This document shows positions 1-64,000 of a stretch of 64,000 nucleotides of DNA, in pieces; the first letter of the stretch is position 1, and each line of letters starts with the position of its first letter. Below the pieces are notes generated by a model, which did not search any database, was not told where the DNA came from, and worked only from the letters and a program-made list of their open reading frames with translations. Origin of the DNA: Natrinema halophilum (lineage in GTDB: Archaea > Halobacteriota > Halobacteria > Halobacteriales > Natrialbaceae); contig NZ_CP058601.1 of NCBI RefSeq assembly GCF_013402815.2, forward strand, positions 2,666,001 through 2,730,000, written 5' to 3'. The translations under genes and the position numbers were made by a program.

Positions 1-323
1 GTCGATACGCGACGCCCGCTGTCAGAAAATGTCCACTTTTCATCACCTGTGGCTGCATCCCGTGCATATACGGTAACGTCATCGACGCTTCCCACATAGA
101 TGGTCCCGTCAGCTGCCATCAGATTCGGCACATATTCCATTGGGTAGTCCCAGCGCCATATCTCGTCACCGGCTCCGATTTCCGTCGCGTTTGCTCCGGT
201 CACGCTCGCGGCACCGACGGTCGATGCGATACCGATACCGGCTATGCTCTGGAGAACGCGTCGTCGAGCGGAGGTTCGATCACTGACTGGTTCTCGATAC
301 TCATCGCTATTTGTACTGTTCAC
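1..323 (-). CDS. Tat-exported PQQ-like beta-propeller protein (N-terminal part, cut by window edge)
   Basis: The reading frame starts at a GTG (321-323) and runs off the left edge, so only about 107 residues are visible. The N-terminus has a twin-arginine motif (SARRRVLQSIAGIGIAS) followed by a short hydrophobic stretch and an alanine-rich cleavage region, so the protein is probably exported folded by the Tat route. The visible mature part has the rhythm of PQQ-binding-like repeats: IWRWDYP, then DGTIYVGS, then VYARDAATGDEKWTF. This repeat builds the beta-propeller of BamB-like and quinoprotein-like proteins. The actual substrate or partner cannot be told from this fragment. No ATG precedes the arginine pair, which is why the GTG was chosen. 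An AT-rich stretch around 380-395 could hold its promoter. Confidence 0.75.
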   Translation of the reverse strand, partial: MNSTNSDEYREPVSDRTSARRRVLQSIAGIGIASTVGAASVTGANATEIGAGDEIWRWDYPMEYVPNLMAADGTIYVGSVDDVTVYARDAATGDEKWTFSDSGRRVS

Positions 324-680
324 GTGTACTGGAACGTGACGGCAGGTTATCCATACGTTGCAGATAATACAATTGGTGAAATTACAATTATATCGGTGGA
401 ATAGCCTCATCGATAGTTCAACCGGTGTGCGAACTCCGTAGTACTGTCAGCCGTGGGATTCGAGGCTGATACGACTGACAAATCGCAGTATCGAGCGGTG
501 CGTGGCGGTAACTCGCCCGAAGGTACCGTCGAGGCCGTCGCCAGGTTAGTTACGTTCGAGAACAGCCGTTATTAACGGCGTAAGTTTCTGGGTGGCCGAT
601 TTCGGGAACGCTATCGAAACGGTCGACACCACGTCGGCGGTTGTCCATCGAGATTTACAATCGAGCAGAAACGGGTAATC
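324..680. other. Intergenic region with promoter-like AT stretch and a short palindrome
   Basis: No convincing gene is seen on either strand. The AT-rich part at about 360-400 includes a TATA-like sequence in the orientation of the leftward exported-protein gene. A short palindrome (CCGTTA-T-TAACGG) sits at 566-578, downstream of the leftward gene that ends at 681, and could be a terminator or protein-binding site. Short frames here have no recognisable content. Confidence 0.4.
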
Positions 681-968
681 TCAGAACGAGACGGCGTCGG
701 GCGAGTACGGACTGCCGACCGGCGTCGGGTCGCGGTCGCTGTAGCCGACGCGGCCGACGGCCTTGTCGCTGACGGCAGAGTAGACGGCGAAGCGGGCGTC
801 TTCAGGATTTTCGAAGGTTTCGGACTCGAGGCGAGCGAGTACGTCACCGACCGTTTCGCTACCGTTCGGGAGTTCGAGGGTTCGATCGCCGTATTCGTCG
901 ATCAGTTCCTCGGTTGTCGCGGGATACTCGTGGTCGTCGATGACCTCGCCGGTGCCATTGAGCAGCAT
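681..968 (-). CDS. Small haloarchaeal protein, DUF5789-like
   Basis: A 95-residue acidic protein without signal peptide or membrane segment. The sequence pattern (a YPATTEELIDEYGD segment, an LPNGSETVGDVLARL segment, then AVGRVGYSDRDP and a C-terminal SF) matches my memory of a small haloarchaea-restricted family annotated DUF5789. Function is unknown in that family. A box A-like element (TTTATAATTA on the minus strand, about 990-999) lies roughly 25-30 nt before the ATG, consistent with a leaderless or nearly leaderless transcript. The family name is from recall and should be checked against Pfam. Confidence 0.65.
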   Translation of the reverse strand: MLLNGTGEVIDDHEYPATTEELIDEYGDRTLELPNGSETVGDVLARLESETFENPEDARFAVYSAVSDKAVGRVGYSDRDPTPVGSPYSPDAVSF

Positions 969-1204
969 TACACCCTATCTTCTGTGAACGATAATTATAA
1001 ACATTGTCCATCTATGTTTCCTAGTAGCACCCCAGACCTAATATACCTAATATTACCCTAGAGAAGTCGAGGACGGAAGCGGCGAAGTCGGGTACGAAAC
1101 CGGACGTCGTGGAGAAGCGACGGTATCGTGATGTCGACCGGAAAACGGGGGCAAGAAGCAAAACCGGAGAAACGCATTTAGGAGCCGCAGCGTTGGGATA
1201 CGGT

Positions 1205-1981
1205 ATGCCATTTGCGGACCTACACGTCCACACGACCCGTTCGGACGGGAGCCTCGAACTCGAGGCGATTCCCGAGGCCGCTCACCGCGGCGGCGTCGAA
1301 ATCGTCGCGGTGACGGACCACGATCGGGCACAGCCGTTCGACGAGCCGGTCGTCGAGCGCGACGGCGTAACGCTCATCCACGGGATCGAACTTCGAGTCG
1401 AGACGAACGGGGGACAACGGATCGATTTACTGGGGTACGGACTCGAACCGAGCGCCGACCTCGAAGCCATTCTCGATGACATCCAGACGAACCGTATCGA
1501 GCGCGGACGGGCGATCGTCGACTGCGTGGAATCGCGACTCGAACTCGATCTCGGCGTCACGGTCGCCAGCGGGTTCGGGCGACCACACATCGCGCGGGCG
1601 ATCGACGCACATCCCGATACGGAGAACGGGTATCAGGACGCGTTCGATCACCTCATCGGCTCCGACTGTCCGTGTTACGTGCCGCGGGACGTCCCGTCGT
1701 TCGAACGGGGTCGCGCGGCGCTGACCGAGTCGAGTCGGCTCGTCTCGCTAGCTCACCCGCTGCGGTATCGCGATCCGGAACGTGCGCTCGAACTCGCAGC
1801 CGACCTCGACGCCGTCGAGTTGCAGTACCCGTACGGCAGGGACGTCGACACTTCCCCCGTCGAGCGGACGATCGAGCGCTACGACTTGCTCACGACCGGG
1901 GGTAGTGATGCTCACGACGAGCACCTCGGCGTCGATGGACTCTCTCGACGGACGTACGAACGGCTCGGACTCCCGACGTGA
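1205..1981 (+). CDS. PHP-domain metal-dependent phosphoesterase
   Basis: A 258-residue protein of the PHP (polymerase and histidinol phosphatase) family. The first metal-binding motif is at the extreme N-terminus (DLHVHTTRSDGSLEL), followed by VTDHDRAQ, a LAHPLRY segment and a late GGSDAHDEHLG motif. Together these supply the histidines and aspartates of the trinuclear metal site. Family members hydrolyse phosphoesters such as 3',5'-nucleoside bisphosphates (YciV/RNase AM type); the exact substrate here is not determined. I chose the ATG at 1205 because the HxH motif must lie near the start; a longer frame back to 1109 adds 32 residues of basic, unconserved sequence. The next small gene follows 59 nt later on the same strand. 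Confidence 0.85.
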   Translation: MPFADLHVHTTRSDGSLELEAIPEAAHRGGVEIVAVTDHDRAQPFDEPVVERDGVTLIHGIELRVETNGGQRIDLLGYGLEPSADLEAILDDIQTNRIERGRAIVDCVESRLELDLGVTVASGFGRPHIARAIDAHPDTENGYQDAFDHLIGSDCPCYVPRDVPSFERGRAALTESSRLVSLAHPLRYRDPERALELAADLDAVELQYPYGRDVDTSPVERTIERYDLLTTGGSDAHDEHLGVDGLSRRTYERLGLPT

Positions 1982-2040
1982 GTCCCCACGACTTCGCCGA
2001 TAGCGGAGGGTTCAATGCAACGTGGTTCGAATGGTCGTGT

Positions 2041-2205
2041 ATGAACTGCCACTACTGTGACCGCGAGGCCGCCTTCGCAGCGGAGACCGACGGACTCAGA
2101 GTTGGCCTTTGCGAGGAACACTTCCGCGAGCGGTTACAGGAACTCGCCGAAGCTGACGGACTCGAGAACTTGAAGGAAAAAGTCGACGTCGACCGAGCCG
2201 AGTAA
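2041..2205 (+). CDS. Small zinc-finger-like haloarchaeal protein (DUF6757-like)
   Basis: A 54-residue protein beginning MNCHYCDREAAFAAE. Cysteines of the N-terminal CxxC pair, with Cys and His in LCEEHF, could form one C2CH-type zinc site; the rest is a charged helix (RERLQELAEADGLENLKEK). This resembles a small haloarchaea-specific family that I recall as DUF6757; function unknown. The frame is open upstream to 1978, but the internal ATG at 2041 places the CxxC at the N-terminus and is the better start. It follows the PHP gene on the same strand and may be cotranscribed. Confidence 0.65.
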   Translation: MNCHYCDREAAFAAETDGLRVGLCEEHFRERLQELAEADGLENLKEKVDVDRAE

Positions 2206-2215
2206 ACCGCCGTCG

Positions 2216-2659
<444 letters not shown>

Positions 2660-2745
2660 TCAGTGATTGGTGGCGAACGCAGGATTGCACGGCGTGTGTA
2701 CTCGACAGATTTATCGTGATTTTCACTGTGCATTCGTGCATCAAT

Positions 2746-3059
2746 GTGCTCGGCTTACCCGTGATACTGTTCGGTGTTCCGATCGCAGTCTGGCCGGACA
2801 CGTTCGCGCGCTTCGACGAGCAGCTATAGTAGTCGTTGAAACGATTTACCCACCGGTCGAACTACTGCGGCCAGCGAGCACTCGCTGGCCGCGAATTCGC
2901 GAGCGGGGTGTGCAATGACGTTCAGCGACTACTATTGACGCGATCGGAAGCAAGCGATCGAGTTCGGCGGTCGAATCCGTCGGATGGAAAGTGGGACTGA
3001 TATTGGTTAGCGGGGCCGGCATCGTCGTGTTGGTCCTTGCCACGTTGCTCGCCGGCTGA
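2746..3059 (+). pseudogene. Small two-helix membrane protein gene interrupted by a 110-bp inverted-repeat element
   Basis: Joining position 2825 to 2936, thereby removing the inverted-repeat element, gives one continuous 67-codon frame. It starts at GTG 2746 and ends at TGA 3057-3059. The restored protein has a hydrophobic N-terminal helix (LGLPVILFGVPIAVW), a charged linker that spans the junction (RFDEQL + DAIGSK) and a second hydrophobic helix (GLILVSGAGIVVLVLATLLAG). This is the layout of small haloarchaeal membrane proteins of the kind written 'FPxxxARFEERLDAIGSK', as I remember them. With the element in place the frame is broken, so the gene is probably inactive. The start codon is uncertain because other in-frame GTGs lie upstream. 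Confidence 0.6.
2826..2935. mobile_element. MITE-like non-autonomous element, copy A
   Basis: A 110-bp element with terminal inverted repeats: the left end ATAGTAGTCGTTGAA and the right end, read inverted, ATAGTAGTCGCTGAA, differing at one base. Its centre holds a perfect 12-bp hairpin (GCGGCCAGCGAG, 2-nt loop, 2867-2892). It carries no protein-coding gene. A second copy lies at 49616-49726. Its ends are fixed here because removing it exactly restores the interrupted small membrane-protein frame. No target-site duplication is evident. It was probably mobilised by a transposase encoded elsewhere; which IS family supplies it cannot be told. Confidence 0.75.
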
Positions 3060-3145
3060 CGGGGTCGAGCGGTGACGATGCGTTCGGTCTCGTGCCATCC
3101 GACCGGCGTTTGCGAATCGGGGTGCGCTTTCAAAGAGACTCGACG

Positions 3146-3934
3146 CTACGATTCCCTGACCTGGTCGGGGAGGCGGTTGTCGAGTAGTTCGCGGATCCAG
3201 ACGGCGAACCCGTGATCGCGACCGTACGTCCAGACGGCCATCTCGTTGACTACGTCGGGGAGGTCGCTCTCTTTCATTCCGGCCGAGACGATCGCTCGCT
3301 TATCGACCAGAAGCAGCTGTGCCGGTAGTTCAGAGCAGACGTCGTTCGTCGTCTCGAGATCTGCCGCAATCGTCGTGTTCGCGTTCGGCACCGCCGCCGT
3401 GAATTTCTCGGCGCCTGCTTCCGAGGAGACTTCGATGTACGTGTTGACGCCGCGGTCGACCGCCGACCCGAGAGCCGTCTGGATTTCGGGGTCGACCACC
3501 TCGGTCGCAGCAACGAGGTAATGGATCGACTCCTCGGCCTCCTCGAGGAAGGTGACGATGCGTTCGGTGACGTGTTCCGGCTGCGTAATCGCCCACATTC
3601 CCTCGTCGTCCGCTGAGTCGGGTTTCTCGAGTTGGCCGAGAGCGTTCTCCGCGGCGTTGATTCGGGAATCGAAATCCTCGCGAATTCGGCGACATGCCGT
3701 CTCTATCGGGACGGCCTTGTATTCGCGAGGCTCCGTTTGTTGGACGCTGACCAACCCCCTGCGCTCGAGGCGCTCGATGGTGTCGTACACCCGCGAGCGA
3801 GGAATGTCTGCGACCTGGCTAACCTCCTTGGCCGTCCCTTTCGAGAGGCGAGTGAGGGCGGCAAAGCACCGGGCCTCATACTCCGTCAGGCCCAGTTCCT
3901 CGAGCGCCGTGACCGCTTCCTCGGCGTTTGGCAC
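3146..3934 (-). CDS. TrmB-family transcriptional regulator
   Basis: A 262-residue protein. The N-terminal winged helix reads LEELGLTEYEARCFAALT, then GTAKEVSQVADIPRSRVYDTI and LERRGLVSV, which is the TrmB-type helix-turn-helix. A coiled linker (about residues 80-115) is followed by a C-terminal domain with AEESIHYLVAATEVVDPEIQ and LLVDKRAIVSAG, resembling the effector/PLD-like half of TrmB regulators. TrmB proteins respond to sugars or other metabolites; the ligand here is unknown. The GTG at 3934 was chosen (another GTG lies 15 nt upstream). A TATA-like element (GGTTATAAC on the minus strand, about 3990) marks the promoter. That promoter abuts the remnant transposase, so its upstream control region may have been replaced. 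Confidence 0.8.
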   Translation of the reverse strand: MPNAEEAVTALEELGLTEYEARCFAALTRLSKGTAKEVSQVADIPRSRVYDTIERLERRGLVSVQQTEPREYKAVPIETACRRIREDFDSRINAAENALGQLEKPDSADDEGMWAITQPEHVTERIVTFLEEAEESIHYLVAATEVVDPEIQTALGSAVDRGVNTYIEVSSEAGAEKFTAAVPNANTTIAADLETTNDVCSELPAQLLLVDKRAIVSAGMKESDLPDVVNEMAVWTYGRDHGFAVWIRELLDNRLPDQVRES

Positions 3935-3995
3935 ACGACGGTACACGATCAGCGGTCGGGAAAGAACGCTGCCTTCTCCCGCCACGTCGTTATAA

Positions 3996-4598
3996 CCGTC
4001 GAAGCGTGCGCGGACGGCTCGGCGGAAACTCTCCCGGCGCAAAGACCACTTCCGCCACACGCTCGCGAAACATATCGTACAACGGTGTGTCGAAGAAGAT
4101 GTGGAGAAGATAGCAGTTGGCGACCTTCGCGACATCCGCGAGGATGAGAACGGCGACTCGCGGAACGGGGGTGCGTCAGGGAACAAGAAACTCAGCGGAT
4201 GGGAGTTCGACCGATTCGCCCGGCTCCTCGAATACAGAGCCGAGGAACACGGCATCCTCGTTGACCGCGTAGACGAAGAGAACACGAGCAAGACGTGTTC
4301 GTGTTGCGGGCAGATCCGAGATGTGAACCGCGTGGAGCGCGGTCTGTACGTCTGTTCGGCGTGCGAAACGACGGTGAACGCAGACGTGAACGGCGCGGTG
4401 AATATTCGCAGAAAGATAACGCAGAGTCCCCCGACGGGGAATATGAGTAACGGCTGGGTGGCACACCCCGAAGTCTTCATGTTCGACCGCGAGAGCGGTC
4501 GGTTCACACCGAGAGAACAGGGAGACTACAAACCCTACTATCCCAATGCTCGGGATTCCTCCGGCTTTAGCCGGAGAAGGATGTCAAACGATGACTAG
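3996..4598 (+). pseudogene. tnpB: C-terminal fragment of TnpB (IS200/IS605-family, IS1341-type transposon)
   Basis: The frame from about 3996 encodes the C-terminal half of a TnpB RNA-guided nuclease/accessory transposase. It shows KDHFRHTLAKHIVQRCVEE, KIAVGDLRDIRED (start of a RuvC segment), GILVDRVDEENTSKTCS, a zinc ribbon CSCCG...CSACE, and NADVNGAVNI (the last catalytic Asp region). The N-terminal half, including the first RuvC aspartate region, is missing, and an in-frame stop (3993) lies directly upstream. It is therefore a relic. Full-length haloarchaeal TnpB proteins are about 400 residues; about 200 remain. The tail overlaps the end of the convergent small zinc-protein gene by 4 nt. 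The right-end hairpin of the element is still present. Confidence 0.85.
4559..4576 (+). repeat. Right-end hairpin of the IS1341-type element
   Basis: A perfect 7-bp stem with a TTTA loop (CTCCGGC-TTTA-GCCGGAG) lies within the last codons of the tnpB remnant, preceded by GGGATTC and followed by AAGGATGTCAA. In IS200/IS605-family elements the right end forms such a subterminal hairpin and overlaps the 3' end of the guide (omega/re) RNA. The left end of the element is not found, so only this end survives. Confidence 0.65.
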
Positions 4599-4744
4599 TC
4601 GAGCGTTCGAAACGAGGTCCCGCCGCACGGACAGCCGGTGGTGCTTCCGATCGGTCGTGGGTCGTCGGACGTGAGCCAGACCGCAAGCGCTCTGCCGCAA
4701 TCCGTACACTGCGCTGCTCCTTTCCGCCGTGACTGCATCGTCAT
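4595..4744 (-). CDS. Small zinc-ribbon protein (49 aa)
   Basis: A 49-residue protein starting MTMQSRRKGAAQCTDCG with a second knuckle GCPCGGTSFRTLD. The CxxC and CxCG pairs suggest one zinc ribbon. Such very small zinc-finger proteins are common and conserved in haloarchaea, with some implicated in regulation; the role here is unknown. Two start codons are possible (4744 or 4738). The stop codon overlaps the end of the convergent tnpB remnant, so the transposon end inserted right at its 3' side. Its promoter must lie in 4745-4930. Confidence 0.65.
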   Translation of the reverse strand: MTMQSRRKGAAQCTDCGRALAVWLTSDDPRPIGSTTGCPCGGTSFRTLD

Positions 4745-4929
4745 TGAGCAACGTTTTCTCGCAGGACGTATAAGGCGAGCGCGAGTCAGATCGAAGTCCA
4801 CGGACGGTTGTTTCGGCTGTAACAACAGTCGGATCTGGGTCGGGCTACGAGCGTCGAGGGCTCCGCGAGACTCGGTTGGTCGGCGGAATCGGTCAGCAGG
4901 CGAGCCTCGATGAGGGGCCGGCCGACTAA

Positions 4930-5107
4930 CGGCTCGTGAGGCAAAGTCGACACGGCCCGTGAGGCAAAGTCGACACGGCCCGTGAGGCAAAGTCGACACG
5001 GCCCGTGAGGCAAAGTCGACACGGCCCGTGAGGCAAAGTCGACACGGCCCGTGAGGCAAAGTCGACACGGCCCGTGAGGCAAAGTCGACACGGCCCGTGA
5101 GGCAAAA
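4930..5107. repeat. 23-bp tandem repeat (7 full units and one partial) before the aldehyde dehydrogenase gene
   Basis: The unit CGGCCCGTGAGGCAAAGTCGACA (written here in two halves: CGGCCCGTGAGG and CAAAGTCGACA) recurs every 23 bp from 4930, with the last partial unit ending at about 5107. Units are identical apart from one base in the first (CGGCTCG). The array ends only 4 nt before the ATG at 5112 of the next gene, so it occupies the promoter and leader position. Each unit contains the palindrome GTCGAC. The near-perfect identity implies recent expansion or homogenisation. Confidence 0.95.
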
Positions 5108-5111
5108 GCGT

Positions 5112-6761
5112 ATGAGCGCGGGCGCAGAGTTACCGGTAGCCATGGCACTCGAAACGGATTCGCCGCCGGACGCCCTCGCTGCGACGGGCATTTTCGACGG
5201 ATGGCTCACGGGGTTGACCGAGCGCATCGATGCCGCCGGAACCGAGACGATCGACGTTCGAGCGCCGGCGACAGACGCTGTGATCGGATCGATCCCCCGC
5301 TGTACCGAAGATGACGTCGAACGGGCCGTCGAGAGCGCCCGAAGCGCGCAGTCGTCGTGGGCCGAGACGCCGATCGACGAGCGTAGCGAAATTCTCGAGC
5401 GGTTCGGCGACCTCGTTTTGAAACGTCGCGCGGAACTGCTCGACTGCCTCCAGCTCGAGACGGGCAAGTCTCGCCGCCACGCCGTCGAAGAAGTCGTCGA
5501 CGTGGCGATGGCGTGTTCGTACTACGCCGATCGCGGGGCCGAAGCCCTCGGCGAAGATCGGCGACGCGGCGTGTTTCCGCTGGCGACGACCGCCCACGTG
5601 ACGTACGAGCCGGTCGGCGTCGTCGGCGCTATCTCGCCGTGGAACTATCCCCTCACGCTCTCGCTAACCGACGTCCTCCCCGCGCTCGTCGCCGGCAACA
5701 CCGTCGTCCTCAAACCCGACGAGAAGACGCCCTACACCGCGCTCGCGATGGCTGACCTGCTCGAGCGAGCGGGACTGCCCGACGGCTGCTTCGAAATCGT
5801 CACCGGCCGGGGGGCGACGGTCGGCCCGGCGTTGATCGACCGCGTCGACTACGTCTCGTTTACCGGCAGCACCGAGACGGGCCGATCCGTCGCCGAACGG
5901 GCGGGTCGAAATCTGATCGGGTGCTCGCTCGAGCTGGGCGGGAAGAACCCGCTACTCGTTCTCGACGACGCCGACGTCGAAGAGGCGGCCCGCGGGGCAG
6001 TCCAGGCCTGTTTTACGAACGCCGGGCAACTGTGTCTCGCCGCCGAGCGACTCTACGTCGCCGACGCGGTCTACGACGAGTTTCTCGATGCCTTCGTCGA
6101 GGAGACGCGACGGCTCACGCTCGGCACCGGCTTCGATTTCGCGGACGACGTCGGATCGCTGATCGACGGCGACCAGCTCGAGCGCGTCGAATCCCACGTC
6201 GAAGACGCGCGCGATCGAGGTGCGACGGTCCTCACGGGCGGCCGGCGTCGGCCCGACGTCGGACCGTTCTGTTACGAGCCGACGATCCTGACGGACGTCG
6301 ATCCGGATGCGACGGCCGCCTGCGAGGAGACGTTCGGCCCGGTCGTCTCGGTCGAATCCGTGCCGGACGTGGCGACGGGGATCGAGCGGGCGAACGACTC
6401 GGACTACGGCCTGAACGCGAGCGTCTGGACCGGCAACAGGACGCGTGGGGTCGCCGTCGCCCGCGAGATCGATTGCGGGACCGTCTGCGTCAACGACGCG
6501 TACATCTCCGGTTGGGCGTCGGTCGACGCGCCGATGGGCGGCTTCGGCGATTCCGGACTCGGTCGACGACACGGTCGCGAGGGGATCGAGCGCTACCTCG
6601 AATCCCGGACGATCACCACCTCCCGGATCGGGCCGCTCGACGCGCCACCCGGGATTCCGGTGTCGTGGTACGCCCGCGGAATGTTTGCGCTGACACGTCT
6701 GCAACACCGGTTGCCGACCGTCTCGAGCATCGAACGGTGGCTCCGAAACGCGAGATTCTGA
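5112..6761 (+). CDS. NAD(P)-dependent aldehyde dehydrogenase, succinate-semialdehyde dehydrogenase-like
   Basis: A 549-residue ALDH-superfamily enzyme that oxidises an aldehyde to the acid. It has the fold signatures PWNYPLTLSL and AGNTVVLKPDEKTP (cofactor binding), SFTGSTETGRSVAERAG (Rossmann loop), the general-base motif LELGGKNPLLVLD, and the catalytic cysteine in NAGQLCLAAERLYV. EETFGPVVSVE and GGFGDSGLGRRHG follow near the C-terminus. The closest general type is the succinate-semialdehyde or broad-specificity branch, but the substrate is not fixed by sequence. It is about 50 residues longer than usual, with an extra C-terminal tail after the active domains. The start may be 5112 or 5142; 5112 lies immediately after the tandem repeat. 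Confidence 0.85.
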   Translation: MSAGAELPVAMALETDSPPDALAATGIFDGWLTGLTERIDAAGTETIDVRAPATDAVIGSIPRCTEDDVERAVESARSAQSSWAETPIDERSEILERFGDLVLKRRAELLDCLQLETGKSRRHAVEEVVDVAMACSYYADRGAEALGEDRRRGVFPLATTAHVTYEPVGVVGAISPWNYPLTLSLTDVLPALVAGNTVVLKPDEKTPYTALAMADLLERAGLPDGCFEIVTGRGATVGPALIDRVDYVSFTGSTETGRSVAERAGRNLIGCSLELGGKNPLLVLDDADVEEAARGAVQACFTNAGQLCLAAERLYVADAVYDEFLDAFVEETRRLTLGTGFDFADDVGSLIDGDQLERVESHVEDARDRGATVLTGGRRRPDVGPFCYEPTILTDVDPDATAACEETFGPVVSVESVPDVATGIERANDSDYGLNASVWTGNRTRGVAVAREIDCGTVCVNDAYISGWASVDAPMGGFGDSGLGRRHGREGIERYLESRTITTSRIGPLDAPPGIPVSWYARGMFALTRLQHRLPTVSSIERWLRNARF

Positions 6762-6813
6762 CGGCCGATTTCGCGAGCGAGTCGTTTTTGCGGTTCCCGG
6801 CGAAAACCCGTCT

Positions 6814-7845
6814 ATGGATCTCACCCATCGCCCCCGACGGCTCAGGCGGGATCGGGTCCGCGGGCTCGTCAGCGAGACCAGCCTCGAGCCTGCCGACCTG
6901 ATCGCCCCTGTGTTCGTCGACGCGACGACCGACGAGCGCCGCCCGATCGAGTCGATGCCCGGCCACGAGCGGGTCCCGGTCGGGGAGGCCGTCGCCCGCG
7001 TCGAGGAAGTCCTCGAAACGGGCGTCGAGGCGGTCATGCTCTTTGGCATTCCGGAATCGAAGGATTCCGAGGGAAGTCGCGCCTGGGCGGACGACGGCGT
7101 TATTCAAGCGGCGCTTCGGCGGATCAGCGACGAAACCGACGCGTACGTCATCACCGACGTCTGTCTCTGCGAGTACACCGATCACGGCCACTGCGGACCG
7201 CTCGAGGAGGAGTTGCGGGCCGACGACGTGGTCGAAGGGGGCGAGCCGGCCTGCGAACCCACGCTGACCGTCGACAACGACGCGACGCTCGAGGCTCTCG
7301 AGAAAATCGTCGCCTCACACGCCCGTGCGGGTGCCGACATGGTGGCACCGAGCGGGATGATGGACGGAATGGTCGGCGCCATCCGCGACGCCCTAGACCG
7401 GGAGGGCTTCGAACACGTGCCCATCATGAGCTACGCGGCCAAATACGAGAGCGCGTTCTACGGTCCGTTTCGGGACGCCGCCGACGGCGCCCCGTCGTTC
7501 GGAAACCGGCGTCACTACCAGATGGATCCCGCGAACGCTCGGGAGGCCCTGCGGGAGGTCCGACTCGACGCCGAGCAGGGCGCCGACGTCCTGATGGTCA
7601 AGCCAGCACTGCCGTATCTCGACATCGTCAGCAGCGTCCGCCGGGAATTTGACCATCCAGTCGCCGCTTACAACGTCTCCGGCGAGTACGCGATGCTCCA
7701 TGCGGCCGCCGAGAAGGGGTGGCTGGATCTGGAGGATGTCGCGCTCGAATCGCTGCTCTCGATCAAGCGAGCGGGCGCAGATCTGATCCTGACGTACTTC
7801 GCTGAAGCTGTCGCGGAGCGACTGACAGCCGGCCGCCCCAGATAG
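6814..7845 (+). CDS. hemB: Delta-aminolevulinic acid dehydratase (porphobilinogen synthase)
   Basis: A 343-residue enzyme that condenses two 5-aminolevulinate molecules to porphobilinogen in tetrapyrrole synthesis. The zinc-site cysteine cluster is visible as DVCLCEYTDHGHCG, the type of bacterial and archaeal zinc-dependent enzymes. The substrate-binding lysines are in MSYAAKYESAFYGPFRDA and MVKPALPYLD. The N-terminus has the typical RPRRLR...LIAPVFV pattern. Length and motif order are complete. It starts at 6814, 52 nt after the aldehyde dehydrogenase stop, and precedes the ammonium transporter gene. The other early tetrapyrrole genes are on the same strand nearby (hemL 12.3 kb, hemC-cobA-hemD 17-20 kb). 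Confidence 0.97.
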   Translation: MDLTHRPRRLRRDRVRGLVSETSLEPADLIAPVFVDATTDERRPIESMPGHERVPVGEAVARVEEVLETGVEAVMLFGIPESKDSEGSRAWADDGVIQAALRRISDETDAYVITDVCLCEYTDHGHCGPLEEELRADDVVEGGEPACEPTLTVDNDATLEALEKIVASHARAGADMVAPSGMMDGMVGAIRDALDREGFEHVPIMSYAAKYESAFYGPFRDAADGAPSFGNRRHYQMDPANAREALREVRLDAEQGADVLMVKPALPYLDIVSSVRREFDHPVAAYNVSGEYAMLHAAAEKGWLDLEDVALESLLSIKRAGADLILTYFAEAVAERLTAGRPR

Positions 7846-8298
7846 GCCGGCCACCTGTAAACTGACGGGACTGAAAACCGCCCAGAAGCACCGTCGCCGG
7901 CCGAGGTTCGGCGCCGCCAGCGGAAATCGGCCGGTTCGGCGCCGCTGCCGAGACGACGCGTCCGGTTCTAGCTCAATCGGACGAACGTCCACCGGACCCG
8001 GGTTCCAGTCTCAAGAGTGGCAACATAAGCCGCGCGCGAGCATCGTTCGTCCCTCGAGGGCGTGATATAGCTCACCTGGGTCGGAATTACCGTTCAGATT
8101 CAGCTGATTAGGGTTTACAAAAGGAGAATATATAACCATAGTTCGAAAAATCCGCAGGATCGAATCCCCTTATACACATTAAACCACCTCTAGATTTGTC
8201 CGGTTGTCCCTATTACCCCCCTATTTTTGGCCAATTGTTAACACTAATCCTTATATAGAGTAAGTACCTCGGCTTCAAACGTGATTCAGAAGAAAACC
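7846..8298. promoter_or_regulatory. Long intergenic region with the ammonium transporter promoter
   Basis: About 450 bp without a credible gene. The right half is AT-rich. A clear box A-like element, TTATATAGAG at 8251-8260, would place the transcription start near 8280. A second AT-rich patch (GAATATATAAC) lies at about 8126-8136. Two short stretches resemble tRNA D-arms (near 7966 and 8066) but do not fold into tRNAs. The length of the region fits nitrogen-regulated control of the downstream transporter, but no known operator is recognised. Confidence 0.5.
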
Positions 8299-8379
8299 AT
8301 GAACTCGATTAGCCAGGACGTGGACAAACGTCTACAACACACCGGTTGTGGAACGAGCATAACGGAGGTCGCTGTCTGA
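8299..8379 (+). CDS. Possible 26-aa upstream reading frame overlapping the amt start
   Basis: An ATG at 8299 opens a 26-codon frame ([18 protein letters not shown], then TSITEVAV) whose stop codon TGA (8377-8379) overlaps the ATG of the transporter (TGATG). It lies about 20 nt after the predicted transcription start. The stop/start overlap would allow translational coupling. It has no recognisable homology in my memory and may be chance; the ribosome site GGAGGT at 8364-8369 inside it serves the transporter. Confidence 0.35.
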
Positions 8380-10058
8380 TGGAACCGACGCTGCTCCAGT
8401 CCGACGTGGCAGTGCTCGCAGAGGGTATCAACCTCATGTGGGTCCTTATGGTGTCGTTCCTGATCTTCTTCATGCACGCCGGCTTCGCGATGCTGGAAGC
8501 AGGTCAGGTGCGTTCGAAGAACGTCGCGAACCAGTTGACGAAGAACCTGTTGACCTGGTCAGTCGGCGTGACGGTGTTCTTCCTCATCGGCGTCGGCGCC
8601 GACAGTTTCGTCGCCGGAGGCGGCTTCGCCCCCGGATTCGACGTCGGCGGAGTAAACGACTGGGTCGGCTGGTTGTTCGGCGCCGTCTTCGCAATGACGG
8701 CCGCCACGATCGTCTCCGGGGCGGTCGCCGGCCGCGCGAAACTTCGCGCGTACGTCGCGTATACGTTCCTGCTAGCTGCGGTGATCTACCCGGTTGTCAC
8801 CGGGCTCACGTGGTCCGGGGGGCTACTCTCGTACAACGGCGTCGTGTTCGACGACTTCGCCGGCGGGATGATCGTCCACGGGATGGGCGGCATCGCGGGG
8901 CTCACCGCCGCCTGGATGCTCGGACCGCGCCTCGAGCGTTACAACGATGACGGCTCCGCGAACGTCATTCCCGGCCACTCGCTGACCTTCGCCGTACTCG
9001 GGACGCTCATCCTCGCGTTCGGCTGGTACGGCTTCAACGTCGGGACCGCGGCGACGGTGTTCACCGTTACCGAATCGGGCGAACTCGCGCTCGGTGCCTT
9101 CGCTACCGTCGGGCGCGTCGCCATGACCACGACGATCGCGATGGCCTGCGGCGCGATGGGAGCCGGACTCGTCGCGTGGCTCAAGACCGGCAAGGTCGAC
9201 ACGCTGTACGTCGCGAACGGGTTGCTGGCTGGTCTCGTCGGCATCACCGCGATCCCCCACGCGTCGACCTGGTGGGGCGCGTTCCTCGTCGGCGGTCTCG
9301 CCGGCGCGCAGTTGCCGCTCGTCTTCGGGTTCGTCGAGAACTACCTGAAGATCGACGACGTCTGTGCAGTCTTCCCGGTTCACGGATCGGCCGGCGTCCT
9401 CGGGACGTTGCTGCTCCCGATCGTCGCTTCACCCGAGTACATGAGCGGCATTAGCGGAACCCGCGTGGACGTGTTCGTCGCGCAAGTCGTCGGCGTCGTC
9501 GTTATCGCCGGCTGGACGATCGTCGCGACAGCGGCGGTCTGGGGTGTGCTCAAGGCAATCGACCAGGCCCGCGTCACGCCCGAACACGAGCGCGACGGCC
9601 TGGACGTCTCCGAACACGGCGTCGATACCTACCCCGAGTTCGGCAAGCCGGACGTCGCCACCGATGGTGGATCGAGCGAGGTCGTGCGTGCAGACGGTAG
9701 CGGCCCGAACGCCGACGAAATCAAGATGGTCACGGCGATCGTTCGTCCCGACCGCCTCGGCGAAATCAAGCAATCGCTCGCCGAAGCCGGCGCGCCGTCG
9801 CTGACCGTCACGAACGTCTCCGGTCGCGGCTCACAGCCGGCGAAGACTGGGCAGTGGCGCGGCGAGGAGTACACGGTCGACCTCCATCAGAAGGTCAAGA
9901 TCGAGTGCGTCGTCGCCGACATTCCGGCCGAAACGGTCGTCGCCGCCATCCGCGAAGCCGCCGAAACCGGCGAACCCGGTGACGGAAAGATCTTCGTCCT
10001 GCCCGTTGAAGCCGCGACGCAGGTCCGGACCGGCAAGACCGGTACCGACGCCGTCTAA
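8379..10058 (+). CDS. amt: Ammonium transporter fused to a PII (GlnK-like) regulatory domain
   Basis: A 559-residue fusion. Residues about 15-410 are an Amt/MEP/Rh channel with about eleven membrane helices. They include the [18 protein letters not shown] region, the paired pore histidines in [10 protein letters not shown] and [12 protein letters not shown], and an IDDVCAVF segment. An acidic linker (about 415-445) leads to a complete PII domain at about 448-559: [17 protein letters not shown], a T-loop with GRGSQ and EEYTVDLH (Tyr about 498), and the [16 protein letters not shown] nucleotide-binding segment. Separate GlnK proteins normally plug Amt pores by the T-loop under nitrogen sufficiency; here the regulator is covalently attached. 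A strong ribosome site (GGAGGT at 8364-8369) fixes the start at 8379. No separate glnK follows. Confidence 0.95.
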
Positions 10059-10413
10059 CGTCGGCAACCGCGGGCGATCGATCGTGACCGCCATTGGGTG
10101 GTCCGCGATACAAACTCGCTCGAATCGCTCCGTTTCTCGTTTTCCCGCCGATCCGTCGCTCGAGGCTCCAAATACCGTAGTCAACCAGTAGCAGTCAACT
10201 CGCCACCGGACCGATTCGGATCATAGAGCTGCCGCGAACGGTATCGGCAGCGCATCGTCGGTTCGACCGTACAACCAGGTACCGAAGTCGAGTCGACGTC
10301 CCATTCAGCACGCATTCGCTTCGCAACGACGTCCCTATAGATTTGGTTTCGGTATCGTAAATGAAAATTTATTATATTACTAGGAAAAATGTATATGGTT
10401 TCGTCGGTTTGGT
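10059..10413. promoter_or_regulatory. Intergenic region with AT-rich promoter
   Basis: No gene is supported. The right end (about 10357-10400) is strongly AT-rich, with ATTATATTAC at 10371-10380 acting as the likely box A for the exported protein starting at 10414. The left part is ordinary GC-rich spacer after the transporter stop. Confidence 0.5.
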
Positions 10414-12276
10414 ATGGGTAGTCAACCCATGCCTTGCAGACACGCACGTATACGAACGCGGGAACAGGGAGACACGCGGGGGCTCGAGCGGCGCGAGTTC
10501 ATGAAGTCGGCGCTAACCATCGGCGGTGCGAGCGCGCTATCGGCGGCGATGGGCGTAACCGGGCTGACGGGAACCGTCGAAGCCAGCGACGGCGGCGTCG
10601 ATGCACCCGATCGACGCAATCGACAACACGCCTGGGCGGACTTCCTCGAACGCAACGCACAGGACGTTCCCCATTTGCCCGCCCACCAGCTGCTACTCTT
10701 CGTAAACTACGACCGGTCCGGCGAACCCACGCCGGAGGATCGCAACGAGATGGAAGGGGCACTCGACCAGATCGAGCAGGCCTTCCAGTGGAACAACGAG
10801 GGAGTGCTATTTACGGTGAGCTATTCCCGGACCTACTTCGAACGATTCGACGACGAATTGCCCCAGGGAATCGATCTCAAGCGGAATCGGGAGTTCATCG
10901 ACTCGCTCGACGTCCCGAACGAGGATCCGATCCCCGAGGATGCGGAGATACTGATCCACCTCACCAGCGATACCGTTGCGAACCTGCTCGCGGTCGAAGA
11001 AGCGCTCTGGGGGGAGATGGACGACCTCAACGGCGTGCCGATCGAACACACGTTCGAGGGACTCTTCGATCGGCCGACGGGCTTCCCCGAACGTCGGACC
11101 GGCTTCGTCGGCAGCGGTGTCCCTCGAGAAGAGATCGAGCGCGACGACATTCCCGAGGATGCCCCGCTGTCGATGGGCTTCGAGTCGCTGTTTCAGGACG
11201 CCGTCCCGTCCGAGGACGACGTGACGATCGTCGAGAATCAGACGCTCGCCAAACCGATGCCGCCGGGCCCGTTCGCCCAGGGGTTCATCCAGCACGCCTC
11301 GAGCCTGAACCTCGAGTTGGAGTCGTGGTACGACGAGTCATTGGAGATGCGCACCGCACGGATGTTCAGTCCCTACCACCACCCCGACGAGATCGGGGAA
11401 ATCGCGGACGAGCTCGGAGATACGACGGATCTCGAGGGCCTCCCGATGCGCGACCCAGAGGCCGACGACGACATCGCGCGGCGCACCCAACAGGATGCCG
11501 AGGAATTCGAGCTGGTCGGCCACCTCCAGAAGCTCGTTCGCGCCCGGTTCGATTTGAGCGAGCGGGACGCTGACGCCGAATCCGACGGCGAACTCGACAC
11601 GACGATTCTCCGGCGAGACTTCAACACGACCGACATGGAGACCGAGTCGGGACTCCACTTCATCGCTCTGATGCGGTTCAACGGCTACATGGCGTACGTC
11701 CGAAAGGCGATGAGCGGCGTCGGCTTCCAGGGGAGCGAAGAAATCCCGCTGATCGACGAAGACGAGGGTCCCCAGGGCGAGCCGTTCGTCGATCACGACG
11801 ACGTGGACATCCCCGAGGAGGCGAACGGGTTCCACAGCCAGATCGAAGCAACCCGTCGAGGGAATTTCCTGCTACCGCCGCTGTCCATGCGATCGTTACC
11901 GCAGGCACAGGGATGCTCGGTCGAGATCAACGTCTCGCCCCGCAGAAACGGCCAGGTGGTCAATCTCGAGGAGCGCCACGTGTGTGTCGCGGTGTTCGAC
12001 CTCACGGAGAGCCCCGACGGGATCGAGCAGGCTCAGTTCGGAAGGCCAAAAACGGTCAACCAATTGCGCGGCGCGAATCCTGTTTCGAGAGTCTTCTGTG
12101 ACCTGACGGGCGACGGCACCACCGACGCGCTTTTGCTCTTCGAGACGAACGACCTCGAGTTCGAGCCGGGTGAGGAAACTGGCCGAATCGTCATGTACAA
12201 CGATCGAGGCGAACCGATTCACCGGAGCGTCGACCTCACCGTTACCGAAAGCGATCGGGACCCATTCTGGCACTGA
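10414..12276 (+). CDS. Tat-exported haloarchaeal protein, distantly Dyp-peroxidase-like (DUF7405-type)
   Basis: A 620-residue acidic protein with a Tat leader: ERREFMKSALTIGGASALSA, then a hydrophobic run and cleavage near VEASDG. The mature part has AHQLLLFVNYDRSG early and SGLHFIALMRFNGYMAYVRK around residue 410, which is the type of segment seen in Dyp-type peroxidases. It also has the late segment NFLLPPLSMRSLPQAQG. The GxxDG haem-pocket signature of true Dyp enzymes is not visible, so catalytic activity is doubtful. I recall haloarchaeal homologues annotated only as Tat pathway signal or DUF7405 proteins. The start may be 10414 or 10429. It precedes hemL on the same strand, which may be coincidence or may reflect a haem link. 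Confidence 0.6.
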   Translation: MGSQPMPCRHARIRTREQGDTRGLERREFMKSALTIGGASALSAAMGVTGLTGTVEASDGGVDAPDRRNRQHAWADFLERNAQDVPHLPAHQLLLFVNYDRSGEPTPEDRNEMEGALDQIEQAFQWNNEGVLFTVSYSRTYFERFDDELPQGIDLKRNREFIDSLDVPNEDPIPEDAEILIHLTSDTVANLLAVEEALWGEMDDLNGVPIEHTFEGLFDRPTGFPERRTGFVGSGVPREEIERDDIPEDAPLSMGFESLFQDAVPSEDDVTIVENQTLAKPMPPGPFAQGFIQHASSLNLELESWYDESLEMRTARMFSPYHHPDEIGEIADELGDTTDLEGLPMRDPEADDDIARRTQQDAEEFELVGHLQKLVRARFDLSERDADAESDGELDTTILRRDFNTTDMETESGLHFIALMRFNGYMAYVRKAMSGVGFQGSEEIPLIDEDEGPQGEPFVDHDDVDIPEEANGFHSQIEATRRGNFLLPPLSMRSLPQAQGCSVEINVSPRRNGQVVNLEERHVCVAVFDLTESPDGIEQAQFGRPKTVNQLRGANPVSRVFCDLTGDGTTDALLLFETNDLEFEPGEETGRIVMYNDRGEPIHRSVDLTVTESDRDPFWH

Positions 12277-12339
12277 CACGCTGAAACGACTCTTCCCGCA
12301 TCACCACCTCTATAACGTCGCCGAGAAAACGCTGCAAAT

Positions 12340-13687
12340 ATGAATCACGAGGACTCGCGACGTCTCTACGATCGGGCGCTGTCGGTGATGCCCGGCGGCG
12401 TCAACTCCGCAGTTCGTGCGGCGATCGAGCCGTATCCCTTCTTCGTCCGAAAGGGAGAGGGTGGCCACGTCGTCGACGCCGACGGGAACCGTTACATCGA
12501 CTGGGTCATGGGACTTGGCCCACTGTTGCTGGGTCACGACCTCCCGGAGCAGGTTCGAGCGGCTATCCAGCGGACGGCCAGCGAGGGACCGATGTACGGC
12601 ACGCCCACGCCCGTCGAGGTCGACCTCGCCGAGTTCGTCGTCAGACACGTCCCCAGCGTCGAGAAGATCCGGTTCGTCAATTCCGGAACTGAAGCGACCG
12701 TCTCGGCCGTGCGACTCGCCCGTGGCTACACCGGTCGGAACAAGATCGTCGTCATGCAGGGCGGCTACCAACGGCGCACAGGAGTCCACGCTGGTCGAGG
12801 GCGACGCGGAAAACCCCCGGCCGTCGTCGGCCGGTATCCCCCAATCGTTCGCCGACCATACGCTTCCCGTGCCGTTCAACGACGAGGACGCCATCCGCGA
12901 CGTGTTCGACGAACACGGGGACGACATCGCGGCCGTCCTCACCGAACCGATCCTGGGGAATTACGGCATCGTCTACCCCGAGGAGGGCTACCACGAGTTC
13001 CTCCGGGAGATCACCGACGAACACGACTCGCTGCTCATTTTCGACGAAGTGATCACCGGCTTTCGCGTCGGCGGGCTCGGCTGCGCACAGAGCGAGTTCG
13101 GCGTCACCCCCGATCTGACCACCTTCGGAAAGATCATCGGCGGCGGCTTCCCTGTCGGCGCGATCGGCGGCCGCGCCGAAATCGTCGAGCACTTCGCGCC
13201 CTCGGGCGACGTCTTCCAGGCCGGCACCTTCTCCGGTCACCCCGTCACGATGGCCGCCGGCCTCGAGACGCTCCAGTTCGCCGCCGAAAACGACGTCTAC
13301 GACCACGTCAACGCCCTCGGCGACCAACTCCGAAGCGGGCTGACCGACATCGTCGCCGATCAGGCCCCCAGCTACACCGTCACCGGAACCGACAGCATGT
13401 TCAAGGTGATATTCACGCGAGACGGGCCCGGCCCCGACTCCCTCGAGGAGCAGTGCGAGGCCGGCTGCCGGCAGGAGCCGACCTGCCCGCGCTACGACTA
13501 CTGTCCGAAAAACGCCGCCGACGTGAAAAACGCCGAGACCGAACGCTGGCGGCGCATCTTCTGGAACCAGATGAAAGAACAGGAGGTGTTCCTCTCCCAG
13601 AACCAGTTCGAGTGCCAGTTCGTCAGCTACGGCCACACCGAGGAAGACGTCGAGCAAACGCTCGAGGCGTACAAGGAAGCGCTATAG
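12340..13687 (+). CDS. hemL: Glutamate-1-semialdehyde 2,1-aminomutase, with a one-base frameshift
   Basis: A PLP enzyme making 5-aminolevulinate from glutamate-1-semialdehyde, the entry to tetrapyrroles by the C5 route. The first 144 codons (to IVVMQGGY) are in one frame; the rest, from [11 protein letters not shown] on, is in the next. The expected GGYHGAQES is broken by one extra A in the run at 12770-12771 (TACCAACGGC instead of TACCACGGC). Correcting it gives about 448 residues, the normal length. The PLP lysine is in [10 protein letters not shown], preceded by [14 protein letters not shown] haloarchaeal insertion near residue 365 carries four cysteines ([17 protein letters not shown]). 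As the gene is essential for haem and siroheme unless duplicated, a sequence error is the likeliest cause. Confidence 0.92.
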
Positions 13688-13790
13688 CAGTCGTTACAAG
13701 TTCGCTTTCTATCTGACTGAAGGAAGTCGTGTGTCATACCCGTACGGGAAACACTACAAGGGATATTTGTCCAGCGGTGTTCGTTTCCCC

Positions 13791-13868
13791 ATGAGAAAAG
13801 ACGAACGCGAAGACAGCGGTCGTTTTACCGAGACAGTCACGCTCGACGACGTACTCGGCGTTTTATAA
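13791..13868 (+). pseudogene. 25-codon N-terminal relic of a haloarchaeal winged-helix protein
   Basis: An ATG at 13791 starts a 25-residue frame (MRKDEREDSGRFTETVTLDDV, then LGVL and stop). The pattern DSGRFTE-x-VTLDDVL is the N-terminal signature of common haloarchaeal winged-helix regulators that continue into a helix-turn-helix; here the frame stops at the point where VFD would follow. The rest of the gene is absent, since the convergent nitric oxide reductase gene ends 12 nt later. It looks like a deletion remnant. Family assignment is from memory. Confidence 0.45.
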
Positions 13869-13880
13869 AACGGACGCGGC

Positions 13881-16196
13881 TCAGTCGTCGTCGCTGACCG
13901 GTTCGACGGAGCCGCGGTCGGCGATGAGCCGATCCGCGATGACGTGGTCGCGCGTCTCCCCGGCGGTCGCCTTCCGCTGGAACAGCAGCTTCACAGTGAC
14001 GTCCCAGGCGAAAACGACCGCACCGAGGATCAACAGCGTGTCGCCGGGCATGCGCAGCCAGAACAGCGTCTGGATCAGCCCGCCGTTGTAGAACTCGAGG
14101 CTGCGAGCGGCCGCGTACCCCTGGGTGAAGGCAGTCTCGAGCTGGAGGAAGCCGATGGGCAGCAGCGACAGGAAGATCATCAGCGCCAGCCCGAGGTTAC
14201 AGAGCCAGAACGACCAGCGCAGGCGTCGGTCGGTCCAGCGGGCGTCGCGGGTGGTCAGCCGGAGGATGTAGACGGCCATCCCCATCGCGAGCAGGCCGAA
14301 TGCGCCGAACATCGCGCCATGTGCGTGGGCGACAGTGAGGTACGTGCCGGTCTCGTAATAGCTGATGATCGGGAGGTTGATGAAGAAGCCGATCACGCCG
14401 GCTCCGAAGAAGTTCCAGACGGACGAGGCGACGATGAAGTAAAACGCCATCCGGTAGGGGAAGTCGGCCCCTGCAGCATCCATCGCGCGGTACTGGCCGA
14501 GCGCTTCGTAGAGGATAAACAGCAGCGGAATGAATTCGAGAGTGGAAAACACGCTGCCGATAGGGAGCCACGCTTCGGGGAGGCCCGCCCACCAGTAGTG
14601 GTGGGAGACGCCGATGATGCCGCTGCCCATGACGAGGGCGGCCTGGAAGATGACGGCCTTCTCGGCGGATTTCTTCTGCAGGAGGTTCATCGAGACCAAC
14701 GTCAGAGCGATGACGACGATGATGAAGAACTCGAAGACGCCCTCGACCCACATGTGAACGACCCACCAGCGCCAGAACTCCGTCACGACGATGTTCGTTC
14801 GAGGCGTATAGAGGAAGCCGGCCATGAAGAGCAGTCCGATCGAGCCGCCGGCGTAGACGATCATGTGAGCCAGCCCGTAGCGAGGCTCGCGGTCGAGCAA
14901 TGGCTTGAACCCGCGGGCGACGAGGACGGTCCAGCCGAGAAAGCCGACCAGCAGGCCGACCTGCCAGACGCGGCCGATCTCAACGTACTCGAGGCCCTCG
15001 TTGCCGAGCAGCCACCAGAGCTGGCCGTCGAAGACGTTGTTGATGCCGAGCCAGATGCCGGCCAGTGCGCCGACGGCGACGACCAGCAACGCGCCGATCA
15101 GGCCCTTCACGTACAGCGCCTGCTTCGGCGGTTCGCGGCCGGTCAAAAGCGGCGCGAGGAAGAGGCCGGCACCGAGCCACAGCGTGGAGATCCAGAGGAT
15201 ACCGAGGTCGACGTGCCAGGTTCGGGCGATCGACCAGGGCAGCCACTGGAGGACGTCGAACCCGATCACCTCGCGGAGGCCGAAGAAGCCGTCGCGTTCG
15301 ACGTAGTAGTGAGCGAGCAGTCCCCCGAGGAACGTCTGGGCGACGAACAACAGCGCGCCGATCAGGACGAACCGGGTGCTCAACAGTTGACTCGGTGTCA
15401 GATCGATCTCCTTCGGATGGGGGATCGAAACGCCGCTCGCGTCGGGTTCGGGGAGTTCGATGGACTGGTAGAGCCAGATCGCGATCCCGGCCCCGCCGAC
15501 GAGTAACACCAATGCGATGACGCTCCAGACCATCACGGGGCCGCCGGCGTCGTTGCCCGCGGCGGGCGAGTACGGCCAGTCGTTGGTGAACGACGTCGTC
15601 GAATCGGGGCGATCAGTGTGGGAGATCCAGGCGGTCCACAGCGCGAAGTCGGCGAAGTCTTCGGCCCCCTCCGCGCTCGGCACCTGACCCGCGGGGATCC
15701 CGCGCTCGCGGTCGCCCTCGTGGTAGCGCTCGACGTAGTCCTCGCGGACCTGCTGGTGGGCGTAGACTTCCGCCTCAGAGTACGCGACCTGCGAACCGTA
15801 CTCGCTCGACTGCAGTTCCCCGCGGACTCGTTCGTCGATCCCCGCCTGCACGGTTGCGTTAAGGGACGTATAGTTCTCGCCGTAGCGCTCCTGTGCGTAG
15901 TACTCGCGCATGTACTCGGTCTTCGACTCGAGCGCGTCGGCGGTGTAGTCGGTGTCGTAGTAACTCCCGCGGCCGAGGATCGAGCCCTGATTCATCAGGC
16001 CGTTTTCCTGGAAGACTGCCTTGCCGTCCCGGACGTCCTCGCTCGTCGCGATCGGGTCGCCGTTTGGTCCGACGATGGTATCGGGGATGTCGGGCGAGTT
16101 CGCATAGGAAAGCCAGGCACCACCGCCCATGACGATGAGATTGACGACGAAGATCGTCGCGAGGAACGTCGCCAGTTGTTTTCGTTTCACTTGCAT
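13881..16196 (-). CDS. norB: Quinol-dependent nitric oxide reductase (qNOR)
   Basis: A 771-residue membrane protein of the haem-copper oxidase superfamily that reduces 2 NO to N2O using quinol. It has the long N-terminal extension of single-subunit qNORs: one helix (LATFLATIFVVNLIVMGGG), an extracytoplasmic domain with GKAVFQENGLMNQGSILGRG, then about twelve helices. Haem and non-haem iron ligands are visible in WVVHMWVEGVFEFF, GVSHHYWWAG and TVAHAHGAMFGAFG; the glutamate in VEGVFEFF is the NOR-specific acid. Start at 16196 (MQVKRKQL), eleven codons inside a longer frame. A truncated haemoglobin gene lies upstream on the same strand. Both act on NO, suggesting detoxification or denitrification. 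Its flanking genes make its haem. Confidence 0.95.
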   Translation of the reverse strand: MQVKRKQLATFLATIFVVNLIVMGGGAWLSYANSPDIPDTIVGPNGDPIATSEDVRDGKAVFQENGLMNQGSILGRGSYYDTDYTADALESKTEYMREYYAQERYGENYTSLNATVQAGIDERVRGELQSSEYGSQVAYSEAEVYAHQQVREDYVERYHEGDRERGIPAGQVPSAEGAEDFADFALWTAWISHTDRPDSTTSFTNDWPYSPAAGNDAGGPVMVWSVIALVLLVGGAGIAIWLYQSIELPEPDASGVSIPHPKEIDLTPSQLLSTRFVLIGALLFVAQTFLGGLLAHYYVERDGFFGLREVIGFDVLQWLPWSIARTWHVDLGILWISTLWLGAGLFLAPLLTGREPPKQALYVKGLIGALLVVAVGALAGIWLGINNVFDGQLWWLLGNEGLEYVEIGRVWQVGLLVGFLGWTVLVARGFKPLLDREPRYGLAHMIVYAGGSIGLLFMAGFLYTPRTNIVVTEFWRWWVVHMWVEGVFEFFIIVVIALTLVSMNLLQKKSAEKAVIFQAALVMGSGIIGVSHHYWWAGLPEAWLPIGSVFSTLEFIPLLFILYEALGQYRAMDAAGADFPYRMAFYFIVASSVWNFFGAGVIGFFINLPIISYYETGTYLTVAHAHGAMFGAFGLLAMGMAVYILRLTTRDARWTDRRLRWSFWLCNLGLALMIFLSLLPIGFLQLETAFTQGYAAARSLEFYNGGLIQTLFWLRMPGDTLLILGAVVFAWDVTVKLLFQRKATAGETRDHVIADRLIADRGSVEPVSDDD

Positions 16197-16295
16197 GTCG
16201 ACTGAGAGTAGGCACGATATCCCCCTCAAACGACCCGCTATTTCCTATGGACTGGAGGCGGGGGCGAACGTGTTCGTGCGTCCGGTTACGAGGAA

Positions 16296-16321
16296 CGAAC
16301 CGGCCGTTTCCGGCCGGTTCG
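16296..16321. repeat. Perfect 11-bp hairpin upstream of the nitric oxide reductase gene
   Basis: The sequence CGAACCGGCCG-TTTC-CGGCCGGTTCG is a perfect inverted repeat with a 4-nt loop. It lies between the haemoglobin gene (ends 16463 on the minus strand) and the reductase start (16196). It could terminate the haemoglobin transcript or bind a regulator of the reductase; there is no T-run after it on the minus strand. Confidence 0.6.
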
Positions 16322-16462
16322 ACGGGAGCGAACAGAGGACTTCGTTCGTCTCGAAAACAGTGGACCGGTCGCATTCGGTCGGCTCGAAGTCGTGGGACCG
16401 ACGACTCGGTCGCCGTCTCCGCCGCTCGAGAAATTCGGTCCGGATATCGGGTCGCCGACGGT

Positions 16463-16828
16463 TCAGTCGGCGGCCGTAACGATCGCGTCTCGATAGCTCG
16501 CGATTTCCGAGAGTACCATTTCCCGATCGTCCTCGTCGACGTCGAACTCCATGAGGGCTTCCTCAAGGTGGGTCGCGATCGCCTGAAAATCCGCGGAGGT
16601 GATCCCGAGAGCCGCGTGGGCCGTTTCCATTTTCTCGCCCGAGTATTCGACCGGGCCATCGGCGACGGAACTGATGAACTGCGTCTGGTGGGCGCGCTGT
16701 TTCTGCATGTCGACGTCGTCGAAGTAGTGTGCGACCTGTTCGTCCGCCACGACGCGGTCGTAGAACTCGTCGACGACGGCCGCGATCGAGTCTTCGCCAC
16801 CGAGTCGCTCGTACAGCGAGTCTGTCAT
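16463..16828 (-). CDS. Truncated haemoglobin
   Basis: A 121-residue 2/2 globin beginning MTDSLYERLGGEDSIAAVVDEFYDRVVADEQVAHYF. It has the group I-like LGG start, the FY pair at helix B and an HQTQFISSVADG segment with the helix E/F histidines, ending MEFDVDEDDREMVLSEIAS. Such globins bind O2 and NO and often protect against NO, converting it to nitrate with O2. The open frame continues upstream to 17206 with unrelated sequence, so the ATG at 16828 was chosen. It sits upstream of the nitric oxide reductase on the same strand, 266 bp apart, supporting a joint NO-handling role. Confidence 0.92.
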   Translation of the reverse strand: MTDSLYERLGGEDSIAAVVDEFYDRVVADEQVAHYFDDVDMQKQRAHQTQFISSVADGPVEYSGEKMETAHAALGITSADFQAIATHLEEALMEFDVDEDDREMVLSEIASYRDAIVTAAD

Positions 16829-17090
16829 CGGGTCGTACGTACCCGCCTCGAGCAAATAAAGTTCGTCGGAGATTTCCTGGAATAAATATGCGTGTGTATC
16901 ACAAGCAAATGGCCCCGGACGTCTCACGACCGATCGTCGGGACGCAAAACGGCTCCCGTTTGGCCCACCAGTTACACGAGCGACCGCTCGCTGCGTTCGA
17001 GATCGATCCGCGACTCGAGCGGGCAGCGTCGAGTCCTCCATCCGTCCGATAAGCGTGCGCTTTTCATACCCCAGGCCCCGACTGACGGCT

Positions 17091-18224
17091 ATGAGAACGC
17101 GCGGGACGTTGCGGCTGGCGACGAGGGGGTCGGCACTCGCCCGGCGACAGGCCGCCCTGGTGAAAGAAGCCCTCGAGGAGCGTCGGTACGAGGTCGAACT
17201 CGTCACCGTAGAGACGACGGGCGATCAGATCACAGACGAGTTGATCCACCGACTCGGAAAAACGGGCGCGTTCGTCCGCGAGTTAGACGAGCGCGTCCTC
17301 GAGGGAGATCTCGACGGCGCGGTGCATTCGATGAAGGACATGCCGACTGAGCAGCCGCCGGACCTCGTCACCGCCGCGGTTCCCGAACGCGGGCGACCCG
17401 GCGACGTCCTCGTCACGCCCGACGGCTCGCAGCTCGATGAGCTTCCCCACGGGGCAACCGTCGGCACCTCGAGTCTGCGCCGGCGCGCACAGCTACTCTC
17501 CGAGCGGCCGGACCTCCAGGTCGAACCGCTGCGAGGGAACGTCGACACGCGGCTCGAGAAGCTCCTCGCCCCCGCACTACAGGACGAACATCAGGACCGG
17601 ACGGAAGCCGACAAAGAACGGAAGGGGAACGGTGGCAGCGAGGACTTCGAATCCGAGTACGACCGCACCGTCGACGACTGGTTCGAGGATCTCTCGGAAC
17701 TCGAGCGGCAGGCGCTCGGCCGCGAGGTCGAGACCGAGTACGACGCGATCGTCCTCGCCGCAGCCGGCCTCGAGCGCAGCGGGCTCACCCATCACGTCGA
17801 TTATCGGCAACTGCCGACGGGAACGTTCGTTCCCGCACCCGGACAGGGAGCACTCGCCGTGACCGCAAGCGACGGAGAGACGGCACGCGAGGTTCAGACG
17901 GCGATCGACCATCCGCGGAGTCGCGTCGAGACGACCGTCGAGCGAACGATCCTGGCCGAACTGGGGGGCGGTTGTATCGCTCCGATCGGTATCTACGCGG
18001 TCGTCCAGGGAGAGTATGTCCACGCGACCGTTAGCGTCTTCGACCGCGACGGCGAGGAATCGGTGGCGGCCAGTCGCGATCTGCCGATCGAAACGCACGC
18101 CGAAGCCGCCCGCGAGTTCGCACGGGACCTCGCGGACCGCGGTGCAGCGGACCTGATCGAGGCCGCCCACGAGGACGCGGACGACGACGGCGTCTCCGAG
18201 GAAGATAAGCCCGCGGGGAAGTAG
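17091..18224 (+). CDS. hemC: Hydroxymethylbilane synthase (porphobilinogen deaminase)
   Basis: A 377-residue enzyme that polymerises four porphobilinogen units into hydroxymethylbilane. Motifs are RLATRGSALARRQA, KTGAFVRELDERVLEGDLD, AVHSMKDMPTE (catalytic Asp-containing region nearby), VGTSSLRRRAQLL, LRGNVDTRL and the dipyrromethane-cofactor cysteine in LGGGCIAPIG. An acidic insertion of about 50 residues (around 165-215: EADKERKGNGGSEDFESEYD) is a haloarchaeal trait. Start at 17091; the preceding 12 codons of open frame are unlikely. It begins the hemC-cobA-hemD run; the cobA ATG follows 17 nt after its stop. Confidence 0.97.
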   Translation: MRTRGTLRLATRGSALARRQAALVKEALEERRYEVELVTVETTGDQITDELIHRLGKTGAFVRELDERVLEGDLDGAVHSMKDMPTEQPPDLVTAAVPERGRPGDVLVTPDGSQLDELPHGATVGTSSLRRRAQLLSERPDLQVEPLRGNVDTRLEKLLAPALQDEHQDRTEADKERKGNGGSEDFESEYDRTVDDWFEDLSELERQALGREVETEYDAIVLAAAGLERSGLTHHVDYRQLPTGTFVPAPGQGALAVTASDGETAREVQTAIDHPRSRVETTVERTILAELGGGCIAPIGIYAVVQGEYVHATVSVFDRDGEESVAASRDLPIETHAEAAREFARDLADRGAADLIEAAHEDADDDGVSEEDKPAGK

Positions 18225-18241
18225 CTAGCGAGTACCAGCGA

Positions 18242-19078
18242 ATGTCAGCATCCGATACTGCCGCCGAGCCCGGAACCGTCTACCTCGTCGGGAGCGGCCC
18301 AGGCGACCCCGATCTGTTGACCGTCAAAGCGAAGCGCCTGATCGAGGCCGCGGACGTCGTTCTCCACGACAAGCTTCCCGGACCGGAGATACTCGAATTG
18401 CTCCCGGAACACCGTCGCGAAGACGTCGGCAAGCGCGCCGGCGGCGAGCGCACGCCCCAGTCGGAGATCAACGAGCGATTGGTCGAGCTCGCCCGCGCGG
18501 GCAGGTCCGTCGTCCGACTCAAAGGCGGTGACTCGTTCGTCTTCGGTCGCGGCGGCGAGGAAGCGGAATATCTCGCGGCTCACGAAATCCCGTTCGAGGT
18601 CGTCCCCGCGGTAACGTCCGCCATCGCCGCGCCCGCGGTGGCCGGTATTCCGGTCACGCACCGAGATCACGCCTCCTCGGTGTCGTTCGTCACAGGCCAC
18701 GAAGACCCCACTAAAGAGGAGTCGGCCGTCGACTGGGACGCACTGGCCGCCACCGGCGGCACCATCGTCGTCCTGATGGGCGTCGGCCGGCTTCCGGACT
18801 ACACGACGGCCTTGCGCGAGGCCGGCGTGGAGCCCGAGACGCCGGTCGCACTCGTCGAACGGGGTACCTGGCCCGGACAGCAGGTGGCGACCGGGACCCT
18901 CGAGACGATCGTCGACGTCCGCGACGAGGCGGATATCTCGCCGCCCGCCGTGACGGTGATCGGAGACGTCGCCGGCACGCGCGAGTCGGTCGTCGACTTT
19001 CTACAGAACGATTACGGAGCGGTCGCCGAGAGAAACGATGAGCAACACGAGGACGGCGAGTGCGGACCCACGAGGTGA
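18242..19078 (+). CDS. cobA: Uroporphyrinogen-III C-methyltransferase (SUMT)
   Basis: A 278-residue SAM-dependent methylase that adds methyls at C2 and C7 of uroporphyrinogen III to make precorrin-2. Motifs are VYLVGSGPGDPDLLTVKA, DVVLHDKL, VVRLKGGDSFVFGRGGEEAE, VPAVTSAIAAPAVAGIPVTHR and GTIVVLMGVGRL, all typical of SUMT. Precorrin-2 leads to siroheme, which the nitrite reductase encoded at 37-39 kb requires and from which archaea also derive haem, as well as to cobalamin. It lies between hemC and hemD with only 4 nt to the hemD start. A short acidic tail after the conserved domain is characteristic of haloarchaea. Confidence 0.96.
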   Translation: MSASDTAAEPGTVYLVGSGPGDPDLLTVKAKRLIEAADVVLHDKLPGPEILELLPEHRREDVGKRAGGERTPQSEINERLVELARAGRSVVRLKGGDSFVFGRGGEEAEYLAAHEIPFEVVPAVTSAIAAPAVAGIPVTHRDHASSVSFVTGHEDPTKEESAVDWDALAATGGTIVVLMGVGRLPDYTTALREAGVEPETPVALVERGTWPGQQVATGTLETIVDVRDEADISPPAVTVIGDVAGTRESVVDFLQNDYGAVAERNDEQHEDGECGPTR

Positions 19079-19082
19079 GACG

Positions 19083-19838
19083 ATGAGCGAGATACCCACT
19101 ATCGCCGTGTTCCGGCCCGACGACGACCGTCTCGAGCGGGCCACCGCTTTGCTCGAAGACCTCGGAGCCGATCCGGTCCCCGACCCCATGCTCGCGGTGG
19201 AAGCGACCGGCGCGGTGCCCCGGACCGACGCCGACTACGTCGTCTTTACGAGCAAGACTGGCGCAGAACTGGTTTCCGAAACGGGCTGGGAAGGGAGCGA
19301 GGAAACCATCTGCGCGATCGGCCCGGCGACGGCCGACGCGCTCCGCGAGGAAGGATACTCGGTCGACCTCGTCCCCGCGGAGTTCACCTCGAGCGGCCTC
19401 GTCGCGACACTGCGAGATCGCGTCGACGGCGCACGCGTCGAAATTGCCCGCAGCGACCACGGGAGTGACGTCTTACTCGAAGGGCTCGACGCCGCCGGCG
19501 CGTACGTACACGAAACGATCCTCTATCGGCTGGTGCGTCCCGAAGAAAGCGGTCGATCCGTCGCGATGGCCGCCGACGGACGGCTCGACGCCGCCTGCTT
19601 CACATCGTCGCTGACCGTCGAGCACTTTCTCGAGACCGCAGCCGAACGCGAGATTCGCGAGGCGGCGCTCCACGGACTCGACGCAGCGACCGTCGGCGTG
19701 ATTGGCGAGCCGACGGCTGAAACGGCTACGGATCTAGGAATCGACGTGGATCTTGTCGCGAGCGAGGCTACCTTCGAGCGACTCGCCGTCGAAACCGTCG
19801 GTACCGTCGACGGGGCGACCTCGACCGACGGCGAGTAA
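19083..19838 (+). CDS. hemD: Uroporphyrinogen-III synthase
   Basis: A 251-residue enzyme that closes hydroxymethylbilane with inversion of ring D. HemD is poorly conserved, but the layout fits: IAVFRPDDDRLERATALLEDLGADPVP at the start, YVVFTSKTGAELVSE, ICAIGPATADALREEGY, then LARSD-type segments (RVEIARSDHGSDVL), CFTSSLTVEHFLE and VGVIGEPTAETATDLG at the end. The start at 19083 is 4 nt after the cobA stop, giving tight coupling of hemC-cobA-hemD. A T-run follows the stop at about 19855-19863. Confidence 0.93.
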   Translation: MSEIPTIAVFRPDDDRLERATALLEDLGADPVPDPMLAVEATGAVPRTDADYVVFTSKTGAELVSETGWEGSEETICAIGPATADALREEGYSVDLVPAEFTSSGLVATLRDRVDGARVEIARSDHGSDVLLEGLDAAGAYVHETILYRLVRPEESGRSVAMAADGRLDAACFTSSLTVEHFLETAAEREIREAALHGLDAATVGVIGEPTAETATDLGIDVDLVASEATFERLAVETVGTVDGATSTDGE

Positions 19839-19849
19839 CCACCGGAACG

Positions 19850-19866
19850 AGCGTCATTTTTTTAAT
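19850..19866 (+). terminator. T-rich terminator after hemD
   Basis: A run of eight T within CATTTTTTTTAAT lies 12-25 nt after the hemD stop, the form taken by archaeal transcription terminators. It would close the hemC-cobA-hemD transcript. Confidence 0.55.
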
Positions 19867-19968
19867 CTGATGTGATGCAATGTATTTCATGGATCGAACG
19901 CAGGGAAACCGCTCGCCGGCAAGCGGTCGTCCCGCTCGCTGGAACGCCCAATCACAGCTCTCAGTGCA

Positions 19969-21099
19969 ATGACTCGAAACCGCCGGGCGTTCCTCGCGGC
20001 CGCCGGAACCGTGGCAGTCAGCGGTTGCGCAGCGCCCAGAGCTGAGCCGGCCGCATCCGGGGAAGACGACCCTGACCCTCCCGTCGCACCCGATCCACCA
20101 GCCGACCGCGATCGCCAGCGAACGACCGTCGGATTCGGCGGCGATACGATGCTCGGGCGGCGACTCAACAGCATTTACGGGGGCCCCGACGGCGATCCAA
20201 CCGCCGTGTGGGGAGACCTCCGACCGCGCCTCGAATCGCTCGACGCCGTCTGCTGTAACCTCGAGTGCTGTCTGTCGACGCGGGGTGAACCGTTTCCGAA
20301 TCGAGCGTATCACTTCCGTGGCAATCCAGCGTGGGTTATCCCCGCGCTCCGCGCCGGAAATGTCCGATTCACGGCGCTCGCGAACAACCACGCGATGGAC
20401 TACGGGGCGGTGTCGCTGACCGATACGATCGACGTACTCGAGGAAGCCGGTATCGAATCCGCGGGGACCGGCGCGACGCCGGACGCGACCATCGAGCCGG
20501 CGACTTTTTCCGCTGGCGACGTCTCGGTCGCTTGCGTCTCGTTCTCGGACCAGGGCAGCACGTACGCCGTGACCGATAACCGGCCCGGCATAGCCTACGT
20601 GGAAACCGACCCGGAGAACGCCGAAACTCAGCGAATCGTCGGAGAGGCGCTCGAGCGCGCGCGAGCGCACGATCCGGATCTGCTCGTCGCGTCGATCCAC
20701 TGGGGGCGAAACTGGGTCGAGCAGCCAGGCGACCGGCTCGTTGCGTTCGGCCACTGGCTCGTCGATCAGGGCGTCGATCTGGTTCACGGCCACAGCGCTC
20801 ACGTCGTCCAGGCCGTCGAACAGTACGGCGACGGCGTTATTCTGCACGATACGGGCGACCTCGTCGACGATTTCGGCGTGAAAGGTGGTGTGAGAAACGA
20901 TCGAAGCTACCTCTTCGAAGTCACGCTCGAGGACGGACGGGTCGAGCAAATACGGCTCGTTCCGATCGAAATCTACGACGGCGTCACGCGCGCCAGCGAG
21001 GATGCGGCGGCGTGGCTCCGGGAAACGCTTCGTGCCCGCTCGAGTTTCTTCGGGACGACGTACGAACGAGATGGAGATTGCCTTCTGGTGTCGCTGTGA
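19969..21099 (+). CDS. CapA/PgsA-like calcineurin-fold lipoprotein
   Basis: A 376-residue protein with a Tat lipoprotein leader (TRNRRAFLAAAGTVAVSGCA: arginine pair and lipobox cysteine). It should be anchored to the outer face of the membrane. The mature domain is PGA_cap/CapA-like: VGFGGDTMLGRRLN at the start (metal-binding Asp), CCNLECCLSTRGEP, ALANNHAMDYG (Asn-His metal motif), SIHWGRNW and VHGHSAHVVQAVE. Related bacterial proteins act in poly-gamma-glutamate capsule synthesis. Poly-gamma-glutamate is known in some Natrialbales, but no capB/capC neighbours are present here, so the substrate is unknown. Confidence 0.85.
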   Translation: MTRNRRAFLAAAGTVAVSGCAAPRAEPAASGEDDPDPPVAPDPPADRDRQRTTVGFGGDTMLGRRLNSIYGGPDGDPTAVWGDLRPRLESLDAVCCNLECCLSTRGEPFPNRAYHFRGNPAWVIPALRAGNVRFTALANNHAMDYGAVSLTDTIDVLEEAGIESAGTGATPDATIEPATFSAGDVSVACVSFSDQGSTYAVTDNRPGIAYVETDPENAETQRIVGEALERARAHDPDLLVASIHWGRNWVEQPGDRLVAFGHWLVDQGVDLVHGHSAHVVQAVEQYGDGVILHDTGDLVDDFGVKGGVRNDRSYLFEVTLEDGRVEQIRLVPIEIYDGVTRASEDAAAWLRETLRARSSFFGTTYERDGDCLLVSL

Positions 21100-21180
21100 T
21101 CGCCCCGCAGACGGCCAACGCGGTTCGACGTCTCGACCGTCGAACCCGACGAACGCGACTGCGGCGGCGAACGAGAGTGA

Positions 21181-22215
21181 CTATGCCGACGACTCGTCGA
21201 CTCGCTCGAGCAGTCGAACGGCGAGAATGGCTGGCAGGGCGAATCCGCCGGCGTTGACGCTCCCGTGCCAGCGGAGCATCTCCGGGATAGTGACGACCGA
21301 GGGCGTTCCGGGAAGCGACGAGACGGCGAATGCGAGCGCTAGCGCCATCGTCCAGAGTATCGACAGCGAAGCGACCGTCAGCAACAGTCCCGGCAGCCGC
21401 GGGACCGCCGGAACGACAGCCCAAACGAGAAGCACCGCGAAGCCAGCAACCGCGGTCGCAAAGCATACCACGGCGAGCAATTCGATCAGCGGGGAGAACG
21501 TGATCCCGACGGCGATCATGGCGATGCCGACGATGATCACGAGCGTCGACGCGGTCGCCACCCGTCCCGCGGCCGTCGGTGCAAACCCGCCGACGTCGCC
21601 GGTCAAACGCCGTCCGACCCGGCCGACGACGAGCGGCAGGACGAACCCGGCGTAGTGGAAGTGGACCGCCGTCAGGAGGACGATGATCGGTGCGAAGCGC
21701 AGCGCGATACCGGCAACGTGCAGGAAAAGCGCGGCGGCGGCGACGGGAACGTAGAGGAGCGCAACGTCGATCGCGAGGGCGGGCAGCGGTCCGATGCCTC
21801 GAGACAGGAGCCGTCGAAGCCCGAACAGGGCTATGATGCCGGTGACGCCAAGCCATGGGACGACGAGCGCCATCGCGGTGAGGGTGCCCTGGGGCGCGGC
21901 AAGTGCCCCCACGACGGCGAGTGCAGCCGGCGGCTGCCCGAGGATGACGACCGAGTAGTGACGCGTGAACACGTTCGTGTCGCGAGCAGACACCGCAATC
22001 CCGATACCGAGGGGCACGAGGACGAGCGCCGCGAGAGCGACGTACAGTTCGACGGTCGACAGGTCGAACGCACCGCCGACCCCGGCGGCGAGGACGAACC
22101 AGAGAACCGCGCCGAGTGCCGCGCTCAAATCTGTCATGCGGCGGCCGGCGAGTCGCAGCCGCGTTCCACTCGCCGGGCGAGTACGCGGCCTGTGCGTCGG
22201 CTCGAGGTCGGTCAC
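21181..22215 (-). CDS. YndJ-like multi-helix membrane protein
   Basis: A 344-residue integral membrane protein with about nine hydrophobic helices and the segments GGAFDLSTVELYVALAALV, TNVFTRHYSVV, LTAVHFHYAGFVLPLVVG and MLRWHGSVNAGGFALPA. The HFHYAGF and WHGxxNAxGF motifs match the YndJ family, whose function is unknown. The GTG at 22215 overlaps the stop of the upstream gene (GTGA), giving a three-gene leftward operon: epimerase-like, DUF4166-like, YndJ-like. An alternative start is the ATG at 22137, which lies just before the first helix. Confidence 0.75.
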   Translation of the reverse strand: MTDLEPTHRPRTRPASGTRLRLAGRRMTDLSAALGAVLWFVLAAGVGGAFDLSTVELYVALAALVLVPLGIGIAVSARDTNVFTRHYSVVILGQPPAALAVVGALAAPQGTLTAMALVVPWLGVTGIIALFGLRRLLSRGIGPLPALAIDVALLYVPVAAAALFLHVAGIALRFAPIIVLLTAVHFHYAGFVLPLVVGRVGRRLTGDVGGFAPTAAGRVATASTLVIIVGIAMIAVGITFSPLIELLAVVCFATAVAGFAVLLVWAVVPAVPRLPGLLLTVASLSILWTMALALAFAVSSLPGTPSVVTIPEMLRWHGSVNAGGFALPAILAVRLLERVDESSA

Positions 22216-22931
22216 GCGTTCTCACCCGGCAGGTCGATGCCGCCGAGAGCAGAGCGAGTCGCCGCATCGGGATCGGTGGGCCGGAAGTCACTCTCGAACG
22301 TCCCGGTGTACCCAAACACCGTTCCGACGAGCGGATTCGTACTCTCCGCCGCAACGCGGAACCGGTCCGCATCATCGTCGTACCAGTCGCGAAGGTGGCC
22401 GTCGACCGACAGCGGGTTGGGGAGGGCGACGTAGGTTCCCCGGGCTCGAAGCCACTGCGTGCCGATCGACAGCGCGAGGGACTCGTTGTCGGCTCGGACG
22501 CGTACGTCGGCGGCGACGTGTCCGCGACGGCCGAACAGATCGGTGAGACACCCTCGTTCGGGATTCCACCGCAGCGTGTCGACGAATGCTCGCGGCGGCG
22601 AGGTCTCGAAGCGACGGTGGAGGAACAGCGCCTCATTTCCCGCGTCGTCGACGAACGCCTCCGTCGTGATCGTAAACGGAACGTCGCTGCCGCCCTCTGG
22701 GAAGAGGAAGTCGTCGAGCGTCCCGAGCCGACGGATCGGCACCGCGAGCGGATTCCGGTCCAGTTCGGTCATCCGGCCGACGCCGACGACGATACGGTCC
22801 TCGTCGGCCTCGAGGCCGTAGCGCTCCCGAACACGGGGATGGAGGGTCTCCCAGTCGTCGCCGACCTCGCGCTCGAAGAGCCCGGTCACGACCGTCCCTC
22901 CGTGACTGCATCGAATCCGCCGGGTCCGCAC
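22212..22931 (-). CDS. DUF4166-like protein of the YndJ operon
   Basis: About 225-239 residues, acidic, without membrane segments. Features are TLHPRVRERYGLEADEDRIVVG, TITTEAFVDDAGNEALFLHRRF (a conserved FxR-type hairpin), FVDTLRWNPERGC and LGGIDLP near the end. DUF4166 proteins with this layout are often encoded beside YndJ, which supports the assignment. The frame opens at a GTG (22931); another GTG at 22889 (TVVTGLFEREVG) is a good alternative start. It overlaps the YndJ-like gene by 4 nt. Function unknown. Confidence 0.65.
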   Translation of the reverse strand: MRTRRIRCSHGGTVVTGLFEREVGDDWETLHPRVRERYGLEADEDRIVVGVGRMTELDRNPLAVPIRRLGTLDDFLFPEGGSDVPFTITTEAFVDDAGNEALFLHRRFETSPPRAFVDTLRWNPERGCLTDLFGRRGHVAADVRVRADNESLALSIGTQWLRARGTYVALPNPLSVDGHLRDWYDDDADRFRVAAESTNPLVGTVFGYTGTFESDFRPTDPDAATRSALGGIDLPGENA

Positions 22932-22945
22932 GCGATCGATGTCAT

Positions 22946-23824
22946 CTATCGATCACCCCGAGCGGTTTCGATCCACGCGGACAGCGTCCGAAGCGACGCC
23001 GGGTCGACGCCGAACGCGTCGAGGGCGTCGTCGGTCGTCGTGTTGTCGAGGTGCAGCGCGCGATACTGGTCGCGGCCGAACGGGATCTGCGGGAGCGGAT
23101 CGACGACGCGTGCGACGATCCCTGCGAGAAGCAGCGGAATCGGCACGACGATCCCTCCGCCGCGGATCGTCGTCACCGTCTCCGCCAGCGTGAGACGCTC
23201 GGGACCGCCGATCTCGTAGCATCGCTCCGCGTGGCGGTCCGTCTCGAGGCCGTCGGCGATCATCGGCGTGAGGTCTTCCACCCAGATCGGCTGCAGATGC
23301 ATCCGACCGCCACCCGGCAGCGGCGTCACCAGCGGCGGACTCATCCGCTCGACGAACGGCGTGAACGCACAGCCGTCGCCGAAGACGACCGACGGGCGGT
23401 AGATCACCCACTCGAGGCTCGAGCGACGGACGACGCGTTCGGCCCGCCGCTTGGCCCGGAAGTACGCCGTTTGTACGCCGTCGTCGACGCCGAGCCCGCT
23501 CAGCTGGACGAATCGCTCGACGCCGGTTTCCTCGCTCGCCGAGACGAGGTGGCGCGTGCCGTCGTAGTGGACCGACTCGTGGCTCCGGTCGCGGGACTCG
23601 ACGTGCGACGGGAGCGCCACGAGGTTGACGACAGCGTCGTGGCCGGCCACCGCCGCCGTGAGATCGGACTCGGTCACGTCCAGTACCGTCGTCGCGACTC
23701 CGTCCGGCAACTCGCTCGCGTCGGGCGACCGCGAGGCGGCCGTCACCTCGTGTCCGCGATCGGCCAGCACGCGACACAGGGATCGGCCGAGACAGCCCGT
23801 CCCGCCCGCGACCAGGACGTTCAT
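22946..23824 (-). CDS. NAD(P)-binding epimerase/NDUFA9-like protein (atypical SDR)
   Basis: A 292-residue extended/atypical short-chain dehydrogenase. The N-terminus NVLVAGGTGCLGRSLCRVL is the TGxxGxxG dinucleotide site. It is followed by HDAVVNLVALPSHVES, a VHYDGTRHLVSASEETGVERFVQ core, YFRAKRRAERVVRRSSLEWV (the YxxxK-like position) and IYRPSVVFGDG. This pattern is found in NDUFA9/YbjT-type NAD(P)-binding proteins whose activity is often lost or unknown. Start at 23824, since the glycine motif must be N-terminal. First gene of the leftward group with DUF4166-like and YndJ-like genes. Confidence 0.85.
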   Translation of the reverse strand: MNVLVAGGTGCLGRSLCRVLADRGHEVTAASRSPDASELPDGVATTVLDVTESDLTAAVAGHDAVVNLVALPSHVESRDRSHESVHYDGTRHLVSASEETGVERFVQLSGLGVDDGVQTAYFRAKRRAERVVRRSSLEWVIYRPSVVFGDGCAFTPFVERMSPPLVTPLPGGGRMHLQPIWVEDLTPMIADGLETDRHAERCYEIGGPERLTLAETVTTIRGGGIVVPIPLLLAGIVARVVDPLPQIPFGRDQYRALHLDNTTTDDALDAFGVDPASLRTLSAWIETARGDR

Positions 23825-24190
23825 ACTGATGCGTTCGGCCACGGAATCCTAAGCGTTCCGCCGCGGTGACATATTACAGCCTGATTCGAGCCGACGTATC
23901 GCAGTTTGGCCAAGGTGGCGACGCAGCAGCGCACCCGACCGCACCGATACGTATCGGAACCACCCTGGTACCCCGCGTGTCACGCCGAGGAGTTCAGATG
24001 CCATCCGATGTGGCCGCGTTCGGCCCATCTCGAACCGTAGCGACCAGTTCCAAGCGACTGGCGAGCCGGAGCCGTGTTGTTGTTCGGTTGACGAGGACTC
24101 AGACCAGTAAGCCACTCACCTATCTGCCGGCTTATTCTCACCCAGAAAACTCTCGAAATATTGAATACTAAACCACCTTTTCTTCCGGTT
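23825..24190. other. Intergenic left border of the accessory island
   Basis: No gene is supported on either strand. Base composition changes from GC-rich to clearly AT-richer at about 24080-24180. A box A-like stretch (AAATATTGAATACTA) lies at 24157-24171, suited to a start at 24191. No tRNA or direct repeat marking an attachment site was recognised. Confidence 0.4.
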
Positions 24191-24868
24191 GTGGCGAACG
24201 ATAATTCCCACAGGCTATCACGTCGAAACGTAATCAGATCAACAGCGGGTCTCTCCAGTCTCGGTATCACCTCTCTCCTGGCCTCTGGTACGGGAGCAGC
24301 GCAGTCTGGTACTCGACGAGGAAAGTACGGGTATGGGATCGACGACAGCGGGTATCTCGTCTACTATGGCGACGATGACGACTCGATGATCGCCTCGACC
24401 GAGGCGATGAACGAGGCGAAGGACGAGGGGAAACTGGATTTCTCCATGCAGAACGGTGCGGTCACGATCGACTCAAAGATCGAATCGCAGACGCAACCCA
24501 ATACTAACGGGGTAAGAACAGCTAGATACCGCGCACCGCCATCCGAAACCTGCAACGGGAAAACCGAATATGGTGTATTTCACACGCCTTCTGGTATCCG
24601 GCATAAACTATGGATCAATCACTGCGACTGTCGCGACCTCGTAGACTTGCTGTCTATCGGCATAGAGCTAGCTGCGTTCAGCGCAGCGGTCAACGGTCTC
24701 TACGGTAATATTCCGGCTGTCGTTGTCAGTGCTGCCGCAGGATTCCTAATGCGGATCGGGAAGTCCCTAATCAACAATAATGACGAAGGGCATGGTATCG
24801 TGCTCGCCGTTACGACGTATCGTCTGACCGGTGGTGTTACAGCCGGAGGTTTAGAACCTCAGCACTGA
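24191..24868 (+). CDS. Tat-exported cysteine-containing peptide precursor (candidate archaeocin)
   Basis: A 225-residue protein read from the GTG at 24191; a TTG at 24161 would add ten residues. It has a Tat leader: HRLSRRNVIRSTAGLSSLG then TSLLASGTGAAQ. The middle (about residues 40-115) is acidic and polar. The C-terminal third has three cysteines (CNGKTEYG and NHCDCRD) followed by about 42 mostly hydrophobic, glycine- and alanine-rich residues (LLSIGIELAAFSAAVNGLYG, NIPAVVVSAAAGFLMRIG), then a polar tail ending LEPQH. This layout (export leader, acidic propart, small Cys/hydrophobic end) resembles halocin and other bacteriocin precursors, but I see no match to halocin C8, S8 or H4. Three small membrane proteins follow, as immunity genes often do. 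Function is inference. Confidence 0.6.
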   Translation: MANDNSHRLSRRNVIRSTAGLSSLGITSLLASGTGAAQSGTRRGKYGYGIDDSGYLVYYGDDDDSMIASTEAMNEAKDEGKLDFSMQNGAVTIDSKIESQTQPNTNGVRTARYRAPPSETCNGKTEYGVFHTPSGIRHKLWINHCDCRDLVDLLSIGIELAAFSAAVNGLYGNIPAVVVSAAAGFLMRIGKSLINNNDEGHGIVLAVTTYRLTGGVTAGGLEPQH

Positions 24869-24890
24869 TATCGCTGATCCACCTCACCCT

Positions 24891-24900
24891 AAAATACTTA
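24891..24900 (+). promoter_or_regulatory. Box A promoter of small membrane protein gene 1
   Basis: AAAATACTTA lies about 30 nt before the ATG at 24926. The same ten bases occur at the same place before the second and third paralogues, implying each is transcribed from its own promoter as a leaderless message. Confidence 0.65.
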
Positions 24901-24925
24901 TACCTATACGAATTTGAAATAACCA

Positions 24926-25135
24926 ATGGTTCCCGAAACAGGATATACGAAGTACCCGAAAATGTCCGTGTTCATGCTCGTATTTGCAATCTTCCTCATG
25001 GGCTCGTCTATCTATGTCGAAGGGATAGACGGAGTGCTGAGAGTAGATGACTTTTGGGAAACAGCGATATTCTTTACGGGAGGTGCGATCGGGCTGATTT
25101 CGCTGTCTGCGCTGGCATGGGTCGCTGTGCGGTAG
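24926..25135 (+). CDS. Two-helix membrane protein, immunity-like paralogue 1
   Basis: A 69-residue protein with two hydrophobic helices (SVFMLVFAIFLMGSSIYV and AIFFTGGAIGLISLSALAW) separated by an acidic loop (EGIDGVLRVDDFWET). It begins TGYTKYPKM and ends in a short basic tail. It is one of three tandem paralogues; all share TG-aromatic-TK, SVFMLV, IY, W.T.IF and LSAL.WV. Size, topology and position downstream of an exported peptide gene suggest a self-immunity protein; no database family is recognised. ATG at 24926 follows the shared leader TGAAATAACCA. Confidence 0.75.
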   Translation: MVPETGYTKYPKMSVFMLVFAIFLMGSSIYVEGIDGVLRVDDFWETAIFFTGGAIGLISLSALAWVAVR

Positions 25136-25319
25136 GGAGGATAAGATTCCGTATAGAGACGGACAGTTTATTCAGATCTCATTTTCCGAGAATAGCGGGG
25201 GAATAGCCAGCCGTAGGTAGGGCCAGAATTTCAGAGGCGGAGGTCCAGAACCCCAGAGTTGAGATAGTCGAACCACCTCTCCGAAAAATACTTACACAAA
25301 TTAGTAGTTGAAATAACCA
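25136..25319 (+). repeat. Tandem spacer copy 1, with a relic of the precursor gene's 3' end
   Basis: From GATTCCGTATAGAGACGG (25145) this spacer is nearly identical to 25538 onward, with a few substitutions. At 25236-25262 the codons GGC GGA GGT CCA GAA CCC then CAG AGT TGA read GGGPEPQS-stop, matching the last codons of the peptide precursor gene (AGGLEPQH-stop). Box A AAAATACTTA is at 25285-25294. The spacer thus keeps a precursor-gene tail in front of the next membrane gene. Confidence 0.75.
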
Positions 25320-25529
25320 ATGGCCTATCAAACAGGGTTTACGAAAAAACCGGAACTGTCCGTGTTCATGCTGGTGTACGCAATCGTCATCATTGGACTG
25401 GAGATTTACTTTTCAGGTCTTGATGCGATCTTAAATGTCGAGGATATATGGGTTACGGGCATATTCGCGGCTATGGTTGTGCAGGTGATCGTAGCACTGT
25501 CCGCTCTAGCATGGGTCGCTATGCGGTAG
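25320..25529 (+). CDS. Two-helix membrane protein, immunity-like paralogue 2
   Basis: A 69-residue paralogue of its neighbours and the most divergent of the three. It begins MAYQTGFTKKPELSVFMLV, has helices around SVFMLVYAIVIIGLEIYF and GIFAAMVVQVIVALSAL, and ends WVAMR. Conserved positions shared with the others: TGFTK, SVFMLV, IY, G-L/I-D, V..W.T.IF and LSALAWV. It lies exactly one repeat period (394 bp) after paralogue 1 and has its own box A at 25285-25294. Confidence 0.75.
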   Translation: MAYQTGFTKKPELSVFMLVYAIVIIGLEIYFSGLDAILNVEDIWVTGIFAAMVVQVIVALSALAWVAMR

Positions 25530-25712
25530 GGGGGTCAGATTCCGTATAGAGACGGACAGTTTATTCGGGTCTCATTTTCCGAGAATAGCGGGGGAGTAGC
25601 CAGTCGTAGGTAGGGCCAGAATTTCAGAGGCGGCGGTCTAGAACCACAGCACTAACACCACCAAACCGCCTCGCCCTAAAATACTTACACCTATACACAG
25701 TTGAAATAACCA
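25530..25712 (+). repeat. Tandem spacer copy 2, with a second relic of the precursor gene's 3' end
   Basis: Nearly identical to the previous spacer from GATTCCGTATAGAGACGG (25538) on. At 25629-25655 the codons read GGGLEPQH-stop, an exact match to the final five residues of the peptide precursor. Differences lie largely in third codon positions (GAACCT, GAACCC, GAACCA across the three copies), as expected for sequence that was once coding. Box A AAAATACTTA is at 25678-25687. Confidence 0.8.
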
Positions 25713-25931
25713 ATGGAATTTGAAACAGGATTCACGAAATACCCGAAAATGTCCGTTTTCATGCTCGTATTTGCGATTTTCCTCATGGCCTCGTCGATCT
25801 ATTTTGAAGGGATAGACGGGATACTGAGAGTAGATAACTTTTGGGAAACGGCGATATTCTTTTCGGCAGGTGCGATGGGACTGATTTCGCTGTCTGCGCT
25901 GGTATGGGTCGTTTTCCTGAAAGAGAGTTAG
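25713..25931 (+). CDS. Two-helix membrane protein, immunity-like paralogue 3
   Basis: A 72-residue paralogue, very close to paralogue 1 (shared TKYPKMSVFMLVFAIFLM, FWETAIFF and GLISLSAL). The C-terminus differs (WVVFLKES). It is 393 bp after paralogue 2. The spacer that follows starts with the same GATTCCGTATAG sequence but then diverges, so the repeat array ends here. Close similarity of copies 1 and 3, with copy 2 divergent, argues either for gene conversion or for selection to diversify copy 2. Confidence 0.75.
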   Translation: MEFETGFTKYPKMSVFMLVFAIFLMASSIYFEGIDGILRVDNFWETAIFFSAGAMGLISLSALVWVVFLKES

Positions 25932-26080
25932 ATTCCGTATAGCGACATCGGTTCATTCGGGCCTCCTTTTTTCGAGAATAGGGGAGTAGTAGCTACCCGT
26001 GGGGATATCGCTCTGGATATGGTCTGAATTCAGGGAACTACGAGTCAAGATAACTGACCATATCGAGAAATAGGCCAGTG

Positions 26081-26430
26081 TCACAGTGGTACATCGAAGC
26101 ATGATTGGCCGGACCCAGAATCAAAGAAATAAGGGACGCCGCCTTCGACCCACCAGAGGTCCCGATCGTGGTTCTCCTTCAACCACTCTCGGGCCTCGTC
26201 GATGGACGTGAGGCGAACGTTGTCTCGGGCTCCCCCTCCGTAATACTCGAGGGGGAGTTCGGGTCCTTGCCGAGTTCTCGGATGATGTCTTCGACTCGGC
26301 CCTGATCCGATGACTTGAACCCGCTGTTCTTCAACTTATCGACGGTCCACTTCTTGGACCCAACGACTTCGTCACGGATCAGTGTCTCCACCACATCCGC
26401 TTCGAGTTCGTAGTCGGTTTTCTTCGCCAT
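26081..26430 (-). CDS. Small island protein with a one-base frameshift
   Basis: Starting at ATG 26430 the first frame reads MAKKTDYELEADVVETLIRD, then WTVDKLKNSGFKSSDQGRVE and ELGKDPNSP, and would end at 26179 in low-quality sequence. Shifting by one base in the G5 run at 26251-26255 continues a much better frame: LEYYGGGARDNVRLTSIDEA, REWLKENHDRDLWWVEGG, to a TGA at 26081-26083, giving about 116 residues. The protein looks soluble and charged; I recall similar proteins of unknown function in haloarchaeal accessory regions but cannot name a family. One base is missing either in the genome or in the read. It is divergent from the HTH gene at 26543. Confidence 0.55.
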
Positions 26431-26467
26431 CGGTATATCGTGATTATAGTGCCATGTACTTACATCT

Positions 26468-26534
26468 GTTGTTTGTGAGCAACATCAACGTAGTCTGGCG
26501 ACAACAAATTATAAGTGCTGTACTAACATTGTTG
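26468..26534. promoter_or_regulatory. Shared operator-like repeats between the divergent island genes
   Basis: An inverted pair CAACAA (26502-26507) and TTGTTG (26529-26534) brackets the box A ATTATAAG of the rightward HTH gene. A second inverted pair GTTG and CAAC lies at about 26469-26483, closer to the leftward gene, whose own TATA-like ACTATAATC is at about 26437-26447. Bracketing of the promoter suggests autoregulation by the HTH protein. Confidence 0.4.
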
Positions 26535-26542
26535 CTAGTAGG

Positions 26543-26869
26543 ATGTCGAAAACCGAATCCGACCGATCGAATGGCGGTGGGAAAATCATCTACGACGTGC
26601 TAGGCGACCACCCAAGAACCCGGATAGTGTTCACGCTGATAGCCCAGTCCCGACGTGGCGACACCCACGACCTGAATATCTCCGACCTCGCTCGCATGGC
26701 CGGAGTGGAACGATCAACCGTCTACGACCACATAGACCAGTTGCTTGAGACAGGGGTCGTTGAGGAATCACGGACGATCGGCAACTCGAAAATGTACCAG
26801 ATAAACCGGGACAGCGAGGCAGCCAAAGGACTAGCAAAGTTTGACGACGCAAGGCTGATGGAGGAGTGA
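26543..26869 (+). CDS. Winged-helix transcriptional regulator (ArsR-like)
   Basis: A 108-residue protein of the small haloarchaeal winged-helix type. After a polar N-terminus come IIYDVLGDHPRTRIVFTLIA, DLNISDLARMAGVERSTVYD (helix-turn-helix with recognition helix VERSTVYDHI) and LLETGVVEESRTIGNSKMYQ (the wing). It probably controls the island genes, including itself, since inverted repeats flank its box A. It is divergent from the frameshifted small gene at 26430. Confidence 0.8.
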   Translation: MSKTESDRSNGGGKIIYDVLGDHPRTRIVFTLIAQSRRGDTHDLNISDLARMAGVERSTVYDHIDQLLETGVVEESRTIGNSKMYQINRDSEAAKGLAKFDDARLMEE

Positions 26870-27173
26870 AGGTCAGCGTTGCCACTACGCGGCCCTCGAG
26901 CGTTGTACCAACCCGCTACGCAGAACTTCCACGGAGCGGGTAACAGGCCTCAAAAACAGACTTTGGATATAATTGAGAATTCAACTAGCAATACATTTCC
27001 GCAGATTTTGATAGCTCTAACTGACGCATCGGAGAAACACTGAATGGTGGTGCAGCGGTGACCGCTTCGCCGGCGAGGGGCGCTGAATCCGAGACGACCG
27101 ATCGCGAACCCAACGGCCGGCGTCCATCCGGAAATTTATCCCGGATGGCGACCCATCATCGACCGATGAATCG
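26870..27173. other. Intergenic right border of the accessory island
   Basis: No gene is seen. The left two-thirds (about 26950-27020) are AT-rich and non-coding; GC content rises again by about 27050. A TATA-like GGAAATTTATCC at about 27130-27141 would serve the DHH gene at 27174. No tRNA or attachment-site-like repeat was recognised. Confidence 0.4.
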
Positions 27174-28703
27174 ATGACAGGGCCGGTTCCCGAACTCGAG
27201 GATCGCGCGATAGCGTGTGCCAAGCGGTTGTGTGCGGCCGATCGCGTGCTGCTCGCCTCCCACATCGACGCGGACGGGCTGACGAGCGCCGCGATCGCCG
27301 CGCAGGCGCTCGAGCGGGCGGGGATCCCGTTCGAGACGGTCTTCGAGAAGCAACTCGACGAAGACGCGATCAGCGCGATCGCGGACACCGACTACGACAC
27401 CGTCCTGTTCACCGACTTCGGGAGCGGCCAGCTCGACGTGATCGGCGAATACGAGGACGCAGGCGATCTAACCCCGGTCATCGCGGACCACCACCAGCCC
27501 GCCGACCGGGAGACAGACTACCACCTCAACCCGCTCCTGTTCGGTATCAACGGCGCTTCGGAACTGTCGGGCGCCGGTGCGAGTTACGTCCTCGCACGGG
27601 CGCTCGCGGACGTGTGCAGTGGTTCCCGGGCCGCTGCAGCCGACGGCGGTGAACGAGTCGACGAATCGCGGTCCTCGTCGGAACACCGTTCCGACGGCGG
27701 AGCCGTCGCCGAATCGACGGGGCCCACAGCCCGCGCCGACAACCGCGATCTGGCCGCTCTCGCAGTGGTCGGCGCCGTCGGCGACATGCAGGCCGCCGGC
27801 GGCGAACTCCACGGCGCAAACGCGGAGATCGTCGCAGAGGGCGTCGAGGCCGGCGTCATCGAGACCGGCAAGGACCTCGCGCTCTACGGGAAACAGACCC
27901 GGCCGCTCCCGAAACTGCTCGAGTACGCCACCGACGTCCACATCCCCGGCATCTCGAACGATGCGAACGGCGCGCTGCGCTTCCTGGACGAACTCGATCT
28001 CGAGTTGAAACGCGACGGCGAATGGCGGCGCTGGGCCGGCCTCACGAGCGAGGAAAAACAGACCGTCGCCAGCGCGCTCGTTCGACGGGCCGTCTCGCGG
28101 GGCGTCCCCGCGACGAAGATCGATGGGCTCGTAAGCACTGCCTACGTCCTGAGCGAGGAATCCGTCGGAACGGAACTGCGGGACGCGAGCGAGTTTTCGA
28201 CCCTGCTCAACGCGACTGCCCGGTACGAGCGCGCCGACGTCGGTCTCAGCGTCTGTCTCGGCGATCGAGGCGGCGCGCTCGAGCGCGCACGCCAGCTCCT
28301 GCGCGAGCACCGGCGAAACCTCTCGAACGGGATCGATCTCGTCACCCGCGAGGGGGTCACACAGGAAGACCACGTGCAGTGGTTCCACGCCGGCGATCGC
28401 ATTCGCGAGACGATCGTCGGCATCGTCGCGGGGATGGCGATGGGCAACGCGGGGATCAGCCGCTCGAAGCCGATCGTCGCGTTCGCGGACAAGAACGACG
28501 AGGAAGTGAAGGTCTCTGCCAGAGGAACTCACTCCCTCGTTCGCAAGGGGCTCGACCTCTCGATCGTGATGGGAGATGCGTCCCGCGCCATCGGTGGCGA
28601 CGGCGGCGGTCACGACGTCGCCGCGGGCGCGACGGTCCCGAAAGGAAACGAAGAAGCGTTCGTCGAACGTGCCGACGAGATCGTCGGCGAACAACTCTCC
28701 TGA
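27174..28703 (+). CDS. DHH-family phosphoesterase/exonuclease, archaeal RecJ-like
   Basis: A 509-residue protein. The DHH domain shows VLLASHIDADGLTSAAIAA (motif I), DTVLFTDFGSGQ and VIADHHQPAD (the DHH triad), with NPLLFGINGASELSGAGASY after it. The C-terminal DHHA1-type domain has RSKPIVAFADKNDEEVKVSA and a GGDGGGHDVAAGATVP glycine motif. This is the layout of archaeal RecJ/GAN-like 5'-3' nucleases that act in replication and repair. A haloarchaeal low-complexity insertion of about 45 residues (residues about 150-195) separates motifs. Which of the several haloarchaeal RecJ paralogues it is cannot be stated. Confidence 0.88.
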   Translation: MTGPVPELEDRAIACAKRLCAADRVLLASHIDADGLTSAAIAAQALERAGIPFETVFEKQLDEDAISAIADTDYDTVLFTDFGSGQLDVIGEYEDAGDLTPVIADHHQPADRETDYHLNPLLFGINGASELSGAGASYVLARALADVCSGSRAAAADGGERVDESRSSSEHRSDGGAVAESTGPTARADNRDLAALAVVGAVGDMQAAGGELHGANAEIVAEGVEAGVIETGKDLALYGKQTRPLPKLLEYATDVHIPGISNDANGALRFLDELDLELKRDGEWRRWAGLTSEEKQTVASALVRRAVSRGVPATKIDGLVSTAYVLSEESVGTELRDASEFSTLLNATARYERADVGLSVCLGDRGGALERARQLLREHRRNLSNGIDLVTREGVTQEDHVQWFHAGDRIRETIVGIVAGMAMGNAGISRSKPIVAFADKNDEEVKVSARGTHSLVRKGLDLSIVMGDASRAIGGDGGGHDVAAGATVPKGNEEAFVERADEIVGEQLS

Positions 28704-28782
28704 CGCGACGGAAAAACACCCGTCGCAGTTCGTTCTGGCCGCCGAATCACGGTCGACGAGCCCAAGGCGGGTGCGCCTACGT

Positions 28783-29538
28783 TCAGGTCGATCTGTCCAT
28801 CGACGCCGGCACCGTCGGCAGCAACGGCGCGCGAGAGGTGAACATGTAGGCCGTCTTGCGCACCGCGCCTTTTCCGTACTGGACGGCGCTCTTGCGGATC
28901 GGCGTGCGCTTGCCGTGGATCTGGGTTCGACCCTCGAGGATCGCGTCGACGAGATCGTCACCGTCGATATCGGCTTTCGTGGGAGTCGCTGCGTCGGGCG
29001 TCACGAGAACCTCTGTATACGCTTTCCCGACGTTTGGAAGGTAGTGTGCATCGCTGGCCCCGATCTGTGGATAGTTTCGACGTCGTGCGAACGTTCGCGC
29101 ACGTCGGTTCCGGTAGCCGGTAAACAGCATCGAATTGTAGGTCTCGATCGCGTCGGCGTCGTCGATCCACCGCTTTCTGACGCCGTGGCGGCTGCGCTGG
29201 AACGGGTGCGGTACGATCGCGACGCCGCCCAATTCGCGAACGATCTCGACGGTATCCATGAACGGCTGGCCGGGATCGGGGCGGTTCTCGACGCCAATCG
29301 CCAGTAAATGGCCGTGCTGGGTTGAAACTTCGACGCCGGGAATCCCGATCAGTCCGTACTGCGGCGCGAGGTTCGCCGCCCGGCGCGATTCATCGATTTC
29401 GTCGTGGTCCGTGATGACCACCCCGTCGAGGCCGATATCGGCGGCGTGCTCGAGAATGAGTTCGATCGGTTCGTGTCCGTCGTAGGAGTCGTCGGAGTGG
29501 ACGTGGAAGTCGATCGCAAACGGAATCTGCGTGGTCAT
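28783..29538 (-). CDS. PHP-domain phosphoesterase (PHP-associated type)
   Basis: A 251-residue metal-dependent phosphoesterase. Metal motifs are FAIDFHVHSDDSYDGHEP, VVITDHDEIDESR, IPGVEVSTQHGHLLAIGV, VAIVPHPFQRSRHG and QIGASDAHYLPNVG, covering the histidine/aspartate set of PHP enzymes. The C-terminal 60 residues (from about KADIDGDDLVDAILEGRTQ) form the PHP-C extension seen in many archaeal members. Substrate unknown. Convergent with the RecJ-like gene, with 79 nt between stops. A second, different PHP protein is at 1205. Confidence 0.85.
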   Translation of the reverse strand: MTTQIPFAIDFHVHSDDSYDGHEPIELILEHAADIGLDGVVITDHDEIDESRRAANLAPQYGLIGIPGVEVSTQHGHLLAIGVENRPDPGQPFMDTVEIVRELGGVAIVPHPFQRSRHGVRKRWIDDADAIETYNSMLFTGYRNRRARTFARRRNYPQIGASDAHYLPNVGKAYTEVLVTPDAATPTKADIDGDDLVDAILEGRTQIHGKRTPIRKSAVQYGKGAVRKTAYMFTSRAPLLPTVPASMDRST

Positions 29539-29986
29539 TGGGGGATATCAGGTGTCGGATGCAGCGGGAGTCGCTACCACCAATAATTCGTTGGTCCGCA
29601 TAAACGCTATGCTGCTGATCGGTAGTCGCGTTGTGCCAGAATTCAATATATCGATATGCGATTTATGCCGGCCAAGGGCACCAGTTGCAGGAAGCGGCGA
29701 CGCGCGGTTCGAGACGCACATTGGACGCGGATAAGCGTAGTTTACCGACTCGCCCGGTGGGAAGTCGGGCCGGCTCAGATATCGACCGCGGGTAGCAGTC
29801 TGTTACCTGGTCGTTCGACGCGATAACTGTCTCTCTCGAGCGAAGCAGGGCTGCTCGGGTCCCGTAGAAACTATCACCGCTGTAGCGACCGGTCACCCTC
29901 GTAGCGTCCGACAGCGATCCGTTCGGTCGCGTGTGATGCGGCTGTTCGTTGGTGCCCGCGTCGCGGTCACCGACTTCCACAGGCCG
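29539..29986. other. Intergenic region, nothing recognised
   Basis: About 450 bp. Short frames on both strands have poor composition and no recognisable motif. There is an AT-rich patch (AATTCAATATATCGATATGC) at about 29640-29660, possibly a promoter in either direction. No repeat or RNA gene was found. Confidence 0.3.
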
Positions 29987-30379
29987 TCACCTCGGCGATT
30001 GTACCCGTCCCGTCGGAATGAGATCAGAAAGAGGGACGCTGTCGACCACCTCCTCAACCTTGAGCGGACCGTCGGCTGCCGAGACGGTGTCGTGAATTCG
30101 CTGCATACACTCGAGCAGGCCGTCGATCGCAGCCTGGCGCGTCGAGACGCGCCCGATCGACTGAGAGATCGTCCGATCCGTCATGAAATACCGGTATTGG
30201 AGTTCCCAGCACCGACAGAGTCCGAGTCCCGGGTGGGAGCGATCGGCGAGGGTGCAATCTGCGATCAGCTCTATCGACGGCCGATTGTGCCGGTAGACGA
30301 ACCGATCGTCTTGACATTCGACGGGGCCCCATCTCGGCGGTAACGCTTCTCGAGGGATAGGGTCCTGATCAACAGTCAT
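29987..30379 (-). CDS. Haloarchaeal protein of unknown function (130 aa)
   Basis: A 130-residue soluble protein with DDRFVYRHNRPSIELIADCT, a WELQYRYFMTDRTISQSIG segment and a STRQAAIDGLLECMQRIHDT helix. Codon use and acidic/basic balance look coding, and the W-E-x-x-YR...IG.V.TR..A...L..CM pattern seems familiar from haloarchaeal hypothetical proteins, but I cannot name a family. No signal peptide or membrane segment is seen. It stands alone between intergenic regions. Confidence 0.5.
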   Translation of the reverse strand: MTVDQDPIPREALPPRWGPVECQDDRFVYRHNRPSIELIADCTLADRSHPGLGLCRCWELQYRYFMTDRTISQSIGRVSTRQAAIDGLLECMQRIHDTVSAADGPLKVEEVVDSVPLSDLIPTGRVQSPR

Positions 30380-30611
30380 GTACAGCGATATCGCCTAGAA
30401 TGGGAGTGATCGTTCCGCCTGCATACGCCAAGTCCTATATACGGAACCCGTACCGTTTCAGTCCGCTTGCATACGGACACGCGGTGCATCGGCGCCCGAG
30501 TCACGGAATCCGACCCGAGTCAGACGGCCGAAACGCCGCTCAAATCGGACGAAATGCCCTTGAGCGGGGACGATCGTCCGACTTTTGTCTCCGCTCGTAC
30601 TGAAAGAGGAT

Positions 30612-30929
30612 ATGGCCGATTTCGATCCCGAACAATTCGAGGACAAATACGCGAACTACTTTCCCGAACTCCAGCAGGCGTACAAGAACGCATTCAACCG
30701 AATGAACGACCGGTTCGACTCCCAGCTCGTTCACGCGATCGACCAGCAGGTGTTGAACGAAAGCGAGCCTTTCTACGAAGGCGACGGTGAGTTTCGCGTC
30801 GAACTCCCGGACGATCCGTACGAGCGCATCTCAGGTGTCCTCGTCGACGAAGATCGGTTCGAAGAGGTCCTCGAAATCCACGTCGAGGAGATAGAGACCG
30901 AACTCCAGCGCGTCTTTGGATTCGCCTGA
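30612..30929 (+). CDS. Small haloarchaeal protein, DUF5783-like
   Basis: A 105-residue acidic protein starting MADFDPEQFEDKYANYFPEL. It has RMNDRFDSQLVHAIDQQVLN and PFYEGDGEFRVELPDDPYER in the middle and ends in an amphipathic helix. This matches my memory of the haloarchaea-restricted family DUF5783 (unknown function). The ATG at 30612 is preferred to an upstream start at 30585. It precedes the NifU-like gene by 83 nt on the same strand. Confidence 0.7.
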   Translation: MADFDPEQFEDKYANYFPELQQAYKNAFNRMNDRFDSQLVHAIDQQVLNESEPFYEGDGEFRVELPDDPYERISGVLVDEDRFEEVLEIHVEEIETELQRVFGFA

Positions 30930-31012
30930 TCTGTGGCGACAGGCGTCGCCGACGACGATAGCCGAACATGGAGGACGGAAGGTTTAGGGGGGCTGATACC
31001 CAACGTCATTCT

Positions 31013-31369
31013 ATGAGTACTGAGACCCAAAACGACGGGGACGATCTCGAGGAGCGCGTGACGAACTTCCTTCGCCGTAACTTCCCGCAAATTCAGATGC
31101 ACGGCGGTAGCGCGGCGATTCAGGACATCGATCGCGAATCGGGCGAAGTAAGCATCGCCCTCGGCGGTGCCTGCAGCGGCTGTGGCATTTCCCCGATGAC
31201 GATTCAGGCAATCAAGAGCCGAATGGTCAAGGAAATCCCCGAAATCGAGAAAGTTAACGCCTCCACCGGCATGGACAGCGACGACGACATGGGCGGCATG
31301 AGCCCCTCGTTCCCCGGCGAGACCGTCGACGACGGCGAAACCGACGAAGGACCGGAAGCTCCGTTCTAA
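31013..31369 (+). CDS. NifU-like iron-sulphur scaffold domain protein
   Basis: A 118-residue protein with a single NifU C-terminal domain: VTNFLRRNFPQIQMHGGSAA, then ALGGACSGCGISPMTIQAIK with the CxxC that holds a transferable [4Fe-4S] cluster, and VKEIPEIEKVNAST. An acidic tail follows. Such proteins pass Fe-S clusters to ferredoxins and reductases; this window encodes several clients (ferredoxin, nitrate and nitrite reductases). Start at 31013, since a longer frame to 30968 begins with unconserved sequence. Confidence 0.9.
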   Translation: MSTETQNDGDDLEERVTNFLRRNFPQIQMHGGSAAIQDIDRESGEVSIALGGACSGCGISPMTIQAIKSRMVKEIPEIEKVNASTGMDSDDDMGGMSPSFPGETVDDGETDEGPEAPF

Positions 31370-31467
31370 CCAGGCGTTCGTCCCGCTCGAGTCCGAACCG
31401 ACGTTTTTGCACGTTCTCTTTCGATTCCCTCCGGACAGCGATCACTCCGTTCGCAGTGGCTCGACCG

Positions 31468-32376
31468 TCAGCGCAGGTCGCGGCCGCGTTCCCACGTCTC
31501 GACCAGCGTCGCGAGCGTGCGGTTCGTCGGCACCTCGAGGGAATGATCGGCCGCACGGTCGACGACGTAGCCGTTGATGGCATCGATTTCGGTACGTCGG
31601 CCGGCCAGAACGTCCTGGGACATCGATGACGTATTCGCCGCCGTCGCTTCGGCGACGGCCTCCATTTCGGCCAGCGCCTCTCGATTCGAGAGGGAAACGT
31701 CGCAGGCGCGAGCGATGCGGGCGGTTTCCCGGGTCGCGGCGCGTGCGAGGTCGTTCGCCGGTTCCGCGAGGATTGCTCCGTTTTCGGTCGCGGTCAGCGC
31801 TGTCACAGGATTGATCCCCGCGTTGACCGCGAGTTTCGCCCACAGACGTCGGGGCATGTCGTCCGCGACAGTCGTTTCGAGGCCCGAGACCGCGAACGCG
31901 TCGCCCACCCGCGCCGCGAGCGCCGACTGTCCGCCCGCTCGGTCGCCCAGAACGATATCGCCGTGACCCGTGCATTCGACCACGCCCGGCTCGCGGAGGA
32001 TCGCACCGTAAGTCGCCGTCCCCGCGAGTATCGGGACGTCGAGTCGCGACGCGAGCGTCGCTTCGTTGCCCATCCCGTTTTGCAGGGAAAGGACGGCGTC
32101 GACCGAACCCGTCGCAAGTGCGGTGGCAGCCGAGGCGGTATCGAACGATTTGACCGTCACGACGGCGAGGTCCGCCTCGAGTTCCGTTCCGTCCGTCGTC
32201 GCGGTCGGGAAGACGCGTGTCGGGCCGTCCTCGTCTACGCCCTCGAGACGGAGGCCCGACTCGCGGACGGCGCGAGCGTGGGGTTTGCGCGCTACAAGGG
32301 TAACGTCGTGGTCGCGGGCGAGCACCCCGCCGACGAGACTGCCGAGGCTTCCGGCCCCGAAGACGACGATGTCCAT
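31468..32376 (-). CDS. panE: 2-dehydropantoate 2-reductase (ketopantoate reductase)
   Basis: A 302-residue NADPH-dependent reductase producing pantoate for coenzyme A. The N-terminus MDIVVFGAGSLGSLVGGVLA is the GxGxxG site. TVKSFDTASAATAL and VLSLQNGMGNEATLA are the ketopantoate-reductase core motifs, and AKLAVNAGINPVTALT holds the catalytic lysine and substrate asparagine. The C-terminal helical domain includes NTSSMSQDVLAGRRTEIDAI and NGYVV. Start at 32376, because the longer frame to 32418 puts residues before the glycine motif. Archaeal pantoate synthesis uses this enzyme. Confidence 0.92.
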   Translation of the reverse strand: MDIVVFGAGSLGSLVGGVLARDHDVTLVARKPHARAVRESGLRLEGVDEDGPTRVFPTATTDGTELEADLAVVTVKSFDTASAATALATGSVDAVLSLQNGMGNEATLASRLDVPILAGTATYGAILREPGVVECTGHGDIVLGDRAGGQSALAARVGDAFAVSGLETTVADDMPRRLWAKLAVNAGINPVTALTATENGAILAEPANDLARAATRETARIARACDVSLSNREALAEMEAVAEATAANTSSMSQDVLAGRRTEIDAINGYVVDRAADHSLEVPTNRTLATLVETWERGRDLR

Positions 32377-32446
32377 GCGTCGAGGTGAAGCGGGCGAGTA
32401 CAAACTGTTTTCGTCCACCGACTTCGTTTACGTCATCCGGGTAGTG

Positions 32447-32740
32447 TCAGTCCTCCGTCCAGTAGTACAGGTCCTCCCGGCCGGCACCGCAGGCGGGGCA
32501 TTCGTCGGGAATATCGCTATCGAGGCGCCCCATCTCGCCACACTCCCAGCAACGCCACATCAACTCCGCTTCCCCGAACTCGTGCCCGGAACGGACGTGC
32601 TCGATGCTCAGTCCCTCGATTCCTTCTCGAAGCGTGACGTAGAGTCCGTCTTCGTCGACGCCGCGGACGCGACCGATTTCCGTGCCATCTTCGGTGTAAA
32701 CCGTCGTTCCGAACCCCAGTCGTTGCTGTTCCTCGGCCAT
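32447..32740 (-). CDS. Small zinc-ribbon protein, paralogue 1 (DUF7130-like)
   Basis: A 97-residue protein with an N-terminal beta domain (GFGTTVYTEDGTEIGRVRGV, then DEDGLYVTLREGIEGLSIEH) and a C-terminal zinc ribbon (RCWECGEMG and CPACGAGRED, two CxxC pairs), ending YYWTED. A paralogue with the same layout lies at 39457 on the other side of the nitrate cluster, sharing SGHEFGEAELMWRC and YWTED. The family is haloarchaeal, recalled as DUF7130, function unknown; the ribbon resembles rubredoxin-like zinc ribbons. Its stop is 70 nt beyond the panE start region and faces away from mobA. Confidence 0.75.
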   Translation of the reverse strand: MAEEQQRLGFGTTVYTEDGTEIGRVRGVDEDGLYVTLREGIEGLSIEHVRSGHEFGEAELMWRCWECGEMGRLDSDIPDECPACGAGREDLYYWTED

Positions 32741-32891
32741 ACGCGACGGTACCACACACGCGAGCATAAACTCTATCGTGCTATACGGAATTTCGGGGAC
32801 GGTGTCAGCGGTTCCGCCTCGCACAGCGCTTCGGGTCACCGCCTCGCATGCAAACCGGGACTGTCGATATCGAGCGGCCGCTCGACGAAAA

Positions 32892-33514
32892 CTACCGGCA
32901 ACCCGACGGAGACTCGGGAGGGGCACTTCGGTCGGAATGCTGGTTCTCGATCGCCCGGAGTTCGGCACGCGTATCGATATCCGAGACGACGAGCGCGGGT
33001 GCGGAGCTCGAGACGGTCACGACCGACAGGTATCGAGCAGGTCAAATACCGCTCCGGACCCGGCGTGGAGGGCCCTGTCGGCCGCGGCAACGACCGCGTG
33101 CGTGTGATAAACTGCAGCCAGCGGGCGCGATCGTCCGTCGATACGCGGGACTGCGCCGTCACCGTCAGCCGCGTCGAACAGCCGGTTCGCGAGACCGGCA
33201 CGGACGAACGGCATATCACACGCCACGACGAACGTCCAGCGGCCCCGGGCGATGCGACACCCGGTCCGGATTCCCGCGACCGGGCCGCCGTCGGGAACCG
33301 GGTCGACCGCCAACCGATGCCGAACAGCCGCGAGCGCCGCTGCGATGTCCTCACATTGCTCCTCGCGGCAATTGACGAGTATCTCGTCGACTGCAGGTGC
33401 GACGCATTCGGCAATCCGATGCACGAGAGGGGCGCCGTCGAGTTCCGCGGTCGCCTTGTCGGAGTCGCGAAAGCGAGTCGAGTATCCGCCCGCGAGCACG
33501 ACCGCGGAGCGCAT
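32892..33514 (-). CDS. mobA: Molybdenum cofactor guanylyltransferase-like protein (NasC), with a one-base frameshift
   Basis: The protein starts [20 protein letters not shown], the nucleotide-binding LAGGxSxRxGxxK-like motif. It continues with DPVPDGGPVAGIRTG and VVACDMPFVRAGLANRL (DMP metal motif) and AVPRIDGRSRPLAAVY. The first frame stops at 33017 after 165 residues, just after FDLLDT. Adding one base near 33028-33031 gives LSVVTVSSSAPALVVSDIDT then RAELRAIENQHS and a stop at 32892-32894, about 207 residues, the usual MobA length. It attaches GMP to molybdopterin for the nitrate reductase. Its ATG overlaps the stop of the transporter gene (TGATG), as in the nasABC arrangement of Haloferax. 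Confidence 0.85.
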
Positions 33515-34830
33515 CAGTCCCCTCCTTCGGCAGGAGCCTCGCCCCGCCTGCCGGTGAGGCCAGCCTCGGTGGCGACGCGTGCGATCTTCGGCTGGAACAC
33601 CCACGCCGAAAGCGCCACGATCGGGGTCATCGAGACGGCCACGACGGCGTAACCGACGTGGAGAGAGGGCAGATACGGTGCGGCATAGATCAACGGATAG
33701 ACGATACCGCCGAGGGTGCCGACGCCGCCGACCACACCCGCAACCGCGCCGGAGCTATTGGGGAACATCGCAGGCACCTGGGCGAAGATCGACCCCTCGG
33801 CGAGCGCACACGCAGTACCGACGAGGAATCCAGCGCCGACTGCGAGCAGCACTTCGCCGGAGAGCCCCGCAAGGGTCATCCCGAACATCGTCACGACCAC
33901 GAAACACAACGTGAGAAACGTCCACTGCTCGCGGTAGTGGCCGGTGAAAAACGGCAGGAGGTCTCGTTCGTTCCGCGCCACCCGGTCACTGACGTAGCCT
34001 CCGAGGGGCCGAAGCAACCCCGATGCGACCGAGAACGTCGCCGCGAACGTGCTCGCGAGCACGAGGTCGTTCGTGTCGAACCCCTCGCGGTAGTAGGTCG
34101 CGAGCCACCCGTTCATCGAAAGCTCGAGCCCGAACGTCATTACGTACGCGAGTGCGAGCACGACCGTGCCGTACCGCGTCGCGGTGTAGATCCAGCCGTC
34201 GAAGCTCGTGTTTTCGGCGGTCGCCTGTCGCTTCTCATCCGATCTGGCCGCGTCACCGAGGAGGTAGTACGCGAACGCGAGCAGTATCGAGACGATGCCG
34301 GTGTAAAAAAACGCCGCGCGCCAGTTCGTCTCGAACAGTGGGCCGTTCCACCCCTCCGCGAACACGCGGGGGAGGACGAGCGCACCGGCGGCCGCGCCGG
34401 CGTTTCCGATTCCAGCGTAGATCCCTTCGGCCGTCCCGAGTTGCTCCCGGGGGAACCACTCCGAGACGTGCTGGATGCCGATGACGAACGTAATGCCGGC
34501 GGTCGCGACCACGAGCCGCTCGACGAAAAAGACCGTATACGATCGCGCGAACGCACTCGCTATCGAGAACACGCCCACGTAGGTCAATACGATCCCGAAG
34601 ACGGCAGGTGCACCGTACCGGTCCGAGAGCCATCCGGTCACGATCCGGCCGAACGGGGCGAGCCAGATGGCCGCACTCGCGAGAATGCCGATGTCCGCAA
34701 GCGAGAGGCCGAACTCGTCCGCCATCTGGCCCGTAAACGGCGCGAACGAGAACCAGATCAGAAACGAGAAGTTGAACCCGACGGTGGCGAGCGCGAGCGT
34801 GCGGTACTTCGTCATTCTGACCAGGGTCAT
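33514..34830 (-). CDS. narK: Nitrate/nitrite transporter, NarK type (NasB)
   Basis: A 438-residue major-facilitator protein with about twelve helices. The nitrate/nitrite porter signatures are visible: [19 protein letters not shown] at helix 1, [15 protein letters not shown] after helix 2, [18 protein letters not shown] (helix 5 nitrate signature GxGNxG) and [17 protein letters not shown] (helix 11 signature). It imports nitrate or nitrite for assimilation by the adjacent nasA. The start could be 34830 or 34815. Gene order nasA-narK-mobA, with a 70-nt gap before it and a 3-nt overlap after it, supports one transcript. Confidence 0.95.
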
Positions 34831-34900
34831 CGAACAACCCCCTCGTTCTCGGTGAGGTCGGGAGTGTAGACTGGGCGTTGCGTGTGGGTTCTGCTGTCTC

Positions 34901-36976
34901 TCATAGTTCGGATGATGAGTTCTCGTGCTTCGATTGCGGCTGATCGGCGGGTGCGGTCAACCGGACCGCACACTGCTTGAAGTGCGGTTCCTTCGACTGC
35001 GGGTCCCGATCCGACAGCGTCAGTCGGTTGATGGCCGGATGGTGAATCGGCAGCCAGACCAGCCCCGCGGGGACGCCGTCGTCAGGGTCGATACGGGCGG
35101 TGACCGAACCGCGACGCGTCTCGATCGCGATTCGGTCGTCCACGACGTGGTCGCGGTGATCGCACACGGTGTCGGGATGGAGGCGGACGACGGGGGCTCG
35201 AGTCCCGACGCGCGAGCGGACACCGGTGTTGTACTCGTCGCCAGCACGGGCCGTGGTAAGCGTCAGCGGGTAATCGTCGTCGGTCGGTTCCGGCAACGGG
35301 TCCTGGCGACCCGTCGAAAACTGCGCGCGGCCGGACGCAGTCGGGAACGACCACGACTCGTCGTCGTAGTACCGGTACCCGCCCGCGGTCTCGGTGTCGG
35401 GGGCGGGCCACCGGACGGCGTGGCTCTCAGCGAGGCGCTCGTAGGTAATGCCCGAGCAGTCCGCGACGGTCCCCGCAGTGAGCGCCGTAAACTCCGCGAA
35501 CACGGCGGCCGGGTCGGGTGATGCGTCCGGGAAGAGGGATGGAAACAGCCGCGAGCCGATCGTCTGAATGATTTCGAGGTCGGAGCGCACACCACTCGGC
35601 GGTTCGGTTGCCGGCCGAATCCGGGATATCATCCGTTCCATGTTCGTGGTCGTCCCCGCGGACTCACCCCAGGTGGCCGCGGGCAACACGACGTCGGCGA
35701 GCGCCGTGGTTTCGGTTCGGAAGGCGTCTTGAGCGACCAGGAATGCATCTGCGAGCGTTTCACGCGCTCGGTCAGCGTCGGGCATCCCCGCGGCGGGGTT
35801 GGTCGCGACGGTCCAGATTGCCTCGACCGGGTCCGACTCGAGCAATCCGACTGGCCCCGGTCCGGGATCGTCAGGGAGCCGATCGACCGGAACCCCCCAG
35901 TGGTCCGCGACGACCCGCCGATGGTCGGGGTCCGCGAAGGGGCGCTGGCCAGGCCACGTACCCTTCGAGGAACAGATCCGGGTTCCCATCGAGTTGGCCT
36001 GCCCGGTCAACGAGAACGGACCGGTACCGGGTCGCAGGTTGCCGCTCGCCAGACACAGATCGATGAGCGCGCGAGCGGTTTCCGTCCCCTGGACGTGCTG
36101 GTTGACTCCCATTCCCCAGTAGATCAGTGCGTCGAGGTCGAGCGCGGCGGCGAGCAGTTCGATCGACTCCATCCCGACGCCAGCCGCCGTCGCGGCGGCC
36201 GCGGGCGATGGGAGGGACGGATACAGCGTCTCGAAGCCGTCCGTGGCCCGATCGACGAACGAGTGGTCGACGCGATTGGTCGCCACTAGATGTGCGAGGA
36301 CTGCTCGAGCGAGCGCGAGGTCCTTCCCTGGGTCGGGGGCGACGTGGTGGGTAGCGTTCGAGGCCGTTTCGGAGCGAACGGGGTCGACGACGACGATCTC
36401 GACCCCGTTCTCGTCGGCCGCCTGCTGTATCCACCGGAACAACACCGGGTGTGCAACAGCCGGATTCGCTCCCCAGATCACGTGGCGGTCTGCGTCGGGA
36501 ATATCCGCGTACGTACACGGCGGCGCGTCGCTCCCGAACGCCTGATAGTACGCCGTGACCGCACTCGCCATACAGAGGGACGTGTTGGCGTCGTAGTGGC
36601 GGGTACCGAACCCGCCGCGGGCGAGTTTCCCGAGCGCGTACGCGGCCTCGTTGGTCTGCTGGCCGCTCCCGAGTATCGCCACGGCGTCGGGGGTCCGGTC
36701 GTGGGCGATGCACAGCCCTTGCGTGGCGCGTGCGAGCGCGACATCCCACGTGGTCCGGACCAGTTCGCCGCCGTCGCGGACCAGCGGGCGCGTGAGCCAT
36801 TCACCGCCGGGATCTTTCGTCTCGCGGAGGCCGCGTGCACACGCCAGTCCCTCGGTGACGGGGTGAGCCGGATCGCCACGCACCGTGTCGACGCCAACGC
36901 CGATGTCTGCGCCTCGATGGATGTGACCGCACCCGACGGCACACCGCATGCACGTCGTCGGCACCCAGTTACTCAC
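34901..36976 (-). CDS. nasA: Assimilatory nitrate reductase, molybdopterin oxidoreductase (NasA)
   Basis: A 691-residue cytosolic molybdoenzyme without a Tat leader, as expected for assimilation. The N-terminal [4Fe-4S] site is [11 protein letters not shown] plus GLACARG. The core shows [32 protein letters not shown] (position of a Mo-coordinating cysteine), [17 protein letters not shown] and a [11 protein letters not shown] segment. The C-terminal pterin-binding domain includes [17 protein letters not shown] and [13 protein letters not shown]. It reduces nitrate to nitrite, probably with ferredoxin. Starts at a GTG (36976). Between the DUF6360-like gene upstream (60-nt gap) and the transporter downstream. 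Confidence 0.95.
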
Positions 36977-37036
36977 GTCCCACCACGCCCCGATCGGGGA
37001 TTCGACTGCCCTCGCTCGTAGTGCGCGTCTGCAACG

Positions 37037-37333
37037 TCATCCCCTCCCGTTCGATGCGGCGTCACCTCGCTCGGCCGCCCGCGCGACCTCTCGTAACTCG
37101 GCTGCGAGCGTCCGCGCCTGCTCGGGCGACAGTGGAACGTAGTCCACGTGGTGTGGGAGGTGCTCGAGACCGCCGGGATCTAATTCCAGACCGAGCGAGA
37201 CCGTTGTCTCGTCCGCGGGGGAGGTCACGTCGAGCACGGCGATCGCGTCCTCCGCCCAGCTGTCCCCCTCGGACCGGGCGACGAGATGGTCGAACGTGGT
37301 GCAAGCCGTCACGTCGAGGTGGCGACCCTGCAC
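37037..37333 (-). CDS. Small protein of the nitrate cluster (DUF6360-like)
   Basis: A 98-residue acidic protein: VTACTTFDHLVARSEGDSWA, EDAIAVLDVTSPADETTVSL, a LELDPGGLEHLPHHVDYVPL region and an AEQAR-type helix (SPEQARTLAAELREVARAAE). The pattern matches a haloarchaeal family I recall as DUF6360. Such a small gene lies between nitrite and nitrate reductase genes here, only 2 nt from the nitrite reductase stop, so it is in the same operon. Function is unknown; a role in reductase assembly is speculation. Confidence 0.7.
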   Translation of the reverse strand: MQGRHLDVTACTTFDHLVARSEGDSWAEDAIAVLDVTSPADETTVSLGLELDPGGLEHLPHHVDYVPLSPEQARTLAAELREVARAAERGDAASNGRG

Positions 37334-37335
37334 GG

Positions 37336-39102
37336 TCAGTCACCCGTCTCGAGCGGCGTTCCGTCGGCCGCGGTGGGCGCGGGGCTCGATCCGTCGTCGA
37401 AGGGGTACCACGACTGCTTCGCGTCGCCGAGACACGGATCGTCGTAGCCCGAGACCTCCTCGGGTTCGGCGAGTTCGACGAGGGTCTCCTGACCGGTGGC
37501 GTCGACCCACTGGCGGAAAGTCTGTCCCTCCTCGCGGAGCGCGGCGAACGCCTCGACCAGATTGCGAACGAGTCCGGGCAGTTCGTCGGCGGGTACGCGC
37601 TGGCGAACCCACTCGATGAATGAGGGATTTTCGCCCATGCCGCCACCGAGACCGACGTCGACGGCCTCGACCATCTCGCCGTCCTTTCGGGCGCGCATGC
37701 CCTGGAGTCCGATGTCGGCGGTCATCGCCTGCCCGCAGTCGGCGGTACACCCAGAATAGTGTATTTTGATCCGCCCGACGTCGTCGGGAAGGTCGACGTT
37801 CTCGCCGAGCCACCGGAGCAGCCGTACCGTTCGGGCTTTCGTCTCGGTAAGCGCCAGCGAGCAGAATTCCGTCCCCGTACACCCCATCGTGCCCTGAACG
37901 AACGGGTTCGGCTCCGGGCGGTGGGTTTCGAGCAACGGCTCGGCGAGGAGTGCCGCAAGGTCGCCGTCGGAAACGTCCATGAGAAGCGGATTCTGTCGTC
38001 GCGTGAGCCGCACCTCGCCCGAACCGTACTCGTCGGCGAGGGTCGCGAGCTCGATCGCCTCCTCGGCGGGGAGTCGCCCCACCGGTACCGCGAGTCCGAC
38101 GTAGTTCTTGCCGTCTGCCTGATCGTAGACGCCGACGTGGTCGTGTGATCCCCGTTCAGTCGGCCGGCCTGCATTGTACGTGTAGCCGCCGCGGAAGTCA
38201 GTGCCGGCGCGCTCGAGTTCGAAGGCGAGGCGGTCGTCGAGCGCGTCACGAATCCCGTCCGTTCCGAGCTCGTCTACAAAAAAGCGCGAGCGGCTTTTCG
38301 AACGGTTCTCACGAGGTCCCTCTTCCAGGTAGTAGGTCACGAAGGCCCGCACCGTCTCGGCGGCGTGTTCGGGCCTGACGAAGAGATCGAGCGGCCGGGC
38401 TCGGCGGGGCTCGCGGCTGCCGAGTCCACCGCCGACGCGAACGTTGAATCCTCGCACCTCCGTGCCGTCGATGAACTTCCGTGCGGGTTCGAGTCCGATG
38501 TCGTTGATGGCGTCCTGGGCGCACCCCTGGCGACACCCCGAAACGGAAATATTGAATTTCCGCGGCATATTGGCCAGGTCGTCGTCGCCGCGGATATCTG
38601 CCTGAATATCGTCGAGGATGGTGCGCGTTTCGACGTACTCGTCGGCCTTGCCCGCGACCGGACAAGCCGATATGTTGCGCATCGTGTCCCCGCCGGCCGA
38701 CCGGGACGAAACCCCGACGGCTTCGAGTCGTTCCCAGATTTCGGGGACGTCCTCGAGTTTGAGCCAGTGGAGTTGAACGGACTGGCGGGTCGTGAGGTCG
38801 AGCCATGCGTCTCCGAATTCGGGGTTTTCGACCGGGCCGGTCGCGTAGTCGCGCGCGATTTCGCCGATCGCGCGCAGTTGACCGGGCTCTAAGACCCCTC
38901 CGCAGTTAGCCAATCGCAGCATAAAATACGATTCTTGGCCGTCGCGGTGGTGAAAGAGTCCCCAGAACTTGAACCGAGAGAACCACTTCTCGCGCTCGTC
39001 TTCGGGAATCGAGTCCCAGCCGCGTCGTGCGAACTCGAGGACCTTCTCGCGAACCTCGTTGCCGTACAGTTTCGCTTTCCACTCCTCTTTCTCGGAACTC
39101 AT
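37336..39102 (-). CDS. nirA: Ferredoxin-dependent assimilatory nitrite reductase (NasD/NirA)
   Basis: A 588-residue enzyme that reduces nitrite to ammonium with six electrons. It has the duplicated sulphite/nitrite reductase fold: ferredoxin-like half-domains at about 60-130 (RLANCGGVLEPGQLRAIGEI) and 330-400, and the siroheme/[4Fe-4S] cysteine motifs CTGTEFCSLALTETKA and IHYSGCTADCGQ. SACPVAGKADEYVETR and SGCRQGCAQDAINDIG are the paired motifs of the N-terminal half. Siroheme derives from the cobA product encoded 20 kb away. It is first in the leftward nitrate cluster; an AT-rich promoter region lies upstream. Confidence 0.96.
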   Translation of the reverse strand: MSSEKEEWKAKLYGNEVREKVLEFARRGWDSIPEDEREKWFSRFKFWGLFHHRDGQESYFMLRLANCGGVLEPGQLRAIGEIARDYATGPVENPEFGDAWLDLTTRQSVQLHWLKLEDVPEIWERLEAVGVSSRSAGGDTMRNISACPVAGKADEYVETRTILDDIQADIRGDDDLANMPRKFNISVSGCRQGCAQDAINDIGLEPARKFIDGTEVRGFNVRVGGGLGSREPRRARPLDLFVRPEHAAETVRAFVTYYLEEGPRENRSKSRSRFFVDELGTDGIRDALDDRLAFELERAGTDFRGGYTYNAGRPTERGSHDHVGVYDQADGKNYVGLAVPVGRLPAEEAIELATLADEYGSGEVRLTRRQNPLLMDVSDGDLAALLAEPLLETHRPEPNPFVQGTMGCTGTEFCSLALTETKARTVRLLRWLGENVDLPDDVGRIKIHYSGCTADCGQAMTADIGLQGMRARKDGEMVEAVDVGLGGGMGENPSFIEWVRQRVPADELPGLVRNLVEAFAALREEGQTFRQWVDATGQETLVELAEPEEVSGYDDPCLGDAKQSWYPFDDGSSPAPTAADGTPLETGD

Positions 39103-39456
39103 ACGTCGTCACCTGCTATACACCATTCGTCCACATTGTTGTTCGAAGAGTTCAACATCATACTTCAACGCCTGCTTAAGTGCACAATACATAGATTCAT
39201 AAACGTAATTGTTTATATATGTCCAGGAAATAACCTAGCAATCAAGTTTGCGGCAAATATACTACCGTGATTATCGTGTTTAAGGACATAAAACGACGAA
39301 AATTCCGGTCGTTATCGACAGTAAGCGGTGGACCCTCCGATCTGCACGGAGGTTGATCGGGTAGTAACCGTCGCGAGTCGATCCGACTACCGATTGAAAA
39401 AGCGATTCGGAAGCGAGTGGTCGGCGGCTGCAGTCACTCGACCGGCGGACCGACGA
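39103..39456. promoter_or_regulatory. Promoter region of the nitrate assimilation cluster
   Basis: No gene is supported. The stretch is strongly AT-rich from about 39170 to 39300. In the leftward orientation a box A-like CATATATAAACA lies at about 39208-39219, which would give a leader of roughly 80 nt to the nitrite reductase ATG. Other AT-rich boxes nearer the gene could also act. No known nitrogen operator was recognised. Confidence 0.45.
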
Positions 39457-39786
39457 TCAGTCCTCGGTCCAGTACATCAGGTTCTCCTTCGATCGCCCGC
39501 AGTTCGGACAATCGTCCGGAAGCCCGCCGTCGATCTCTCCCATTTCGCCACACTCCATACATCGCCACATTAACTCGGCCTCGCCGAATTCGTGCCCCGA
39601 TCGAGCGTGTTCGACGCTCATCCCCTCGACGCCGTCGCGCGTCGTCACGAAGAACCCAGCCCGATCGAATCCACGGACCTGCCCGAGTTCATTACCGTCA
39701 TCGTCGTAGACGACCTGGCCTGACTCTACGTCCAGAGCCTCCTCGACGGCTTCCTGTTCGCCCTCTCTGGCAGGTGTTTCTCCCAT
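39457..39786 (-). CDS. Small zinc-ribbon protein, paralogue 2 (DUF7130-like)
   Basis: A 109-residue protein with an acidic N-terminal extension (MGETPAREGEQEAVEEALDV), a beta domain (GQVVYDDDGNELGQVRGFDR) and the zinc ribbon RCMECGEMG plus CPNCGRSKENLMYWTED. It matches the 97-residue protein at 32447 along most of its length (SVEHARSGHEFGEAELMWRC here). The two paralogues sit at opposite ends of the nitrate cluster, transcribed in the same direction. Start at 39786. Function unknown; a rubredoxin-like or nucleic-acid-binding zinc ribbon is possible. Confidence 0.75.
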   Translation of the reverse strand: MGETPAREGEQEAVEEALDVESGQVVYDDDGNELGQVRGFDRAGFFVTTRDGVEGMSVEHARSGHEFGEAELMWRCMECGEMGEIDGGLPDDCPNCGRSKENLMYWTED

Positions 39787-40222
39787 GCGCGAAGACCACG
39801 CCGGCGACGCCGATAAAGACCACGCGCGCATTGTTCAAACGATTCGCACGGACGGTTCGACCGGTCGACCTGCGGGCACAACGTCGGTCCGAGAGCGACG
39901 ACTCCATTAGGAACGATCGTCGTTACGATCGTTAACTGTACTCACGGTAATAGAAAACAATATACATCCCCCGAATAGAGAGACGTAGCATGGTAGTTTG
40001 TCTCACCACACCTCTGTATGTCGGTGTCTCCTCCATTTCGGTCGTCGTACGGGAGCGGCTTTCGGCAGAACGGGAACCGGTCGATATCACAGGTCAGACC
40101 GACGGGAAGACTGAACGGCGTTCCGGACCGAAATCGCCATCGCTTCCGACGGAAGCCACCCCTGATTCCAAACCGGTAGCTCATACGTTGCGAGGCCATT
40201 GCAACGGGGACGTGATTCGATC
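39787..40222. other. Intergenic region with a 9-bp hairpin
   Basis: No gene is supported. At 39912-39933 there is a perfect inverted repeat AACGATCGT-CGTT-ACGATCGTT, about 126 bp upstream of the leftward zinc-ribbon gene. It could be an operator. An AT-rich patch (GAAAACAATATACATC) follows at about 39954-39969 and might be a promoter in either direction. The rest is GC-rich spacer up to the hydrolase gene. Confidence 0.45.
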
Positions 40223-41134
40223 ATGAGCGGGACCGGCGTCGCCACCATCGATGAGTGTCGAATCGCCTATCGGCGGGCGGGGACGAGCGGCCCGCCCGTC
40301 GTCCTCTGTCACGGTGCCGGTATCGACGATGCGACCGTTTCGTGGCGGCACACGATCGACGCCCTCGCGGACGACTACCGCGTTTACGGGATCGATTGGC
40401 CAGAATATGGAAACAGTACCGGAAACGTAACGCACACGATCGAGACGTACGTCGACGTCCTCGACGGATTCCTCGAGACGCTTCCAGACGAGCGCGTCTC
40501 GCTCGCCGGCATTTCGATGGGGGGCGGCGTCGCGCTCGGGTACGCACTGGCTAATCCCGACCGCGTCGAACAGCTAGCACTCGTCGATAGCTACGGACTC
40601 GGAGAACGGCTGCCAAGCGCCCTCCCGTGGAAGATGGTGGCCCAGTTCCCCGGGATGACCGAATTCGGGAAAATAGCCGCCAGCACTTCCCCCTCGAGCG
40701 TTCGCATGGTCCTCGATAATCTCGTCGCGGACGCCGACGCGTTGCCCGAACCCTTCATCGAGGACGTCAGGAAGAAGTTGATGGAACCGGGTTCGATACG
40801 GGCGTTCAAGGAATTCCAGGAAAACGAACTCTCCTTTAGCGGCCGCGTCGCGACGAACTTCGCCCCCCGTCTCGAGTCGGTATCGGTACCGACGCTCCTC
40901 GTCCACGGGAAGCAAGATCCCCTCGTCCCCGTCGAGTGGTCGGTGAGAGCGGCGGACCGCATCCCGGACGCCGAACTCGCGCTGATCGACGACTGCGGCC
41001 ATTGGACGCCTCGAGAGCGACCCGACCAATTAAACGAACGGCTCCAGGACTGGCTACCGGACGATCGCGGTGTGGCGAAACCGCAGTACACCAAGGCGGA
41101 GATGCCCGGCGTTACTCGAGTCGGGAGCGATTAG
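40223..41134 (+). CDS. Alpha/beta-fold hydrolase
   Basis: A 303-residue enzyme of the alpha/beta-hydrolase superfamily. It has VVLCHGAGIDDATVSW (oxyanion HG motif), GIDWPEYGNST, the nucleophile elbow LAGISMGGGVALGYA (GxSxG, catalytic Ser), the acid in LLVHGKQDPLVPVEW and the histidine in DDCGHWTPRERP. A lid region spans about residues 125-200. Esterase, lipase or haloalkane-type activities are all possible. Start at 40223, eight codons inside a longer frame. Not obviously linked to its neighbours. Confidence 0.9.
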   Translation: MSGTGVATIDECRIAYRRAGTSGPPVVLCHGAGIDDATVSWRHTIDALADDYRVYGIDWPEYGNSTGNVTHTIETYVDVLDGFLETLPDERVSLAGISMGGGVALGYALANPDRVEQLALVDSYGLGERLPSALPWKMVAQFPGMTEFGKIAASTSPSSVRMVLDNLVADADALPEPFIEDVRKKLMEPGSIRAFKEFQENELSFSGRVATNFAPRLESVSVPTLLVHGKQDPLVPVEWSVRAADRIPDAELALIDDCGHWTPRERPDQLNERLQDWLPDDRGVAKPQYTKAEMPGVTRVGSD

Positions 41135-41173
41135 ACGAGTTCGCAGCGAGTCACGCAATAACGGCGGTATCGG

Positions 41174-41680
41174 TTGCGTTTCGTGGGTCTCCCGTTTGCC
41201 GAGGTCTGTGTACCGGCGTCACGGCGACTCTCGAGCGTTCCCTCGGAAACCAGGTTCGCAACGCCGTGGGTTCTCGGATCTATCGGTCTGGCGATCATCG
41301 CAATCGTCGGGACGAGCGCTCTGTTCTCGCTGCCACTTGTTGGACGGTTCGCCGGATTCGTGGGATTCGCCGTCCTCTTTCTCGCGTCCACCGTCGTCTT
41401 TCTCCCGCTGTACTACGTCCCCTTGCGGTCGGTGACTACTCCGTCGGCCGCGCTCCCGAAAGCCCTCGTGACCGCGTTCGGCTGGCCACTCGTCCATACC
41501 GGCCCACTACTACACTACTACACCGCCAACGCCAGCCGGTACGCGATCTACGGTGTGCTCAGCGGGTTCAGCATCATCCTCACGAGCCTCTATTTGGCCG
41601 CCGTCCTACTCATGGTCGGAATCGCCGTCAACGCGACGCTCGAGGACGAAAGACGGGTTACAAATCTCCGCGCAGACTGA
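41174..41680 (+). pseudogene. C-terminal fragment of a YihY/BrkB-family membrane protein
   Basis: The frame encodes about 168 residues with three or four helices: TPWVLGSIGLAIIAIVGTSA, GFVGFAVLFLASTVVFLPLY and YAIYGVLSGFSIILTSLYLA. The segments LPKALVTAFGWPLVHTGPLL and YTANASRYAIYGVLSG match the C-terminal half of YihY/BrkB (formerly RNase BN-like) proteins, which are normally 250-400 residues. No ATG or GTG precedes the conserved region (the frame opens with TTG), and the N-terminal helices are not found upstream in any frame. It is most likely a truncated relic. Confidence 0.6.
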
Positions 41681-41786
41681 GTTTCACCGAGGGCGATTGC
41701 GAGCACAACGGACGTGTCCGCGTCGAGCCCCAGCGGATCGAACGACCCGTTTTATCGAATCCGTCACTCGCTTAACGACAGTGGGG

Positions 41787-44700
41787 TCACCGATCGGAAT
41801 CGGTCGTCGCGGGAAGGGTAAAGGAAAACGTCGATCCCTTTCCGGGTTCGGAGTCGACCCAGATCTCTCCGTCGTGGCGCTCGACGATCCGCTTGCAGAG
41901 CGCGAGTCCGATGCCGGTGCCGCTGTACTCGTCGCGGTTGTGTAGTCGATCGAAGACCGTGAATACGCGATCCTGGTTGTCGGGATCGATCCCGATTCCC
42001 TCGTCTGCGACCGAGATCAGCCACTTCCCGTTTCGGCGTTCGGCACTGACGTGGACGCGTGGTGGCTCGTCACCGCTGTAGGTGATCGCGTTCGACAGCA
42101 GGTTCTGAAACACCTGGCGGAGCTGGCCGGGATCGCCCTCGACGTGAGGGAGGTCCTCGGTGGTGATCTCGGCGCCGCTCTCCTCGATCTGTAGCTGCAG
42201 GTCCGCGAGCACGTCCTCGAGGACGGCGTTTAGATCCAGCGTTTCGAACGGTTCGCCCCGCGTCTCGACCCGGGAGTACTCGAGGAGGGCGTCGATCATC
42301 TCGCGCATCCGCTCGGCGCCGTCGACCGCGAATTCGAGGAACTCTTCTCCGTCGTCGTCGAGGGCATCGCCGTAGCGGCCTTCGATGAGCGAGAGATAGC
42401 TCGTGACCATCCGCAGCGGTTCCTGCAGGTCGTGGGAGGCCGCGTAGGCGAACTGTTCCAACCGCTCGTTGGACTCCTCCAGTTTGCGCTCGTACTCCCG
42501 CCGTTCGGTGACGTCTTGGACGACGAGCATCCCCGCGTACACCTCGTCGTCGGCGTCCCTGACGGGCAGGGTCTGATTGTACAGGTGCCGGCCGGAGTAC
42601 TCGGCCTCGAAGGTGTTCGTCTCCCCCTCTAGCGCGGCGTGGAAGTACGGTTCAACCTCCTCGATGATGTCGTCCGGATAGAGCTCGCGGATGCTGTGGC
42701 CGATCCGGTCCTCGGGATCGACGCCTTGCGCTTGCATGAGTTGACCGCCCACGGCCGTGTAGCACAGGTCCTCGTCGAACAATCCTACCGCTCCGTTGGG
42801 GAAATCCTCCGCGAGCGTCCGGTAGCGCCGTTCGGACTCCTCGAGGGCGCGCTCGCGCTCCTTGCGCTCGGTGACGTCCTCGGCGATACCGATGACGCGC
42901 TCTCTCCCCTCTTCTCGAACGTAACCGGCCCGGACGTCGAGCCATCGGACCTCACCGTCGGGCCGAACGATGCGATACTCCTCGTCGAACCCCTCGTCCG
43001 GCACGGCGGCGTACGATCGCTCGACGCGTTCGCGGTCGTCGGGGTGGACCGCCTTGAGGAACGTGGTGGGATCGTCGTACACCGACTCCCTGTCGCGGTC
43101 CCAGATCGCTTCGTAGGCGGGATTGATGTGCAGGATCTCCCGCGTTTCGGGGTCGGAGATCCAGACCATCTCGTCGAGGTTCTCTGCGAGCATCCGGAAC
43201 TTCGCCTCGCTCTCTTCCAGGGCCCGCTCGCGCTCCTTTCGCTCGGTGATGTCTCGGCCGATGCCTGCCAGCACCGAGTCCCCGTCCGGGTCCTCGAGCG
43301 CCGACGCGACGAACTCGTAGGGGACGCGCTCGCCGTCCCGGCTGATCAGGCCCGCCTCGACCTGTGCGCTCCCGGTGTCGAACGCCTCGGCGATGGCGTC
43401 TTCGACCGCCTCGCGGTCCTCCTCCGCGATTGCGTTCAGGGCCGGCAACGACGTGATCTCGTCGTCCGAGAAGCCGGTCACCTCGTCGACGCTCTCGTTC
43501 CACCGCTGAATGGTCCCCTCCGCATCGATCACGTAGAACATGTCGTCGATCGCGTCCAGGATCCGGTCGGTGTACTCCCGGTACCGCTCTAGGTCGCGCT
43601 CGTACCGACGGCGCTCGGTGTCGTCCTGGACGACGAGCATGCCCGCGTCGACCTCGCCGGCGGTGTTCTCGATCGGGAGGGCGTTCGCGTGCAGGTACCG
43701 GCCGCGGTACTCGATCTCGAAGGAGTTGGCGTCGCCCTCGAGCGCTGCGTCGAAGTACGGTTCGATCTCGTCGAGGAGGTCGTCGGGGTGGAGCTCGCGG
43801 ATGCTGCGCCCGATCCGATCCGCCGGATCCACGTCGAGTGCGTTCAGGAGTTGCCCGCCGACGGCGGTGTATCTCAGGTCCTCGTCGAACAGCCCCACCG
43901 ATCCGTCGGGGAAGTTCTCGACCAGCGTCCGGTAGCGGCGCTCACTCTCCGCGAGTTTGTGCTGGGTTTCGACGTGCTCGGTAATGTCCTGCGACATCCC
44001 GAGCGCGGCGAAGACGTCTCCGTCCTTGTCCCGGACCGGCACGACCTGAAGCTGGTAGACGCGACCATCGGCTTCGAGCTCGAACGCGCTGGAATCCCCC
44101 TCGAATGCAGCCTCGTAGCACGGGACGAGTCCGTCGGCCAGTTCCGTCGGCAGGATCTCTCGGACCGGCTGTCCCTCTACCTCCTCGGCCGTGGCGCCCA
44201 CCGCGTCGGGAGGGGTACCGCCGACGGTCCGATAGCGGAGGTCCTCGTCGACGAGCGCCACCGCCCCGTTGGGGAAGTGCTCGACCAGGGCCCGGTAGCG
44301 CTGCTCGGACTCCTCGAGGGCGCGTTCGCGCTCCTTGCGCTCGGTGACGTCGCGGTCCGAGACGATGATCGACACGACCTCGCCGTCGTCGGTGACCGGG
44401 CGAAAGTAGCCGCTGAGGACGTATCGCCGTCCGTCGGGGCGGGTGAGGTCGGCCTCGAAGTCGACGTACTCGCCGGCCGCCGCCCGCTCGACCCACTCCC
44501 GGACATCGTCCTGAACCCCATCATCGCCCCACCAGGGCGTCTCCCAGAACGGATCGCCGGTCACGTCCTCGAGATCGGCGTCGACGTACTCCATCGCCGT
44601 CTCGTTGATGTCGACGACTGTTCCGTCGGGCTCGAGCAGGCCGATCAGGATGTTCGGATCCTCGAAAATGGCCTGGTATCGGCGTTCCTTCCGCCGCAGG

Positions 44701-45233
44701 TCCCGCTCGCGCTCCGTGCGTTCGATGGCCGCCGTCACGACCGCCGCGACGTGCTGGACGAACGCCGTATCGTGCTCGGTAAACTCCCGCTTATCGGACG
44801 TGTACGCCCCCAGCACGCCCCACGGGTCGTCGCTCGGGCCGAGAGCGACGCTGATGCCGCTGGTGACGTCGTGCTCGGTGAGCAACGCGGAACCGGAGAG
44901 CCGGTCGTCGTGGTGCAAATCACCGAGGACGACCGGCTCCTCGGTGCGGAGCGTATCTCCCATCTGCGATCCGCGGCTCGTGGATACCATCGCGCCGTCG
45001 GTGACCGTTTCCCAGCCGATACCCCGGCGCAGAACGCCGTCGTCCTGGCACGGTACCTGCTCGACGACAGCGCAGTACTCGGTGCCGACTGTCTCCGCAA
45101 CCGCACCTATCGCATCGCGGAAGACCTGGTCGAGGTCGCCCGTCGTCACCGCCTGCCGACTGAGATCGGTGATGAGTTCCTGACGGGCGATAGAACCCTC
45201 CAAATCCGCATCTGTGTGCGAAGACGTACCCAT
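41787..45233 (-). CDS. Soluble multi-PAS sensor histidine kinase
   Basis: A 1148-residue kinase without membrane helices. Domain order: GAF at about 15-175, then six PAS domains at about 185-300, 318-430, 438-555, 568-690, 695-815 and 822-935. A HisKA domain follows with the phospho-acceptor in AYAASHDLQEPLRMVTSYLS (about 945-1010), then an HATPase (VFQNLLSNAITYSGDEPPRV, SVADEGIGIDPD, GTGIGLALCKRIVERH). PAS units are joined by near-identical linkers (TERKERERALEESE). PAS 3 and PAS 6 are close duplicates (GLFDEDL, YTAVGGQL, SIREL, GMLVVQD). It should sense cytosolic signals such as redox or light and phosphorylate an unlinked regulator; no response regulator is adjacent. Confidence 0.92.
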   Translation of the reverse strand: MGTSSHTDADLEGSIARQELITDLSRQAVTTGDLDQVFRDAIGAVAETVGTEYCAVVEQVPCQDDGVLRRGIGWETVTDGAMVSTSRGSQMGDTLRTEEPVVLGDLHHDDRLSGSALLTEHDVTSGISVALGPSDDPWGVLGAYTSDKREFTEHDTAFVQHVAAVVTAAIERTERERDLRRKERRYQAIFEDPNILIGLLEPDGTVVDINETAMEYVDADLEDVTGDPFWETPWWGDDGVQDDVREWVERAAAGEYVDFEADLTRPDGRRYVLSGYFRPVTDDGEVVSIIVSDRDVTERKERERALEESEQRYRALVEHFPNGAVALVDEDLRYRTVGGTPPDAVGATAEEVEGQPVREILPTELADGLVPCYEAAFEGDSSAFELEADGRVYQLQVVPVRDKDGDVFAALGMSQDITEHVETQHKLAESERRYRTLVENFPDGSVGLFDEDLRYTAVGGQLLNALDVDPADRIGRSIRELHPDDLLDEIEPYFDAALEGDANSFEIEYRGRYLHANALPIENTAGEVDAGMLVVQDDTERRRYERDLERYREYTDRILDAIDDMFYVIDAEGTIQRWNESVDEVTGFSDDEITSLPALNAIAEEDREAVEDAIAEAFDTGSAQVEAGLISRDGERVPYEFVASALEDPDGDSVLAGIGRDITERKERERALEESEAKFRMLAENLDEMVWISDPETREILHINPAYEAIWDRDRESVYDDPTTFLKAVHPDDRERVERSYAAVPDEGFDEEYRIVRPDGEVRWLDVRAGYVREEGRERVIGIAEDVTERKERERALEESERRYRTLAEDFPNGAVGLFDEDLCYTAVGGQLMQAQGVDPEDRIGHSIRELYPDDIIEEVEPYFHAALEGETNTFEAEYSGRHLYNQTLPVRDADDEVYAGMLVVQDVTERREYERKLEESNERLEQFAYAASHDLQEPLRMVTSYLSLIEGRYGDALDDDGEEFLEFAVDGAERMREMIDALLEYSRVETRGEPFETLDLNAVLEDVLADLQLQIEESGAEITTEDLPHVEGDPGQLRQVFQNLLSNAITYSGDEPPRVHVSAERRNGKWLISVADEGIGIDPDNQDRVFTVFDRLHNRDEYSGTGIGLALCKRIVERHDGEIWVDSEPGKGSTFSFTLPATTDSDR

Positions 45234-45472
45234 TCTACCTAGGTAGAGTGAAGAAGTGGGTAAAAGGTCTCGGTCCGGTTCCTGGCGGAAGCTCCGACAC
45301 CGATCGGTCAGTTTCGAAACGTGATCGGATCGCCCTTCGCTCCGTTTACCCCGCTGCCGATCCGTCGCTCGAGGATTCCGTCCGTGCTCGAACTGAAGTG
45401 GATGTGGCCGAATGTTTGTCTCAGGCAGCCTTCATTGATTATATTCCCACTAATGACTACTACCCCCCATTG

Positions 45473-48400
45473 TTAATCACTTTTTGGGCCACCTCCCATG
45501 AAATCCGCAATAGTCGTAGGCTTATTCTTGTCGTTCTCGAAAATGCTCTCGAGCGACCGTTCGAGGACTTCCAGTCGCTGTTTCGTATAGTCCCGGCAGT
45601 CGTATTCTTCGGCGACCTGAATGGCGGTTTGCATGTACTTGTTGACCGAGCCCTTGTGGACGGTGAGGTTGACGCGCCCGCCGCATTCGCGACAATCGCC
45701 GGTCAGGGGCATCCGTCTGAACTTCTCGCCGCAGTCGAGACACCGCGTTTCCTGCCGTGAGAACGCCCGCAGGTTGCCGATGAGATCAGGTAGGAAGTGG
45801 TACTCGATGACCCGCTCGGCGACGTCCGTCTCGTCGACCGCCTCGAGCTTGCGCGAGAGCTCGAGCTGGGCATCCATCTTGTCCATCATCGAGTCGAGGG
45901 TCTTGTACGCCGAGAGATCGGGTCCCATCGCGATGTTCGTGGTGTCGTGGGTGTGTTCGAAACCGGTGTACTCGGTATCGGTGCCCAGCGTGTCCTCGGC
46001 GATTTCGATATCGACGTCCTCGGGGTCGGCCTGTTCGCGGGTCGCAAGGTAGAACTCGCGAGGGTACTGCGATGTGACGTCCATGTTGTGTGCCTCGTCG
46101 TCGATTTCGGACGGATCGATCCTCGAGGACATAACGAGGGGTGCGTCCATCTTTCCACCCCTCTGGTCCGGCAAGAAGGACTTGCTGAAGTTGAGAAGTC
46201 CGTCGAGAAGCAGCATGACGCAATCTTCGTCACCGTCACAGTTGCGTCTTTTCGCGGCGTGAAAGTACGGATGCGCGTATCCCACCGCCGCACTCGTGAA
46301 ACCGATAACTCTTCCGACAGTCGCCGCCGACGTGTGGGGAGCCATCCCGAAGACGAGTTCGCCGACGAGTGCCTGCCGGTCTTCGAACTCGTAGAACGGT
46401 TCGAGACCGTAGTATTGTTCGAGCAGATCGTCGATGAAGTCGGCGGTCTGGAGCATGTGCTCGGCCGCGCCGTCCGAGAGAACGATATCCTGTACCTTGA
46501 GCTCGACCAGTTGGTCCTCGTGGGTGAGCGGGTCGCCGTGGATATCCGTCTCGTAGCCAAGCGCCTGCAACTGGCCCACGTCGACGTCGAGTTCGCTCGC
46601 GCGGACGGACGTGACCGGCAGGTCGGTCATGTCGTAGCGGACGGTGCCGTCTTTGAAGGCGCTCACGTCGTGTTTGGCCCGCAGAACACCCTTTTCGATC
46701 GGTTCGGGGATCTTGTTCGTCGACGTGAGTCCCTTCACGCCTTTGAGAATCTCGAAGGCGTTCTCGCGCTCGCCGACCGACTCGAGGGCGCTTCGAAACT
46801 CGTCGTTGATGTCGATTTCGCGCGGTTCGACGCAGGTCGCGTCGCGCTCGCAGCGCGAACACTCGACGCGGCCCGCGTCGTCCGGTTCGACCCGCTGGTC
46901 GCAGTCGGGACAGCGGTAGTCCGGCGTAGTGCGTTCGTCACACTCGGGACAGCGGTTCTTGAACGTCTCCGTGCCGCAGTTCGGACAGCGCTGGCGACCG
47001 ATCCCGATCTCGACGACGCCGGGGGTGTCAGTCATCGTCTCGGCGTGTTTGGCCGCATCGGCAACGTTGCGCTGTGCGCCGCCGGCTTCCCCGATCGGGA
47101 AGAGCGTGTGGACTGGCGGGCTCAGGTCGCGGCGTTCGGACTTTTCCGGCCGTCCCATCCGATTACCGATTCGAGTCGGGGCCCGCTCGCGGACCGAAAA
47201 GGGGGCGATCTCGTTGACCGCTTCGATTGCGTTGTCACCTGCGGTCTCGTGACCCCACGTCCGAGCGCGTTCGGAGAGGTCGTCGTCGGCCCACGTGCGC
47301 TCTAGCTCGACGGTCGGTTCCTCCTCCGACGCGGCGGAATCCATCGCGGCACCGTCGGCGACCGCCCGTCGGGGTTCACAGCCGAGCGTTCGGACCAACG
47401 GCCGCCAGTCGTCGACTTCGATTCGGTCGTCACTTTCTCGCTGGCGGTGTTCGACGACGATCGTCTCGAGGGCGTCGCGGATGAGGTCGGCATACTCGAG
47501 GACGAGCGTTCCGCCAGTTCCGGTTTCGTCGCCCGCCTCATCGCTCTCGATGTGGCCGTCTGCCACCGCCGCTGCGAGGGCGCAAAAGTCGTCGACGGAG
47601 AGGTCGTGCCAGAGTGGCGTATATTCCGGATGCAGGGGCGCATCGTACTCGAGAGCCCACTCGAGGGCTTCCGCCGGCTCCGGGAACTCGAGGTCGATGC
47701 GAGGGTCATCCTCGAGGGCCTGGACGTTCGCGCCCGCGGCCTCGAGATCCTGAATCCACCACTCGTACGTGTAGGAGGCGGGAGCAAGCGGGTGGTTGTT
47801 CTCGACGAACTCGCCGTAGTTGACGAGGTACTCGCCGAGGTCGAGGATCTTCTCGACGCCGTTTCTGATCTCTATGGCGTCTTCGGGGTCGTCGATCCGG
47901 CGGACGTCGCCGTTCGCCAGTTTGACCGTCGGTCCCTCGAGGGAGTCCACGGGGACGACGCCGGCAGCCTTGCCGGGGCGTTCGGTCTTGATCTGGGTGC
48001 CCGTCGCGAGAAAGTCGTCGACGAGGTGCATCGCGGCGGGGTGGACGCCGGCGGTAGCGAAGCCGTGATTGCGTGCCCGACCGTAGCGGAGTCGAAACCC
48101 ACCCCTGGCACAGGGGTGTGAGAAAACGGGGCGACCGGCGATCAGATCCCGGAGGAACTTCTGGGATCTCTCGACGCGAGGTGGCCCCGCGGGTTCGCCG
48201 CCGGCATCGTCGCCGTCGTCCGTCTCGAGCGCCTCGTCGTCTACACCATCGTCGTCACCGTCGGATTCGTCGCTTGCAGCCTCCTCGTCGTCTCCCTCGG
48301 CGTCGTAGTAAGTGCCGTCGATGAGGTCCTGCAACCACGGCCAATCGATTTCGTCCAAGTTGCGGGTGTAGCGCTGAATCTTCGGTGCCTTGAGCGCGAT

Positions 48401-49144
48401 CCCTTCGGCGAGAACCAGACACATTCCGCCGCGAGCGCTGTTGGTGTCGACTCGCTCCAGATCGCGAAAGCCCGAAACCTCCTCGTCGCCAGTGGCCTCC
48501 CCGTCCAGCATGATCGGCATGTGCTCGGCGATGAATTTCGTTTCCGTGTCCTTCGGCGTGTACTGGAGTCCGGTCTCCTTGTCGTAGAGCGAGATTTCCT
48601 CGGCGTATCGTTCGATCTCCTCCTGTCGAGCGTCGAATTGCTCGATACCGACTAGTGCGCGCGTATAGTCGGCCACGAGAACGGACAGCGCCTGTGCAGT
48701 CCCACCCGCCGAGCGGATCGGGCCGGCGTAGTAGACGTTGACGAACTCCGTCCCGTCGTCGTTCGTGAGGATCTCGACCCTGTCGATCCCCTCGATGGGT
48801 GCGGCGACGACTCCTTCGGTCAGGAGCGCAACCGCAGTCCGAACTGCGCCTTCGACCTTCCCCGCTTTCGTCTCGTAGTCGCCGACGCGGCCTTCGGCGA
48901 AGTCTTCCGCCAACTCGAGGGCCGCCTCCTCCCGGCTCATCTGCACCTCGAGTTCGCGGACGCGCTCTGCGACGCCGTCGATCCCGAGGATGTTCTCGAC
49001 GCGGTCGGCCATGTCCTTTGCAACTGGAATCTCGACCGCTGGTTTCGGATCTCCGCCTCGCTCTTTGGCTCGCTCGGCCACGTCGAATGCCTCGTCGAGT
49101 TGCGATTCGAGTCGCTCGAAGTAGCGTTCGTCTTCCGAACGCAT
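45473..49144 (-). CDS. polC: DNA polymerase D large subunit (DP2)
   Basis: A 1223-residue catalytic subunit of the archaea-specific replicative polymerase PolD. N-terminal helices (ERYFERLESQLDEAFDVAER) and the YYAGPIRSAGGTAQALSVLV segment are typical. The active-site region holds KRRNCDGDEDCVMLLLDGLL and FSKSFLPDQRGGKMDAPLV. Zinc-binding modules appear at CPNCGTETFKNRCPECDERT, then YRCPDCDQRV, and near the end (CLDCGEKF, CRECGGRVNLTVHKG). An acidic haloarchaeal insertion sits at about 300-345. The active-site region, where many haloarchaeal homologues carry an intein, is uninterrupted. Start at 49144; the DUF296 gene ends one nucleotide upstream. Confidence 0.97.
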   Translation of the reverse strand: MRSEDERYFERLESQLDEAFDVAERAKERGGDPKPAVEIPVAKDMADRVENILGIDGVAERVRELEVQMSREEAALELAEDFAEGRVGDYETKAGKVEGAVRTAVALLTEGVVAAPIEGIDRVEILTNDDGTEFVNVYYAGPIRSAGGTAQALSVLVADYTRALVGIEQFDARQEEIERYAEEISLYDKETGLQYTPKDTETKFIAEHMPIMLDGEATGDEEVSGFRDLERVDTNSARGGMCLVLAEGIALKAPKIQRYTRNLDEIDWPWLQDLIDGTYYDAEGDDEEAASDESDGDDDGVDDEALETDDGDDAGGEPAGPPRVERSQKFLRDLIAGRPVFSHPCARGGFRLRYGRARNHGFATAGVHPAAMHLVDDFLATGTQIKTERPGKAAGVVPVDSLEGPTVKLANGDVRRIDDPEDAIEIRNGVEKILDLGEYLVNYGEFVENNHPLAPASYTYEWWIQDLEAAGANVQALEDDPRIDLEFPEPAEALEWALEYDAPLHPEYTPLWHDLSVDDFCALAAAVADGHIESDEAGDETGTGGTLVLEYADLIRDALETIVVEHRQRESDDRIEVDDWRPLVRTLGCEPRRAVADGAAMDSAASEEEPTVELERTWADDDLSERARTWGHETAGDNAIEAVNEIAPFSVRERAPTRIGNRMGRPEKSERRDLSPPVHTLFPIGEAGGAQRNVADAAKHAETMTDTPGVVEIGIGRQRCPNCGTETFKNRCPECDERTTPDYRCPDCDQRVEPDDAGRVECSRCERDATCVEPREIDINDEFRSALESVGERENAFEILKGVKGLTSTNKIPEPIEKGVLRAKHDVSAFKDGTVRYDMTDLPVTSVRASELDVDVGQLQALGYETDIHGDPLTHEDQLVELKVQDIVLSDGAAEHMLQTADFIDDLLEQYYGLEPFYEFEDRQALVGELVFGMAPHTSAATVGRVIGFTSAAVGYAHPYFHAAKRRNCDGDEDCVMLLLDGLLNFSKSFLPDQRGGKMDAPLVMSSRIDPSEIDDEAHNMDVTSQYPREFYLATREQADPEDVDIEIAEDTLGTDTEYTGFEHTHDTTNIAMGPDLSAYKTLDSMMDKMDAQLELSRKLEAVDETDVAERVIEYHFLPDLIGNLRAFSRQETRCLDCGEKFRRMPLTGDCRECGGRVNLTVHKGSVNKYMQTAIQVAEEYDCRDYTKQRLEVLERSLESIFENDKNKPTTIADFMGGGPKSD

Positions 49145-49145
49145 A

Positions 49146-49565
49146 CTAGAGCCAGAGGTCGAGTTCGGTCGTCTCGTCGTACTCGCGCGCGAGTGGTTCT
49201 TCAAAGGCGCGCATGTGGACCTCACCGGCCCATATCGTCGCCTCGTTCAGGTGGCCGGCGTACGCGGTTCCCTCGTCGTCCGAGAGGACGACGTGAGTGT
49301 GCGCGAATCGGTCTCCCTCCAGTCGGGAGACGTTCCCGGTACAGCTCGCGACCTCGAGCGGTTCGTCGAACTCGACCGGATGGTACTCACACTCGTCTTG
49401 ATCGTAAAACCAGAGCTCGGCGTCCTGGACCGCTCCGAGGGCCGTAAACCAGGCGGCGTCGGCGTCGACTGCTTCCGCGAGCGACTCGATTTCGGCCCGC
49501 CAGTCGGCACCCGTCTCGAGGCGGGCGACGTACTCCTCCGTGGTCTCGACGGCGCGATAGTTCAT
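49146..49565 (-). CDS. PPC/DUF296 domain protein
   Basis: A 139-residue single-domain protein of the PPC (plant and prokaryote conserved, DUF296) family: MNYRAVETTEEYVARLETGA, AWFTALGAVQDAELWFYDQD, and HTHVVLSDDEGTAYAGHLNE with the GH motif, then ATIWAGEVHMRAF. Plant relatives carry AT-hooks for DNA binding; the archaeal form has only the trimeric PPC fold, and its role is unclear. The gene is directly followed by polC (1-nt gap), so the two are probably cotranscribed, which suggests a DNA-related role. Confidence 0.88.
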   Translation of the reverse strand: MNYRAVETTEEYVARLETGADWRAEIESLAEAVDADAAWFTALGAVQDAELWFYDQDECEYHPVEFDEPLEVASCTGNVSRLEGDRFAHTHVVLSDDEGTAYAGHLNEATIWAGEVHMRAFEEPLAREYDETTELDLWL

Positions 49566-49917
49566 ACGCTTTTACTGTGCAGGCCGATAGAAAAAGACCT
49601 CCGTTCGTCCCGTTCATAGTAGTCGTTGAAACGAGGTATCCACCGCTCGCACTGCTTCGGCCAGCGAGCGCTCGCTGGCCGCAAATTCGCGAGCAGGGGG
49701 GTGCAATGACGTTCAACGACGACTATAGCGTACCAATTCGGACGCGACACCGACGGGTACGCACCGACGTAAATCGTACGGAACCGCCGAAATAGACTAC
49801 AAACGTATAAACACAGCGCATAAAAGTTCCATCTTTTATTCGATTCATGTGTACTTTTCAGAATTATAGTTCAGATACCAAAAGTTATATCTGATAGTTT
49901 CTGGCAATCGGTATCGT
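49566..49917. promoter_or_regulatory. Intergenic region holding the second MITE copy and the ABC operon promoter
   Basis: Between the divergent DUF296 and ABC genes. It contains the inverted-repeat element at 49616-49726 and, to its right, an AT-rich stretch. A box A-like AAAGTTATATC at about 49881-49891 lies about 30 nt before the ABC operon's first ATG at 49918, giving a leaderless or nearly leaderless message. Confidence 0.55.
49616..49726. mobile_element. MITE-like non-autonomous element, copy B
   Basis: A 111-bp copy of the element at 2826-2935. Left end ATAGTAGTCGTTGAAACG; right end, inverted, ATAGTCGTCGTTGAACG. The central hairpin CGGCCAGCGAG-CGCTCGCTGGCCG and the GAGC...GTGCAATGACGTTCA right arm are shared, with scattered substitutions. 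It carries no gene. No clear target duplication flanks it. It sits in non-coding DNA and apparently breaks nothing. Confidence 0.75.
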
Positions 49918-51501
49918 ATGTCATATACGGTGTCAGACGAAACTCGTCGGGGGTTGCTCGCCTCAGGTGCGGCAGTCTCCGTAGCAGTGATCGCAGGGTG
50001 TATCGGCGGGAGCGGTAACGGAGACGGTGAGCGCTTCCACTTTACGCAGGAGCAATCACGCGAGGAGAAGTTCGACCCGATTGTCTCGAACGATGCGTAC
50101 AGTTTTCAGGTGGTTCAACTCGTTTTCGACGGACTCTACGAGTACGGCGAGGGGCTCGAGTTGCAGCCAAAACTTGCGAAAGGCGAGCCGACGGTCGAAC
50201 GGGACGGGACGCGATACATTTTCGAACTCGAAGAGAGGGCGACGTTTCACAATGGCGACAACGTGACCGCAGCGGACGTCGCTTACTCCTTTACCGCACC
50301 CGTCGAGGAGGAGACGGAGAACGCCGCCGAGTACGATATGATCGAGAGCGCCGAGGCCATCGACGACCGCCAGGTGCAAGTCGACCTCGGGGATCAACCT
50401 TACGGACCGTTCGAACTCGCGACAATGGGCGTCACGGTCGTCCCCAAGAGCGTTCGAGAAGAGGACAAAGACGCGTTCAACAAGAATCCGGTCGGTTCGG
50501 GACCGTTCAGGTTCGCCGATCTCTCCGAGAACGAATACGTCGATCTCGAGCGCAACGACGACTACTGGGACGACCTCGATCCCAACCTCTCTGCGGTTCG
50601 TTTCGTCGCTCACGACGACAACGCGGGGCGAGTCTCCGACATACGGGCGGGGAACACCGACGCCATCTCAGGGATCCCGAACGACGACTGGAGCGTCCTC
50701 GAGAACGAAGGGGGCGTCAAGCTTCACTCCACCGAGAGTCCGACGTTCATGTACGTGGCCTTTAACTGCAACGAGGGGCCGACGACCAGTCCCGAGGTTC
50801 GACAGGCTATCGCCCACTCGTTCTCGATATCGGACTTTATCGAATCGAGCGCGGGGAACGTGTCGTCCCCGATGTACAGCCCGATTCCGCCGGTCGTCAA
50901 CGATGTCTGGGCGTTCCCGGAAGACGAGTACAAGAACATGCTTCCGACGTACGATCCCGATCAGGCCAAGTCGTTGCTCGACGAGCACGCGCCGTCCGAC
51001 TTCACGCCGACGATCATCACGCCAGAAGGGATCCGCGCACGGCTCGCCGAACGAATCGCCACCCGACTCGACGAAATCGGATACGGTGCCGACGTGCAGA
51101 TCCTCGACTTCGGGACGCTAGTCGAGAAGTACACCACCGGGAAGGCGAGCGATTACCAGATGTACCTGCTCGGGTGGACCGGCGGCCCCGACCCCGATTA
51201 CTATCTCTACCCGCTCTTCCACGAGAGCCAGGCGGGAGTCAATCAGGGTCACTACTACAGTGGCAGCGACGGATTCCACGAAAGCATAGCCGAGGCACGC
51301 AACTCGGCCGATCAGGAGAAACGGTACGATCTCTACGAACCCGTCGTTCGAGAAATCGTCGACCAGCTTCCCGTGCTGCCGGCCTTTACCCAGGACAACA
51401 CGATGGCCTCCCGCGACTACGTCTCGGATCTCGAGGCCCACCCGGAAGTTACGAGAAACCCGACGCTGGTCGCGGAGTACACGAACGTGTCGATAGGGTG
51501 A
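49918..51501 (+). CDS. ABC transporter substrate-binding lipoprotein (peptide/nickel type)
   Basis: A 527-residue SBP_bac_5 family protein. The leader ETRRGLLASGAAVSVAVIAG ends in a lipobox (VIAGCIGG), so it is membrane-anchored outside the cell; the arginine pair points to Tat export. The mature part has FDPIVSNDAYSFQVVQLVFD, DGTRYIFELEERATFHNGDN, VGSGPFRFADLSENEYVDLE and LLGWTGGPDPDYYLYPLFHE, which are typical of oligopeptide/dipeptide/nickel binding proteins. It delivers the solute to the permeases encoded immediately downstream. Substrate undetermined. Confidence 0.93.
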   Translation: MSYTVSDETRRGLLASGAAVSVAVIAGCIGGSGNGDGERFHFTQEQSREEKFDPIVSNDAYSFQVVQLVFDGLYEYGEGLELQPKLAKGEPTVERDGTRYIFELEERATFHNGDNVTAADVAYSFTAPVEEETENAAEYDMIESAEAIDDRQVQVDLGDQPYGPFELATMGVTVVPKSVREEDKDAFNKNPVGSGPFRFADLSENEYVDLERNDDYWDDLDPNLSAVRFVAHDDNAGRVSDIRAGNTDAISGIPNDDWSVLENEGGVKLHSTESPTFMYVAFNCNEGPTTSPEVRQAIAHSFSISDFIESSAGNVSSPMYSPIPPVVNDVWAFPEDEYKNMLPTYDPDQAKSLLDEHAPSDFTPTIITPEGIRARLAERIATRLDEIGYGADVQILDFGTLVEKYTTGKASDYQMYLLGWTGGPDPDYYLYPLFHESQAGVNQGHYYSGSDGFHESIAEARNSADQEKRYDLYEPVVREIVDQLPVLPAFTQDNTMASRDYVSDLEAHPEVTRNPTLVAEYTNVSIG

Positions 51502-51655
51502 ATTTGCGGGACGGACGGGACAGTTCAACCCTCGCGGTCGCGGACCGGTCGAATGAATCCCCACCAATCCCGCGTACAGTATCGTCCAACCGATCGATAC
51601 CAACGAGAAAACAGTCCGAACGACAATACCAAAAATCAGATCGTCCCGCGTATCA

Positions 51656-52684
51656 ATGAAACTACTCAAGTACGCAACATACAGGCTCTTGCAGGCGGTC
51701 CCGGTCCTCATCGGGATCTCCGTCATCACGTTCTTACTCGCGAACCTCGGCCCGGGAGACCCGGTTAGCCTCATGCTTCAGGGACAGGAACACAGCGAGG
51801 AACTCGTGAGAGCGATCGAGCAAAAATACGGACTCGATAGACCGTTACACGAACGATACCTGACCTATATGGCCGGTCTGCTCAGAGGGGATCTCGGCCG
51901 GAGCATCCACTACAATCGACCGGTCGCCGCTCTTATGATGGACCGAATCGGGCCGACGCTCCTGCTGGTCCTCTCGGCGTATGCGTTCGCGCTGGTGACG
52001 GCGATCCCCCTCGGCATCGTCGCCGCCAACCGTCGAAACGAACCGGCCGACCACGTTTCACGGATCGTCGCGCTCTTCGGCGTCAGCACCCCGTCGTTCT
52101 GGATCGGAATCGTGCTGATCCTGATCTTCTCCGTGGTGGCACCGTGGCCACTGACGGTGATACCCGGACTGCCGTTACCGTCGAGCGGACTCGTCTATCC
52201 GTGGCGACCGCCCAGTTCCTACCGAGGGATCAACGGCCACCTCGAGTTGTACTACCAGTCGATCAGACACCTCCTGTTGCCGATGATCGCACTGGGAACG
52301 TTGCAGATGGCGACGATCATGCGCGTCGAACGGACGCAGATGATCGAGTCGCTCCAGCGCGAGTACGTCAAGCTTGCCAGGGCATACGGAGTCCCCGAAC
52401 GAAGGATACTACGAAAGCACGCCTTCCAGGCGGCACAGCTGCCGATTATCACCATCGTCGGTCTCAACCTGTCGACGGCGATCGGCGGAGCGGTGCTGGT
52501 CGAAACGGTGTTCAACATCAACGGAATGGGACGGCTGTTCATCGACGCGATCCAATCGAACGACTATCAGCTCGTGATGGGGATCACGATGGTCCTCGGC
52601 GTTTTGTTCGTGGTCGGCATCATCATCACCGACATCTCGTACGCGTACGTCGACCCACGGGTCACCTACGGAGAGCAGGAGTAA
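51656..52684 (+). CDS. dppB: ABC transporter permease 1 (DppB-like)
   Basis: A 342-residue inner-membrane subunit with six helices. The N-terminus LLKYATYRLLQAVPVLIGIS and TFLLANLGPGDPVSLMLQGQ is characteristic of DppB/OppB. The EAA loop that meets the ATPase is TMRVERTQMIESLQREYVKL-type, then ARAYGVPERRILRKHAF (G-x-x-x-x-I-L-x-x-H). Cotranscribed with the permease 2 gene, whose ATG lies 3 nt after its stop. Confidence 0.94.
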   Translation: MKLLKYATYRLLQAVPVLIGISVITFLLANLGPGDPVSLMLQGQEHSEELVRAIEQKYGLDRPLHERYLTYMAGLLRGDLGRSIHYNRPVAALMMDRIGPTLLLVLSAYAFALVTAIPLGIVAANRRNEPADHVSRIVALFGVSTPSFWIGIVLILIFSVVAPWPLTVIPGLPLPSSGLVYPWRPPSSYRGINGHLELYYQSIRHLLLPMIALGTLQMATIMRVERTQMIESLQREYVKLARAYGVPERRILRKHAFQAAQLPIITIVGLNLSTAIGGAVLVETVFNINGMGRLFIDAIQSNDYQLVMGITMVLGVLFVVGIIITDISYAYVDPRVTYGEQE

Positions 52685-52686
52685 GC

Positions 52687-53715
52687 ATGGCAATAGGCGA
52701 TTCACAACTCGAGAAACGCACAGATCGGACCGACCGAGACGAGGTCGAAGCTCGCGTCGGCTGGCGATACACGCTCGCACAAGTGCGTCGGGATACGACG
52801 GCTCGCTGGGGGCTGTACATCGTCGCCGTCGTCCTGTTCGTTGCAATCTTCGCGTTCGTAGACAGTCACCTCTCGCTGCTCACGTTCGGGGTGCTCTCGG
52901 ATTTTACGTTCGCGAAACTCCTCCCGATCTTCGATCACCCCACGTACGTCCCCGATCCGGGCGAGGGGACCCAGCACATGCCCCCCTATTTCCCGCTCGC
53001 AGAACAGTCGTGGAACCCGCTTCCGGCGGGCGGTACGCTCGAACATCCGCTCGGAACGGACCACACCGGCCGGGACTACTTCACTCGAATCGTCTACGGG
53101 ACACAGGTATCGGTATTCGTCGGGATCATCTCAACGTTCATCGGGCTCTCGGGCGGAACGGTCGTCGGTGCTGTGGCCGGCTACTACGGCGGTCGGATTG
53201 ACGACATCCTGATGCGTATCATCGAGACGATATACTCGATTCCACCGCTGATCCTCATTATCGTCTTCACCGTCTTCGTCGGCGGTGCGAACATCTGGTA
53301 CGCGGTGCTCGGCGTCGGTATCGCGTTCGTGCCCGTCTTCGCCCGCATTATTCGGAGTCGGGTGCTGAGCGTCCGGGAGATGGATTACATCGAAGCGGCC
53401 AGGGCGGCAGGCCTAAAGGACAGGAACATCATCATGCGTCACGTCGTTCCCAACAGCTTCGCACCGGTGCTGGTGTATGCGACGCTCCAGATCGGCGTGA
53501 CGATTCTCATCGTCGCCGGTCTCTCGTTTCTCGGCTACGGCGCACAGCCGCCGACCCCGGACTGGGGCCAGATGCTCAAGACCTCACACGGGTACATGCA
53601 CTCGAACATCTGGCTCTCGATCTGGCCAGGGATCGCGATCATGATCACGATTATGGGCTTCAACCTGTTCGGCGACGGCCTTCAGGACGCCCTCGACCCC
53701 CGAATTGACGAGTAA
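52687..53715 (+). CDS. dppC: ABC transporter permease 2 (DppC-like)
   Basis: A 342-residue permease with an N-terminal cytosolic stretch, a first helix (WGLYIVAVVLFVAIFAFVDS), an extracytoplasmic region with HPLGTDHTGRDYFTRIVYGT (the DppC/OppC signature), and five more helices. The EAA loop is YIEAARAAGLKDRNIIMRHV and VPNSFAPVLVYATLQIG. The C-terminus ends in GDGLQDALDPRIDE, typical of the family. Start 52687, between dppB and the first ATPase gene (2 nt gap). Confidence 0.95.
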   Translation: MAIGDSQLEKRTDRTDRDEVEARVGWRYTLAQVRRDTTARWGLYIVAVVLFVAIFAFVDSHLSLLTFGVLSDFTFAKLLPIFDHPTYVPDPGEGTQHMPPYFPLAEQSWNPLPAGGTLEHPLGTDHTGRDYFTRIVYGTQVSVFVGIISTFIGLSGGTVVGAVAGYYGGRIDDILMRIIETIYSIPPLILIIVFTVFVGGANIWYAVLGVGIAFVPVFARIIRSRVLSVREMDYIEAARAAGLKDRNIIMRHVVPNSFAPVLVYATLQIGVTILIVAGLSFLGYGAQPPTPDWGQMLKTSHGYMHSNIWLSIWPGIAIMITIMGFNLFGDGLQDALDPRIDE

Positions 53716-53717
53716 CC

Positions 53718-54887
53718 ATGAGTTCCGAACCACTCCTTCGCGTCGAAAATCTCAAGACACAGTTCTTCACGGAATCCGGTACAGTACGCGCCGTCGACGG
53801 CATCTCCTTCGAAGTCCACGAAGGCGAAATCGTCGGCCTCGTCGGCGAGAGCGGCGCCGGCAAGAGCGTCGCCTCGATGAGTCTGATGCGACTCATCGAG
53901 AACCCCGGCGAGATCGTCGCCGGCGAAATAACGTACAAGGGTGAGACGATCTTCGGCCTCGAGGAGGGGCCCGACGGCGAACTCAGAGAGCGCCACGACA
54001 TGCTCTCGAACGACGAGATACGGACCCGAATTCGGGGAAACGAGATCGCAGTGATCTTCCAGGACCCCATGGAGTCGCTCAACCCCGTCTTTACAGTCGG
54101 CGGTCAGCTGCGGGAGTTCATCGAACTCAACCGCGGCCTCCCGGAGGACGACGCTCGCGAAGCGGCAATCGACATGCTCCGCGAGGTGGGAATCCCCGAT
54201 CCGACCCAGCGGTACGAGGAGTACCCCCATCAGTTCTCCGGCGGGATGCGCCAGCGCGTCCTCATCGCGATGGCGCTGGCTTGCGAGCCGAGTCTGATCA
54301 TCGCCGACGAGCCGACGACGGCGCTAGACGTCACCGTCGAGGGGCAGATCCTCGATCTCGTCGACGACCTGCAGAAAAAGTACGGGACGAGCTTCATCTG
54401 GGTCACCCACGATCTCGGCGTGGTCGCAGAGATCTGTGACCGCGTCAACGTCATGTACCTCGGTGAGATCGTCGAGCAGGCCACCGTCGACGAATTGTTC
54501 TACGACACCAGACATCCCTACACGAACGCCTTGCTCGACTCGATACCTCGGCCCGACCGGACCGTCGACGACCTCGAGGCGATCGAGGGTGTGATGCCCG
54601 AGGCGATTTCTCCGCCATCGGGCTGTCGATTCCATCCGCGCTGTCCGGATGGGAGACGGGTCTGCAAGCAGGTCCATCCCGAACCGAAAACCGTCGCCGA
54701 TGCCGGCGGCGAGGCGCATCGAGTAGCTTGCGTAAAATACGACGGATTCGACGTCGGCTACGCCGAGAGCCCACCGCTGGAGGGGAAGATGGGGAATCGA
54801 GGTGACAGCGCATCGGCGACCGACGCCGAGTCGGAACTCACGGCGAACCCAGCCATCGACGAGACCGGAGGTGAGGAACGTGAGTAG
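53718..54887 (+). CDS. dppD: ABC transporter ATP-binding protein 1 (DppD-like)
   Basis: A 389-residue ATPase. Walker A is [20 protein letters not shown], the Q-loop [14 protein letters not shown], the ABC signature [20 protein letters not shown], Walker [15 protein letters not shown] and the H-loop [17 protein letters not shown]. The C-terminal oligopeptide/dipeptide extension has [18 protein letters not shown] with conserved cysteines. An acidic tail of about 60 residues follows. The gene overlaps the second ATPase gene by 8 nt. Confidence 0.95.
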
Positions 54888-56211
54888 CGGCATTCGGGTG
54901 GACGAACGGAGCAGCTACGATGGGGATGACCCGCTGCTCGAACTCGATGGCGTCTCGAAGTACTTCGATCAGGAGTCGGGACTGATCGCGGGGCTGCAGT
55001 TCGATCCGGAAGCGTTTCCGCCGATCAGCGTCGACCGAAACAGGGTGAAAGCGGTCGACGACGTCTCCCTCGAGATTCGGCCCGGCGAAACGCTCGGGCT
55101 CGTCGGCGAGTCCGGCTGCGGCAAGAGCACGCTCGGGCGGACGATTCTTCGCCTGCTCGAGCCCACGGACGGTGACATCTACTTCAAGGGGGAGAACCTG
55201 GCGAGTCTCGGCGGTGAGGAACTCCGACAGACGCGCTCGGACATGCAGATGATCTTTCAGGACCCGCAGTCGTCGCTCGATCCTCGAATGACGGTCGGTC
55301 AGATCATCACCGAGCCGATGCGGGCTCACGACATGCTCGACGACGAGGGTCGAGAGACTCGGGCAAAAGAGCTCCTCGAGAAGGTGGGACTCGATGCGCG
55401 CCACTACAACCGACATCCACACGCCTTCTCCGGCGGCCAGCGCCAGCGAATCAACTTCGCGCGTGCGCTGTCGGTCGATCCGGATTTCGTCGTCTGCGAC
55501 GAACCGGTCTCCGCGCTGGACGTCTCGGTCCAGGCGCAGGTGCTGAATACGATGGAGAAACTGCAGGAGGAGTTCGGCCTCACCTACCTCTTCATCGCCC
55601 ACGACCTTTCGGTCATTCGGCACATCTCCGATCGCGTTGCGGTGATGTACCTCGGCCACATCGTCGAACTCGCCGACAAAGAGGACCTATTCGAAAATCC
55701 ACAGCATCCCTACACTCGCGCACTGCTCAACTCGATACCCGTCCCGGACCCGCGAGAAAACGGGGCCAGAGGCGTCCTCGAGGGCGAGGTGCCGAGCCCG
55801 GCCGATCCACCCTCCGGGTGTCGGTTTCGAACGCGGTGTCCGCGTCTGATCGCACCTGACGAGTACGACTGGGCTGACGGCGAGTGGGAGGAAACGCGAG
55901 CCTTCGTGCGAGCGGTCAAGCGTCGGACGTTCGAGCCGATGACGGCCGCCGAAATCAAAGATGAGTTCTTCGATAGCACTCTCCCGAGTGGCAAAGCGGG
56001 GACGGTCATCGAGGAGACGATCGATCTCGTCGCGACTGATCGCGAGAACAGTGGCGAGGGCGACGAGACGCTGCGATGGGACGCGGCAGTCGACCTGTTG
56101 CTCGAATCCTTCGCCGAGCGAAGTATCTGTGCGCGGGAAAGACCGGCATACGATCTCGAATCGGCGGATCGCTCGGCCGAACGATTCGCGGCGTGTCATC
56201 TGCACAGGTGA
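54880..56211 (+). CDS. dppF: ABC transporter ATP-binding protein 2 (DppF-like)
   Basis: A 443-residue ATPase starting at a GTG (54880) preceded by GGAGGTGA, inside the end of the previous gene. Walker A is [20 protein letters not shown], the Q-loop [14 protein letters not shown], signature [20 protein letters not shown], Walker [16 protein letters not shown] and H-loop [17 protein letters not shown]. The oligopeptide-type C-terminal domain ([17 protein letters not shown]) is followed by about 110 extra residues rich in charged groups, longer than bacterial DppF. It completes the five-gene operon with the binding protein, two permeases and DppD. Confidence 0.95.
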
Positions 56212-56429
56212 CCGGCGATATTCGAATTCATCTCATGACTGATTTCACACATTTGAGAATTCGTCCCGAGATCCGAGGCCACGTGTCGATAAGCCGGCTG
56301 AATATCGGCTTCGTATGGACAGTCAAGCTGCTTTTCCTGACGTCGCAAACAACGGTCGGCACTGGCTATACCACACGATCTTTCATCTCGAAAATACTTA
56401 TGTAACCGGGCGGCCCTATTTACTCATGT
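56212..56429. promoter_or_regulatory. Spacer with promoter for a small gene
   Basis: After the ABC operon stop the DNA becomes AT-richer. A box A-like AAAATACTTATG lies at 56391-56402, about 30 nt before an ATG at 56430. The same AAAATACTTA core precedes the immunity-like genes at 25 kb. No other feature was recognised. Confidence 0.45.
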
Positions 56430-56588
56430 ATGAGTAAAGTACTCGCCACAATCACGGCAGGCACGCGGCGATTTGCAAAGGCACGACGAACGATCGCACA
56501 CTCCCCCGACTTCGGCGACGATCGGTCGACGAACGAGGACGGCCGCCCGACGACGCGCATTCCACCGGGTGGCTTCCTTACAGGGTGA
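56430..56588 (+). CDS. Putative 52-aa basic small protein
   Basis: An ATG at 56430 opens a 52-codon frame: MSKVLATITAGTRRFAKARR, TIAHSPDFGDDRSTNEDGRP, TTRIPPGGFLTG and TGA. The N-terminal half could form a basic amphipathic helix. The box A at 56391-56402 at the right distance argues for expression as a leaderless message. I recognise no family. It could still be chance, since it is short. Confidence 0.4.
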   Translation: MSKVLATITAGTRRFAKARRTIAHSPDFGDDRSTNEDGRPTTRIPPGGFLTG

Positions 56589-56744
56589 GGACTCGAATCG
56601 ATGATCGACGTTCGCGGACGCGGTAACGGACTTTTCTCTCGATCCTGGACAGCCGGCACGTAATTCGTCACCGCCGAACCGCCCGAGCAGTCGAACACCG
56701 ACGACGGGATTTCGAATCGGTACCGGATACGACCGAACGCTGGA

Positions 56745-57263
56745 CTATTCGAGCCTGATCGACGTCGAATCGCTGGGTCGCGTCGCCCCCTCGCGAGTTG
56801 CGACGAACGCACGGATCTCGTATTCTCCCGGGTCCGGGATCACGGATTCGCGTCGGCCGTCGGTTCGTACTCTCTCGAGACGACCGTTCCACGTCACCGA
56901 CATCCGTTTTTTCTCACCGGCGCGGAAGTCGAACGACGACGGACGATCGCGAGTGTACAGGCGTTCGTCGCTGGCCTCGAGGTCACCGTCGACGGTCCAG
57001 CCCCAGCGGCGCTGGCGGGGCGTCGGGAGTTCGACGGGAACCGGGAGCCGGTTTTTGAATTCGACGACGATCTCGACCGATTCGTCGCGCTCGTAGACGT
57101 CTCGAGCAGTCGCGACGGAGACGGCGATCGCACGCTGGGCGACCGACGGCGGGACGAACGATCCGAGCAGGGTACCGACGGATAGCCGGGGACCGTCGGC
57201 GTCGAACAAAGCCCTATCGATCGAGTTCGGTTCCGTGCCGCCTCCGGATCGGGAACGGCCCAT
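56745..57263 (-). CDS. Haloarchaeal beta-sandwich protein, BsuPI/DUF7974-like
   Basis: A 172-residue protein with a segment AISVSVATARDVYERDESVE-type, then IVVEFKNRLPVPVELPTPRQ, RRWGWTVDGDLEASDERLYT, FDFRAGEKKRMSVTWNGRLE, and PGEYEIRAFVATREG. The alternation of strands and the closing tension of 'FRAGEKKRMSVTW' and 'PGEYEIRAF' resemble Ig-like/BsuPI (intracellular proteinase inhibitor) domains. I recall haloarchaeal homologues as DUF7974. No signal peptide. Function unknown. Confidence 0.6.
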   Translation of the reverse strand: MGRSRSGGGTEPNSIDRALFDADGPRLSVGTLLGSFVPPSVAQRAIAVSVATARDVYERDESVEIVVEFKNRLPVPVELPTPRQRRWGWTVDGDLEASDERLYTRDRPSSFDFRAGEKKRMSVTWNGRLERVRTDGRRESVIPDPGEYEIRAFVATREGATRPSDSTSIRLE

Positions 57264-57289
57264 GGACGGATCGACCAGCGCAGTAAACT

Positions 57290-57333
57290 AAACGATGCGG
57301 GATGCGACGAACAAACGATGCGGGATGCGACGA
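57290..57333. repeat. Two-copy 23-bp direct repeat
   Basis: A 21-bp sequence (AAACGATGCGGG then ATGCGACGA) occurs at 57290-57310 and again at 57313-57333, a 23-bp period. It lies between the leftward BsuPI-like gene's start and the end of the leftward HxlR gene. It may be a slipped duplication; it shares only its period with the array at 4930. Confidence 0.7.
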
Positions 57334-57420
57334 GCCGAGAGGGGCAAAAGCAACGGTTCGCGTGTCCATCGCCCCGCCGGGACGCGACTGTCTCGAGACC
57401 GCCAGGGTTCGGATCGATCG

Positions 57421-57777
57421 TTATCGCTCACGGTCGGCGGCCCACTCGAGCAGCGGTTGTAACCGACGACAGAGTTCGTCGCCCTCGTCGGTAAGGGCGT
57501 ACTCGACGCGCGGCGGGATTTCCGCGAACTGTTCCCGAGAGAGGTACCCTGCATCGACGAGGTCGTCGAGTCGATTCGAGAGTGTAGAACTGCTTACGTC
57601 TTCAAAAGCGTCTTCGATCTCGCCGTATCGGGCCGGCCCGATCGCGCCGACGACGCATATCAGTTGCATCGCGTACCGCCGGCTGAGGAGTTCCATGAGC
57701 CCGTCGAGGCGACAATAACAGTCGACGTCGCAGGGCGAATCGGACGGCTCGAGTCGATCATCGGTTGCATCTGCCAT
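57421..57777 (-). CDS. HxlR-family transcriptional regulator with N-terminal cysteines
   Basis: A 118-residue winged-helix protein: GLMELLSRRYAMQLICVVGA, then RYGEIEDAFEDVSSSTLSNR (HTH with recognition helix SSSTLSNRLDDLV), AGYLSREQFAEIPPRVEYAL (wing) and LTDEGDELCRRLQPLLEWA. This is the HxlR fold. The N-terminus carries CDVDCYC (Cys 16, 20, 22), which could sense thiol-reactive compounds, metals or redox state. It is divergent from the MerB-like gene over a 76-bp gap with matching half-sites of an inverted repeat. Confidence 0.88.
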   Translation of the reverse strand: MADATDDRLEPSDSPCDVDCYCRLDGLMELLSRRYAMQLICVVGAIGPARYGEIEDAFEDVSSSTLSNRLDDLVDAGYLSREQFAEIPPRVEYALTDEGDELCRRLQPLLEWAADRER

Positions 57778-57789
57778 ATCTTTCGTTCA

Positions 57790-57845
57790 CCGAAGTTACT
57801 CCAATACTTCGGACTCGACAGTACAAGTACTTCGCGAAACGAAGT
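57790..57845. promoter_or_regulatory. Operator-like half-sites between the HxlR and MerB-like genes
   Basis: The gap holds four copies of one 6-bp half-site in two inverted pairs: CGAAGT (57791-57796) with ACTTCG (57806-57811), flanked by one more matching base pair, and ACTTCG (57829-57834) with CGAAGT (57840-57845). The second pair ends 8 nt before the MerB-like ATG. Dimeric HxlR regulators bind such inverted repeats, so control of both divergent genes by the HxlR protein is likely. Confidence 0.6.
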
Positions 57846-57853
57846 TACATTGT

Positions 57854-58537
57854 ATGACGAACAAAAGCTGCGACTGTTGTGGAACAGTTGAAACCCGGCC
57901 GATGGAAGGAAAAATCGAGAGCGAACCCGAAAACGAAGCGGCAACCGAGGATGGATCCACCGCTCCGGGGGACCGCTGGCTCGGCGATTCGTCGCCTACC
58001 GAGGCGCCGCTGCCCGGCGACGTCCGGACAGCGATGGAACGGTTCTTCGGTGACGCGTCGATCACCACCCTCGAGGACTGGACGGGCGAACTTCGGCGAC
58101 GGACTGGCGGTGCGATCGAGGTCGACGAACTCTGTCACGCCGACGGGGAGACGGACCACTGGGGGGAATTAGACGGCGACCGGTACGACTTCCAGTGTTT
58201 CTACGACGCCGTTGCGCTCGCCGAGATTGCATCGGAACCGGTCGAAATCCACACCGTCAGCCCAGACGGGACGGACATCGAGGCTCGCGCAACGGGAGAC
58301 GGTGAACTGACCGCAACGCCGTCGACTGCGGTCGTCTCGTTCGGAACCACAGTCGACGGCTCGCATCTACCGGACGGAGAACCGACGCTCGAGGACGCAT
58401 ACACGGCAATCTGTCCGTCGGTTCGTGCGTTCCCGACACGCCGCGCGTACGAGCGATGGGCGGCAAAAACGCAGGCGGCGACGGTCGGTATGCCGCTGTC
58501 GGCCGCGACTGCAGTTGCGACCGAGCTGGTCGATTGA
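57854..58537 (+). CDS. MerB-like protein (organomercurial/alkylmercury lyase family)
   Basis: A 227-residue protein whose C-terminal half resembles alkylmercury lyase: YDFQCFYDAVALAEI (Cys115 and Asp118, the spacing of MerB Cys96/Asp99), SPDGTDIEARATGDG, STAVVSFGTTVDGS and YTAICPSVRAFPTRRAYERW (Cys187 at the position of MerB Cys159), then AATVGMPLSAATAVA. MerB cleaves carbon-mercury bonds with these two cysteines and the aspartate. Extra N-terminal residues carry CDCCG (Cys 6, 8, 9), a possible metal site. No merA or other mer gene is nearby, so the true substrate may differ. Divergent from an HxlR regulator with shared operator half-sites. Confidence 0.7.
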   Translation: MTNKSCDCCGTVETRPMEGKIESEPENEAATEDGSTAPGDRWLGDSSPTEAPLPGDVRTAMERFFGDASITTLEDWTGELRRRTGGAIEVDELCHADGETDHWGELDGDRYDFQCFYDAVALAEIASEPVEIHTVSPDGTDIEARATGDGELTATPSTAVVSFGTTVDGSHLPDGEPTLEDAYTAICPSVRAFPTRRAYERWAAKTQAATVGMPLSAATAVATELVD

Positions 58538-58602
58538 CGGCCTTCTTCGACCGACAGGGTAGAGATCCCCTCGCTCCCTGAAGATAGAACCTCGTCGCTC
58601 AG

Positions 58603-58764
58603 TTATCGCCAGGCTGGAAGAGCCGGTGCGTCGTCCGCTTGCATGGAAAGCCAGGCTCCGTCAGCAGAGATGTCCGCAATGACGTATTCATCGCTTGCAG
58701 CCGTCGAATCGATCGAACCGACGATCGTTTCATCGGAAGTCGTTGCGTCTGATTTCATCACCAT
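58603..58764 (-). CDS. Small haloarchaeal protein (53 aa), DUF7556-like
   Basis: Read leftward from the ATG at 58762-58764 (or the next ATG at 58758). The frame encodes MVMKSDATTSDETIVGSIDS, TAASDEYVIADISADGAWLS and MQADDAPALPAWR, then TAA. The pattern VGSID...YVIADIS.D.AWLSM.A..A..LP.WR matches small haloarchaeal proteins I have seen annotated as DUF7556 (name from recall). A box A-like TTTATATATGG (minus strand, about 58784-58795) lies about 25-30 nt upstream. The opposite-strand frame over the same bases looks like a shadow. Confidence 0.65.
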   Translation of the reverse strand: MVMKSDATTSDETIVGSIDSTAASDEYVIADISADGAWLSMQADDAPALPAWR

Positions 58765-58897
58765 GTTTGGTAGTGACTCTCACCCATATATAAATTCGTC
58801 GAATCGTATCGTTCTGGAAAAATACTGATCGGCATCCGAACGAATGCCGGTCCGTGAAACACTGGGTTTATACTCATTTTCGCCGTACCGAGGTGAT

Positions 58898-59752
58898 ATG
58901 AACGTAGCCGACGCGATGACGCCCCGCGAGGACGTGGTGACAGCTGACCTGCCAGGTACTCGTTCGGATGTCCTCGAGTATCTCCAAGAACAATCGTTTT
59001 CGTCAGTTCCGGTCGTCAAGCCGGCCGACAACGGCCCGGAGTATCGCGGACTGATCTCTCGTGAGACGCTCATCGAACAGCCCGACGAAGACCAGCTGGT
59101 CATGCTGATGGAGGAGAACGTGCCGACGACGACCTCGGAGACCGCACTCGAGGAGGCCGCCCGAACGATGGTCGATTCGGGCGCGCGGCGGGTTCCGGTC
59201 GTAGATGGCGAATTCGAGGGCATCATCACGGTGACGGACGTGATTCACGCGATCGCAGCCGGCGATCAGCAAACGGACGGGGCTGTCGAGTCCTACGTCA
59301 GCGTGGACGTGAACACGACCTACGAGGGGACGCCGCTTCCCGTCGCCGAACGAGAACTCTCCTACGCGAACGTTCCCTACACCGTCGCGCTGGACGACGA
59401 TGGAGAGATGAGCGGCGTTCTCACGGAGGTCGACATACTCGACGTTGCCCGGATCGTCGAGGGAGAAGAGGCGACCGGGGACAACTTCGGCGATCAGGAC
59501 GACGAATGGTCGTGGGAAGGGATCAAAGCCGTCGGCAGCCGCTATCTCCCCACGCGAGACATCGAGATTCCGGCGAGACCGATCCGGGAGTTCATGAGCG
59601 ACGACATCGTTACGGTTTCGGCCGGAATGTCGGTCCAGGAGGCTGCACAGCGAATGATCAGCAACGACATCGAACAGATTCCGCTTGTCACGGGCGAGCA
59701 ATTAGCCGGCATCGTCTGTGACATGGATCTGCTGGAGGCACTCTATGAGTGA
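58898..59752 (+). CDS. Four-CBS-domain protein
   Basis: A 284-residue protein made of CBS repeats in two Bateman pairs. CBS 1 starts MNVADAMTPREDVVTADLPG, CBS 2 has ALEEAARTMVDSGARRVPVV then DGEFEGIITVTDVIHAI, CBS 3 covers about residues 130-210, and CBS 4 shows MSVQEAAQRMISNDIEQIPL then VTGEQLAGIVCDMDLL. CBS modules bind adenine nucleotides or SAM and regulate partners. Start 58898 directly follows GAGGTGAT. Its stop overlaps the glycyl-tRNA synthetase ATG by 8 nt (the two are translationally coupled), so a link to translation or metabolism is likely. Confidence 0.9.
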   Translation: MNVADAMTPREDVVTADLPGTRSDVLEYLQEQSFSSVPVVKPADNGPEYRGLISRETLIEQPDEDQLVMLMEENVPTTTSETALEEAARTMVDSGARRVPVVDGEFEGIITVTDVIHAIAAGDQQTDGAVESYVSVDVNTTYEGTPLPVAERELSYANVPYTVALDDDGEMSGVLTEVDILDVARIVEGEEATGDNFGDQDDEWSWEGIKAVGSRYLPTRDIEIPARPIREFMSDDIVTVSAGMSVQEAAQRMISNDIEQIPLVTGEQLAGIVCDMDLLEALYE

Positions 59753-61517
59753 GCACGAACGTGCCGAACCGACCGACTCGACGAGCGAGAAACTCGTCGA
59801 ACTGGCGAAACGGCGCGGGTACTTCTTCCAGTCCGCCGGAGCCTACGGCGGCGTCGGCGGCTTCTACACGTTCGGACCTCAGGGTGCCGCGCTGAAGGGG
59901 AACGTCGAGGAGGCCTGGCGCGATCGCTTCGCGGTCGCCGAAGGGAACATGGAAATCGACGCGCCGACGATCATGCCCGAACCGGTCTTCGAAGCATCGG
60001 GTCACCTCGATGGGTTCGACGACATGCTCGTCGAGTGTCCGGAATGCGGCGAGAGCCACCGGGCGGATCACGTCGTCGAAGACGAGACGGAGTACGAAGA
60101 CGCCGAGAGCCTCCCCATTCCGGAAGTCGAGGAGGTCATCGCCGAGTACGAACTCGTCTGCCCGAACTGCGGCGCGGGACTCGCGGGGCAGGCCGTCGAA
60201 GCCTTCAACCTCATGTTCGCGACGAACATCGGCCCCGGCGACTCCCAGCCGGGTTACCTGCGCCCCGAAACGGCACAGGGGATTTTCGTCGAGTTCCCGC
60301 GGCTCAAGGAGTACGCGCGCAACCAACTTCCCTTCGGCGTCACCCAGATCGGGCGCGCCTATCGCAACGAGATCAGTCCTCGTCGCTCGATAATCCGAAC
60401 GCGGGAGTTCACGCAGGCCGAACTCGAGTACTTCATCGACCCCGAAGCCGACGACCCGGATCTCTCCGCCGTCGAAGACGTCGAGGTCACGTTGTATCCG
60501 GCCAACGAGCAGAACGACGAGGACGGCTCGGAGATCGAGACGACAATCGGCGATGCAGTCGAGGAGGGCATCATCACTGACCGATGGGTTGCGTACTTCC
60601 TCGGCGTCGCGAAACCGTGGTACGAGGCGGTCGGCGTCGACATGGATCGGTTCCGCTACCGCCAACACCTCTCGGGCGAGCGAGCCCACTACGCCAGCGA
60701 CTGCTGGGACGCGGAAAGCGAGATCGACGGCAACTGGATCGAGATGGCCGGCTTCGCCCACCGCGGCAACTACGATCTGTCGAAACACGGAGACCACTCC
60801 GGCGACCGGTTCACGATCTTCAAACAGTACGACGAACCCAAGACCGTCGAACGCGCCACCGTCGATCCGGATATGAGCTACCTCGGGCCGGAGTTCGGCG
60901 GCGACGCCCAGACTGTGGTCCAAAAGCTCGAGGAGTTGGCGGCTCGGGATCGCGATGCGTTCGACGGAGAGACCGTCGAGATCGATCTCGACGGCGAAAC
61001 CCACGACGTTCCAGTGGAAACGACAGGTTTTGCGGTCGAAGAACAGACGGAAGCTGGCGAGCACATCACGCCCCACGTCGTCGAGCCCTCCTTCGGTGTC
61101 GACCGGCTCGTCTATACGGTTTTGCATCACGCCTACCGCGAAGACGAAGTCGACGGCGAAGAACGAACGTACCTCGAACTCGAACCCGAAGTCGCACCCA
61201 CCTTCGTCGGCGTCTTCCCGCTACAGAGTGACGACGATCTGGAGACCGAAGCCACGGGGATCGCAGCGGCTTTGCGTGAAGCGGGGCTGTCGGTCACGTA
61301 CGACGACTCCGGTAATATCGGTCGGCGCTACCGTCGTCAGGACGAAGTCGGGACGCCGTTTTGCGTGACTGTCGACTACGAGAGTCTGGAAGACGAAGCC
61401 GTGACCGTCCGCGAACGCGACACGACCGCACAGAAGCGACTGCCGATCGAGGATCTGCCGGAAACCCTGTCGGCGATTCGAGCCGGCGAACTCGAGTTCG
61501 ACAATCTCGAGGAGTAA
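59745..61517 (+). CDS. glyS: Glycyl-tRNA synthetase
   Basis: A 590-residue class II synthetase that charges tRNA-Gly. Motifs are KRRGYFFQSAGAYGGVGGFY and TFGPQGAALKGNVEEAWRD at the N-terminus, a zinc-binding pair VECPECGESH and VCPNCGAGL, motif 2 in YLRPETAQGIFVEF and AYRNEISPRRSIIRTREFTQ, and motif 3 in EPSFGVDRLVYTVLHHAYRE. The anticodon-binding domain closes with VSLQSDDDL-like and DDSGNIGRRYRRQDEVGTPF. Complete length for the archaeal/eukaryotic alpha2 type. A terminator-like AT-rich stretch and the next gene's promoter follow. Confidence 0.97.
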   Translation: MSEHERAEPTDSTSEKLVELAKRRGYFFQSAGAYGGVGGFYTFGPQGAALKGNVEEAWRDRFAVAEGNMEIDAPTIMPEPVFEASGHLDGFDDMLVECPECGESHRADHVVEDETEYEDAESLPIPEVEEVIAEYELVCPNCGAGLAGQAVEAFNLMFATNIGPGDSQPGYLRPETAQGIFVEFPRLKEYARNQLPFGVTQIGRAYRNEISPRRSIIRTREFTQAELEYFIDPEADDPDLSAVEDVEVTLYPANEQNDEDGSEIETTIGDAVEEGIITDRWVAYFLGVAKPWYEAVGVDMDRFRYRQHLSGERAHYASDCWDAESEIDGNWIEMAGFAHRGNYDLSKHGDHSGDRFTIFKQYDEPKTVERATVDPDMSYLGPEFGGDAQTVVQKLEELAARDRDAFDGETVEIDLDGETHDVPVETTGFAVEEQTEAGEHITPHVVEPSFGVDRLVYTVLHHAYREDEVDGEERTYLELEPEVAPTFVGVFPLQSDDDLETEATGIAAALREAGLSVTYDDSGNIGRRYRRQDEVGTPFCVTVDYESLEDEAVTVRERDTTAQKRLPIEDLPETLSAIRAGELEFDNLEE

Positions 61518-61555
61518 CCGTCGCGGCCGTTGGGTCGCCCCGTCCGGCAGGTTCC

Positions 61556-61574
61556 CTTTATATTATATATAGAT
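61556..61574 (+). promoter_or_regulatory. AT-rich promoter of the dolichol-kinase-like gene
   Basis: TTTATATTATATATAG lies at about 61558-61573, some 55-65 nt before the ATG at 61627. It is the strongest box A-like element in the gap after glyS and implies a short leader of about 30 nt. Confidence 0.5.
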
Positions 61575-61626
61575 CTCTGGAGAACTAACCGACGGACTGA
61601 AGGTCACCTCCACTAAGGCACAAACG

Positions 61627-62211
61627 ATGGCCGACGAACTGAAACGGCGACTCGTCCATGCAAGCGGGTCGGGTCTGGTCGCCCTCTATCTGCTCGCCGA
61701 CTATTCCGAGGTAGGGCTGACGTGGGCTGGTTTTCGCGCCCTCATGATCGTCCTCGCGAGCGGTGCGCTCGTCCTCGAGTTCCTGCGGCTTCGGGTCGGA
61801 CTCGACTGGCGGCTCTACGACGTGCTCACTCGCGAGTACGAACAGGACAACCCCGCCGCCTACGCGCTATACCTGATCAGCATGGCCGCCGTGGTCGTGG
61901 CCTTCGGACCGGATATCGCCCTCCCTGCGATGTTGATGCTCGCCCTGGGAGACCCGATCAGTGGAGCCGTCTCCGACAACACCCTCAAGCGAGTCAAGCC
62001 ACCGAAAGTACTCGGTACGATGTTCCTCGTCTCGACCCTCATCGCGATTCCGTTCCTGCCGATTACGGCGGCGCTGGTCGCCGCCCTAGGCGCGACGATC
62101 GCCGACGGCGTGACCCTCGAAATTCGAACGTACATCATCGACGATAACCTGACGATCCCGATTTACGCCGCCTGTCTCGCGTTTCTGGCGCTCAGATTTG
62201 TACCGCTGTAG
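61627..62211 (+). CDS. Dolichol-kinase-like membrane protein
   Basis: A 194-residue membrane protein with about six helices. It resembles the CTP-dependent prenol/dolichol kinase (phosphatidate cytidylyltransferase superfamily) group: KRRLVHASGSGLVALYLLAD at the N-terminus, AMLMLALGDPISGAVSDN (the GD signature) and KRVKPPKVLGTMFLVSTLIA, GATIADGVTLEIR. These proteins phosphorylate lipid carriers used in glycosylation. Haloarchaeal homologues are annotated as dolichol kinase. Activity is inferred only from the family. Confidence 0.8.
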   Translation: MADELKRRLVHASGSGLVALYLLADYSEVGLTWAGFRALMIVLASGALVLEFLRLRVGLDWRLYDVLTREYEQDNPAAYALYLISMAAVVVAFGPDIALPAMLMLALGDPISGAVSDNTLKRVKPPKVLGTMFLVSTLIAIPFLPITAALVAALGATIADGVTLEIRTYIIDDNLTIPIYAACLAFLALRFVPL

Positions 62212-62344
62212 GGCGTGGCCGGCCGATTCGGCTGTCCAACTCGCGCGGCTGGTGACGAGGGGAACGGAATTCGATTCCGAAATCGGCAAGGGCGTACCGT
62301 TCTGTAGGTCTCACGATCGTCGTACTCGAACGACACCATCCACC

Positions 62345-63615
62345 GTGTCTCAACCGGGAGCGACCAATCGACTGTCGAACGTGCGAGCGTTCTTGTCGGA
62401 CGGCCGCGGCGCGATCCTCTCCGCCGTCGCAGCCGGCTGGTTTCTGTCGATCGGCATTCGGCTCGCGTATCCGGTGCTCCTGCCGTACCTCCGGAGCTCG
62501 TACGGCCTCGACCTGACGACCACCGGACTTCTATTGACCGTCCTCTGGCTCTGTTACGCGCTGGGTCAATTACCCGGCGGGCTGCTTGCCGACCGGTTCG
62601 GCGAAGGGAACGTCTTGGTCGCGAGCACCGCGATTTCAGCGATAACGCTCGGCCTCGTTGCCATCGCCGGCTCAGCGTCGGTAGTGTATCTGGCGACCGC
62701 GGCCTTTGGGTTCGGAACGGCGCTGTACGGCGTCGCCCGGTTCACGACACTATCCAACATCTTCCCCGACAACGACGGCACAGCGATCGGTGTGACGATG
62801 GCTGCGGGCCAGGCCGGTAACACGCTCTTGCCGCTTGCCGCAGGCGGAATCGCGTCCGCGTTTGCCTGGCAGTACGGGTTCGGCCTCGTCGTACCGGCAT
62901 TCGCCACCGTGGCAATCGGCCTCCGACTTGCCGTTCCCGCACGCGCCTCGAGTACGACCAGTGCCGTCGACAGCGTCTCCCTCGAGACGGTCCGATACGT
63001 CGTCTCCGAACTGCGCCGACCGGACATCGTCACCGTGGCGGCGATCCAGATCCTTACGTACTGCGTCTGGCAGGCGTTTACGGGCTTCTATCCGACGTAC
63101 TCATCCAGATCAAAGGATTCTCACAGGCCGTCGCAACCGGCCTCTATAGCGCGTTTTTTGCGCTGAGGATCGTCGTCCAGCCGTTGACCGGCAGGTTGTA
63201 CGACCGATACGGGATCCGGAAATCGCTGCCACCCATCCTCGGCGTCGTCGTTCTTTCGCTCGTCGCGCTCCCGTTTCTCGAGGGGTTCTGGCCTATCGTC
63301 GCCGGCACCGTATTCTTGAGTAGCATCCTCGGCTACGGCACGATCACGCTGCCGTACATGACTTCGGCGTTCCCGTCGGACATGCAGGGGACGGGACTGG
63401 GGTTCCTGCGGACCGTCTACATGACCATCGGCGCGATGAGCCCGGTTCTGTTCGGGGCGCTCGCCGATGGGGGCTACTTCGACGAGGCGTATGTCATGCT
63501 GGCCGGATTCGTCGCCGTGCCGGTGGTGTTGACGTGGTGGTTGCCCGAGCTCTCAGAGGAATCGGTGGCTACCGAAGCTGCGATGGAGCACGCCAGTTTC
63601 TCGAGATGGTCATGA
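62345..63615 (+). CDS. Major facilitator superfamily transporter, with a one-base frameshift
   Basis: A 12-helix MFS transporter read from a GTG at 62345. The first frame (FLSIGIRLAYPVLLPYLRSS, LCYALGQLPGGLLADRFGEG, the helix 2-3 loop) runs to QAFTGFYPTY at about 63100 and then loses sense. Inserting one base between 63100 and 63101 continues LIQIKGFSQAVATGLYSAFF, ALRIVVQPLTGRLYDRYGIR and the remaining helices to a stop at 63615, for about 423 residues. So a base is missing, or the gene is recently inactivated. The substrate is unknown. It converges on the edge-cut PH-domain gene, overlapping its end by 6 nt. Confidence 0.85.
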
Positions 63616-64000
63616 TGGACACGCTGGTTCTTCAGGAAGATTCTCATCGAGAAGCCGTCGTTGAACCGTAGTTCCAACCGATTCGTTGACATCGGAGAGT
63701 CGAATTCCAGGAAGAAACGGTAATGAAGCGATATCAAGGCGTACTGAGATGAGCCCGACCCGCCGTTGAAACGGTGATTGAGAGATCGTCATATCCTGGA
63801 TATTGTCGTATGGGACGACGTAGGTCCGTTGTGTCCAAAAGCCATAGCGGACAACGATACAGTCATCCGCCAGCTCATAGCCACGGTGAGTCCACGAAAC
63901 ATGTGCTGCAAGTGGTGTGATGACGAGAATACCGCCAAACATCCCGAGTGGGATTAAGTCGAGCGCTGGAATGAATTGTCGTAGTACGACAGTGCCACCG
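63610..64000 (-). CDS. PH-domain (YdbS/YdbT-like) membrane protein, cut by window edge
   Basis: The frame is open to the right edge, so the N-terminus is missing; about 129 residues are visible. A hydrophobic segment (FIPALDLIPLGMFGGILVIT) is followed by a bacterial-type PH domain (bPH_2): RGYELADDCIVVRYGFWTQR, TYVVPYDNIQDMTISQSPFQ, RRVGLISVRLDI and a C-terminal charged tail. Such membrane-flanked domains are found in the YdbS/YdbT proteins of unknown function. The ATG at 63942 is only an internal methionine. Confidence 0.75.
   Translation of the reverse strand, partial: GGTVVLRQFIPALDLIPLGMFGGILVITPLAAHVSWTHRGYELADDCIVVRYGFWTQRTYVVPYDNIQDMTISQSPFQRRVGLISVRLDIASLPFLPGIRLSDVNESVGTTVQRRLLDENLPEEPACPS

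What the first reader, a model, noticed from the sequence alone, without database searches (positions are those of the whole stretch)
24191..25931. Candidate archaeocin precursor with three immunity-like membrane proteins
An exported precursor (Tat leader, acidic propart, three cysteines, glycine/alanine-rich hydrophobic end) is followed by three tandem paralogues of about 70 residues, each with two membrane helices. Bacteriocin and halocin loci often show such a pairing. I recognise neither the precursor nor the membrane proteins as halocin C8, S8 or H4. The AT-richer composition and the adjacent small regulator fit an accessory island. The toxin role is inference; a surface or signalling peptide with membrane partners remains possible.
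Basis: partly seen in the sequence, partly recalled or inferred. Interest (0 to 1): 0.78.

Follow-up and report, generated by a model that had tools for sequence, protein, structure and literature searches.

The report
Archaeal secreted toxin with membrane immunity
A salt-loving archaeon carries a small gene island that probably makes a secreted protein to kill rival archaea, plus three small membrane proteins that protect the maker; the same pairing, with many unrelated protector proteins, recurs across haloarchaea and matches no described family, but killing has not been tested.

Summary
A Tat-exported 225-aa precursor (24191-24868) is followed by three 69-72-aa two-helix membrane proteins (M1-M3). 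The genome is a Natrinema. M homologues occur in 7 of 29 Natrinema genomes, always beside the precursor or its remains. In the window, M2 and M3 are each preceded by the decayed 3' end of a precursor, so the row of three is a duplicated toxin-immunity unit that lost two toxins. Across Halobacteria I examined 40 precursor-family loci. 33 have a multi-helix membrane protein of up to 330 aa next door (background 9/58). The partners fall into about 15 mutually unrelated families, and partner type follows the precursor tree. Precursors are repeatedly broken while partners stay intact and under purifying selection; one reverse case exists. AlphaFold2 gives an acidic prodomain, a floppy linker and a 113-aa C-terminal domain with a hydrophobic helical core and co-varying cysteines. 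Nothing matches Pfam, NCBIfam, PADLOC, PHROGs or solved folds. Best reading: a new family of protein halocins with dedicated, swappable membrane immunity proteins. Killing and protection are inferred, not shown.

The parts
23843..27173 (.). Accessory islet between a sugar-epimerase-like gene and a DHH-family gene that are close neighbours (about 140 bp) in other Natrinema
   Evidence: In 7 of 28 other Natrinema the full epimerase gene lies just upstream of the DHH gene; in 4 more its edge is seen within the 1.5-kb flank. GC drops to 0.48-0.53.
24191..24868 (+). Precursor gene, 225 aa from GTG (ORF runs from TTG 24161)
   Evidence: start inferred from homologues
24191..24301 (+). Tat signal (SRRNVIR, hydrophobic stretch, GTGAA)
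   Evidence: Sequence; twin Arg nearly invariant in the family
24329..24475 (+). Predicted prodomain, strand-strand-helix-strand-strand, acidic
   Evidence: AlphaFold2 pLDDT about 83-92 over most of it; net charge -7 over residues 39-98
24476..24526 (+). Disordered linker, candidate cleavage region
   Evidence: AlphaFold2 pLDDT below 50 at residues 99-112; cleavage is inference
24527..24865 (+). C-terminal domain, presumed mature toxin: two strands, three hydrophobic helices, two strands; motif NNDEGxGI and end EPQ
   Evidence: AlphaFold2; co-varying cysteines
24890..24925 (+). M1 promoter-like segment (AAAATACTTATA about 27 nt before ATG; leaderless layout)
   Evidence: Sequence; kept ahead of M2 and M3 and in other species; promoter role inferred
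24926..25135 (+). M1, 69-aa two-helix membrane protein, presumed immunity
25228..25262 (+). Remains of a precursor 3' end ahead of M2 (FRGGGPEPQS*)
25320..25529 (+). M2, 69-aa paralogue (51% to M1)
25620..25655 (+). Remains of a precursor 3' end ahead of M3 (FRGGGLEPQH*)
25713..25931 (+). M3, 72-aa paralogue (80% to M1)
24841..25911 (+). Tandem unit: precursor 3' end + promoter + M gene + terminator-like hairpin, three copies, spacing 393-394 bp

Best explanation
This is a toxin-immunity cassette of a so far undescribed haloarchaeal family. The precursor is exported by the Tat pathway, and a protease removes the acidic prodomain at the floppy linker. The released 113-aa domain, usually held by a disulfide, puts its hydrophobic helical core into or onto the membrane of related archaea. 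The two-helix M protein in the producer's membrane, with an acidic loop facing outwards, blocks it. The cassette is an accessory islet that duplicates and moves. Toxins decay more often than immunity genes, leaving orphan immunity genes that still protect against neighbours' toxin. Shown: pairing, co-inheritance, partner diversity, decay bias, purifying selection, insertion site, predicted architecture. Inferred: processing, membrane attack, protection.
For: Pairing: M is beside the precursor or its remains in 7/7 Natrinema genomes; family-wide 33/40 against 9/58 (Fisher p 2e-11), small partners 25/40 against 4/58 (p 3e-9), Tat-only controls 0/15. Partner diversity: 38 partners fall into about 15-16 unrelated families, clustered on the precursor tree (15 changes, minimum 14, shuffled mean 23.8, none of 200 as low). 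Decay: precursor broken beside an intact partner in N. mahii (stop in the RR motif), N. versiforme and N. gelatinilyticum (frameshifts), G004 (5' deletion, no other precursor), and loci L056, L110, L111, L112, L160, L161/L162, L163 and L165, plus ahead of M2 and M3. M genes: dN/dS 0.11-0.56 in all pairs that could be computed. Exported disulfide: first Cys co-varies with DHC or GCG Cys, 25/1/1/5, p 2e-4. Mobility: empty site in other Natrinema; near-identical precursor in two genera (L101/L103).
Against: No activity data. One reverse case: in G091 (L109) an insertion element splits the partner while the precursor stays open. The decay bias, weighted by gene length, is only moderately significant (P about 0.015 with my independence assumptions and rounded gene lengths). 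Some precursors have no clear partner within 500 bp (L098 short contig, L106, L107). The mature fold matches nothing solved, so membrane attack rests on hydrophobicity alone. Related rows make the family-wide tests less independent than they look.
Confidence: 0.72

Rival explanations
1. Secreted signal peptide and membrane receptor: the C-terminal domain is a pheromone, and the small membrane proteins sense it.
For: Exported precursor plus cognate membrane protein; co-inheritance of partner type.
Against: Partners have almost no cytoplasmic part to signal with, are of about 15 unrelated kinds, and stay after the precursor is lost. No kinase or regulator recurs; the HTH gene was seen only in this window.
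Confidence: 0.1
2. Export, anchoring or folding partner: the membrane protein helps export or hold a surface protein.
For: Same-strand adjacency in most loci.
Against: Orphan partners are kept where no precursor is left (G004); unrelated partners serve homologous precursors; M genes have their own promoter-like segment.
Confidence: 0.1
3. Selfish maintenance module: the exported protein and membrane protein act within one cell as a toxin-antitoxin pair that stabilises the islet.
For: Accessory, site-variable, decaying toxin with retained protector.
Against: A Tat leader and co-varying cysteines point to action outside the cell; orphan protectors would bring no gain to a cell without the toxin.
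Confidence: 0.08

Closest known systems
Halocin C8 (HalC8)
   Same: Haloarchaeal antimicrobial released from a larger precursor
   Different: HalC8 production and immunity are encoded by one gene (reported in PMC3831642); here immunity is a separate membrane protein. No library match to a halocin family.
Geobacillin 26 / alicyclobacillin 24 (class III bacteriocins, NCBIfam NF035925)
   Same: About 240-aa secreted proteins, helical core with beta elements, C-terminal hydrophobic helix, membrane-directed killing of close relatives (PMC13176240)
   Different: Sec not Tat; profile does not match over its cut-off (40 bits) in 28 precursor-bearing genomes or the window genome; that paper's text does not mention immunity.
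HmHapP (HFX_0892) protease-activated precursor of Haloferax mediterranei
   Same: Secreted haloarchaeal precursor activated by an extracellular protease (PMC12893001)
   Different: Active part is the N-terminal 45 aa; here the conserved hydrophobic part is C-terminal. No immunity partner is described in the passages I read.
Class II and circular bacteriocins with small membrane immunity proteins
   Same: Small hydrophobic toxin plus dedicated small membrane immunity protein
   Different: No sequence relation found; longer precursor with prodomain. Enterocin NKR-5-3B is only a weak structural row (Z 3.4, 56 aligned, rmsd 2.8), tied with unrelated proteins.

Membership tests
Bacteriocin-type toxin-immunity pair (functional kind) | Exported proteinaceous precursor | tested here: met
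   Tat motif nearly invariant
Bacteriocin-type toxin-immunity pair (functional kind) | Cognate immunity gene beside the toxin gene | tested here: met
   33/40 loci against 9/58 background; partner type follows the tree
Bacteriocin-type toxin-immunity pair (functional kind) | Immunity gene kept when the toxin is lost | tested here: met
   one reverse case
Bacteriocin-type toxin-immunity pair (functional kind) | Inhibits relatives; producer protected by the partner | not testable with these tools
   Needs a growth assay
Halocin C8 | Immunity encoded in the same precursor gene | tested here: not met
   Immunity candidate is separate genes; the HalC8 arrangement is taken from PMC3831642
Geo26A_fam (NF035925) | Profile score of at least 40 bits | tested here: not met
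   0 of 28 precursor-bearing genomes and 0 of 1 own genome over the cut-off; best scores at background level
HmHapP | Sequence relation to HFX_0892; activity in the N-terminal 45 aa | not testable with these tools
   Its sequence was not on hand
Circular bacteriocin fold | Four- or five-helix saposin-like bundle | tested here: inconclusive
   NKR-5-3B Z 2.9 and 3.4, tied with unrelated rows
Known anti-phage defence protein | PADLOC model match | tested here: not met
   Precursor and M proteins: no match

The most novel reading that the evidence does not exclude
A haloarchaeal superfamily of Tat-exported protein toxins sharing one C-terminal core (GKN...NxxGxGV...PQ), each armed with a dedicated membrane immunity protein from one of at least 15 unrelated families. 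This would be a modular, partner-swapping toxin-immunity system in archaea, with orphan immunity genes left by decayed toxins.
Probability: 0.6. Interest if true: 0.75.

Novelty: new variant of a known kind. Interest (0 to 1): 0.64.

Why it matters
Halocin activity is common among haloarchaea, yet few halocin genes and hardly any immunity genes are known. This family offers dozens of toxin-immunity candidates with a clear test, namely expressing the mature domain with and without its partner. It also makes immunity specificity and toxin decay in archaea testable from sequence.

Tried and rejected
Pfam, NCBIfam, PADLOC and PHROGs scans of all six proteins gave nothing for precursor or M. The geobacillin-26 lead (weak NCBIfam rows) did not hold in a targeted search. 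No bacterial relative was found in plasmid records, even with a family consensus. No viral relative was found. Fold searches of two AlphaFold2 models gave no convincing match; the NKR-5-3B row is too weak to use. The 9-row family alignment was too diverse for a collection scan. I considered the downstream HTH gene and the 83-aa gene as part of the cassette and dropped them, as neither was found at the other Natrinema copies of the insertion site. Library papers searched hold no description of this pairing; Makarova et al. 2019 in mBio, which may bear on it, was not held.

Full report
What is there. The window belongs to a Natrinema genome: relatives in the same genus include N. pallidum, N. 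mahii, N. gelatinilyticum and N. versiforme. Between a sugar-epimerase-like gene (ending at 23842) and a DHH-family gene (from 27174) lies a 3.3-kb AT-richer stretch. In at least seven other Natrinema the same two flanking genes are close neighbours; in the two read out (L187, L189) only about 140-150 bp separate them. So the stretch is an accessory islet. It holds the precursor, three M genes, an 83-aa gene on the minus strand and an HTH gene; the last two were not found at the other copies of the site.

Anatomy of the precursor. Homologues place the start at GTG 24191. The 225-aa product has a Tat leader. AlphaFold2 with 32 relatives (mean pLDDT 74) gives two confident parts joined by a disordered linker (residues 99-112): a small beta-beta-alpha-beta-beta domain (47-95, acidic) and a C-terminal domain (113-225) of two strands, three helices and two strands. 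The long helix (176-197) is Gly/Ala-rich and hydrophobic. The two Gly of NNDEGxG are invariant and the PQ end nearly so. In the wider family the first cysteine (CGKN or CxGK) appears together with a cysteine either at DHC/DDC or at GCG, and members that lack one usually lack both (25/1/1/5; Fisher p 2e-4). This suggests a disulfide, as expected for an exported domain.

Anatomy of the M genes. The row of three is a 393-394-bp tandem unit. Each unit carries the 3' end of a precursor (GG[L/P]EPQ[H/S] stop), a TATA-like box about 27 nt before the ATG, the M gene and a terminator-like hairpin. Ahead of M2 and M3 only the last dozen or so codons of the precursor remain. Thus the ancestral duplicated unit was toxin plus M, and two toxins were lost. 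M proteins have positive residues before helix 1, an acidic loop between the helices (VEGIDGVLRVDDFWE) and an Arg at the end of M1 and M2, which suggests both ends inside and the loop outside (inference).

Recurrence in Natrinema. M is found in 7 of 29 genomes, each time directly downstream of the precursor or its remains. The precursor is open in the window, N. pallidum and G391. It is broken in N. mahii (stop in the Tat RR motif), N. versiforme and N. gelatinilyticum (frameshifts), and G004 (deleted except for the last 30 or so residues, no other precursor). All nine M copies are open. Pairwise dN/dS is 0.11-0.56 wherever it could be computed, including M2 and M3. Between intact precursors, the C-terminal domain changes more at amino-acid sites than the leader and prodomain.

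Recurrence in Halobacteria. A profile of nine precursors gave matches at E below 0.001 in 48 of 391 genomes; many of the weak ones are Tat-leader matches only. I examined 40 loci. 25 have a membrane protein of up to 180 aa with two or more helices within 400 bp (background 4/58, p 3e-9; Tat-only controls 0/15), and 33 have one of up to 330 aa within 500 bp (background 9/58, p 2e-11). The partners (58 to 311 aa) form about 15-16 families with no detectable mutual similarity. On the precursor tree the partner type needs 15 changes, with 14 the minimum and 23.8 the mean of shuffles. The window genome has three such loci with three different partner kinds: the window, C1:2888344 (L055, 69-aa partner) and C1:1599045 (L164, 4-helix partner). 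One precursor is nearly identical in two genera (L101, L103), together with its 299-aa partner, which suggests recent transfer.

Decay bias. I count 13 independent cases of a broken or deleted precursor beside an intact partner, and one reverse case (L109, partner split by an insertion element). Weighted by gene length, 13 or more of 14 has P about 0.015. This is supportive, not conclusive: independence is my assumption and the gene lengths were rounded.

Mechanism. The simplest account is a protein halocin: Tat export, proteolytic removal of the prodomain at the linker, membrane attack by the hydrophobic C-terminal domain on related archaea, and protection by a membrane protein of the producer. 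Protease activation of a haloarchaeal precursor is known for HmHapP (PMC12893001), and a secreted bacteriocin of similar size with a C-terminal hydrophobic helix is known in alicyclobacillin 24 and geobacillin 26 (PMC13176240). These are functional parallels; membership was tested for geobacillin 26 and not met. For HalC8, production and immunity come from one gene (PMC3831642), unlike here.

Limits. No activity was or could be measured. Partner calling used a hydropathy rule on mechanically chosen ORFs, checked against a background. Related loci are not fully independent. No bacterial relatives were found with the collections at hand, and the one genome-contig scan used a narrow query. The literature library lacks most subscription papers, so a prior description elsewhere cannot be excluded.

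Noticed in passing
window 26543-26869 + and 26179-26430 -: A 108-aa winged-HTH protein (TrmB/ArsR/Csa3-like) and an 83-aa gene share the islet but were not found at the DHH site in other Natrinema.
   Followed up: partly
L055 8336-9239 and L164 4530-5769 (same genome as the window): Two further precursor loci, each with a different, unrelated membrane partner (69 aa two-helix; about 130-144 aa four-helix).
   Followed up: yes
L109 2945-5638: Intact precursor whose 200-aa membrane partner is split by an insertion element with a transposase gene: the one reverse case of decay.
   Followed up: partly
L101 4421-6454, L103 3184-5217, L105 2994-5028: Second subfamily ending in SSQHCDC, paired with a membrane protein of about 300 aa; L101 and L103 are nearly identical although from two genera, which suggests recent transfer.
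   Followed up: partly
L165 4969-5570 (N. mahii): Orphan four-helix partner preceded by only the last 58 or so residues of a precursor: another decayed toxin with its protector kept.
   Followed up: yes
window 17055-19838 +: Genes that look like hydroxymethylbilane synthase, uroporphyrinogen methyltransferase and uroporphyrinogen synthase in a row (read from the translations, not searched), an ordinary haem/cobalamin cluster.
   Followed up: no
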